Below are positions 1 through 35,756 of a stretch of 35,756 nt of DNA, piece by piece. Position 1 is the first letter of the stretch; every line of letters begins with the position of its first letter. The DNA is from an uncultured Bacteroidales bacterium (GTDB lineage: Bacteria; Bacteroidota; Bacteroidia; Bacteroidales; Muribaculaceae): contig CADBDH010000041.1 in the NCBI GenBank assembly GCA_902793405.1, positions 1 through 35,756 of the forward strand, given 5' to 3'. The notes beneath the pieces were generated by a model. That model did not search any database. It worked only from the letters and a program-made list of their open reading frames with translations, and had not been told where the DNA came from. Both the position numbers and the translations under genes were made by a program.

Positions 1-1
1 C

Positions 2-733
2 AGCCTCACCAGCTCGACCGTCTATATCAACCGTTACAGCTATCAGAGCGGCAATCCCTACCTGAAGCCCACCTACACCCACAGCCTGGTCTTCAATGCA
101 GCCTACCAGTGGATGAACCTGACGCTGAACTACGCACGCATCAAGGACTCCGAGACGATGTCCACCGAGCCTTATCCCGGTTCCGAGGATCCGCTCGTCA
201 GCCTCGTGCATCCCATCAACAGCAAGGAGAGCTATAACCGACTGACCATCATGCCGTCGCTGAGGCCCGTGTTTGGCTGCTGGCATCCCACATGGACGGC
301 GATTGCCATCTTCCAGAACTATAAGACGCCGACTGCCGACGGCTCCATCCTCACGCTGAACCACCCGTATCTGGGCTTGACATGGAACAACGACATAGAA
401 CTGCCGCACGCCTGGCGCTTAAATGTCATGATGCAATGGACATCACGTGGTGACTACGATAACTTCCGCATCACCAAGAGCAGGTTCTATAGCGGAATCG
501 GAGTGCAGAAGGATATCAGCCTGCAGCACCTTGGCTCACTGACTGTTGACGCACGTTGCATGGACCTGTTCAACACCAGCAAGGCTGGGGCTACCATCTT
601 CGGCCCGCGCGAGTTGACCACCGGCAACCCTGCCCGCCGCACGTTCTTACTTGACCTCACCTGGAAGTTCAACAGTGCAGGCAGCAAGTACCGCGGCACC
701 GGCGCTGGCGAGAAGCAGAAGGCACGTATGTAA
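2..733 (+). CDS. Outer-membrane beta-barrel receptor (OMP_b-brl_3/TonB-dependent type), 3' part
   Basis: The reading frame is open from the first bases of the window, so the gene starts upstream and only the last ~243 residues are visible. The segment is rich in alternating aromatic/polar beta-strands. It has the NPYLKPTYTHSL motif near its start, typical of the C-terminal barrel of Bacteroidetes outer-membrane beta-barrel proteins related to TonB-dependent receptors. The end shows the usual strand-rich stretch (TFLLDLTWKFN) followed by a short polar tail (RGTGAGEKQKARM) common in this family. Such proteins normally carry an N-terminal carboxypeptidase-regulatory-like domain and a plug, which are off-window. 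The substrate is unknown. The downstream lipoprotein begins 29 bases later and may be cotranscribed. Confidence 0.8.
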   Translation, partial: SLTSSTVYINRYSYQSGNPYLKPTYTHSLVFNAAYQWMNLTLNYARIKDSETMSTEPYPGSEDPLVSLVHPINSKESYNRLTIMPSLRPVFGCWHPTWTAIAIFQNYKTPTADGSILTLNHPYLGLTWNNDIELPHAWRLNVMMQWTSRGDYDNFRITKSRFYSGIGVQKDISLQHLGSLTVDARCMDLFNTSKAGATIFGPRELTTGNPARRTFLLDLTWKFNSAGSKYRGTGAGEKQKARM

Positions 734-762
734 TGAAACATTATTAATTTAATAATTACTAG

Positions 763-1086
763 ATGATTATGAAAATGAAAGAGATAGTTATCGCGGTGAT
801 GCTTGTTCTCGTGATAAACCTGGGGTTTGATAGCTGTATCGCCACGCGCGATACAACCAAGATCAACAAAGTGGAAATGGGTATGACCAAGAGTGACATC
901 CAGCACTTGTTGGGAAAACCGCTGTTCAAGAACGCTGACGAGGCAGGTGAGCAGTGGGGCTACCGCAAGGTGGTCGGCGAGGTGATTGATGCCGAGGAAA
1001 TGCTGTTTGTCGTTACCTTTGACAACGGTGGTAACGTTGTTGCCTATCACTCGGCCAAGGAATTCCCGCCGCATCGCCATCCTTGA
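763..1086 (+). CDS. Small SmpA/OmlA (BamE-like) lipoprotein
   Basis: The 107-residue product has a hydrophobic signal segment ending in a lipobox-like FDSC, with Cys25 the probable lipidation site. The mature part contains MGMTKSDIQHLLGKPLF, the signature of the SmpA/OmlA (BamE-like) fold, then a short beta region ending VTFDNGGNVVAYH. In Proteobacteria this fold belongs to the outer-membrane protein assembly machine. In Bacteroidetes many stand-alone copies exist whose role is not established, so the BAM connection is family knowledge only. Three in-frame ATGs occur at 763, 769 and 775; the first is used here but the third is equally possible. It lies just downstream of an outer-membrane barrel gene, which suits an envelope role. 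Confidence 0.7.
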   Translation: MIMKMKEIVIAVMLVLVINLGFDSCIATRDTTKINKVEMGMTKSDIQHLLGKPLFKNADEAGEQWGYRKVVGEVIDAEEMLFVVTFDNGGNVVAYHSAKEFPPHRHP

Positions 1087-1107
1087 CGGCTTTTTAGAGT
1101 GAATGAA

Positions 1108-1138
1108 TTGACAGGAACGATAATTTTCTATAACTTTG
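1108..1138 (+). promoter_or_regulatory. Bacteroidetes-type promoter for the zinc-ribbon/PNPOx gene
   Basis: TTG at 1108-1110 (-33 element) and TAACTTTG at 1131-1138 (-7 element, TAnnTTTG) are separated by 20 bases. Start codon at 1166. Confidence 0.6.
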
Positions 1139-1165
1139 TCGATAGGATAATAGAATTTAGAAACA

Positions 1166-1891
1166 ATGGAACAGAAATTTTGTCAGAGCTGCGGTATGCC
1201 GCTCACCCAGGAATTGCTCGGCACCAATGCCGACGGCACTAAGAACGAGGAGTATTGCATCTATTGCTACAAGGACGGCAAGTTCTTGCAGGACTGCACG
1301 ATGGACGAGATGATCGAACATTGCGCCCAGTTTGTCAACGAGGTCAACAAGGGCTTGCCGCAGCCCATCACCAGGGAGGAATATATCGGCCAGATGAAGA
1401 TGTATTTCCCGCACCTGAAACGTTGGCGCAAGGAGATGACCATCAATGAGGCTATCCCTGAGAATCCTGCCCTTGCGGGCGTTAAAGACCTGATAGCCAA
1501 GATGGCCGACACATTACCCGTCACCTTTATCTCGTCGGTAGATGAGGAGGGTTTCCCCTGCACCAAGGCCATGCTGTCGCCCCGCGTGCGTGAGGGCATC
1601 AAGGTGTTCTATTTTACGACCAATACCTTCTCACTGCGTGTGGCCCATTACAAGGCCAATCCCAAAGCATCCATTTATTTCTGCGATGCCGACGGCTTCA
1701 AGGGCATGATGCTGCGTGGCACGATGGAGGTGTTGACCGATGCTGCCAGCAAAGAGATGATCTGGCGTGAAGGTGACACCGAATACTATCCTGGCGGCGT
1801 TACCGACCCCAACTATTGCGTGCTGAAGTTCACGGCAACCAATGGCCGCTTCTACAGCGACTACTATCCCCGCAGCTTTGTGATTGAATGA
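1166..1891 (+). CDS. Zinc ribbon + pyridoxamine-5'-phosphate-oxidase-like flavoprotein
   Basis: This is a two-domain protein of 241 residues. Residues 1-~75 are a putative zinc-ribbon domain with Cys6-x2-Cys9 and Cys31-x2-Cys34, followed by a conserved KDGKFLQDC...LKRWRKE tail. Residues ~85-241 resemble the PNPOx-like split-barrel (general stress protein 26 group): a strand with VTFISSVDEEGFPCTKAM, then VFYFTTNTFSLRVAHYKANPKASIYF, typical of the FMN-binding half. This group binds flavin or F420-like cofactors; the substrate here is unknown. The gene follows its own promoter and its stop overlaps the start of the CAT-like gene by four bases (ATGA), so the two are probably translationally coupled. 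The zinc ribbon recurs as the C-terminal domain of the GNAT gene at 2609. Confidence 0.8.
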   Translation: MEQKFCQSCGMPLTQELLGTNADGTKNEEYCIYCYKDGKFLQDCTMDEMIEHCAQFVNEVNKGLPQPITREEYIGQMKMYFPHLKRWRKEMTINEAIPENPALAGVKDLIAKMADTLPVTFISSVDEEGFPCTKAMLSPRVREGIKVFYFTTNTFSLRVAHYKANPKASIYFCDADGFKGMMLRGTMEVLTDAASKEMIWREGDTEYYPGGVTDPNYCVLKFTATNGRFYSDYYPRSFVIE

Positions 1892-2505
1892 AACAGGTCG
1901 TCAACCCCAAGGACACCAGCCGGGCCAAGGCGTTTGAACTGTGGATGTCATCACCCATGCCGATGGTGACGCTCACCAAGACCTTTGACGTCACACGGCT
2001 CTGCAGGATCGCCAAGCGAAAAGGGCTGAGTTTCAACATGCTCCTGTGCTGGTGCATCGGCAATGCTGCATCACGGATCGAGGAGTTTTACATGTTGCCC
2101 GAGCACGGGAAACTGTACAAGTATGACCGCTTAGCCATCAATGTAATAGTGAATAATTGCAATGGGGGCATCAACTCTTGCGATGTCCCCTATTGTGATG
2201 ACTTGGAAAAATTCAACAGGGACTATACGGCATTGACTCAGTCGGCAAGCAGTTCGTGTCAGAGCACCTTTGTAGATGATGCCATGGTGATAGGGACATC
2301 GGCGATGACGGCGACTGAACTGGACGGCATCGTCAACCAGTACACCGACCAGTTCAGCAACCCGATGGTGATGTGGGGCCGTTATCGCAAAAAGTGGCTA
2401 AAAGCCACCCTTCCCATCTCGTTCCAGTTCCATCATGTACAGATGGACGGTGGCCATGCGGCACATTTTTTAGAAGAACTGCAAAAGGTCATTAAAAGCA
2501 TATAG
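1888..2505 (+). CDS. Chloramphenicol-acetyltransferase-like (CatA fold) protein
   Basis: The 205-residue length matches the CAT family (about 210-220). The catalytic signature HHVQMDG is at residues 182-188 (His183 being the general base by homology), followed by the usual helix HFLEELQ. The other family landmark, the NPWxSFTS segment that supplies the serine next to the acetyl acceptor site, is not canonical: the matching region reads VIGTSAMTATELDG. The fold and acetyl-CoA chemistry are therefore likely, but resistance to chloramphenicol is not shown, and it may act on another hydroxyl substrate. It overlaps the upstream flavoprotein gene by four bases, which suggests the two act together or at least are made together. 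Confidence 0.75.
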   Translation: MKQVVNPKDTSRAKAFELWMSSPMPMVTLTKTFDVTRLCRIAKRKGLSFNMLLCWCIGNAASRIEEFYMLPEHGKLYKYDRLAINVIVNNCNGGINSCDVPYCDDLEKFNRDYTALTQSASSSCQSTFVDDAMVIGTSAMTATELDGIVNQYTDQFSNPMVMWGRYRKKWLKATLPISFQFHHVQMDGGHAAHFLEELQKVIKSI

Positions 2506-2521
2506 CAGGTACCACAAGCTG

Positions 2522-2553
2522 TTTGGAAGTTTCTGCAACTATCAGTAACTTTG
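2522..2553 (+). promoter_or_regulatory. Bacteroidetes-type promoter for the GNAT/zinc-ribbon gene
   Basis: TTTG at 2522-2525 and TAACTTTG at 2546-2553 with a 20-base spacer match the Bacteroidetes consensus exactly. The gene start is at 2609. Confidence 0.65.
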
Positions 2554-2608
2554 CTGCAGTAAACTAAAAAAGAATATAGAAATACCAAAATGGTTTAAGG
2601 GTTTCATT

Positions 2609-3388
2609 ATGAATATCAGATTAGAACAACCCGGTGACTACCGTGAGGTGGAGAACCTCACCCGTGAGGCTTTTTGGAATGTCTATCGTCCTGGTTGCAC
2701 CGAGCATTACGTGCTCAACCAGTACCGCAGCAATCCCGACTTTGTCCACGAGCTGGACCTTGTGATGGAGGAGGACGGACGCATCATGGGCCACATCATG
2801 TTTTCCAAGGCCGAACTTGTCCTCGACGACGGCACGCGCCGTTCGTCGTGGACATTTGGCCCCATCAGCATCCATCCCGACTACAAGCGCAAGGGCTACG
2901 GCCTTAAGTTGCTGAATTATGCGCTGGAAAAGGCACGTGAAATGGGCATCGGTTTCCTGTGTATGGAGGGCAACATCGACTTCTATCGCCATGCGGGTTT
3001 CGACCTGGCCAGCAAGCTGGGCATCCATTACCATGCCGAGCCGCGTGATGCCGTGGTGCCTTATTTCCTCGCTCAGGAGCTCATCCCCGGCTGGCTGAAA
3101 AGCAACGGCATCATCGAGGCGACTTACCAGCCGCCCCAGGGCTATTTCGTAGCCGATAAGAATCCAGAGGCTTTTGAGGCCTACGAGGCCACATTCCCCA
3201 TTAAGAAGAAAGCCTTGTTGCCAGGCCAGCTTCCTCAGTTCTGCCAAAGTTGTGTCATGCCACTCACTAAGAATGAGGATTGCGGCACGAATGCTGACGG
3301 GAGCACGAACTTTGATTACTGCCAGTACTGTTACAAGGACGGCAAGTTCCTGCAGGACTGCTCAACAAGCAGATGCCTAAGCCGATGA
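2609..3388 (+). CDS. GNAT N-acetyltransferase with a C-terminal zinc ribbon cut short by a frame-shifting deletion
   Basis: Residues 1-~130 form a GNAT acetyltransferase. Motif A is in HPDYKRKGYGLKLLNYALE and motif B in GNIDFYRHAGFD. A linker leads to a zinc ribbon from about residue 210 (CQSCVMPL ... YCQYCYKDGKFLQDC), the same domain that starts the 1166 gene. Just after FLQDC the frame diverges into STSRCLSR and stops. The expected remainder (MPKPMTRDEYVQMMQGFFPMLKRWRK) is present in another frame at 3361-3453. Aligned with the 1166 gene, about 46 bases are missing at ~3361, which breaks the frame. The GNAT domain and all four zinc-binding cysteines remain intact, so the enzyme may still work. 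The acetyl acceptor is unknown. Confidence 0.8.
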   Translation: MNIRLEQPGDYREVENLTREAFWNVYRPGCTEHYVLNQYRSNPDFVHELDLVMEEDGRIMGHIMFSKAELVLDDGTRRSSWTFGPISIHPDYKRKGYGLKLLNYALEKAREMGIGFLCMEGNIDFYRHAGFDLASKLGIHYHAEPRDAVVPYFLAQELIPGWLKSNGIIEATYQPPQGYFVADKNPEAFEAYEATFPIKKKALLPGQLPQFCQSCVMPLTKNEDCGTNADGSTNFDYCQYCYKDGKFLQDCSTSRCLSR

Positions 3389-3453
3389 CAAGGGATGAAT
3401 ACGTCCAGATGATGCAAGGCTTCTTTCCCATGCTGAAACGGTGGAGAAAATGA
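3361..3453 (+). pseudogene. Out-of-frame remnant of the zinc-ribbon domain's C-terminal tail
   Basis: This stretch translates to a segment ending MMQGFFPMLKRWRK-stop, which lines up with QMKMYFPHLKRWRKE in the 1166 protein. It is the lost end of the 2609 gene, displaced by the deletion near 3361. Confidence 0.65.
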
Positions 3454-3542
3454 AACGTTTTTTGTGCATAGGCATTGTGGCATGTGCCGCCTGCTTGACG
3501 GCATGGGCACAGGAGCAGGCAAGGATGCGCAGCAGCGAATGA
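3450..3542 (+). other. Tiny signal-peptide ORF, possibly a truncated secreted protein
   Basis: A 30-codon frame starts at the ATG that overlaps the stop of the zinc-ribbon remnant. It encodes a basic n-region (MKR), a hydrophobic core and a plausible signal-peptidase site (AWA-Q), then ends after nine more residues. This looks like the start of an exported protein whose body has been lost, or a very short exported peptide. I cannot tell which. Confidence 0.3.
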
Positions 3543-3587
3543 AGAATTAGACAACTGTTAAACTTGTGTTAAACCCATTGTTGATAC

Positions 3588-3620
3588 TTGACTCGTCCCT
3601 TAGGGCATACCATACTTTTG
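3588..3620 (+). promoter_or_regulatory. Probable promoter of the MerR-type regulator
   Basis: TACTTTTG at 3613-3620 fits the -7 element. A TTG at 3588-3590 lies 22 bases upstream. The coding start follows at 3646. Confidence 0.5.
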
Positions 3621-3645
3621 TGGTCGCTTAGCAAAATGTCGTACG

Positions 3646-4473
3646 ATGATGAGTAAGAAAACAAAATTAAGAATCGGAGAGTTCTCAAGGCTGATGCAAG
3701 TTACTGTAAAGACTTTGCGTCACTATGAGCAGAAGGGATTACTCCTGCCTGACGAGGTGGACGAGTGGACGGGATATCGCTACTACAGCATCGACCAGAT
3801 GCAGAAACTGCAAGCCATCCGCAATCTGCAACGGCTCGGATTCACACTGGACGAGATTAAGGAATTGTACCAAGACGATTCGCATACCCCCAGCATCCGC
3901 CAACTTGACACGAAGATCAAGGAAACGGAAGCGCGGTTGCAGCAACTGATAGCCCGTCGTGAACGACTGCTCGACTGGAGGAACTCTCGCAAAGAAATGA
4001 AGACAATGGAAAAATTCAGCATTCAGTCATTGCCAGAGATCATTGTGGCAAGTCATCGTGAACAAATCCCTAATTACGCTGCCCTGGGACCTTTGTGTGT
4101 CAATAAAATTGCTCCTGAGATGCAACGCTTGGGCTGCAAGTGCTCGCCTCCGGGTTACTGTTTCACCATCGAGCACAACAAGGAATACAAACCGACAGAC
4201 ATCGACATCGAGTATTGCGAACAGGTCGATGAAATGGGCATCAGCAGCGACATCATCCAGTTTAAACGCCTGCCAGCCATACCCAAGGCGCTCTGCATGA
4301 AGCATATCGGTCCCTATGAGCGTTTCTATGAGTCCTATACCCAAGCCTTCTGTTATTTGGAGGAGCAGGGCTACAAGATCGCTGGCCATCCCCGCACATG
4401 CTACGTTGATGGTGCATGGAATCAGGAAGACCCCGAAAAATGGCTCTCAATCATCCAAATCCCGATAGAATAA
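3646..4473 (+). CDS. MerR-family regulator with GyrI-like effector-binding domain
   Basis: Residues 8-77 are a MerR winged helix-turn-helix (IGEFSRLMQVTVKTLRHYEQKGLL then WTGYRYYSIDQMQKLQAI). Residues ~82-120 are a charged coiled-coil dimerisation helix, and residues ~125-275 are a GyrI-like/AraC effector-binding domain (KHIGPYERFYESYTQAFCYLEEQGY and CYVDGAWNQEDPEKWLSIIQIPI). Proteins of this architecture (BmrR/TipA-like) bind small hydrophobic or cationic molecules and activate efflux or modification genes by twisting the promoter spacer. The target genes are not evident; the surrounding acetyltransferases are candidates by position only. Start could be 3646 or the adjacent ATG at 3649. Confidence 0.85.
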   Translation: MMSKKTKLRIGEFSRLMQVTVKTLRHYEQKGLLLPDEVDEWTGYRYYSIDQMQKLQAIRNLQRLGFTLDEIKELYQDDSHTPSIRQLDTKIKETEARLQQLIARRERLLDWRNSRKEMKTMEKFSIQSLPEIIVASHREQIPNYAALGPLCVNKIAPEMQRLGCKCSPPGYCFTIEHNKEYKPTDIDIEYCEQVDEMGISSDIIQFKRLPAIPKALCMKHIGPYERFYESYTQAFCYLEEQGYKIAGHPRTCYVDGAWNQEDPEKWLSIIQIPIE

Positions 4474-4481
4474 TGATCAGT

Positions 4482-4664
4482 TATGAAGCTGTGTCATAAT
4501 TCGCCTCAGGATTATTGATCGGCCTAACGGCCGAAAATTGAGCAAAATTATTGATAAAAATAAATATGATTTTTTTTGTTTTGATTTTTATACAGATTTT
4601 TGTTTAATTTCTCCATGCGAAGCACGGACATTAATACAGGCTTGAATTATGACACAGCCTCATA
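4482..4664. mobile_element. 183-bp MITE-like element with 21-bp terminal inverted repeats
   Basis: The left end (4482-4502) and right end (4644-4664) are inverted copies matching at 20 of 21 positions and sharing the core GCTGTGTCATAATTC. The interior is AT-rich and noncoding, with a small palindrome (TCGGCC/GGCCGA, 4519-4534). There is no transposase. The shape fits a non-autonomous transposable element or the collapsed ends of an insertion sequence. I see no clear target-site duplication, so the exact ends are uncertain by a few bases. It fills the gap between the MerR gene and the next GNAT and could terminate transcription. Confidence 0.55.
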
Positions 4665-4688
4665 GAAAAGCCAAGCAGAAAACGACAG

Positions 4689-5141
4689 ATGTGTGACTAC
4701 AAGTATAAAACACTGCGAGAGAAGCCCGAGATAATGGAAGAAGCGGCAACTTGGTTCCATTCCAAGTGGCACGTGCCCCGTGAGGCCTATCTTGAATGTA
4801 TGCTGGCTTACCTCAACTGCGATACTGAATATGGGTGGTATTTGTGCCTTGACCAGGACCGGATCATCGGCGGTTTAGGGGTGATTGAAAATGACATCCA
4901 CGACAGGAAGGACTTGGCTCCCAATGTGTGCGCGGTCTATACCGATGAGGATTACCGTTGTCAAGGGATAGCGGGAAGGCTGCTTAATATGGCTGTCGAG
5001 GATTTGAGGACCAAAGGAATCTCTCCGGTTTACCTGTTGACAAACCATACCGGCTTTTATGAGCGATACGGTTGGGAATTCCTCTGTATGGCTCAAGGCG
5101 ATGGTGAACCCTACCTTTCGAGAATGTACATACATCAATGA
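4689..5141 (+). CDS. GNAT-family N-acetyltransferase
   Basis: The 150-residue protein is a single GNAT domain. The acetyl-CoA pyrophosphate-binding motif A is visible in VYTDEDYRCQGIAGRLLNMA, and motif B in LLTNHTGFYERYGWEFL. An N-terminal helix rich in aromatics (EEAATWFHSKWHVP) is like that of Bacteroidales and Firmicutes GNATs of unknown substrate. The ATG at 4689 is followed by MCDYKYKTLR. The gene sits 24 bases after the MITE-like element and immediately precedes a second GNAT, with which it probably shares an mRNA. Confidence 0.75.
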   Translation: MCDYKYKTLREKPEIMEEAATWFHSKWHVPREAYLECMLAYLNCDTEYGWYLCLDQDRIIGGLGVIENDIHDRKDLAPNVCAVYTDEDYRCQGIAGRLLNMAVEDLRTKGISPVYLLTNHTGFYERYGWEFLCMAQGDGEPYLSRMYIHQ

Positions 5142-5150
5142 ATCGTGACA

Positions 5151-5675
5151 ATGATGGAAAATGAGAAAATAGTGTTGCGCCCGTGGCGTGAGAGCGATGC
5201 ACAAGCACTCTATAAGTATGCTTCAGATCCTGATGTGGGACCTCGTGCTGGCTGGCCGCCACACAAAAGCGTAGAAGAGAGCCTGGAGATTATCCGCACG
5301 GTGTTCAATAACGATACTACTTGGGCGATTGTGTGGAAAGGTACAGGCGAAGCAATCGGGGCGATAGGCTATGGGCCCTCGTGCGATTGCAACCTGCCAT
5401 CCCGCGATGGAGAGCCCATCGTGGGCTATTGGGTGGCAAAACCCTATTGGAACCAAGGCATTTGCACCGAGGCTTTGGGACTGATGCTTGACCACATCCG
5501 CAAAACGACTGTAATTCCGTCGCTCATCAGCGGACACTTTGTGGACAATCCTGCTTCAGGCCGAGTGATGGAGAAGTGCGGTTTTGTTCCAACAGGTGAG
5601 ACCTGCATCGATGAGAACCAATACCAAGGAAAGGACAGACCGATTAGGGTGCTGAGGTTGGAATTAGATGTTTGA
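5151..5675 (+). CDS. GNAT-family N-acetyltransferase, RimJ/RimL-like
   Basis: About 174 residues. The opening IVLRPWRESDAQALYKYASDPDV is characteristic of the RimJ/RimL-type GNAT group (Acetyltransf_3). Motif A reads YWVAKPYWNQGICTEALGLML and motif B VDNPASGRVMEKCGFVPTGE. Members acetylate protein N-termini, amino-sugars or antibiotics; the substrate here is not predictable. The frame can be opened by GTG at 5145, or ATG at 5151 or 5154. I chose 5151. It lies nine bases after the stop of the preceding GNAT and is probably in the same operon. Confidence 0.75.
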   Translation: MMENEKIVLRPWRESDAQALYKYASDPDVGPRAGWPPHKSVEESLEIIRTVFNNDTTWAIVWKGTGEAIGAIGYGPSCDCNLPSRDGEPIVGYWVAKPYWNQGICTEALGLMLDHIRKTTVIPSLISGHFVDNPASGRVMEKCGFVPTGETCIDENQYQGKDRPIRVLRLELDV

Positions 5676-5726
5676 TACCCTGTTGCAAACTTTTGAAATA
5701 CAGGCATTTGTACTAGTTGAGTATAT

Positions 5727-6248
5727 ATGGCAATAACCATCGAGAGATTGCAACAGACGTTTAGTGAAGGCGGTGCCCAGGAAATCTACCAAGCAGTGAA
5801 GGCTGAGGGTGATTTTCTGGGTTTCGCCCGTCGCTATGTGTTTGATGAGGATTCCCGAGTGGCGAGGAATGCCCTGTGGGGACTGACCAAGGCCAACGAC
5901 GAGGAGTTGTCCGCATTGCGTGTGATATTGGATGAACTGATTGACTTGGCCATGATGACCGACAACTCATCGGTCAGGCGCTTGACGCTCAACGTCATCG
6001 AGCGTCTGCCGATTGAGGAGGATGATTTGCGGGCGGATTTCCTGGACTTCTGCTTCGAGCATTTATTTAACCCCAATGAATTGCCTGGCATTCAGGCCGT
6101 TTGCGCGAAAGTCGCTTTCGGGATGTGCAAATTCCATCCCGAGTTGATGGATGAGTTGAAGCGCACCCTCGAAGGGATGGAAATCGACTATTACAAGCCC
6201 GCCGTGAAGAGTATCAGGAACAGGATTCTCAGCGGCAAGTACTGTTAA
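5727..6248 (+). CDS. HEAT-repeat-like helical protein of unknown function
   Basis: The 173 residues are almost entirely amphipathic helices arranged in pairs (DEDSRVARNALWGLTKA, DNSSVRRLTLNVIERL, GIQAVCAKVAFGMCKFHPELMDELKRTLEG), which reads like a short alpha-solenoid of HEAT type. There is no signal peptide or membrane helix, so it should be cytoplasmic. Such solenoids usually bind other proteins. It follows the GNAT pair by 51 bases and may be transcribed with them. No specific function is recognised. Confidence 0.6.
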   Translation: MAITIERLQQTFSEGGAQEIYQAVKAEGDFLGFARRYVFDEDSRVARNALWGLTKANDEELSALRVILDELIDLAMMTDNSSVRRLTLNVIERLPIEEDDLRADFLDFCFEHLFNPNELPGIQAVCAKVAFGMCKFHPELMDELKRTLEGMEIDYYKPAVKSIRNRILSGKYC

Positions 6249-6341
6249 ATTGGTTACGTTGAACACACAACCAATGAGACAGCAAAGAGGCTTATCTACA
6301 CAAAATAACCATGAAAATATTTCTAATTTAAAAAATAGGAT

Positions 6342-6349
6342 TAATTTTG
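6342..6349 (+). promoter_or_regulatory. Probable -7 element of the RND efflux operon promoter
   Basis: TAATTTTG fits TAnnTTTG and lies 55 bases before the membrane-fusion-protein start. I do not see a good -33 TTTG upstream, so the call is moderate. Confidence 0.45.
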
Positions 6350-6403
6350 CGCATAAATACAACTAAATATTGACTTTATTTAATCAAAAAAGGATAAATC
6401 ATT

Positions 6404-7576
6404 ATGAACAGAAACACAATCTGGCAATGGATGTGCTTATTCTTGGTATGTTTTTTCGTGGATTCTTGTGGTGTTGATATTCCCAAAGAAAAGCAGTCGT
6501 CCTTTGAGACGATGACCGTGAAAAAATCTGATATAGAAGTACCTGTGAAGTTCAGTGCCAAAATGAAAGGCCAGGCCGATGTGACCATCATGCCCCAGGT
6601 GAGCGGGCAGTTGATGAAGATTTATGTGACCGAGGGTCAACAGGTGAGCAAGGGGCAGGCCCTCTTTGCCATCGATTCTCGCAATGCTCAGCATGAATTG
6701 GAGTCGGCCCGAGCCAACCTTCAGGCGGCCCAAGCCAACCTCCAGGCGGCAATCTCTCAGGCCAACAGCGCCAAACTGGAGTATGAGAGTAACAAAAACC
6801 TGTATGAGAAAAAGATTGTCAGCAATTACATGCTGGAGAGTTCCTTGAACACCTACAAGCAGGCGCAGGCTACCGTCAGCCAGGCAAAGGCATCGGTCAG
6901 CCAGGCACAAGCCGCTGTGAATCGCGCCAAAGTGAACCTCGGCTTCTGCACAATTAAATCTCCCGTATCAGGCGTTATAGGTGAGATTACGGTTTATGCC
7001 GGCGACCAGGTGACTCCGATGACGCAATTGACCATTGTCAGCGGCAACCAGAAGATGGAGGCCGAATTCTCGCTTCCCGAGTCTGTCCTCGAGGCGGGAG
7101 TGTCGTCGGGCTATACCCAGACCGACAAGGCCAGAAACATTGCCAACCTGCCCGACGTGACGTTCGTCATGAAGAACGGTACCGAGTATCCCATCAAGGG
7201 ACGCATCTCGACCTTGACTGGCGTGGTGAACGCTACAACCGGTTCGCTGGCATGCAAAGCCACTTTCCCCAACCCCGATGGTATTTTGTACTCAGGTATT
7301 CAGGGCACTGTTGTGCTGCCCTATAGCCGCCATGATGTGATGGTCATTCCCCAGACTGCTGTCGTGCGTCTGCAGGACAAATCCCTGGTCTACAAGGTGA
7401 AGTCCGACAGCACGGCTACTGCCGTCACCGTGATGACGACCGATGCCGGCAACGGTAAGGATGTCATCGTGACCGAGGGCCTGAATGTCGGCGACCGCAT
7501 CGTGACCGTCGGTGCCAACAATGTGCAGGAAGGACAGCGTGTCCTGTTCCCGGCTGAACCCAAAAAAGAAAAATAA
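6404..7576 (+). CDS. RND efflux periplasmic adaptor (membrane fusion protein)
   Basis: The 390-residue lipoprotein has a lipobox ending at Cys22 (VDSCGVD). Domain order matches AcrA/MexA: a split lipoyl/barrel-sandwich hybrid (QVSGQLMKIYVTEGQQVSKGQALFAID and the later IKSPVSGVIGEITVYAGDQV), an alpha-helical hairpin of alanine/glutamine-rich coiled coil (about residues 100-180), then beta-barrel and membrane-proximal domains. It would link the inner-membrane pump encoded next to the outer-membrane channel encoded after it. The three genes form one operon with 3-base or overlapping junctions. The substrate is unknown. Confidence 0.92.
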   Translation: MNRNTIWQWMCLFLVCFFVDSCGVDIPKEKQSSFETMTVKKSDIEVPVKFSAKMKGQADVTIMPQVSGQLMKIYVTEGQQVSKGQALFAIDSRNAQHELESARANLQAAQANLQAAISQANSAKLEYESNKNLYEKKIVSNYMLESSLNTYKQAQATVSQAKASVSQAQAAVNRAKVNLGFCTIKSPVSGVIGEITVYAGDQVTPMTQLTIVSGNQKMEAEFSLPESVLEAGVSSGYTQTDKARNIANLPDVTFVMKNGTEYPIKGRISTLTGVVNATTGSLACKATFPNPDGILYSGIQGTVVLPYSRHDVMVIPQTAVVRLQDKSLVYKVKSDSTATAVTVMTTDAGNGKDVIVTEGLNVGDRIVTVGANNVQEGQRVLFPAEPKKEK

Positions 7577-7579
7577 ATC

Positions 7580-10500
7580 ATGAAGAACAACATCTTCATC
7601 AACCGATACGTGATGGCGTGCGCGATAGCGATTGTCTTCACGCTGGTGGGCGTGATCTGCATGAGCACATTGCCCATCGAACAGTATCCCAACATTGCCC
7701 CGCCCACGGTGCGCGTCTCGACCTCTTATACAGGTGCCGACGCCAACACCATCATGAAGGCGGTGGTGCAGCCGCTCGAAGAGAACATCAACGGTGTGCC
7801 GGGCATGACCTATATCACCAGTTCGGCATCGGCATCGGGCGATGTCTCGATCCAGGTCTTTTTTGAGCAGGGTACCGACCCTGACCTGGCTGCTGTGAAC
7901 GTGCAGAACCGCGTCAGCCGCGCTACTGCCCTGCTGCCGTCCGAGGTGACGAAGGTGGGCGTGCAGGTGATGAAACAGCAGAGTAATATCCTGCACATCG
8001 GCGCCCTGAAAAGTGTGGACGGCAAGTACGATACCGACTTCATCGCCAACTATATCGATATCAACATCAAGCCCCGACTGATGCGCATCACCGGTGTGGG
8101 TGACGTGATAGCGCTGGGTAACACCTATGCCCTGCGCATCTGGCTCAAGCCCGATGTCATGGCACAGTACGGGCTGGAACCTAACGACGTGTTCGCCGCC
8201 ATCGGAGGCCAGAGTTTCGTCGCTGCCACAGGTTCGCTGGGCGAGCAGTCCGAGAATGCCTACCAGTACTCGATGGAGTACAAGGGTACACTCAAGACCG
8301 TCGAGGAGTTCAACGAGATTGTGTTGCGCACCACCGACGGCGGTCACCTGTTGCACCTGAGCGACGTGGCCGAGGTCGAGATTGGAGCCGTGAGCTATAA
8401 CTTCACGTCCAACATCGACGGCCAGCCGGGTACCATCTACATGGTGTTCCAGGCCCCGGGCGCCAACGCTACTGAGGTGAACGCCCGCATTGCCAAGCTC
8501 TATGAGGAACTGAAGCCGACGATGCCCGCCGGACTGGAGTTCGAGATTCTGGAGACCAGTGATGACTTCCTCTTTGCCGCCATCCACAATGTGGTGGAAA
8601 CCCTGGTCATCGCTATCATCCTGGTGATTCTTGTGGTCTATTTCTTCCTGCAGAATTTCAAGGCAACGGTAATCCCCTCGCTGTCGATCATCGTGTCGCT
8701 GCTGGGAACGTTTGCTATTGTGAAACTGGCAGGTTTCTCGTTGAATATCTTGACGCTATTCGCACTGGTGCTGGCCATCGGTACGGTGGTTGATGATGCC
8801 ATTGTCGTCGTCGAGGCGGTGATGGCCAAAATGGAGGGGGGCATCACCGATGCCCGCCGCGCCACCCGTGAGGCCATGAGCGACGTGTCGGTAGCGGTCA
8901 TCTCCTGTACGCTGGTATTCATGGCCGTGTTCATCCCTGTGGCCTTCATGCCTGGCACATCGGGCTCGTTCTTCACGCAGTTTGGTGTCACGCTGGCGTC
9001 GGCGGTGGGTCTGTCGTGTGTGTCGGCCCTGACGCTGTGTCCCGCCCTGTGTGCTATCATGTTGCGTTACTCCAAGGGAAACAAGGAGAAGAAGAACCTG
9101 GACTACTACATTACCAAGGCCTATACCGCCAGCTACAACGCTATCCTCAAGAAGTACAAGAAGAGCGTGGGCGGCTTCATCAAGCGCCCGAAATTGGCAT
9201 GGCTGCTGCTTGCCGTCACGGCCGTATTGCTCGTCTTCTTCATGCGCGGCCTGCCGTCAGGTCTGGTGCCGCAGGAGGACCAGGGTGTGTTCTTTGCCGA
9301 GGTGCGTGCCCCTGAAGGCAGTACCCTGCATGAGACACAGGAGATTGTCAAGAAAGTGGAGGAGAAGGTGAAGAAGATTCCCGAACTGGAAAACTATGCT
9401 GTGGTCAGTGGCTACGGTATTATGTCTGGACGCTCGAGCAGTTGCTACGCCACGCTCATCATCCGCCTGAAGAATTGGGACGACCGCCCCGGCATGAATC
9501 ACAATATCATGTTGGTGTATGGACGATTCGCCATGGATTGCAAGGAAATCAAGAACGCCTTAGTTATCCCCTTCCAGATGCCTCAGGTGCCGGGCTACGG
9601 TTCAAACAACAGCGTGAACCTGGTGCTGCAGGACATGCAGGACCGATCCATGTCGGATTTCAATGCCGATGCTAACAAGTTCCTGGCGAAACTCAACGAA
9701 CGGCCTGAAATTATGATGGCGATGTCCACCTACTCGGAACGTTTCCCGAAGTATCAGGTCAACATCGATGCGGCGCAGTGTGACCGTGCCGGTGTGACGC
9801 CTGCTGCAGTGCTCCGCACGTTGGGCGCTTATTGTGGCGGCTCCTATGTGGGCAACTTCAACCAGTACGGCAAGGTGTATCGCATCATGGCCAACGCCGC
9901 ACCCGAGTATCGCCTTGACCCCTCGTCGCTCAACAATATCTTCGTCCGCGTGCAAGGCGGCAAGATGGCTCCGATATCGGAGTTTGTCACCTTGAAAGAA
10001 ATCATCGGCTCGGCTTCGGTCGATCACTTCAACCTGTTCCAGAGCATCACTTGCGCTGTGATGTCGGCCAGCGGATTCTCGGAGGGTGATGCCCACAAGG
10101 CCATTGCCGAAGTATTCAAGCAGGAGATGCCCAACGGATACAGTTACGAATATGGTGGTATGTCACGCGAGGTGGAGGAGACTGCAGGGTCTAATGCCAC
10201 GGCCCTGATTTATGTCATCTGCGTCATCCTCATCTACCTCATCCTGGCTTCATTGTACAACTCGTGGTTCACGCCACTGGCCGTGCTGTTAAGCGTGCCT
10301 TTCGGCTTGATGGGCTCGTTTGGCGCCATCTGGCTCGTCTCGCTGCTCCACCTGCCGGGCATGGAGAACAACATCTACCTGCAGACGGGTGTCATCATGC
10401 TGATCGGTCTGTTGGCCAAGACGGCCATCCTGATTACCGAGTTTGCCTCGGAGCGCCGTGCCCAGGGCATGAGCATCCGCGATGCGGCATTTGCCGCTTG

Positions 10501-10768
10501 CGAGGAGCGTCTGCGTCCCATTCTGATGACCGTTGTCACGATGATTGCGGGTATGATACCGCTCATCATCGCCGGTGGTGCCGGAGCCAACGGTAACCGT
10601 GTGCTCGCCCTTGGCGTCACAGCCGGTATGGCCGTCGGCACAATCGCTCTGCTCTATGTGGTACCCGTGTTCTTCATGTTCTTCCAGCGGTTGCATGAAA
10701 AGTTCCAGGGCGGGGCTACAGATCAAGCTATCGAACCAGTAACTAACGACGTGGTGATTGAAAAGTGA
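7580..10768 (+). CDS. RND multidrug efflux transporter, HAE1 family (AcrB/MexB type)
   Basis: At 1062 residues this is full length for the family. The N-terminus (MKNNIFINRYVMACAIAIVFTLVGV...LPIEQYPNIAPPTV) is typical of HAE1 pumps. The paired proton-relay aspartates of TM4 are at 405-406 (GTVVDDAIVVVEA), and the TM10 lysine is in LIGLLAKTAILITEFASERR. The large periplasmic loops give the porter and docking domains. It acts as a proton-driven trimer exporting hydrophobic or amphiphilic compounds with the adaptor upstream and channel downstream. It starts three bases after the adaptor's stop. Confidence 0.95.
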   Translation: MKNNIFINRYVMACAIAIVFTLVGVICMSTLPIEQYPNIAPPTVRVSTSYTGADANTIMKAVVQPLEENINGVPGMTYITSSASASGDVSIQVFFEQGTDPDLAAVNVQNRVSRATALLPSEVTKVGVQVMKQQSNILHIGALKSVDGKYDTDFIANYIDINIKPRLMRITGVGDVIALGNTYALRIWLKPDVMAQYGLEPNDVFAAIGGQSFVAATGSLGEQSENAYQYSMEYKGTLKTVEEFNEIVLRTTDGGHLLHLSDVAEVEIGAVSYNFTSNIDGQPGTIYMVFQAPGANATEVNARIAKLYEELKPTMPAGLEFEILETSDDFLFAAIHNVVETLVIAIILVILVVYFFLQNFKATVIPSLSIIVSLLGTFAIVKLAGFSLNILTLFALVLAIGTVVDDAIVVVEAVMAKMEGGITDARRATREAMSDVSVAVISCTLVFMAVFIPVAFMPGTSGSFFTQFGVTLASAVGLSCVSALTLCPALCAIMLRYSKGNKEKKNLDYYITKAYTASYNAILKKYKKSVGGFIKRPKLAWLLLAVTAVLLVFFMRGLPSGLVPQEDQGVFFAEVRAPEGSTLHETQEIVKKVEEKVKKIPELENYAVVSGYGIMSGRSSSCYATLIIRLKNWDDRPGMNHNIMLVYGRFAMDCKEIKNALVIPFQMPQVPGYGSNNSVNLVLQDMQDRSMSDFNADANKFLAKLNERPEIMMAMSTYSERFPKYQVNIDAAQCDRAGVTPAAVLRTLGAYCGGSYVGNFNQYGKVYRIMANAAPEYRLDPSSLNNIFVRVQGGKMAPISEFVTLKEIIGSASVDHFNLFQSITCAVMSASGFSEGDAHKAIAEVFKQEMPNGYSYEYGGMSREVEETAGSNATALIYVICVILIYLILASLYNSWFTPLAVLLSVPFGLMGSFGAIWLVSLLHLPGMENNIYLQTGVIMLIGLLAKTAILITEFASERRAQGMSIRDAAFAACEERLRPILMTVVTMIAGMIPLIIAGGAGANGNRVLALGVTAGMAVGTIALLYVVPVFFMFFQRLHEKFQGGATDQAIEPVTNDVVIEK

Positions 10769-10776
10769 AAAAGCGT

Positions 10777-12162
10777 ATGAAGAAATCCATCAAAATCATA
10801 GTCTTGTGTGTGGCGGCCCTATCTCTCGGTAGCTGTAACGCCATCAAGAGTTTACACAGCGAGTATCAGTCCCAAGTGACGATTCCCGCCGACGTGTTTG
10901 GCGAAAATGTCAGCGTGACTGGCGACAGCACCTCGATTGCCGAATTGTCATGGCGTGAGTTTTTCACCGACCCGTTGCTGCAAAAACTCATCGAAACGGC
11001 CCTCGAGCGCAACACCGACCTCAACTCGGCCCGTATCGCCATCCAGCAGTCCGAGGCGTCGCTGGCGGCCGCCAAGCAGGCCTTTTTCCCGTCGGTAAAT
11101 TTCTCGCCTTCGGCATCCATTTCCTCGTTTGGCGGCAGTTCCCCTTCCAAGACCTATAACCTGCCGTTGCAGGTCAACTGGGATATTGACGCTTTTGGTA
11201 CCATCAAGAGCAAAAAGCGCAAGGCTGAGATCGCTGTCATACAGGCCCAAACCCGTGAGCAGGCCATCCATGCCAACCTCGTCTCGGCAGTGGCACAGCA
11301 GTACAGCACCCTGCTCCTACTCGACCAGCAGTTGGAAATCCTCTTGGCTACCGATAGCCTGTGGAATATCTCGCTGGAAACCCAGAAGATCCTGTGGGAA
11401 AACGGCAAGTCCTATTCCACGGCCGTCAACCAGATGGAGTCATCCTACCTGGGCGTGAAAACATCGATCGTTGACACGCGCAACAACATCCGCCAGATGG
11501 AAACTGACATCTGCCGCCTGTTGGCGATACCGCCGCAGCACATTGAGCGCAGCCATTTGGGTAGCTACACCTTGCCTCGACGTTTTGAGTCGGGCGTGTC
11601 GGCAATGCTGTTGCAGAACCGCCCCGACATCAAGTTGGCCGACCTTGCCATGGCCGAGGCCTTCTACAACACCCAGGCGGCCCGTGCAGCCTTCTATCCA
11701 TCACTCAGCCTTCAGGGATTGGCAGGATGGACCAATAGTGCCGGCGCCGGTGTCGTCAATCCTGGCAAGATTTTGCTCAATGCCGTTGCATCGCTGGCTC
11801 AGCCCATCTATGCCCAAGGCAAATTGAAAGCTAACCTGAAAATCAACCAGCTGGCACAGGAAGACCTGATGAACCGCTATGTGCAGACCGTTATCGAGGC
11901 CGGCTGCGAGGTGAATGATGCGCTGGCCGATTGCCAGGCTGCGGTGGAGAAGCATGGCTATTTTCATCGCCAAGTGGCTGTCTTGAAGGAAGCCTACAAG
12001 GGAACCCATGAACTCATGGACAACGGCAAGGCCAGCTACCTTGAGGTGCTCACGGCTCAGGAAACCCTGCTGAATGCCCAGCTCAACGAGGCCACTAACA
12101 TGTACAATGGCGCCATGGGCATCATCGCCCTGTACATTGCCCTTGGCGGTGCCACACGATAG
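10777..12162 (+). CDS. TolC/OprM-like outer-membrane efflux lipoprotein
   Basis: About 461 residues with a lipoprotein signal (KSIKIIVLCVAALSLGSC) and two repeated outer-membrane-efflux halves. The first is recognisable by DPLLQKLIETALERNTDLNSARIAIQQSEASLAAAKQAFFPSV and the second by NRPDIKLADLAMAEAFYNTQAARAAFYPSLSL, the NodT/OprM pattern. It completes the tripartite pump. A GTG at 10765 overlaps the pump's stop and could extend the protein by four residues, but the ATG at 10777 gives the cleaner signal peptide. Confidence 0.9.
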   Translation: MKKSIKIIVLCVAALSLGSCNAIKSLHSEYQSQVTIPADVFGENVSVTGDSTSIAELSWREFFTDPLLQKLIETALERNTDLNSARIAIQQSEASLAAAKQAFFPSVNFSPSASISSFGGSSPSKTYNLPLQVNWDIDAFGTIKSKKRKAEIAVIQAQTREQAIHANLVSAVAQQYSTLLLLDQQLEILLATDSLWNISLETQKILWENGKSYSTAVNQMESSYLGVKTSIVDTRNNIRQMETDICRLLAIPPQHIERSHLGSYTLPRRFESGVSAMLLQNRPDIKLADLAMAEAFYNTQAARAAFYPSLSLQGLAGWTNSAGAGVVNPGKILLNAVASLAQPIYAQGKLKANLKINQLAQEDLMNRYVQTVIEAGCEVNDALADCQAAVEKHGYFHRQVAVLKEAYKGTHELMDNGKASYLEVLTAQETLLNAQLNEATNMYNGAMGIIALYIALGGATR

Positions 12163-12189
12163 TTAGAAGTTAGGAGTTAGGAGTTAGGA
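12162..12189 (+). repeat. Four tandem 7-mers (GTTAGAA, then three GTTAGGA)
   Basis: A short head-to-tail repeat begins at the stop codon of the efflux channel gene. Related GTTAG/TTAGT-rich repeats occur at 15131-15164 and 16331-16363. No function is evident. Confidence 0.8.
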
Positions 12190-12233
12190 GTGGCTTTTGA
12201 GGATTAGGACTAAAAGACAAAAAAGACGATAAA

Positions 12234-13268
12234 ATGAGACACTTTGTATATGCCATATTGGCCATTTGTGCCGTGACGTTGCTCTCGTCATGTGATCACG
12301 AGGAGCCTGTCAACCCCATCAAGCCCCTGGGGGAACGCACAGTACTGTTGGTGACCTCCAGCGGCGAGATTTATGACCAGAACGGCGACTTGGTCACGCA
12401 ATTGCCCAACTGTACCTTTGCCTCAGAAATCATTTCCGACGGTGATGATTACTTTGTTGGCGGAGTGCAGTCCAAGGGACGCGTGGGTTACTGGAAAAAC
12501 GGCAAGTGGAACACCCTGCACGTCGATTTTATCGATGACGTGGACCATTGGACCTATGGCATCGGCAAGTGGGACTATTACATCTACCTGCTGGACATCC
12601 CCAATGTGTTGAAGAACAGTGGCATCTTCCCCCTTGATGACTACCAGCACTTCATTCCTGCCAATCATGCACTTCGTGTGACCGAAGGCATGTGTTATGT
12701 CATCGGTTATGAAGAGACGAACGCAGAGGCACGGTATGTTCCTGTGCTGTACAGCAATCGCAGCAAGGATACTTACAAGAAGGAATACCTGCCCATGCCT
12801 GCAGGGGCCATGACGGGCGAGTGTAAAGCCATCTATGCCTATGACCGCGACCACACCGTTATCGGCGGCATCATCGACCGCAAGCCTGCAGTATGGGTCG
12901 ATAAGCAGTACCGTATTTATGACATTAGCTGTCCTGAACTGTTGGAAGAAGGCACTTACCCAATTGGACGCATCGAAGCCATCACGATGTGTAACGGCCA
13001 CATCTATGCTGCCGGCTTTGAATACAACGAGAAGCAAGAACTCACCGCTACGGTATGGACCGACGGCATTCCCTCCCATTATCAGGCACACGAGAGTGAT
13101 GAGAACTCCTCACAAGCCATAGAAATCTACAGCTATGGCGGTGACGTGTATCTGCTTACCCGAGAGTATGACACTGAAAGCAGGAACCTGATGACTTATC
13201 TGTGGCTCAACGGCCACATCATCAGGTCTTATACTGATATCGAAGTATCAGGATTAACAGTATTGTAA
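12234..13268 (+). CDS. Propeller-like lipoprotein of unknown function
   Basis: The 344-residue product has a clear lipoprotein signal ending at Cys20 (TLLSSC). The mature protein contains repeated short strands with glycine-aromatic patterns: YFVGGVQSKGRVGYWKNGKW, TVIGGIIDRKPAVWVDKQY, IYAAGFEYNEKQELTATVWTDG and VYLLTREYDTESRNLMTYLWLNG. The spacing suggests blades of a beta-propeller. It would be attached to the cell envelope. No enzyme motif is seen. It lies 25 bases before pldA on the same strand, so the two may be an operon. Confidence 0.6.
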   Translation: MRHFVYAILAICAVTLLSSCDHEEPVNPIKPLGERTVLLVTSSGEIYDQNGDLVTQLPNCTFASEIISDGDDYFVGGVQSKGRVGYWKNGKWNTLHVDFIDDVDHWTYGIGKWDYYIYLLDIPNVLKNSGIFPLDDYQHFIPANHALRVTEGMCYVIGYEETNAEARYVPVLYSNRSKDTYKKEYLPMPAGAMTGECKAIYAYDRDHTVIGGIIDRKPAVWVDKQYRIYDISCPELLEEGTYPIGRIEAITMCNGHIYAAGFEYNEKQELTATVWTDGIPSHYQAHESDENSSQAIEIYSYGGDVYLLTREYDTESRNLMTYLWLNGHIIRSYTDIEVSGLTVL

Positions 13269-13293
13269 TAATAACATCTTAATCATATTGACA

Positions 13294-14142
13294 ATGAAAT
13301 TCAGGAGAACCATATTCCTTGCTGTGTTGTTAATGGTCGGCCTACCGTTAATGGGCCAGATTGTTACATCAAAAAAAGGCGTGGAGCACAAAATCGATGT
13401 GGACAGCGTTATTAACGACTTTGACAGTCGGCCGGCCTTTGGCATCTATAAGGACACCTACTTCGTGGGTGGTACGGCATTGAACACCAAGCCCACCGAG
13501 TTCAACAGCGACGTGAAGTTCCAAATCAGTTTCCGCCACAGGCTCACCAAGTCCATCCTGCCCTTGCACAGCCACCTGTTCTTGCAATACTCACAGAAGG
13601 CAATTTGGAACGTGTTTGAGGAGTCGTTGCCTTTCCACGACCTGAACTTCAATCCCGGCATCGGTATTCAGAATCTGGTTGTGTATAATGGTAAACTTGT
13701 GGGTAATGGCACAATCATGCTCGAACATGAGTCCAACGGGCGTGACGGCGAGGCCTCGCGCAGTTGGAATAAGGTTTCGATCAGTTATGCTGCAATTATT
13801 GACCCTCGGCTGGAGGTGTATGCCAAGACATGGATTCCCATCATCGACGGTCAGCAGAACAAAGACATCCTCAAGTACTGCGGTATCTTCCAGGCTGGTA
13901 CACAGTTTATCTCGGCCGACAGGCGTTGGGTGGCCGATATCACCTTTGTGAAACGCCAGGGATGGAACCTCAACTTCAATACAATCCTTAATGTTGGATT
14001 CCGCTTCAGCAAGAGGGATAACCAGTACCTGATGCTGCACTTCTATGACGGCTACGGCGAGAACCTGCTCGACTACAACAAGTACCACTGCCGCCTGCGC
14101 ATCGGCCTCTTAATCCGCCCGAATTTCTTCAGCGACTTCTAA
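13294..14142 (+). CDS. pldA: Outer-membrane phospholipase A1
   Basis: The signal peptide is MKFRRTIFLAVLLMVGLPLMG. The catalytic segment EHESNGRDGEASRSWNKV contains His145, Ser147 and Asn159, with the same 14-residue His-to-Asn spacing as the E. coli OMPLA triad (His142, Ser144, Asn156). Surrounding strands (KVSISYAAI, LEVYAKTWIPI, RLRIGLLIRPNFF) fit a 12-strand barrel. OMPLA hydrolyses phospholipids that have reached the outer leaflet of the outer membrane and needs calcium and dimerisation. An in-frame TTG at 13288 is a less likely start. The gene is followed by a bidirectional terminator. Confidence 0.85.
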   Translation: MKFRRTIFLAVLLMVGLPLMGQIVTSKKGVEHKIDVDSVINDFDSRPAFGIYKDTYFVGGTALNTKPTEFNSDVKFQISFRHRLTKSILPLHSHLFLQYSQKAIWNVFEESLPFHDLNFNPGIGIQNLVVYNGKLVGNGTIMLEHESNGRDGEASRSWNKVSISYAAIIDPRLEVYAKTWIPIIDGQQNKDILKYCGIFQAGTQFISADRRWVADITFVKRQGWNLNFNTILNVGFRFSKRDNQYLMLHFYDGYGENLLDYNKYHCRLRIGLLIRPNFFSDF

Positions 14143-14183
14143 CACCCTCAAAGAATTAAGGGGAAATCTATATTATAAAAAAT

Positions 14184-14215
14184 GGGCCTGGCTGGGGGTG
14201 ATTCCAGTCGGGCCC
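14184..14215. terminator. Bidirectional terminator between pldA and the fructan operon
   Basis: GGGCCTGGCTGG (14184-14195) pairs, with one G-U, with the CCAG...GGGCCC arm ending at 14215. On the minus strand it is followed by a T-rich tract (the A-run at 14177-14182 on plus), and on the plus strand by GTTTGTTGTT. It separates convergent genes. Confidence 0.65.
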
Positions 14216-14240
14216 GTTTGTTGTTGAGCAGGTAGTCGGT

Positions 14241-15131
14241 TTACTTGGCGGCGGCGAGGAGTTCGGGGGTCAAAGTGGGCATGGCGCCGTTCTGGGTGCA
14301 GACGTAGGCGCTCACCTCTACTGCAAGTTTGTGGGCCTCATGAATGGGTTTGCCTGCCAGGATGGCGGCACAGAAGGAGCCTGTGAACGAGTCACCGGCG
14401 CCAACGGTATCAGCCACCTCAACCTTGGGAGTTGCCTGGAAGGACATCTCGCCGGGCTTGAACACATAGGAACCGTTGGTGCCACAGGTGAGTACCAACA
14501 TGTCGAGATTGTACTTGCCCAGTATGAGCCAGCACTTGTTCTCCATGTCAAGACCAGGATAACCAAACATGCGACCAATGATTACCAACTCCTCATCGTT
14601 GATTTTAAGGACATTGCAACGGCGCAATGACTCTTGAATGATTTCCTTGTTGTAGAACTGCTGACGGAGGTTGATGTCAAAGATCTTCATGCAGTCGTCA
14701 GGAGTAGCATCCAAGAAACGGTGGATGTTCTTGCGCGACACGACATTGCGCTGAGCCAGTGAGCCGTAGCACACGGCGCGGCAGTTCTGTGCAATCTCCT
14801 CAATCTCGGGCGTGAAGGGGATATTGTCCCATGCCACATTTTCCTTGATGTCATAGGTGGGAATACCCTGCTCATCAAGGGTCACCTGCACGGTGCCGGT
14901 GGGATAGGGCACGCGAGGCATGAGGTACTTGAGGCCATGTTCCTCGAGGGCCTCGATGGTCTCCTCGGCGAGTTTGTCCTCGCCCAGTGCACTGATGGCG
15001 ATAGCGTTGTCACTGCCCAGGAACTGCCCGGCATGATAGGCGAAGTTGGCGGGGGCACCACCCAGTTTCTTACCTTCGGGGAGGACATCCCACAGGGCCT
15101 CGCCCAGGCCCACTACATAACGTTTATCCAT
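14241..15131 (-). CDS. Fructokinase (PfkB/ribokinase-type sugar kinase)
   Basis: The 296-residue protein opens with YVVGLGEALWDVLPEGKKLGGAPANFAYHA, the substrate-binding signature of PfkB-family fructokinases. It carries the C-terminal signature DTVGAGDSFTGSF with catalytic Asp247. It should phosphorylate imported fructose with ATP to fructose-6-phosphate in the cytoplasm. It is the last gene of the minus-strand fructan operon, 22 bases after the symporter, and is followed by the 14184 terminator. Substrate assignment as fructose rests on the two GH32 genes of the operon. Confidence 0.88.
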   Translation of the reverse strand: MDKRYVVGLGEALWDVLPEGKKLGGAPANFAYHAGQFLGSDNAIAISALGEDKLAEETIEALEEHGLKYLMPRVPYPTGTVQVTLDEQGIPTYDIKENVAWDNIPFTPEIEEIAQNCRAVCYGSLAQRNVVSRKNIHRFLDATPDDCMKIFDINLRQQFYNKEIIQESLRRCNVLKINDEELVIIGRMFGYPGLDMENKCWLILGKYNLDMLVLTCGTNGSYVFKPGEMSFQATPKVEVADTVGAGDSFTGSFCAAILAGKPIHEAHKLAVEVSAYVCTQNGAMPTLTPELLAAAK

Positions 15132-15164
15132 TTTAGTCCTTAGTTTTTAGTCCTTAGTTTTTAG
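15131..15164. repeat. Two tandem 14-mers TTTTAGTCCTTAGT plus a partial third
   Basis: The copies are at 15131-15144 and 15145-15158, then TTTTAG. The repeat overlaps the last codons and stop (15154-15156) of the symporter gene. Similar TTAG-rich repeats flank other genes nearby. Confidence 0.8.
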
Positions 15165-16323
15165 TTGCGGGATTGAGTTGCTTGATGTAGGTGAACAGGT
15201 AGATGACACCGATGGCCATCACTGCTACAGCACCTGCCTGGCCCACAGCGTCGCTGGCGAAGCCCATGAGCAGCGGGAAAATGGTACCGCCGAACAGACC
15301 CATGATCATCAGGCCGGACACCTCGTTCTGCTTCTTGGGCATCGACTCGAGAGCCGTGGCAAAGCACATGGAGAATACGTTGGAGTTACCGTAACCAACC
15401 AATGCGATAGCGGTGTACAGGATCCACTTCTCGTGGCCGAAGAACAGGCCGCACATCGACAGGGCCATCATGATGACGCTGATGATGAAGAACGTTCTCA
15501 TCTTGAGCACGCGCAGGAAGAACGAACCGGTCAAGCAGCCGATGGTACGGAAGATGAAGTACAGCGAGGTGGCAAATGCGGCCTCGTTCAAGGACATGCC
15601 CAGACGCTCCATGAGAATCTTGGGGGCCGTGGTGTTAGTACCCACGTCGATACCCACATGGCACATAATGCCCAGGAATGAAAGCAGCACGATGGGCTCA
15701 CCGAGGAGCTTGAAGCACTCCACAAAGGTCGAAGGCTTGCCCTCGATTTTCTCTTCGTGGATGGGGGTTACTCCTAACAAGACAGCCGAGAACGTGCCTA
15801 CTACAAAGTAGATGGCGAACAGCACGCGCCAGTCGAGTCCCAGGCTGGGAATCACCGCCGTGGCACCCCACATGGCCAAATAAGGCGCGAGGAACGAGGC
15901 GATGGCCTTGATGAACTGGCCGAAGGTGAGCGTCGATGCCAGGTTGCCGCCACCCATCACGGTCGATACCAGCGGGTTAAGCGAGGTCTGCATCAGCGCA
16001 TTACCGATACCCAACAGCGAGAAGGCGATGAGCATCACAGCAAAACTGTTGCCGAACAAGGGAATCATCAGCGAAAGAATCGTCACTGCCAACGACAGGA
16101 GCACCGTCTTCTTACGGCCGATCTTGTTCATCAGCATGCCCGTGGGAACGCTGAAGATGAGGAACCAGAAGAACACCAGCGAGGGGAAGATGTTGGCCAC
16201 CGAGTCGGTGAGCTGGAGGTCTTCTTTCACATAGTTGGAGGCGATACCCACGAGGTCAACGAAGCCCATGCAGAAGAAGCACAGCATGACCGAGATGATC
16301 GCGATTTTATTCGTCTTTGCCAT
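15154..16323 (-). CDS. MFS sugar:H+ symporter (FucP/GlcP-like), likely fructose importer
   Basis: The 389-residue protein has about 12 hydrophobic helices. The loop between helices 2 and 3 carries the MFS signature (GMLMNKIGRKKTVLLS). The N-terminus (IAIISVMLCFFCMGFVDLVGIASNYVKEDLQ) is typical of the fucose/glucose-proton symporter branch found in Bacteroides sugar loci. In the levan locus of B. thetaiotaomicron an MFS transporter of this kind sits between GH32 and fructokinase genes, as here. It would bring free fructose from periplasm to cytoplasm. Confidence 0.85.
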   Translation of the reverse strand: MAKTNKIAIISVMLCFFCMGFVDLVGIASNYVKEDLQLTDSVANIFPSLVFFWFLIFSVPTGMLMNKIGRKKTVLLSLAVTILSLMIPLFGNSFAVMLIAFSLLGIGNALMQTSLNPLVSTVMGGGNLASTLTFGQFIKAIASFLAPYLAMWGATAVIPSLGLDWRVLFAIYFVVGTFSAVLLGVTPIHEEKIEGKPSTFVECFKLLGEPIVLLSFLGIMCHVGIDVGTNTTAPKILMERLGMSLNEAAFATSLYFIFRTIGCLTGSFFLRVLKMRTFFIISVIMMALSMCGLFFGHEKWILYTAIALVGYGNSNVFSMCFATALESMPKKQNEVSGLMIMGLFGGTIFPLLMGFASDAVGQAGAVAVMAIGVIYLFTYIKQLNPATKN

Positions 16324-16330
16324 TATTATA

Positions 16331-16363
16331 TCTAGTTTTAAGTTGTTAGTTGTTAGTTTTTAG
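16331..16363. repeat. Short GTTGTTA-type tandem repeat
   Basis: Overlapping copies of AGTTGTTAGTTGTTAGTTTTTAG lie just before the symporter start codon (minus strand), in the gap to the GH32 gene. Same flavour as the repeats at 12162 and 15131. Confidence 0.6.
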
Positions 16364-16400
16364 TAAGGTTACCATTGCCTTAAAAGCTAACAGCTATAGG

Positions 16401-18062
16401 CTAATAGTTGATCTGGTAAATCGTGGCCTTGCCGCCCTTGACCTTGAGGTTGGTGTAGGGTGCGGTGGGGAACACGAGATTGGTCATCGCCATCTTGCCG
16501 TCGGAGTCAAAGGCCTCGATGCTGCAGCGGTCAACGAAGATGCGCAGCTGCTTGATGGCACCGTGGGTAGGGGCGACGGTCACAACGGGGAATGCCTCGC
16601 TGAAGGAAGCGTCACCACTGGCCGTGCGGTCCATCGCAAACGTCTGCTTGGCTGCATCATAGGTCATCACCACCTGCTCGCCATTGGCGTTGGACAGGGT
16701 CAATTCCATCGAGTTTTTCACATCCACAACGATTTCGCAGGTCTCGGTCGGCTTCTTCACCTTGGCACCGCGTGCTGCGAGCATCTCGGGTGAGGGCTTC
16801 ACGCTCACGTAGGACTCTTCGCCGTCGGTGAACAGGCCCAGGTCGCGGGGAATTGAGTTGGCGCTGCGGAACTGACGGGTGGGCACCTGGTTGGCATACT
16901 GCCAGTTAGACATCCACGCGATTACCACATGGCGACCAGCGGGTGCGTTATAGAACGATACCGTGGCATAGTGGTCCTTGCCGTAGTCCATCCACTTGGT
17001 GACCTTGGGCATCGACTCACAGGTGAACTTGTGGCCGTCGAAGTCGCCCACAAAGTACTGCGTTGCCGAACCGCCGAAGGGACCGCCGGGGTTGATGTTG
17101 CACAGCAACACCCACTTGCCGTCGATTTTCATCAGGTCGGGGCACTCCCACACGCCACCGTGGTTACCGTATTCCTTGCCGAAGGAACTCTCATATTTCC
17201 AGGTCTTCAGGTCCTTGGAACTGTAGATGTTCATCTCCTGGCCAGCGGCGAGAATCATGTTCCACGCGTTGATATCGCTGTTCCAGAAGGGGTTCGGGTC
17301 GCGGAAGTCGGGCACATCGCTTGTCAACACGGGGTTGCCCTCATATTTCTCGAACGTCATGCCGTTGTCGTGCGAAACGGCGATAGACTGCGTCTGGTTC
17401 TGCCCAGCGCTGGTGTAGATGGCCACCACGTCGTTGCCGTTGGTCACACAGGAGCCCGAGAAGATGGTACCCAGGGCATCAGGCTCGATGGCGATGGGCT
17501 GGTGGGTCCAGTGGATCAGGTCGGTCGAGGTGGAGTGTCCCCATGTCATGTTCTCCCACTGCGATCCGTAGGGGTTGAGCTGGTAGTACAGGTGCCATAC
17601 ACCATCCTTGTAGAACATACCGTTGGGGTCGTTCATCCAGCCATAGGCGGGGGTGTGGTGATAGGCGGGGCGGAAACGCTCACGGTTGCTGTCGTCGAAC
17701 GTGTCGGTCACCCGCATCTCACGCCAGCAGACAAAGTCCTTGACGGCACCAGTGGTGCGGCGGTCGCCATGGAAAGAGATGTCAACCAGCACCTTCTTGT
17801 TGCCAAATCGCTGAATGTCGAGAGGCACATAGTAGTCCACCTTGTCCACAGCGAAGCGCACATTGAGGGTCTGCACCTGCTCGTTGTCCACGATAACGCG
17901 CACGTAGGCGTTCTCCTCCTTTTCCTGCACGGGCAGCAACAGGTACTTGCCCGTAGCATCAACCCGCAGCATGGCGTGGTTTTCGCTCAACATCTGGGGG
18001 GCCAGTGCCGTGGCCGAGAAGGCCACGAGCACTGCCGCCAGAATTGTTAATAATTTGTTCAT
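16401..18062 (-). CDS. GH32 fructanase (levanase/inulinase/invertase family), exported
   Basis: 553 residues. There is a signal peptide (MNKLLTILAAVLVAFSATAL), an N-terminal beta domain of ~110 residues of the DUF4980 kind seen in Bacteroides GH32 enzymes, then the five-bladed propeller. Catalytic landmarks are complete: WMNDPNG with nucleophile Asp145, RDP with Asp255, and WECPDL with acid/base Glu306. A C-terminal beta-sandwich follows (about 400-553). It releases fructose from beta-fructans; no lipobox is seen, so a periplasmic location is likely. It lies 27 bases after the upstream GH32 gene. Whether it prefers beta-2,1 or beta-2,6 links cannot be read from the sequence. Confidence 0.92.
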   Translation of the reverse strand: MNKLLTILAAVLVAFSATALAPQMLSENHAMLRVDATGKYLLLPVQEKEENAYVRVIVDNEQVQTLNVRFAVDKVDYYVPLDIQRFGNKKVLVDISFHGDRRTTGAVKDFVCWREMRVTDTFDDSNRERFRPAYHHTPAYGWMNDPNGMFYKDGVWHLYYQLNPYGSQWENMTWGHSTSTDLIHWTHQPIAIEPDALGTIFSGSCVTNGNDVVAIYTSAGQNQTQSIAVSHDNGMTFEKYEGNPVLTSDVPDFRDPNPFWNSDINAWNMILAAGQEMNIYSSKDLKTWKYESSFGKEYGNHGGVWECPDLMKIDGKWVLLCNINPGGPFGGSATQYFVGDFDGHKFTCESMPKVTKWMDYGKDHYATVSFYNAPAGRHVVIAWMSNWQYANQVPTRQFRSANSIPRDLGLFTDGEESYVSVKPSPEMLAARGAKVKKPTETCEIVVDVKNSMELTLSNANGEQVVMTYDAAKQTFAMDRTASGDASFSEAFPVVTVAPTHGAIKQLRIFVDRCSIEAFDSDGKMAMTNLVFPTAPYTNLKVKGGKATIYQINY

Positions 18063-18089
18063 GATAGTAAAGGTTCTAAATATTACCGT

Positions 18090-19636
18090 TTACTGGAACA
18101 CTTTCAGGTCCGAAATGGTGATCTTGCCACCATAGTTGTTGATACTCCAGCAATTCTTCTGGATACCGTAGATGCGGTTGGTGTAGGCGCAAACGTCGTT
18201 GATGTACATCACCATCACCGAGTTGTCGGTGTAGATGTTGATGTGGTAAACGTTGTCGGCAGGGCGCTCGAACCAATAGCCATCGATACCCTCGATGAAG
18301 CCCTTACCGGCAGTACCCTCCTGCTCGAAGTTCACCTTGCGGTGGTTCTCATCCTCGGGGTTGACCATCATCGTGTAATAACGGTCGCTGTCGGTACCAC
18401 GCACCAGCGAGATGCCGTGCTGGTTCCCAGGCGGTTGTACAGCACATAGGCGTCGTCACCCGAGAGGGTGCCGTTGACACCGCTCATCTGAGCACCGCTG
18501 CTGGCCATCACCTTGACGGTCTGCTCCTTGTTGAACTTAGCAGCGATAGCAGGCACCTCGCCCACGGTGAGCGTACCGTCGGCATGCTGGATGATCTTGT
18601 GGCATACCAGCGCACCCGACCAGTTGGGCTCGCCACCGGCTCCCACGTTGACGTTCTTGTCGTGGATGGTGTTACCCGTGCGGTAGGGGCACCAACCCCA
18701 GATGTAGCGGTCCTGACCGTTGCTAGCCGTCTTGCCGGCATAGAAAGCGCGAGTGTCGAGCACGCCCTCATGACCGTCGCGGGGCCAGTTGGCACCGGGA
18801 TCGTTGAAGCAAGCCTTCAGAGCCTCCCAAGTGGGAGCCATCATGTACTTCACCTTGCGGCTCCATGAGGCACGGTAACCCTCACTGTAAATGAGGTACC
18901 AGTGGTTACCCATCTTGAAGATGTCGGGGCACTCACACATGCGGTCCCAGATCATGGGGAAGTTGCCGACGTGTTCCCACACCTTCAGGTCGCTCGACTT
19001 GAACTCGGCAAACTTCAGGTTGCTGGAGATGACCATGTGGTAAAGGCCGTCGTCGGCAACAAAAATCTGCGGGTCGCGGAAGTCGTTGTCAGAGTAGCCG
19101 TAGGTCGAGCCCTTCAGCATCCACAAGGCGTCCTTGTTCCAGTCCTTGAAGTCGGTCGAGGTAGCCCTCATCACAGCCTCGCGGCCATAACGGTCATGTC
19201 CTGTGTAATATATATAGTATAATCCATCCTTCTCATTATATACACAGCAGCCTGTACCCAGTGCAGCATCCTGCTCGTCGGGAGAGGTGCCGGTGGGCAA
19301 TACCTCGCCCAGTGACTGATAGTTGGCGCCATCAACGGTCGACACGCCCCAGAAGGGGTGGTAGTTGAAAGCGGCGTTGTTGTCAAACTCCTGCAGGTAG
19401 AGCACCTTGAAGTGGCCAGCCTTAGTGTCGTAGAAAGGCATCGGGTCACCGCAACGGCCAATTCCGGGATTGTAGTAGGTCTGGAAACCAGCCTCGTCCA
19501 CCGAGTTGAAGAAAGCGGTTGTGCCGTCCCAGTCCTTAGAAGGGTCGGGGCCGAACTTCTCCTCGCTGCATGCCGACGAAGCGACCATAAAGCAACACAG
19601 CAGCAATGCGCTGAAAATATTCTTGTACTGTTTCAT
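18090..19636 (-). pseudogene. Surface GH32-like lipoprotein, broken by a single-base frameshift
   Basis: The first frame (19636 to 18368) encodes 422 residues with a lipoprotein signal (MVASSACSEE). The GH32 catalytic set is in unusual wording: RCGDPMPF (Asp64), FRDP (Asp188) and CECPD (Glu235); the WMNDPNG motif is absent. Near 18423-18428 the frame breaks. Adding one base (GGAACC to GGAAACC on the coding strand) joins YNRLG to NQHGISLVRGTDSDRYY and continues for about 110 residues to the stop at 18090, completing the C-terminal beta domain (DUF4975-like). The full product would be about 515 residues. It sits where the surface-exposed fructanase lies in related loci. The change is in a short homopolymer, so a sequencing error is possible. 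Confidence 0.8.
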
Positions 19637-19643
19637 GAGTCAA

Positions 19644-21059
19644 TTACTTGGTTAAATAGTTGATAGCATTCTTGGTCATAATCTCAATGTTCTTGTGGAA
19701 CTTCTCGGTGTAGCCGGCCTCGTAGGTATAGGAATACCAGTCGTAGCAGCCCGAACCGACGCAGATGATGCCTCCCTTGCCGTCGTGAGCAGGATACTCC
19801 CAGAGCACGATAGCGCCATCGCCACCTACGCCGAGAACCCTACCGCCGGTGCGGCCGGTCCAAACGTCATAGTTGTCATAGCCACCCCAGTCGGTACCGA
19901 TGTGGTACTGGGCGGTGGAGTTGGTGATGTGGTAACCGGCATCGGTGCAGTAAACCTCGTTGGGGTTATCACCGGTCACGAGATTCTGATAGATGGCATG
20001 ATCATTCTGACCGTCAAAGATGCGGAATGTCCACGGGCCGCCGCACAACTCGGCATAGGCCTCGTCCTGACCCCAGCAGTTGTTGGGCGTCGTCCACTCG
20101 TCGTCACCGGTAGTGCCGATGAACGAGGGCAGGTTAACGGCATAGCGGGTGAGCAGCAATGCACCGCCGTTCTCGTAGAAGTGGCGCAGCTCGTTCAGCG
20201 TGCTCATGGCGTCGGTAGCCTTGGCGACAAAGTTGTCATGGCCATCAACACCACCGTCAACGTGCCAGTGCCACCAGATGAGCTTGCACTCCGACAGGTC
20301 GAGCGTGCCAGCGCGCAGGTCGGCAAACGAAGCGTACAGCGAGCTCTCAACATTGCCCAGCATCCACTGGCAAGCAGCCTGAGCCTCAGGATCCAGTTCG
20401 CTCATCGTGGGAGCCGAACCCAGGAAGAGGGCCTTGGGCTTGCTGATGGCGATAACCTTAACAGTATAGGTGCTTTCGGCAGAGTTGTTCTTCACTGTAT
20501 AGGTAACGGGGTTAGAGAAGTCCTGAGCCACACCCGATGACGGGCTGATCGTAGCATTCTGGCTATAGGTAATGGTGGGTACCAGGTTGGTGATGTCGAG
20601 CGTTGCGGGAATATAGACAACAATCGACTTGGTCTCCTGGTCGATGCTACCCGTATAGATGTCGTTGATCACGAACGAGGTGATGCGGGCCTCGTCGTGG
20701 AGAACCGACAGGGTCCAGTCCATAAAGACGTCACCGTTCTTGACATGCAGCACCTTGGCGGCATCCATGTTGATGGTTTCGCCCTGGCGAACGTTGCACA
20801 CGGCGCCATCCGACATCTTGAGTGATGTGATCGTCATGGACGATGTCTCATACACCTCGGGCAGACGAACGAGGATGGAGCGTGAAGGCAAGTCGATGAT
20901 TCCCTCGAAGTTGTCCAGGGAGAGCTGATCAATCATGCAGTTACCCGACAACTTCAGGTCACTGATGTTATCATCAGAGCACGAGCTGAGCATTGGGGCG
21001 AGCCCGCAGCAAGCAAGACATGCACAGAATATATATAATATCTTCGCTTTCATAATCAT
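19644..21059 (-). CDS. Surface glycan-binding lipoprotein (DUF4960-type) of the fructan locus
   Basis: 471 residues with lipobox Cys27 (MLSSCSDD). Residues ~35-210 form Ig-like domains (ARITSFVINDIYTGSID... and PTITYSQNATISPSSGVAQDFSNPVTYTVKN, like the DUF5018-type repeat). Residues ~215-471 are a DUF4960-like domain with a gatase-like fold pattern (KALFLGSAPTMSEL, KLIWWHWHVDGG, LRHFYENGGALLLTRYAV, GGIICVGSGCYDWYS). The B. thetaiotaomicron levan locus has a DUF4960 lipoprotein at this same position that binds levan on the cell surface. Here it lies between SusD and the lipoprotein GH32. It has no visible catalytic site and most likely helps capture the polysaccharide. Confidence 0.8.
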   Translation of the reverse strand: MIMKAKILYIFCACLACCGLAPMLSSCSDDNISDLKLSGNCMIDQLSLDNFEGIIDLPSRSILVRLPEVYETSSMTITSLKMSDGAVCNVRQGETINMDAAKVLHVKNGDVFMDWTLSVLHDEARITSFVINDIYTGSIDQETKSIVVYIPATLDITNLVPTITYSQNATISPSSGVAQDFSNPVTYTVKNNSAESTYTVKVIAISKPKALFLGSAPTMSELDPEAQAACQWMLGNVESSLYASFADLRAGTLDLSECKLIWWHWHVDGGVDGHDNFVAKATDAMSTLNELRHFYENGGALLLTRYAVNLPSFIGTTGDDEWTTPNNCWGQDEAYAELCGGPWTFRIFDGQNDHAIYQNLVTGDNPNEVYCTDAGYHITNSTAQYHIGTDWGGYDNYDVWTGRTGGRVLGVGGDGAIVLWEYPAHDGKGGIICVGSGCYDWYSYTYEAGYTEKFHKNIEIMTKNAINYLTK

Positions 21060-21098
21060 TGTTATTTTATTCTTCGGAATTTAACTATGTTGCTGTGA

Positions 21099-22838
21099 TT
21101 ACCAGTTGCCAATGTTCTGCGTGTAATGGCCGTTGGAGGCCGAAATCTGGCTGAACGGGATAGGCAGGTATTCGTCCTTGTTGGCGGTGAAATGGGCGGC
21201 ACTGTAGATAGCGCAGTTGCCGATCTCCTCGGAGTAGTACTTGTTGAGTACCGTGGCGGCATCACCCCAGCGCACGAGGTCGAAGAAACGCTCGCTCTCC
21301 ATACCCATTTCCAGACGGCGTTCCATCTTCACAATCTTCACGGCCTCGTCCTTGGAATAGCTGCCGCGATAGTTGCTGACGAAAATCTTCACGCCATAGA
21401 GGCTGGGATAGCTGGAAATCATCTGGGTGCTGGAGGCAGCACGTGAGCGCAGCTGGTTCACGAGGCTGATGGCCTGGTCGGCCTGACCCAACTGGGCATA
21501 GGCCTCGGCACGCATCAGCAGCACGTCGGCATAGCGGAAGACGATACGGTTCATCGAGCTGGCCCAATAAGAACCCTTAATGAGGTAGCTGCCGATGAGG
21601 GCGGGGTCTACGTTATGCTTGAGGGATACATAGTAGCCGTACAGACCGTTGCTGCGGCTCCAGATGCTGGTCTCCTCCATCATGTAGTTGCGGTTGAACA
21701 TGTAGGGCAGGCCAGGCATACCCACGGTGAGGAACAGGCGCGGGTCGGCATTGTCGGCGTTCAAGTCAAAGTCCTTCTCATTGAAGTTGTCGAGCAAGGG
21801 CAGACCATCGGCACCAGTGTGATAGGCATTCACCAGGTTCTGCGAGGGCTTGTAGAAGTCGCAACCACCGTCGGTAGCACCGGGAATGTTGGGCGGAATC
21901 AAACCGTAGCTCCAGTTCAGGTTACCATAGGTCGAACCATCGTTGCGGGAGTACTGGATAGCCCAGATGCTCTCGATGCCGTTCTCATACTCTTCCTCGG
22001 GACGGAAGTTGTTGTGGATGTCATCTTCCAGGCCGTAGTTGGCATACAGAGCAGGATTGGTGAACTCGATGACCTTCTCCAGGTCGCCCTGGTTGATGCT
22101 CGTCACCTGGTTGCTCTTGGCATCATCCTGACGATAGGCCTTGTAGAGATAAACCTTGGCCAGGAAGGCGGCTGCGGCAGCACGGGTGGGACGGCCCTTG
22201 TCCTGCTGAACAACGGGCAGGGTGTTATAGGCTTCCATCAGGTCGTTGATGATGAGCTGCCAGCCCTCGTCGTTGGTGTACTGCGTGTTCGACAGTGCGT
22301 TGTATTCGTCATAGGTTAAGTTCTCGTTGATGACAAAGGGGATGTTCTTGTACAGGCGCTTGAGCAGGAAGTGGCCGTAGGCACGCAAGAACTTCATCTC
22401 GGCCAGGCGCTGTCCCTTCATGGCGTAGCTGTCGTCGGTCTCGTTGAGCAGGGCAATGGCACTGTTCACGCGCGACAGGCTGTTGTACAACCTTACCCAC
22501 ATATCATTAATGTTCCAGTTGGTGGTGAGTACACCCTGCTGGATTTCAAGCTGATGGAACACGTCACCGTCGCTGGTACCGTTGCCACCCTTATAGGCGT
22601 CATCACTACGGACGTCGAAGTTCCACATCGAGAATGATGAATTGATGTCCTCGGCCGAGGTGAAGATGGCGTAGGCCGAGATGGCCATAGCCTCGGCATT
22701 CTCGGGCGACTTTACCTGCTCGTCACTGAGTGTGGCTTGAGGCTTGTGTTCATCGAGAAAATCATCACAAGACGTAAACAGAGTGGTGGCACTGCAGCAA
22801 ACCAGACCGACACACAATATATTGAATATCTTTTTCAT
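21099..22838 (-). CDS. SusD/RagB-family glycan-binding outer-membrane lipoprotein
   Basis: 579 residues with lipobox at Cys24 and the hallmark mature start SCDDFLDE. TPR-like helices follow (EMKFLRAYGHFLLKRLYKNIPFV, RPTRAAAAAFLAKVYLYKAYR). The C-terminal RagB domain (FRYADVLLMRAEAYAQLGQADQAISLVNQLRSRA and MERRLEMGMESERFFDLVRWGDA) is complete. SusD-type proteins cap the SusC pore at the cell surface and deliver oligosaccharides to it. It starts 15 bases after the SusC gene, and fructan oligosaccharide is the expected ligand from the rest of the operon. Confidence 0.95.
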   Translation of the reverse strand: MKKIFNILCVGLVCCSATTLFTSCDDFLDEHKPQATLSDEQVKSPENAEAMAISAYAIFTSAEDINSSFSMWNFDVRSDDAYKGGNGTSDGDVFHQLEIQQGVLTTNWNINDMWVRLYNSLSRVNSAIALLNETDDSYAMKGQRLAEMKFLRAYGHFLLKRLYKNIPFVINENLTYDEYNALSNTQYTNDEGWQLIINDLMEAYNTLPVVQQDKGRPTRAAAAAFLAKVYLYKAYRQDDAKSNQVTSINQGDLEKVIEFTNPALYANYGLEDDIHNNFRPEEEYENGIESIWAIQYSRNDGSTYGNLNWSYGLIPPNIPGATDGGCDFYKPSQNLVNAYHTGADGLPLLDNFNEKDFDLNADNADPRLFLTVGMPGLPYMFNRNYMMEETSIWSRSNGLYGYYVSLKHNVDPALIGSYLIKGSYWASSMNRIVFRYADVLLMRAEAYAQLGQADQAISLVNQLRSRAASSTQMISSYPSLYGVKIFVSNYRGSYSKDEAVKIVKMERRLEMGMESERFFDLVRWGDAATVLNKYYSEEIGNCAIYSAAHFTANKDEYLPIPFSQISASNGHYTQNIGNW

Positions 22839-22853
22839 AGTGAATCCTGAATT

Positions 22854-25800
22854 TTAGAATGAAACATTGAGACCATAGGTGACATTGAGGGGGATAGGAT
22901 AGCCGAAGTTGGGATTCTCGGGATCCACACCGGTAAATGACTTGCTCTTGATGGTCAGCAGATTCTGGGCAGATACATACATGCGCAGGCGGGCGATATG
23001 CAACTTGTCGCACACGCTGCTGCCAAAATTGTAACCCAGCTGGATGTTACGCATCTTGGCGAAGGAACCATTCTCCACAAAGTAGCTGCTCACACGCTTC
23101 TCGTTGTTGTTGTCCATCGTGCTGACAGCGGGGATGTTGGAGTTGGGATTATTGGGGGTCCATGCGTCAAGCAAGCGGCGACCCTTGTTCAGGTTGGTGA
23201 TATTCAAGCCGGCCCACAGGTCGGTCTCGCGCTTCAGGTCGCTGATAACGTCAACGCCCTGTACGCCCTGCCAGAACATGGTGAAGTCAAAGTTCTTGTA
23301 TTCAAGATAGATGTTCAGACCCCAAGTGAAGTCGGGCACGGGAGAGTAGATCCACTTCTGGTCCTTCTCGTTGATGACGCCGTCCCCGTTCAGGTCTTTC
23401 CAGCGGATGCGGCCCAGGCCTGCACCATTCTGTGCGGCATGGTTGGCGATCTCGTCCTGGCTCTTGAAGATGCCGTCATATACATAGCCCACCTGGGCGC
23501 CCATGGGATGTCCCACAATGCTCTCGACGCCGTTACCGCCGAAGGTGCCGGCTGCTGCCAGCGTCTCGGGGAGCTTGGTCACCTTGTTGCGGTAGGTGCC
23601 GATGTTGCCGGCGATGTCATACTGGAAATCGCCCACGCTGCCGCGGTAGCCCACGTTCAGCTCGATACCCTTATTGGTCATCTCACCAGCATTGATCCAC
23701 TGGCTGCTGCCCTCACCCATTACACCGATGCCGGGCATGTAAACCAGAATGTCGGTGGTCTTCTTGTAGTACCACTCAAACGAGCCATAGAGCGCGTTGC
23801 GCAGCAGGCCGAAGTCAAAACCGAGGTTGGTCTGAGTCGTGGTTTCCCACTTGAGGTTATCGTTGCCCAACTGGTTGCGCTTGAAACCGCTGGGGAGCGT
23901 CTGGCCGCCATTGGTACCGGCGATGTCGTAGCTGGTACCGTAGCTCTGGCCACCGAAACCGGCCTCACCATAGTTGCTCTCGAAGATGGTGTAGCGGGCA
24001 ATGTTGGAAATCTCCTGGTTACCGGTCTGTCCCCAAGATGCGCGCAGCTTGAGGTTGTCGAGCCACTCCATGCGCTTCATGAAGGGCTCCTCGCTGATGC
24101 GCCAACCGAGGCTGACCGAGGGGAAGGTACCGTAGCGGTTGTTGCGGCCGAAGCGGCTCGAACCGTCGTAACGCATGGTCACGCTGGCCAGATAACGGTC
24201 GGCGTAGGTGTAATTCACCTTGCCGAAGAATGATACCAGCGTGTAACCCTCGCCAGAGCCGTAGGCCTCGGCCTCGCCGACTGCTGCGTTGGGCCACATG
24301 TAATCGGGATTCAGGACAGCAAAGTCGTAGGCCTTGCCGCTGAGCCATGAGTCATCCTCACGGTTGAGCTCGGTACCGATCATGATGTCGCCACGATGGT
24401 TGCCGCGCTCCATGTTGTAGGTAGCGATAGCGTTCCACATCCACTTGGTCCAGTGCTCCTGCTTGGCCTCGACGGCATTGGTCGAATTGGCCACGGTGCC
24501 CTCGGTGATGGGATAGGTGAAGATGCGCTGTTGCTTCTGTGAATAGTCAAGACCGAAGGTTGACTTCACGTTGAAGTCGGCGAAGGGGTTGATGTTGATG
24601 AAGGCATCACCGAACATGCGCCAGTAGGTATAGCGGTTGTCGCTGTTGCGGTCCAGACGGGCCACGGGGTTCTCGCGGTCGGGATAACCGCCCACGGGTC
24701 CGGCGTAATGGCCATCGGTCGTGTAAACGGGCAGTGACGGGTTGAACTGCAACACATTCTCCAGGAAGCCGCCAGGAGCCTGAAGCTCGTTGGTGCGGTT
24801 TACGGTGAAGTGCTCACCCACGGTCACGATCTTGCGGTCGCCCACAGGTAACAGCTTGTAGGTCGAGTTCATACGGGCCGAGAGGCGCTGGAAGTCCGAC
24901 TTCTTGATGATACCGTCGTTCTTGTAGTAGCCCAGCGAGAAGAATGAAGTTCCGTTCTCGGTACCCTGGCTCAGCGAGAGGTTGTACTGCTGAACCAGAC
25001 CCGTGCGGGTGGTCTCCTTGAACCAGTCGGTGTCGGCGGCGGGAGTCAAGCCTGCAGGATCCAGGAACTTGTTCATCGTGATGTTGTTGAGCATGGGAAC
25101 GCCTTGGGCATCGTAACTCCAGTCATAATGGTAGCCCAGACCGTTCAGGTTGGGATTTAGGCCATCGTTTACATAGCCCTGCCACATCGTCTGGCCAAAC
25201 TCCTTGGCGTTCAGCACTTTCATCTTGTGGGCATAGGTCTGTACCGACAGGCTGGCGTCGAAGTCGATCTTCACTTTGCCGTCCTTGCCGCCCTTGGTGG
25301 TGATGATGATGACACCGTTGGCAGCGCGGCTACCGTAGATAGACGCCGAAGCGGCATCCTTCAAGACCTGGATGCTCTCGATGTCGTTACCGTTGAGCTC
25401 GTGCATACCGGCCTTGGTGGGAACACCGTCGATGATGTAAAGCGGGTCGTTGTTGTTCAGGGTACCTGTACCACGAATGCGGACAGTAGCGGCACCCGAG
25501 GGGTTACCGTCGGCCGAGATGTTCATGCCCGGCACGCGACCCTGCATCGCCTTAATGGGGTTGTTCTCGTTCTGCTTTACCAGATCGGTCACGCTGACTA
25601 CACTCACGGCGCCGGTCAAGTCGGCCTTGCGCTGTGTGGTGTAACCCGTCACGACGATCTCGTTAAGGGCAAGTGCGTCCTCCTTCATGGTGACGACCAT
25701 GCCATTGCTGGCAGGCATCTCGACATTAAGGAAGCCCACGTAGGAGAAAACGAGGGTTGCTCCGGGGTTGACCTTGATGGTGAATACACCGTCAAAGTCG

Positions 25801-25928
25801 GTCACTGTACCATTGCTGGTACCTTTCTCCATCACAGTGGCGCCGATGACGGTTTCTCCTGTCTCGTCAACGACGGTGCCTGTGATTTCTGTTTGCGCAT
25901 ACACTAGGGTACACGTCAACATGAGCAT
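22854..25928 (-). CDS. SusC/RagA-type TonB-dependent transporter of the fructan locus
   Basis: 1024 residues: a carboxypeptidase-regulatory-like domain (ITGTVVDETGETVIGATVMEKGT, residues ~14-90), the SusC linker ALNEIVVTGYTTQRKADLTGAVSVVSV, a plug (PLYIIDGVP ... ASASIYGSRAANGVIIITTKGG) and a long barrel ending in the terminal aromatic of NVTYGLNVSF. It imports oligosaccharides across the outer membrane using TonB energy. The start is odd. The first ATG (25928) is preceded in frame by a TAA six bases upstream, leaving only MLMLTCTLVYAQ before the mature protein. This lacks the basic n-region and is shorter than usual for a signal peptide, so a 5' frameshift or truncation is possible. Confidence 0.92.
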   Translation of the reverse strand: MLMLTCTLVYAQTEITGTVVDETGETVIGATVMEKGTSNGTVTDFDGVFTIKVNPGATLVFSYVGFLNVEMPASNGMVVTMKEDALALNEIVVTGYTTQRKADLTGAVSVVSVTDLVKQNENNPIKAMQGRVPGMNISADGNPSGAATVRIRGTGTLNNNDPLYIIDGVPTKAGMHELNGNDIESIQVLKDAASASIYGSRAANGVIIITTKGGKDGKVKIDFDASLSVQTYAHKMKVLNAKEFGQTMWQGYVNDGLNPNLNGLGYHYDWSYDAQGVPMLNNITMNKFLDPAGLTPAADTDWFKETTRTGLVQQYNLSLSQGTENGTSFFSLGYYKNDGIIKKSDFQRLSARMNSTYKLLPVGDRKIVTVGEHFTVNRTNELQAPGGFLENVLQFNPSLPVYTTDGHYAGPVGGYPDRENPVARLDRNSDNRYTYWRMFGDAFININPFADFNVKSTFGLDYSQKQQRIFTYPITEGTVANSTNAVEAKQEHWTKWMWNAIATYNMERGNHRGDIMIGTELNREDDSWLSGKAYDFAVLNPDYMWPNAAVGEAEAYGSGEGYTLVSFFGKVNYTYADRYLASVTMRYDGSSRFGRNNRYGTFPSVSLGWRISEEPFMKRMEWLDNLKLRASWGQTGNQEISNIARYTIFESNYGEAGFGGQSYGTSYDIAGTNGGQTLPSGFKRNQLGNDNLKWETTTQTNLGFDFGLLRNALYGSFEWYYKKTTDILVYMPGIGVMGEGSSQWINAGEMTNKGIELNVGYRGSVGDFQYDIAGNIGTYRNKVTKLPETLAAAGTFGGNGVESIVGHPMGAQVGYVYDGIFKSQDEIANHAAQNGAGLGRIRWKDLNGDGVINEKDQKWIYSPVPDFTWGLNIYLEYKNFDFTMFWQGVQGVDVISDLKRETDLWAGLNITNLNKGRRLLDAWTPNNPNSNIPAVSTMDNNNEKRVSSYFVENGSFAKMRNIQLGYNFGSSVCDKLHIARLRMYVSAQNLLTIKSKSFTGVDPENPNFGYPIPLNVTYGLNVSF

Positions 25929-26393
25929 GAATTAATAAAAAATTGTTAGTTTATATCGATTGTTTGCAAAGTTAACCTATTAATATATAGGGGACTATCA
26001 GTTTTCGTTCTTCCGCTTGTAAATATGTTTCGGTGCATCAATTTTGTTAGTCAATGAACGTTTTTTACAAGTTGTTCTGGGGTTTGGTGCGCATTTTGTG
26101 CTAAAAAATGGCAAAAGATGTGGGTCTTACATCGTTTCACTCCCAAGCCAGGTCTGCGGCAACCGTTAGATTAGATGAAGCGTCGGTCCACACCATTTTT
26201 ATGGTTTTATACGCAAGTTAAGTGTTTCTTTCGCGGCTATCAAGAGCGATTTTTGCAAACGTAGGGTCTATTCAACATTGATTATAAGATTTGGCATCAG
26301 TTAGCGTCTTTTATTATAAAAGATGTGTCTTATGGGTCAGAGGGGGTATTTATCACGTGATTGTGTTAATAAAGGTTAAATATATGGCAAAAA
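25929..26393. other. Divergent regulatory region between susC and the membrane-protein/HTH operon
   Basis: No gene is seen in these ~465 bases. The stretch is AT-rich and holds the susC promoter at its left end, a perfect palindrome with 8-base arms (TCTTTTAT-T-ATAAAAGA, 26307-26323), and at its right the start of the next promoter. The fructan regulator should bind upstream of the susC promoter somewhere here, but I cannot point to its site. Confidence 0.5.
25967..25974 (-). promoter_or_regulatory. -7 element of the susC/fructan operon promoter
   Basis: On the minus strand TAACTTTG fits TAnnTTTG, giving a predicted 5' leader of roughly 30 AT-rich bases before the SusC start. I find no clear -33 TTTG, as expected for a promoter that needs an activator such as the nearby hybrid regulator. 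Confidence 0.5.
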
Positions 26394-26425
26394 TTTGGTT
26401 TATATTATAAACCGCTTTATCTTTG
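26394..26425 (+). promoter_or_regulatory. Promoter with embedded palindromic operator
   Basis: TTTG at 26394-26397 and TATCTTTG at 26418-26425 are 20 bases apart. The palindrome GGTTTATA-T-TATAAACC (26397-26413) fills most of the spacer, the classic position for a repressor site. The likely repressor is the winged-helix protein encoded by the same operon. Confidence 0.7.
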
Positions 26426-26481
26426 CAGCGTGAAAATAAGAACGGTAATCGCGAGTGCTGTTCTTTTTTCGGAGAGTTTTA

Positions 26482-26504
26482 GTTTATATTTTAAACCGCT
26501 TTAT
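26482..26504 (+). promoter_or_regulatory. Second copy of the operator, in the 5' leader
   Basis: These 23 bases repeat 26398-26420 with a single mismatch (TTTATATTTTAAACC in place of TTTATATTATAAACC, then CGCTTTAT). The copies start 84 bases apart, about eight helical turns, which would suit cooperative or looping repressor binding. Confidence 0.6.
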
Positions 26505-26528
26505 AGCCAAATTAAAAACATTCAAGTT

Positions 26529-27155
26529 ATGGAAGACAAGAAAATGACCGAGAAAGAAAGTCTCGAACTGATTACCGCGATGATCAATCGCACCCGCCAG
26601 CGTTACATCGGCGACGGCAACATCATGCTGATGTGGGGTTACCTTTCGGTAGTAGTGGCAGCCCTGTTATGGATTCTGCTAGTGAAGACCCACAATCCGG
26701 CATGGAACTGGCTGTGGTTCCTCATCGGTGTTGTCGGTGGCATCGCAACCCCCATTATGGATAAGAAGCAGCGTGTGAAATATGGCGTTAAGAGTTATTC
26801 CGACAAGCTCACGTCACAGATCTGGACGATTGTAGGTATATCGGCCTTTGTCGCAACACTGTTCTGCCTGGGATTTTCACTGCTCAAGGGTTACGATGCA
26901 TGGAAGATGATGTTTGCTTTTGCACTTATCATTGTTCCTATGGCCGAGATGGCACAGGGCATTATCATCAAGGAGAAATCGCTGGTGGCAGGTGGCGCAA
27001 TCGGCCTGGCTTGCGGCATATTCATCGTCTGCTGCATTGCGGCCGAGGTTCCCTTGTATGCCAACCTGATTCTGCCGTTGTTCATCATTGCCTTCATCTG
27101 CATGATGATCATTCCGGGTCACATCATTAACCGTAAAGCCAAGTTGCAGCGATGA
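26529..27155 (+). CDS. Membrane protein of unknown function with five to six helices
   Basis: From the ATG at 26529 the protein is 208 residues: a short polar N-terminus (MEDKKMTEKESLELITAMINRTRQRYIGDG) and hydrophobic helices at roughly 30-52, 58-74, 98-120, 125-145, 150-170 and 175-198. The frame can be opened further upstream (26430), but that would include the second operator and lie at the transcription start, so 26529 is preferred. It overlaps the winged-helix gene by four bases (ATGA). Paired small membrane protein and HTH_34-type regulator operons are common in Bacteroidetes. The role may be sensing or transport but is not known. Confidence 0.65.
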   Translation: MEDKKMTEKESLELITAMINRTRQRYIGDGNIMLMWGYLSVVVAALLWILLVKTHNPAWNWLWFLIGVVGGIATPIMDKKQRVKYGVKSYSDKLTSQIWTIVGISAFVATLFCLGFSLLKGYDAWKMMFAFALIIVPMAEMAQGIIIKEKSLVAGGAIGLACGIFIVCCIAAEVPLYANLILPLFIIAFICMMIIPGHIINRKAKLQR

Positions 27156-27433
27156 AAGAGCTGGATCCCATCCTTCACTCCCAGCTGCGGCTGGCAGTGA
27201 TGTCCATCCTGATGAACGTGGACGAGGCCGACTTTGTCTACCTCAAGGAGCAGACCGAGTCCACAGCAGGTAACCTGAGCGTGCAGCTCGACAAACTGTC
27301 CAATGCCGGTTACATCACCGTCACCAAGGGCTTTGTCGGCAAGAAGACACGCACCACCTGCCAGGTTACCGAGCAAGGCCGCAAAGCCTTCGAGGAATAT
27401 GTCGAAGCCTTGAAAGCCTATCTGAACCTCTAA
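27152..27433 (+). CDS. Winged-helix DNA-binding regulator (MarR/HTH_34-like)
   Basis: 93 residues covering a single winged helix-turn-helix. The pattern DPILHSQLRLAVMSILMNVDEADFVYLKEQTESTAGNLSVQLDKLSNAGYITVTKGFVGKKTRTTCQVTEQGRKAFEEYVEAL has the recognition helix at about residues 38-52 and the wing at 55-70, as in the HTH_34/MarR-like family. It should dimerise and bind a palindrome. The twin TTTATA/TATAAA sites in its own promoter region are the obvious target, giving negative autoregulation. The start overlaps the membrane-protein stop. Confidence 0.8.
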   Translation: MKELDPILHSQLRLAVMSILMNVDEADFVYLKEQTESTAGNLSVQLDKLSNAGYITVTKGFVGKKTRTTCQVTEQGRKAFEEYVEALKAYLNL

Positions 27434-27452
27434 TTCGGGGACTCAAGAATGT

Positions 27453-27491
27453 GATAAGAGCGCTCTTCCCACACGGGAGGGCGCTCTTATC
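27453..27491. terminator. Strong hairpin between convergent genes
   Basis: GATAAGAGCGC (27453-27463) pairs perfectly with GCGCTCTTATC (27481-27491), with a further TCCC/GGGA pairing inside. There is no long T-run, but it lies 20 bases after the winged-helix gene and may serve both convergent transcripts. Confidence 0.6.
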
Positions 27492-27691
27492 TTAACGCGT
27501 ATTCTGTATCTCAATGAGTCGGCAATCACTTGACCAGTAGAGAGACATTATCTTGCGTCTCGAGGCGTTAAACACTACCAGCTGCTGCCCTAGAGAAAAT
27601 TGCTTTGTTGCGAGTCGCTTGCGAGCAATATTAAAAGACTTAGCGTCCTGGCGGCTTAGCGTGAGGGCATTATTGCATTTGTTGGGTGGAA

Positions 27692-29881
27692 TCAGGACTT
27701 GCGTGCCTCGCCTGGCACGGTGCCGAACTCGTCCTTGTAGCACTTGGTAAAATAGGACGGAGAGGCGAATCCCACCTTATAGGCGATTTCGCTAACCGAC
27801 AGCGTTGACTCCTGCAGCAGCTTTTGAGCCTGGGCAAGTCTTGCCTTGCGCAGCAGGTCCACCGGTGTGCTGCCTGTCAAGGCCTTGACCTTGCGGTATA
27901 GCTGCACACGGCTCAGTCCCATGTCGGCAGCCAGGTCCTCGACACTCAGGTTGCTGTCTGGCAGTCGTTCTTCCACTATCTTCTTGAATCGGGAAATGAA
28001 GGCGTCTTCGATGGGCGTGGGAGCGGGCGCAGCAACCGTGGCGGGGGCTTCGACAGGTTCTGCTGCGGATTTCATGCCCCACAGGTCCTTGAGCTGATGG
28101 CGGCTCTGCAGCAGGTTGCTGATGCGGGCCAGCAGCAATTCAGGCGAGAACGGCTTGGTGATGTAGGCGTCGGCACCGCTCTCGTAGCCCTCGATCTGAT
28201 GCTTTTCCAGCGCCCTGGCAGTGAGCAGGATGACGGGGATGTGGCAGGAAATGTCGTCCTTTTTCACCTGTTGGCAGAACTCCAGGCCGTTCATCACGGG
28301 CATCATCACGTCCGACACGATCAGGTCGGGCACCTGTTCGCGGGCCAGCTCCAGGCCGCGTTTGCCGTCCTCGGCCTCCAGCAGGCGGTATTGCCCTTGC
28401 AGGATAGACCGCAGATAGATGCGGATATCGGCATTGTCATCGACGATGAGCACTGTGGGAGCGTCCTCATCGGGCTTGACGTTTTCGGCCGATTCGGTAG
28501 GCGCAAGATGTTGCGTCTCGACATGGGCGTTGACGTCGGTGACTGTGCCGCCCGTTTGGGCATCCAGCATCTTGTTGATGAGACCGGTAAGGTGCTGAGT
28601 GTTGCGGCGGACGATAGTGAAGAGTTCACGCGCATTGTCGCTGGCGGTGCGGAAGTCGTTGGTCCTTAACAACTGGTCCAGCGGCCCCTGGATGAGCGTC
28701 AGCGGCGTGCGCAGTTCGTGGCTCACCTGGGTGTAGAAGTCCAGCTGCTCGCGCTCCATCTGCATGCGCTCGTCCTGGATGCGCGCCCGCTGCAGGTAGT
28801 ACATGTAGATGCCCACCAGCAATGCCAGCAACAGGAATATGGCTGCCAGGGCCACAAAGATGAGCGTGCGCTGGTTGCCCAATTGGTCGAGATATTGGCT
28901 GGCCTTCTCGTGCAGCTGCTCGAGGTTGTGCGACTGGCGCATGATTTCCTCGCTCTCCATCAGCAGCACGCGGGCATTCTCCTGGGTGACGAGCGCCGAC
29001 ATCAGCTTCGTCTCTTTTTCGTAGGGCTTCCCCTCAAGGATATCCACGGCCAGCTGCAGCACCTGGTCGCCGTGGGTGGGGTAGATGTAGGACGCGTCCA
29101 GCAGCGAATCCATTACCAGGCGGATGCCGCCGTTCTCGCCCGGCAGGCCATCGATGCCGCAGAACAGCGGCAACGCCACTCCGGCCTCCTCAAAGGCCTT
29201 GCGGGCGCCCATCGCCGTGCGGTCGTTCATGCCGAACACCAGGTCAATCTTTTCTCCCTTGTTCTTGTCGAGCCACTGCTTAACCGTGTTGTAGGCCGTC
29301 GGCTCGGTCCAGTCGCCCTGCAGGGTCGCAACCACCTGGATGCCAGGATGCTGGGCGATGGCTTCCCTAAAACCGTTGTGGCGCTCAATCGCGGGCGAAG
29401 ACCCCTTCAGGCCCATCACCTCGATGATGCGGCCACGTTCATTGAGCCGTGTGGCGACATACTCGCCCATCAGGTGACCCATCTCGTAGTTGTCGGCACC
29501 CATATAGGCGGTGTACTTCTTAGTATTCGTCTTGCGTTCAAACACAATCACCGGGATGCCCTTGTCGTAGGCGCGGTCGATGGCCGGCGAAATTGTCGAT
29601 ACCTGGTTGGGAGCCACAATCAGCAGGTCGATTCCAGTGCCTACAAGGCTGTCGATCTGCTGGATTTGGCGCTCGTCGCTGTCAAATGCCACAGCAAACC
29701 TCAGTTCTACATTATCGTGGAAATAGGCGCCGATCTGCAGTTCAGAGTTCTGCTTGTCGCGCCAGATGTCATCAGAGCACTGCGACACCCCGATGCGGTA
29801 CTTCTTTTCGTCCCGCGAGCACGAGGCCAGCAGGCCCAGAATCACCAGTATGATAAAAGCAAATTGATAAAATTTTCGCAT
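27692..29881 (-). CDS. Hybrid two-component sensor/regulator of the fructan locus, lacking a HATPase domain
   Basis: 729 residues. An N-terminal hydrophobic segment has a lipobox-like LLASC (Cys21). Residues ~28-310 are a periplasmic sugar-binding-protein/LacI-like domain (IGVSQCSDDIWRDKQNSELQIGA, ...GMNDRTAMGARKAFEEAG). A membrane helix spans ~339-363. HisKA is at ~375-442 with phospho-acceptor His388 (SHELRTPL), a receiver at ~475-595 with Asp524 (VSDVMMPVMNG), and an AraC helix-turn-helix at ~625-729 ending SPSYFTKCYKDEFGTVPGEARKS. HisKA runs straight into the receiver through a ~30-residue linker; the ATP-binding N, G1 and G2 boxes are not there. The domain layout otherwise matches the fructose-sensing regulator of the B. 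thetaiotaomicron levan locus. It likely activates the susC operon. Confidence 0.88.
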   Translation of the reverse strand: MRKFYQFAFIILVILGLLASCSRDEKKYRIGVSQCSDDIWRDKQNSELQIGAYFHDNVELRFAVAFDSDERQIQQIDSLVGTGIDLLIVAPNQVSTISPAIDRAYDKGIPVIVFERKTNTKKYTAYMGADNYEMGHLMGEYVATRLNERGRIIEVMGLKGSSPAIERHNGFREAIAQHPGIQVVATLQGDWTEPTAYNTVKQWLDKNKGEKIDLVFGMNDRTAMGARKAFEEAGVALPLFCGIDGLPGENGGIRLVMDSLLDASYIYPTHGDQVLQLAVDILEGKPYEKETKLMSALVTQENARVLLMESEEIMRQSHNLEQLHEKASQYLDQLGNQRTLIFVALAAIFLLLALLVGIYMYYLQRARIQDERMQMEREQLDFYTQVSHELRTPLTLIQGPLDQLLRTNDFRTASDNARELFTIVRRNTQHLTGLINKMLDAQTGGTVTDVNAHVETQHLAPTESAENVKPDEDAPTVLIVDDNADIRIYLRSILQGQYRLLEAEDGKRGLELAREQVPDLIVSDVMMPVMNGLEFCQQVKKDDISCHIPVILLTARALEKHQIEGYESGADAYITKPFSPELLLARISNLLQSRHQLKDLWGMKSAAEPVEAPATVAAPAPTPIEDAFISRFKKIVEERLPDSNLSVEDLAADMGLSRVQLYRKVKALTGSTPVDLLRKARLAQAQKLLQESTLSVSEIAYKVGFASPSYFTKCYKDEFGTVPGEARKS

Positions 29882-30116
29882 TTTTTGTCAACAATAAGGC
29901 CCAAAACACATTAAATATATAACGTGATGGTCAAAAAAATCCAATTATTCTGCAAAATTGCTAAATTTCCATAACATATCAAAATTTCCTGCCCGTTATT
30001 TAAAATCCACCCCCACTAAAACCAATATACGGTTAACCCTTAAAGAAAAAGCAAAGGCACCGCATATCGTTGATATACAGTGCTTTGATTCTGATTTTTG
30101 GTTATGTTGCTGGCCT

Positions 30117-31067
30117 TTAGGCGTCTTGTCGCCGGGCCTTGCGGGTAGCGATGCGGTTGATGAGGTAGCCCGAGGACAAAATCAGGACTCCAAAGATGAC
30201 ATAGAAGCACGTCATGAAGCTTCCGGCAGGAAAAGTGTACCCCATCACATGAATGTCGCGGGAAGACCCCGAATAGAACACAAAATGCCCAAGCAATAAC
30301 GCACAACAGTAAATAAAAATATAGACGAACATCAGGCGCCACAAGGTGCCCCACAAGCCATAGCCGAACAGCTGCTTGTAACCGATGATATAATAAGCCG
30401 TCACAACGACGAATATGCCCGTGAGGACTGTCATCTGCTTGAAAATGAACCAGCACGGCACCATCAGCAGGAAGATAGACACTTGCAGGGTGGCATAAAG
30501 GACCTGGATAAAGAACCCCTCGGGGGTGGGGAAGATGGCCATGAAGGAAAGTATCAGCATGGACCAGCTGAAATGGGTCTCATACCAGTCATAAAACGGC
30601 TTGGACATGTTAGCCATGTTTTCCCCATCATCCACACTGAAACCAAGTTCATGGAAATCCAGCCCATAGCCGAGACCCTTGAATTCAGGTAACAACCAAT
30701 GGAAGAAGACCGCATAGGCGACAGCGAGAATGAACAGCATCTTCACGGGCGGAAAACTCACTTGACGCCTGCCGCTGATGTAGTCACCGATGAAGTAACC
30801 AGTGCGGAAGAGCAACTGCCACACGCTGTACAGGACAGAACGCGAACGCGACCCCAAACCCCACATGTCCATCACGCTCTGGCGCACGCTATGCCACCCG
30901 ATGCGCCCCAAGTTTGCCCGCTGAGAGCAGGTAGGGCAATAGTGGCCCGTGAAGGTGAACCCGCAGTTGTTGCAACGATGCTCCACATCACCCTGGACGT
31001 ATCGCATCGGCTCACGCTGCCAACGCTTGAAACCCTTGTATCGTTTTTTTAGTGATTGCCAACTCAT
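30117..31067 (-). CDS. DUF3667-type zinc-ribbon membrane protein
   Basis: 316 residues. Near the N-terminus a zinc ribbon (HRCNNCGFTFTGHYCPTCSQR) is followed by helical GRIGWHSVRQSVMDMWGLGSRSRSVLYSVWQLLFRTGYFIGDYISGRR, the DUF3667 signature in Bacteroidetes. Five or so membrane helices follow (VKMLFILAVAYAVFFHWLL, SMLILSFMAIF, VSIFLLMVPCWFIF, VLTGIFVVVTAYYIIGY, MFVYIFIYCCALLLGHFVFY, and a last one at FMTCFYVIFGVLILSSGYL). Function is unknown. It has its own promoter and seems unrelated to the fructan genes. Confidence 0.75.
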   Translation of the reverse strand: MSWQSLKKRYKGFKRWQREPMRYVQGDVEHRCNNCGFTFTGHYCPTCSQRANLGRIGWHSVRQSVMDMWGLGSRSRSVLYSVWQLLFRTGYFIGDYISGRRQVSFPPVKMLFILAVAYAVFFHWLLPEFKGLGYGLDFHELGFSVDDGENMANMSKPFYDWYETHFSWSMLILSFMAIFPTPEGFFIQVLYATLQVSIFLLMVPCWFIFKQMTVLTGIFVVVTAYYIIGYKQLFGYGLWGTLWRLMFVYIFIYCCALLLGHFVFYSGSSRDIHVMGYTFPAGSFMTCFYVIFGVLILSSGYLINRIATRKARRQDA

Positions 31068-31113
31068 CCTCTTCTCATTATCATAGAAACGGAATCCATA
31101 ATCTATTCCACTG

Positions 31114-31121
31114 CAAAAGTA
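31114..31121 (-). promoter_or_regulatory. Probable -7 element for the DUF3667 gene
   Basis: On the minus strand TACTTTTG fits TAnnTTTG, 46 bases before the start codon. No clear -33 element is seen. Confidence 0.4.
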
Positions 31122-31301
31122 TAGAAAAAACCATCACCCACCATCCATCATCCCTAAAAAACTGAAAACCAGCCATTTATTTTGACCATTATCGAAGTAG
31201 AAAAAGGATAGATACGATAAAGACACCTTTCATATGATAAAAATCTCTTTTAACAATAAAGATCTCTTTATCCGTAATTTGCGCCACTAAGTTGCAAGAA
31301 C

Positions 31302-31337
31302 AAAAAAAAGTGCTAGCAATCTAATGATTGTCAGCAC
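31302..31337 (-). terminator. Terminator hairpin beside the first tRNA-end-like core
   Basis: On the minus strand the arm GTGCTGACAATC pairs with GATTGCTAGCAC (one bulged position) and is followed by eight Ts. It lies nine bases beyond the CGGCTCTGGGTAC core, exactly where the terminator of a minus-strand tRNA gene would be. Confidence 0.65.
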
Positions 31338-31346
31338 CTTGTACTC

Positions 31347-31359
31347 GTACCCAGAGCCG
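31347..31359 (-). other. Attachment-site core 1: 13-bp tRNA 3'-end-like sequence
   Basis: On the minus strand it reads CGGCTCTGGGTAC, which resembles the last T-stem base pairs plus acceptor 3' strand of a tRNA (best fit from memory: tRNA-Leu, GCCCAGA pairing TCTGGGT). Only this end is present; the tRNA body is missing. An identical copy is at 34062-34074. I read it as the chromosomal-side end of an integrated element. Confidence 0.6.
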
Positions 31360-31469
31360 TGCTATCCTAGCCATCATCATATATCATCAAAAATCACCTA
31401 ATCTCATAGATAATCAACCGATTACGCCACATCAAGGATGAGTTTCTCTGATTATCATGGAAATACAAA

Positions 31470-31503
31470 TGTCAAAAAGTTCAAGTAAAGTTCAAGTAAA
31501 AAA
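31470..31503 (+). repeat. Arm-type repeat, left end of the cassette
   Basis: TGTCAAAAAGTTCAAGTA followed by a second AAGTTCAAGTAAA. The 18-base start is repeated exactly at 33986. Tandem GTTCAAGTAA units of this kind look like binding sites for the arm-binding domain of a tyrosine integrase; that role is inferred. Confidence 0.5.
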
Positions 31504-31614
31504 ACACACACAATGGTCTTAATAAAATGGCCTTAAATAGCGGTATAATCTTACTATGCCAAACTATCGATTGAAAAAATGCAAGCATTGTGGGTTAATT
31601 TACAGATTTTTGTT

Positions 31615-31622
31615 TAATTTTG
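31615..31622 (+). promoter_or_regulatory. Probable -7 element upstream of the EcsC gene
   Basis: TAATTTTG fits TAnnTTTG. A TTG lies at 31588-31590, four bases further than ideal. The start codon is 147 bases downstream, leaving a long leader. Confidence 0.4.
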
Positions 31623-31768
31623 CAACAATGTTTAATAATAACCGCTATGATTATGGTTGACGGACCATTATTGCTTTTTTTGAGCCATCTACAGGATTAA
31701 CGCCCCTGACGGGGACCTTAGAGGACTCATATATTACCTTAATACCGAATTAATAACATATCTCAGTT

Positions 31769-32596
31769 ATGAACAAATACGAAAAAGAACAATACAAAGC
31801 GATAATTAAGTGGAAAGAAAAAAAGCCGAGTGTCATGTCACGACTCACGGGTCGTGCACTAAAACCCCTATCTTGGACTGTTGAGAGAGTAATACCTCCT
31901 CGAGCTATACAGGGTGCTCTAACTGGTGCAGATTGGATTGCACAAGGATTAACCGACACCGAAGATATCAAACGTGATGGTAAGGTTAACCAGATTTCTG
32001 AATTGAGACACAAAGATTTACAATTATCTGATAAGCTTGCAAATGAAGTTCATAATTGGGCAAATGGCATCGCTCTTGCTGAAGGTGCCGCAACAGGAGC
32101 CAGTGGTCTTCCAGGTATGGCGGTTGACATACCAGCCTTGATAACGATGTGCCTACGTGCCATTCACAAAATAGGTTTATGCTATGGTTATGAATGTAAG
32201 ACGCAAAGTGACAAGCAGTTAGTGTATGGCATCCTCTCGGTTGCTGGAGCCAATAATGTTCACGAAAAGGTTGTGGCCCTTGCAAATATCCAAGCAATTA
32301 AAGTCATTATTGCTAAAAATACTTGGAAAAAAATAGCAGAAAAAGCAGCTACCAAAACCGCTAGTGGAGAAGCTCTTGTCATAACAATAAAGAACTTAGC
32401 AAAGCAACTAGGCGTAAATTTAACAAAACGAAAAGCACTTCAGGCTATACCATTAGTCGGTGCCGGTGTCGGTGCGGCCATGAACGTTTCATTTGTTACT
32501 GATGTAGCTTGGGCGGCTAGGCGCACCTTCCAAGAAATGTGGCTACAAGAAAACGGTTTGATTATAGAGCCAGAAGTGATAGAACCTTGTGAATAA
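31769..32596 (+). CDS. EcsC-family protein
   Basis: 275 residues. The core TGASGLPGMAVDIPALITMCLRAIHKIGLCYGYE (about residues 109-142) is the EcsC family signature, preceded by the usual ANEVHNWANGIALAEGAA helix. A later glycine-rich amphipathic stretch is AIPLVGAGVGAAMNVSFVTDVAWAARR (about 227-253). There is no signal peptide. EcsC was named for a gene beside an ABC transporter in Bacillus, but its biochemical role is not established; the glycine-rich hydrophobic helices suggest membrane association. It is the first gene of the AT-rich cassette, with the lipase-like gene 90 bases downstream. Codon use is AT-rich compared with the genes left of 31 kb, which points to transfer. Confidence 0.75.
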   Translation: MNKYEKEQYKAIIKWKEKKPSVMSRLTGRALKPLSWTVERVIPPRAIQGALTGADWIAQGLTDTEDIKRDGKVNQISELRHKDLQLSDKLANEVHNWANGIALAEGAATGASGLPGMAVDIPALITMCLRAIHKIGLCYGYECKTQSDKQLVYGILSVAGANNVHEKVVALANIQAIKVIIAKNTWKKIAEKAATKTASGEALVITIKNLAKQLGVNLTKRKALQAIPLVGAGVGAAMNVSFVTDVAWAARRTFQEMWLQENGLIIEPEVIEPCE

Positions 32597-32686
32597 ATGG
32601 AATTTCTAGTTCTTATAACATGAGCTTATATTCTCGAAATAGAGTAATCTGAGCCAACATCCGTCTTTTTTAAATTCTATCGGATT

Positions 32687-33658
32687 ATGGAACTATCTGA
32701 GTTTTTCATATCATTAGGGCTAACAGATGTTAATCATCAGAAGAAAGCCTTAGCAGTATTTATTGATGAATATTGTTCTCTGGCTAGAGTCAAAGAGAGA
32801 TCCAAGTTGGATGGTTCTACAAATACTATACGTTTTCTGACTGAGAGATTGAGTGCTAAGTTTATGGGATTATCAAATACTGATACAGTCAGTTATTCAA
32901 AGTATGCCCGTAGACTATTGTTGCGCGATAAAGAAGTCTATGAAAAGATACAAAAAATGGTTTCAACTGAAGGCGCCAGAGGATTCAATCGTGTAAATGA
33001 CTATGCCAGAATCGCAGCGCATGTTTACGGAGATCGCAAGGATAGCATTTTATCGAAACCATGGATATTTCTTGGTAACAAATATTATAATCTTCAACTT
33101 GATCACAAAAAGAGTGGCCTACAGGCTGCATTATACTACAAAGAGGGAATTAATCCACAATACGTTTATGCAATCGCGGGAACTAGAGGCGCTAATCTTA
33201 AAGATTGGGAAGCTAATAAGAAGCAATTGATAGGTCTAAGCGAACAATATGACCGAGCCTGTGCAAATGCCGAAAAACTATCTAGTATACTGGGAACCTC
33301 TAGGTTGGTTATGGTCGGCCATTCTAAAGGTGGTGGCCAAGCAGCCTATTGTGCATTGCGTACTGGTTGCGCTGCCATAACATTCAATCCCGCAGGGCTT
33401 GGTCTATACAAATTCAAACATAATAGGAATATCAAACCTAAAATCAATTCATATGTAATGGTTAAAGATCCATTAAACTTGTTGCAAATGTTGGCACAAT
33501 TAATGTCTGTCGACATCACAGCCGATGGTTCAGTACACTATCTAGAGAATGATAAAAATTCAAAGGTTAGAGAATGGCATGGAATTGATGGATTCTTAAG
33601 ATTGGGTGGGATGACTGATATGCAATATTGCTCTTATAATTTGGCTGAAATCCCCTGA
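32687..33658 (+). CDS. Lipase-like alpha/beta hydrolase
   Basis: 323 residues with no signal peptide. Residues ~1-150 are helical and unassigned. Then YAIAGTRGANLKDWEANKKQL (oxyanion-side strand), the nucleophile elbow VMVGHSKGGGQAA with Ser213, VKDPLN with candidate Asp261, and EWHGID with candidate His298 follow in the order of a lipase class 3/DUF2974-like hydrolase. A complete catalytic triad is plausible. It would act on an ester, perhaps phospholipid, inside the cell. It lies between the EcsC and zinc-ribbon genes within the cassette. Pairing of a cytoplasmic lipase with a membrane-associated protein suggests a membrane-directed effector, but that is inference. Confidence 0.7.
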   Translation: MELSEFFISLGLTDVNHQKKALAVFIDEYCSLARVKERSKLDGSTNTIRFLTERLSAKFMGLSNTDTVSYSKYARRLLLRDKEVYEKIQKMVSTEGARGFNRVNDYARIAAHVYGDRKDSILSKPWIFLGNKYYNLQLDHKKSGLQAALYYKEGINPQYVYAIAGTRGANLKDWEANKKQLIGLSEQYDRACANAEKLSSILGTSRLVMVGHSKGGGQAAYCALRTGCAAITFNPAGLGLYKFKHNRNIKPKINSYVMVKDPLNLLQMLAQLMSVDITADGSVHYLENDKNSKVREWHGIDGFLRLGGMTDMQYCSYNLAEIP

Positions 33659-33759
33659 AATCCTTATCCGCAATAATGACATTACGTTCAAGGGCAGATA
33701 GAAGTTGTCTGTCAAAAATTCGATGATATAAAACACTATAATCAATCAAAAAGTATAAT

Positions 33760-33975
33760 ATGCAACGAGGAACTATTATATTCAAGTGTACAGAGTGTGG
33801 TAATCATTTTAAGGCTCCTGACATAGAGTGGATGGCTACAACAATGAGTGTACCACAGCGTTGTCCTGAATGTCACAGTATTAGGACACGTCCATCGCGT
33901 TTAGTTTCAATTCTGTCAACAGACGCTATGTACGAGAAAATCTGGAAAGACATGGAGGAGAATAGCAAAGGTTGA
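33760..33975 (+). CDS. Small zinc-ribbon protein
   Basis: 71 residues with two CxxC pairs (FKCTECGNHFKAPDIEW and RCPECHSIRT) forming a zinc ribbon, then an acidic/helical tail (STDAMYEKIWKDMEENSKG). No catalytic domain. It may bind nucleic acid or a partner protein. It lies 101 bases after the lipase-like gene and ends 10 bases before the right arm-type repeat, so it is the last gene of the cassette. Confidence 0.6.
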   Translation: MQRGTIIFKCTECGNHFKAPDIEWMATTMSVPQRCPECHSIRTRPSRLVSILSTDAMYEKIWKDMEENSKG

Positions 33976-33985
33976 TACAGCTATT

Positions 33986-34017
33986 TGTCAAAAAGTTCAA
34001 GTAATGTTAAAGTAAAA
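33986..34017 (+). repeat. Arm-type repeat, right end of the cassette
   Basis: TGTCAAAAAGTTCAAGTA is identical to 31470-31487. The following ATGTTAAAGTAAAA is a diverged version of the second unit on the left. Confidence 0.5.
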
Positions 34018-34048
34018 GGTATTGTATCTAATTGAGATACAATACCTT
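34016..34048 (-). terminator. Perfect 14-bp hairpin beside the second tRNA-end-like core
   Basis: AAGGTATTGTATCT (34016-34029) pairs without mismatch with AGATACAATACCTT (34035-34048) around a 5-base loop; the minus strand continues into TTTTACTTT. It plays the same positional role as 31302-31337 but is unrelated in sequence, as if the element supplied its own tRNA terminator. Confidence 0.6.
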
Positions 34049-34061
34049 AACTATTTGCTTG

Positions 34062-34074
34062 GTACCCAGAGCCG
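34062..34074 (-). other. Attachment-site core 2: 13-bp tRNA 3'-end-like sequence
   Basis: Identical to 31347-31359. Here the minus strand continues CGGCTCTGGGTAC-CA, so the CCA end is also present. It lies about 240 bases before the integrase start. Confidence 0.6.
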
Positions 34075-34212
34075 CAATTGAAAATATTAAAACGGCTTAA
34101 ATGGCATTCAATTGAAAATCCTTTAATTTTGCTTATTATCTATTGATTTTCAGCATATTACAAAAACCCTCGGATTTAAGTGCATTTAAGCGTTTTGCAA
34201 GGTTTTTAGCAG

Positions 34213-34235
34213 ATGTGGGGAAAATGTGGGGAAAA
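34213..34235 (+). repeat. Two overlapping copies of ATGTGGGGAAAA upstream of the integrase promoter
   Basis: Copies at 34213-34224 and 34224-34235, ending three bases before the -33 element. They may bind the integrase or a regulator. Confidence 0.5.
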
Positions 34236-34237
34236 AA

Positions 34238-34269
34238 TTTGGTCATTCAAAGGATAAGTATTACCTTTG
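34238..34269 (+). promoter_or_regulatory. Promoter of the tyrosine integrase
   Basis: TTTG at 34238-34241 and TACCTTTG at 34262-34269 with a 20-base spacer match the consensus. Because it lies after the upstream GTG at 34226, it argues that translation starts at 34313. Confidence 0.65.
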
Positions 34270-34312
34270 TATAAAGCTATTTACACACTATCCCAACAAC
34301 CATAAAAAAGAC

Positions 34313-35647
34313 ATGAAAGTTACATTTATCATAAAAAAATCGGCAAAAAGGTATGACACGGAATCGACGGCCACCATATATTTGCGTCTGAGGGATGGTA
34401 GGAGATTGGATTCAGTTGCCCAGACAGAACTCACCATCAATCCTAATCTTTGGGACGAGAAGAATGAGTGTGTCAAGTCGAAGGCTATTTGTGACCCAAA
34501 GCTTCGTACAGAGACCAATGAAGAACTCCGGAAACTCAAAGGCTTTATCGAAAGGGAATACGAACGTGATAAGGACAATCTGGACAAAGACTGGCTTAAA
34601 GCTATCCTTGTCCGATATTATCACCCCGAAAAGTTCACTCCTGAAGGTGAAAAGAAACAAACCTTTGAGCAGATGTTTGATGAGTTTTTGGAGAAACACC
34701 GCCTGTCTGAAGTTCGCAAGAAGAATTTCAGAGTAGTTAAGCGATCCATGCTTCGATATGAGCTTTATGTCAAGAAGACCAAGCGAAACAGGAAAGACTT
34801 TGTTCTTGACGTGAACGATGTGACCAGGGACACGCTTGCTGATATGTGGGATTTCTTTGAGAACGAGTATAAGTACTTCGAGAAATACCCTCAAATCTAT
34901 GAGAACATACCCGAAAAGCGCACACCACAACCCAGAGGAAAGAACACTCTGATAGATTGTTTCTCACGCATCAGAACGTTTTTTCTGTGGTGCTATGAGA
35001 ATGGGAAGACCACCAATCGCCCATTCGATAAATTCCCCATTGAAGAGTGCCTGTATGGTACACCGGTCTATATATCATTAGACGAGAGGGAGCAGATCTG
35101 GAATGCGGATTTGTCAGCAAGGCCTCAACTCGCCATTCAGCGTGACATCTTCATTTTCCAGTCTGTCATCGGCTGCCGTGTGAGTGACCTCTACAGAATG
35201 ACAAAGCAAAGTATTGTCAACAGTGCCATTGAGTATATTCCCAAGAAAACCAAAGAAGGACGCCCCTTAACGGTACGAGTCCCACTGAATGAGCGAGCTA
35301 AAGAGATTCTCAAACGTTACGAGGACTTTGAAGGTCCAGGCCTTCTTCCGTTTATTTCTGAGCAGAAATACAACAAGGCCATCAAGGAATTTTTCAAACT
35401 TGCTGGCATTGATAGGATTGTCACCACATTAGACCCCTTGACCCGCGAGGAAGTGAAGCGACCCATCTATGAGGTTGCCAGCAGCCACATGGCGCGAAGG
35501 ACTTTTATTGGTAACATTTACAGAAAAGTCAAAGACCCAAACCTTGTCTCAGCCCTATCTGGCCACAAGGAAGGCAGCAAGGCATTCCAGCGGTATAGAG
35601 ATATTGATGAGGAAATGAAGAGAGACCTGGTCAAGTTGTTGGATTAG
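34313..35647 (+). CDS. Tyrosine recombinase/integrase of an integrative element
   Basis: 444 residues from the ATG at 34313 (MKVTFIIKKSAKRYDTE). Residues ~1-105 are an arm-DNA-binding domain, ~115-235 a SAM-like core-binding domain (TFEQMFDEFLEKHRLSEVRKKNFRVV), and ~250-444 the catalytic domain. The full active set is present: Arg289 (GCRVSDLYRMT), Lys312, His392-x2-Arg395 (SHMARRTF), His418 (LSGHKEG) and nucleophile Tyr428 (FQRYRDID). The frame could be opened by a GTG at 34226, but the promoter lies downstream of that. It sits next to the tRNA-end-like core 2, as is usual for integrases of Bacteroidetes mobile elements. Confidence 0.9.
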   Translation: MKVTFIIKKSAKRYDTESTATIYLRLRDGRRLDSVAQTELTINPNLWDEKNECVKSKAICDPKLRTETNEELRKLKGFIEREYERDKDNLDKDWLKAILVRYYHPEKFTPEGEKKQTFEQMFDEFLEKHRLSEVRKKNFRVVKRSMLRYELYVKKTKRNRKDFVLDVNDVTRDTLADMWDFFENEYKYFEKYPQIYENIPEKRTPQPRGKNTLIDCFSRIRTFFLWCYENGKTTNRPFDKFPIEECLYGTPVYISLDEREQIWNADLSARPQLAIQRDIFIFQSVIGCRVSDLYRMTKQSIVNSAIEYIPKKTKEGRPLTVRVPLNERAKEILKRYEDFEGPGLLPFISEQKYNKAIKEFFKLAGIDRIVTTLDPLTREEVKRPIYEVASSHMARRTFIGNIYRKVKDPNLVSALSGHKEGSKAFQRYRDIDEEMKRDLVKLLD

Positions 35648-35756
35648 TTCAACACATCCTCAATTGCAATGGTCCACCTCGCGTTGCTTACTAATCAAGC
35701 ATTGTTTGATGACATCTTTACTGATACTCAAATAAATTATACTAAATAAGAATCGT

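Follow-up and report, generated by a model that had tools for sequence, protein, structure and literature searches.

An integrase-less family of cassettes at tRNA-Leu(CAA) in a rumen genus, and its possible mobilisation in trans

What brings a segment of DNA to the end of a tRNA gene if it has tRNA-end repeats at both borders and no recombinase between them, and what enzyme would move it? The question is raised by positions 31347-34074 of the window (that is, the whole 35,756-nucleotide stretch that was analysed), for which the initial annotation had proposed tandem integration at one tRNA gene, in the order tRNA, integrase element, core 2, cassette, core 1, chromosome, with the cassette perhaps mobilised in trans by the integrase of its neighbour.

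The cassette and its tRNA gene

The two cores are exact minus-strand copies of CGGCTCTGGGTAC, at 31347..31359 (core 1) and 34062..34074 (core 2), 2,715 bases apart just as first described, and they copy the last 13 nt of tRNA-Leu(CAA). The whole draft genome (3.19 Mb) contains three exact copies, of which the third is the end of the tRNA-Leu(CAA) gene itself, so that the expectation of a tRNA-Leu 3' end as the origin of the core is borne out. This third copy lies on another contig (C28), 11 bases short of the contig end, and past the tRNA the contig continues into GAGTTTGACTC, which in relatives is the tRNA-side end of the integrase element designated class A. Counting of core matches within the window is, taken alone, a weak test (three matches with up to two mismatches versus 0.67 expected, three being reached in 4 of 100 shuffles); the significance of the core instead derives from the tRNA match and from relatives. 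The 101 genomes of the genus contain 112 exact cores, and the reversed pattern occurs in them 11 times. Of the copies outside tRNA genes, some (L049, L056, L059, L073 and L088, for example) look like chance matches within genes. An Rfam search of positions 30000-35756 gave no match.

Both attachment sites are retained in the window cassette, each exact core being accompanied by its own terminator-like hairpin and arm pair. The minus-strand hairpin at core 1 (31307..31340; fold z -2.8) is of a GGTGCTG-CAATC type that is seen past the last core of G021, G002, G017, G036 and G007 as well, and is taken to be the native tRNA-Leu terminator pushed outward; that of the cassette (34016..34048, minus strand; fold z -4.8) has a 14-bp perfect stem. 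The arm-like repeats just within the two ends are real: the distal pair (31470..31501, minus strand; ACTTGAAC twice at 11-bp spacing) and the proximal pair (33986..34017, minus strand; ACTTTAACATTACTTGAAC) are 32 bases each and 94% identical. They belong to larger minus-strand end modules, a distal one of arms, ~100 bp of conserved DNA and core (31347..31522; nhmmer 5.5e-46 with a model of seven sequences that include the window end) and a proximal, tRNA-side one (33978..34074; nhmmer 1.1e-21, the window end being likewise among the eleven sequences of the model). The enclosed DNA is AT-rich, as had been noticed (38.0% G+C, compared with 41.9% in the integrase part and 53.2% in the remaining window). 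The chromosomal flank past core 1 carries a DUF3667 gene (30117..31067, minus strand; PF12412 1.5e-6) that is also found beside the site in G021 (95%), G036 (76%) and G093 (70%).

The cargo consists of three plus-strand genes, for which a defence function is suggested: a gene of the EcsC family (31769..32596; PF12787 8.7e-41; PADLOC candidate PDC-S29 2.3e-13), an alpha/beta-hydrolase-like gene (32687..33658; NCBIfam SA1320 family 1.3e-8, under the curated cut-off, with Pfam matches only at E 0.05-0.09) whose GHSKGG is presumably the hydrolase elbow motif, and a gene for a 71-aa zinc-ribbon protein (33760..33975; Zn_ribbon_8 1.5e-5, under cut-off). Relatives of the hydrolase are absent from viral_contigs, and those on plasmids are distant only (seven plasmid records).

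The relatives in which the site can be followed are nearly all draft assemblies. The intact tRNA that was expected beyond core 2 lies on C28 in the source genome, and a 254,730-base contig of G009 carries tRNA, integrase element, core, cassette, core and chromosome in one run, so that the proposed order is there contiguous. The corresponding empty site is found in G021 (flank 92% identical), from which the cassette is missing precisely at the core, the alignment running across the joined flanks. Tandem integration at one tRNA gene is thus upheld by the tRNA end, by the G009 array and by the cassette-free site. Reading the 31.3-35.7 kb DNA as a fixed chromosomal block, or as an artefact of assembly, might appeal to the draft state of the genomes and to the window contig stopping 109 bases past the integrase, but deserves next to no credence: absence of the cassette from a relative as close as G021 is not the behaviour of one conserved non-mobile block, the layout is repeated on long contigs of G009, G007 and G020, and tandem cores lie at the same tRNA in the single-contig genome G062.

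Cassettes occupy different array positions among genomes. The order is integrase-element end, cassette, chromosome in the window, G009 and G036; in G007, G020 and G115 (and in G101 as far as its contig reaches) the cassette is at the tRNA and the fetched locus yielded no integrase; in G117 it has the tRNA on one side and on the other the initial 19 bases of a class A-type end, beyond which the DNA differs. Distal cores are decayed in four of 12 cassettes (G007, G093, G097 and G115), and some copies may therefore be stuck.

Common ends and unlike cargo

Integrase-free segments at tRNA-Leu(CAA) number twelve. An integrase profile built from seven seeds found no match among 1,023 reading-frame stretches of at least 30 aa from all 12, the window cassette included, in agreement with the recombinase-free interior first reported (the window's integrase, as positive control, scored 7.8e-162). 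No relaxase, Rep or transfer genes and no mobility remnants were noticed in the cassettes when their ORF list was read by eye. Pairwise over 150 bp, 11 distal ends are 70-91% identical in the main class (mean 79.4%), against a shuffled background with a mean of 52.3% and a maximum of 60.7%; nine integrase-element ends average 52-57% to the cassette distal ends, which is the shuffled level. In all-against-all blastn the common DNA of cassettes is confined to the ends, with four exceptions: the two Cas13b cassettes match each other, as do the two DUF3667 cassettes, G009 and G020 have a stretch of 134 bp in common, and G036 and G097 one of 29 bp. What lies between the ends (Cas13b with a CRISPR array, PD-T4-1-like, Fic, dynamin/HerA, AAA and EcsC genes) is, in these DNA comparisons, mostly unrelated. 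By the same comparisons the window cassette is a member of a family of integrase-less cassettes that is found at tRNA-Leu(CAA) in a rumen genus. ACTTGAACATTACTTGAAC is present in 11 of 397 genomes of the bacterial family, all 11 among the 84 of this genus and none among the 313 of other genera. The cassette end pattern has no match in viral_contigs; the arm pattern has one, L199, which is taken as chance (it is without a tRNA, and no core or integrase was noticed nearby).

The finding of ends up to 100% identical around unrelated cargo could also mean that ordinary homologous recombination swaps the cargo, with the common ends serving as homology arms and site-specific movement playing no part. 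The near cargo-less remnant in G032, its two ends almost joined, and the native-type terminator that follows both cores in G097 are in keeping with such exchange. On the other hand, whole-cassette absence exactly at the core in G021, together with the varied array positions, needs core-to-core recombination, and homologous swapping is accordingly an improbable explanation of the family.

Some cassettes are closer to one another than is their flanking DNA, which points to horizontal spread. The DUF3667 cassettes of G017 and G093 are 92.9% identical and their flanking DNA 78.7%; an 84-bp end is identical in G036 and G117, against a comparison figure of 78.3%. The Cas13b cassette pair is 90% identical compared with 80% for a nearby regulator gene, a contrast that is weakened by the sole alignable upstream flank being 88% identical over 864 bases.

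Arm repeats and the candidate integrases

The tyrosine integrase reported to open ~240 bases past core 2 is indeed there (34313..35647, plus strand, 444 aa; PF00589 5.4e-10). It is of class A, with full-length or near-full-length copies in seven other genomes among the 101 (two of them with one internal stop codon). Between species the integrases are 96-99% identical, as against mostly 78-84% for the tRNA flanks, a contrast which indicates that the class A element is moving. Its minus-strand arm pair (34210..34237; TTTTCCCCACA twice) matches the tRNA-side end of the element in relatives.

A common core, adjacency and a full-length integrase are what recommended this neighbour as the enzyme acting on the cassette in trans. 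The arms do not fit: those of the cassette are of the ACTTGAACATT type at both ends and those of the neighbour TTTTCCCCACA at both ends, and wherever both ends of an integrase-class element are seen their arms agree with each other and differ from those of other classes. Class A distal ends, moreover, have no more identity to cassette ends (52-53%) than shuffled sequence has, and no class A copy of at least 96% identity is found in the (incomplete) genomes of G007, G017, G020, G101 and G115. Because of the mismatch the neighbour has been dropped as first-choice mobiliser; judged from the arms, its assignment to that role is probably wrong, and class A action in trans very unlikely.

The class A element might instead carry the cassette along in cis. 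The cassette would then be what decay has left of an older island, a classical cis-mobilizable element that moves, if ever, only as a composite with this neighbour. The order seen in the window, G009 and G036 suits such a composite, as does the movement of the class A element, and six of 17 genomes listed with a cassette, end or arm pair have class A ends or genes there, the interrupted class A-type end of G117 making a seventh. For the cassettes of G007, G020 and G115 (and of G101 so far as its contig shows) the locus as fetched nevertheless yielded no integrase, and that of G117 lies on the tRNA side of the interrupted class A-type end. In addition, the profile finds no integrase remnant in the 12 cassettes, and their ends are kept as one family, unlike independent relics. 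Movement in cis alone is thus rather unlikely.

Exact cassette arms occur 19 times in 13 of the 101 genomes (reversed control, 0), and no integrase belonging to any of these arm pairs was found, the loci being covered to ~1.5 kb on each side where the contig allows, a span that integrases lying farther off or having altered arms would escape. (Two of the loci do contain the integrase of the next element, of classes D and A.) Since none of the integrases in the loci examined has exact ACTTGAAC arms in its own upstream DNA, the helper is proposed on similarity of arms. Class E integrase elements at the same tRNA have arms ACTGGAACATT or ACTAAAACATT, resembling those of the cassette. Close class E integrases (at least 72% identity) occur in five genomes, G019, G100, G024, G114 and G006, of which G100 alone has a catalogued cassette.

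Segment 31347-34074 is therefore best viewed, with somewhat better than even confidence, as a non-autonomous tRNA-Leu(CAA) island mobilised in trans, a class E integrase being the likeliest source of the activity. Its plan is that of the integrase-bearing elements (core, terminator hairpin, tandem arm pair, cargo, arm pair, core) minus the integrase. An integrase from elsewhere would bind the ACTNNAACATT arms and pair the cassette core with a partner, either the tRNA end or a further core of the array, leading to insertion or excision; at every insertion the tRNA end would be restored and a terminator supplied by the incoming DNA. That defence-like cassettes have the same ends and mostly different genes suggests that they move by means of an enzyme borrowed from another element. 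More tentatively, and with rather less than even confidence, they may form a stable lineage of interchangeable defence cassettes dedicated to this one site, with conserved ends, free choice of cargo (Cas13b and its CRISPR array included) and long-term reliance on integrases encoded outside them.

Implications and comparison with known systems

If cassettes do move in trans, recombination ends alone suffice to spread immune systems among gut species, and annotation that seeks an integrase within each island overlooks them. The matching of arm repeat to integrase class amounts to a simple code, open to testing, by which islands can be assigned to the enzymes that move them, and in the cassettes Cas13b CRISPR systems would have a natural vehicle.

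Integron cassettes are defined by attC hairpin sites used by IntI. The boundary here is a tRNA 3' end, which speaks against an attC-type cassette; the proposed lineage would work somewhat like an integron, but anchored at a tRNA and without a resident integrase. Phage satellites of the PICI/P4 type have an integrase and phage-hijacking or packaging genes; the window cassette has no integrase, and none of its three cargo genes is phage-like above cut-off in Pfam or NCBIfam. The integrase of its own that would mark an integrative mobilizable element is likewise not found by the profile search. Composite SCC elements with ccr-less ACME or pseudo-SCC are also stacks of recombinase-less cassettes, thought to borrow a neighbour's recombinase, but lie at orfX, not at a tRNA, and use serine recombinases. 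Tycheposons, as described, are cargo islands of 4-200 kb at tRNA genes and differ in that the tyrosine recombinase lies inside the island (PMC10872708). A literature search, with subscription papers mostly outside its coverage, found no account of cassettes like those described here.

The nearest likenesses are of two kinds. Among Dehalococcoides islands at ssrA, 16 have an integration module and 15, suggested to be CIMEs, do not; the likeness to the rumen site lies in tandem placement at one tRNA-like gene, in about half of the islands being without integration module, and in adaptive cargo. The recombinase there is, however, a Ccr-related serine recombinase and the cargo includes reductive dehalogenases (PMC3146451), where the rumen site has several classes of tyrosine integrase and cargo of a defence-like kind. 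CIMEs themselves keep attL and attR, are without integration and transfer genes, and adjoin ICEs or IMEs, often in tandem at the end of a target gene (PMC5704250). The window cassette resembles them in retaining both attachment sites, in its want of integrase and transfer genes, and in its tandem placement with an integrase-bearing element. It differs from CIMEs so described in that cassette ends constitute a conserved family around mostly unrelated cargo, arms are unlike the neighbour's, and several cassettes stand alone at the tRNA; for these reasons a non-autonomous lineage is preferred to separate decays. The best reading is that of non-autonomous cassettes mobilised in trans, which would make them a variant form of cis-mobilizable element.

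The attachment site

The two exact copies of the 13-base core in the window (minus strand, 31347-31359 and 34062-34074) lie 2,715 bases apart and bound the integrase-less cassette (31347-34074). The only other exact copy in this draft genome is on contig C28, where it constitutes the last 13 nucleotides of a tRNA-Leu(CAA) gene (25591-25675), as the initial annotation had predicted of a tRNA-Leu. C28 ends 11 bases past this gene, within GAGTTTGACTC; in relatives, the same sequence forms the tRNA-side end of window-type integrase elements. Because the tRNA gene sits on a separate contig, its physical connection with the window is something that we infer.

The tandem arrangement proposed for the window (integrase element, core, cassette, core, chromosome) is seen on a single contig of genome G009 (C1, 254,730 bases). 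Here three cores, at 97532, 61792 and 54014, delimit a 35.7 kb element and a 7.8 kb cassette, beyond which lies a chromosomal regulator gene; the element's integrase adjoins core 61792 and is 99% identical to that of the window. The empty site that one should then find in relatives also exists. G021, with a flank 92% identical to that of the window, has its integrase-element end directly abutting the chromosomal side, and a sequence made by joining the two window flanks at the core aligns with this cassette-free site across the core. G002 and G095 have the same junction.

Several further loci are of note. In the single-contig genome G062, two cores 986 bases apart (L038:7043-8041) lie behind a class B integrase element (the classes are described below) and enclose one 131-aa ORF. 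G078 has an inverted near-copy of the core, with one mismatch, ~70 bases past the tRNA (L153, near 450-465). The tRNA-Leu 3' end of G017 is apparently partly missing, with GACCCGGTAC in place of GACCCCGGCTCTGGGTAC (L057:250-330), and seems to reflect assembly error or damage. A related integrase adjoins the core GGGTCTGGGTAC in two records classified as plasmids, one from Bacteroides finegoldii (L215, 62%) and one from Phocaeicola massiliensis (L214, 75%); since tRNA-Leu(CAA) is on the same record, L215 may be a chromosomal piece instead.

A family of cassette ends

Stretches of the genus were fetched by core position (a subset of 112 exact cores), and cassette segments were gathered by profiles of both cassette ends together with arm searches. 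Twelve cassettes are catalogued (G000, G007, G009, G017, G020, G036, G093, G097, G100, G101, G115 and G117), and additional ends, remnants or arm pairs in G013, G031, G032, G092 and G121 bring the total to 17 genomes. A seven-seed integrase profile, run over 1,023 reading-frame stretches, matches nothing in the 12 cassettes (the window integrase, as positive control, scores 7.8e-162). Exact cores stand at both ends of eight; the distal (chromosome-side) core is decayed in G007, G093, G097 and G115, and the G097 cassette is without the usual proximal (tRNA-side) end. Both cores around that cassette (L076:367-5281) have native-type terminators behind them. A nearly cargo-less remnant in G032 (L053:13438-13594) has its ends almost joined and one arm remaining.

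Distal ends of the main class (n = 11, 150 bp) have a mean identity of 79.4% (range 70.0-90.7). Ends of integrase elements (n = 9) average only 52-57% to these, against a shuffled-sequence background of 52.3% (maximum 60.7%), and the best single value only equals that maximum. A second class comprises the G020 and G101 ends, which are 78.7% identical to each other; their identity to one class E end, 61-63%, roughly equals or slightly exceeds the maximum for shuffled sequence. The G117 end is intermediate, with a mean of 62% to the main class. The end pattern recurs in 13 stretches of genome_contigs, from Bacteroidales, Prevotellaceae, Prevotella or Muribaculaceae bins, many of them from isolates with RUG, goat or sheep labels; we read these labels as pointing to the rumen as the carriers' habitat.

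Cargo and signs of its transfer

In blastn comparison of the 12 cassettes, nothing but the ends is shared, the exceptions being two Cas13b cassettes, two DUF3667 cassettes and short matches of 134 bp (G009-G020) and 29 bp (G036-G097). The last two pairs are also related at the protein level, through dynamin- and HerA-like genes and AAA genes, respectively. The Cas13b cassettes, from two species, are integrase-less segments at tRNA-Leu(CAA) in which the Cas13b gene is followed by CRISPR-like repeats (G100, L042:4865-11523, 10 repeats; G007, L035:3455-10269, 13 repeats); P0002, the G100 protein, matches Cas13b models at 2.5e-141 and PspCas13b at 1.9e-57. A PD-T4-1-like protein is encoded in G115 (7.8e-69) and a SoFic-like one in G101 (7e-45); the AAA protein of G036 and G097 is near IetA. 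The window cargo, which may also serve defence, comprises EcsC (matching PDC-S29 at 2.3e-13), a protein that weakly matches alpha/beta-hydrolases and a zinc-ribbon protein. A PADLOC scan of proteins from eight of the 12 cassettes gives some match in each at 1e-3 (two of 10 proteins from relatives' cassettes and two of three from the window are without one), the AAA and HerA matches being generic and only Cas13b, PD-T4-1 and SoFic strong. The largest protein of the G117 cassette has no match in Pfam. The two cassette DUF3667 genes (L057:9678-10607 and L069:7487-8401) share ~36% identity with the DUF3667 gene in the chromosomal flank of the window's site, and are perhaps an old capture.

Species of the genus share 78-84% identity in the DNA upstream of the tRNA (alignments with G007 are short, <1 kb, at 84-89%). 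Against this, the DUF3667 cassettes of G017 and G093 are 92.9% identical over 1,362 bases (flank, 78.7%), and G036 shares identical cassette ends with G117 (84 bases) and G101 (75 bases) where flanks are 78-79% identical. Over 4,772 bases the Cas13b cassettes share 90% identity, against 80% for a nearby regulator gene, but the short G007-G100 upstream alignment, at 88% over 864 bases, makes this comparison weaker. The window's class A integrase (34313-35647, plus strand) is 96-99% identical in seven other genomes, above the mostly 78-84% of tRNA-flanking DNA between species, so that the class A element seems to be spreading now.

Arms, integrase classes and proposed mobilization

Several integrase classes, A-F, each with tandem arm pairs, can be distinguished at tRNA-Leu(CAA). 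The arms are TTTTCCCCACA for class A, CAATAAGCAAC for B, CCCCACTT for C, GGTGTTAA for D, ACTGGAACATT, ACTAAAACATT or ACATCAACATT for three variants of E, and TTTTTGGCGAC for F (one end seen). In classes A-D, as in the third E variant, like pairs stand at both ends; for each of the first two E variants the two ends lie on different contigs and probably belong together.

The cassette arms, ACTTGAACATT, are of the class E pattern. ACTTG and ACTAA repeats are mixed on the tRNA side of the G101 cassette; those of G017, G093 and G115 have ACTAA-, ACTGA- or CTGG-like repeats on the tRNA side and ACTTG on the far side. The proximal cassette-end profile also matches tRNA-side ends that resemble class E (such as those in L072, 2e-13, and L093, 2e-14), with no class A-type end among its matches. 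Of 101 genomes, 20 contain matches to a broader arm pattern, CTNNAACATTNCTNNAACA (29 in all), against a single match for the reversed pattern. Four of the 29 fetched loci contain an integrase: in L161 and L177 it is of class E, the arms being its own upstream arms (AA and GG variants), and in L164 and L183 it is that of the next element, not of these arms. Many GG and AA pairs have no integrase inside the fetched 1.5 kb, as expected if they are tRNA-side ends; TG arms are found only at cassettes or at ends without a detected integrase.

Judging from these arms and ends, we lean toward the view that the cassettes would be non-autonomous and mobilised in trans, likeliest by a class E integrase. 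Among the fetched loci, no integrase carries exactly the cassette arms. G019, G100, G024, G114 and G006 have class E integrases of at least 72% identity, and of these five genomes G100 alone has a catalogued cassette. Movement in cis with a class A element may apply to some cassettes, since class A ends or genes are at the site in six of the 17 cassette genomes (G000, G009, G032, G036, G093 and G097) and a class A-type end is present in G117. (There, at L048:4383-4791, the second core is followed by the first 19 bases of this end and then by different DNA, which we read as insertion-sequence-like.) Class A integrases of at least 96% identity and full or nearly full length occur in eight genomes, the window's included (two with one stop codon), and partial matches in G114, G010 and G032.

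A search of the accessible literature found no description of cassettes of such an end family. The stacking of islands without an integrase at a single tRNA or tmRNA gene has precedents in CIMEs (PMC5704250) and in 15 Dehalococcoides islands (PMC3146451). Two features appear to be new: a family of conserved ends whose defence-like cargo is interchangeable, and an arm code specific to each integrase class.
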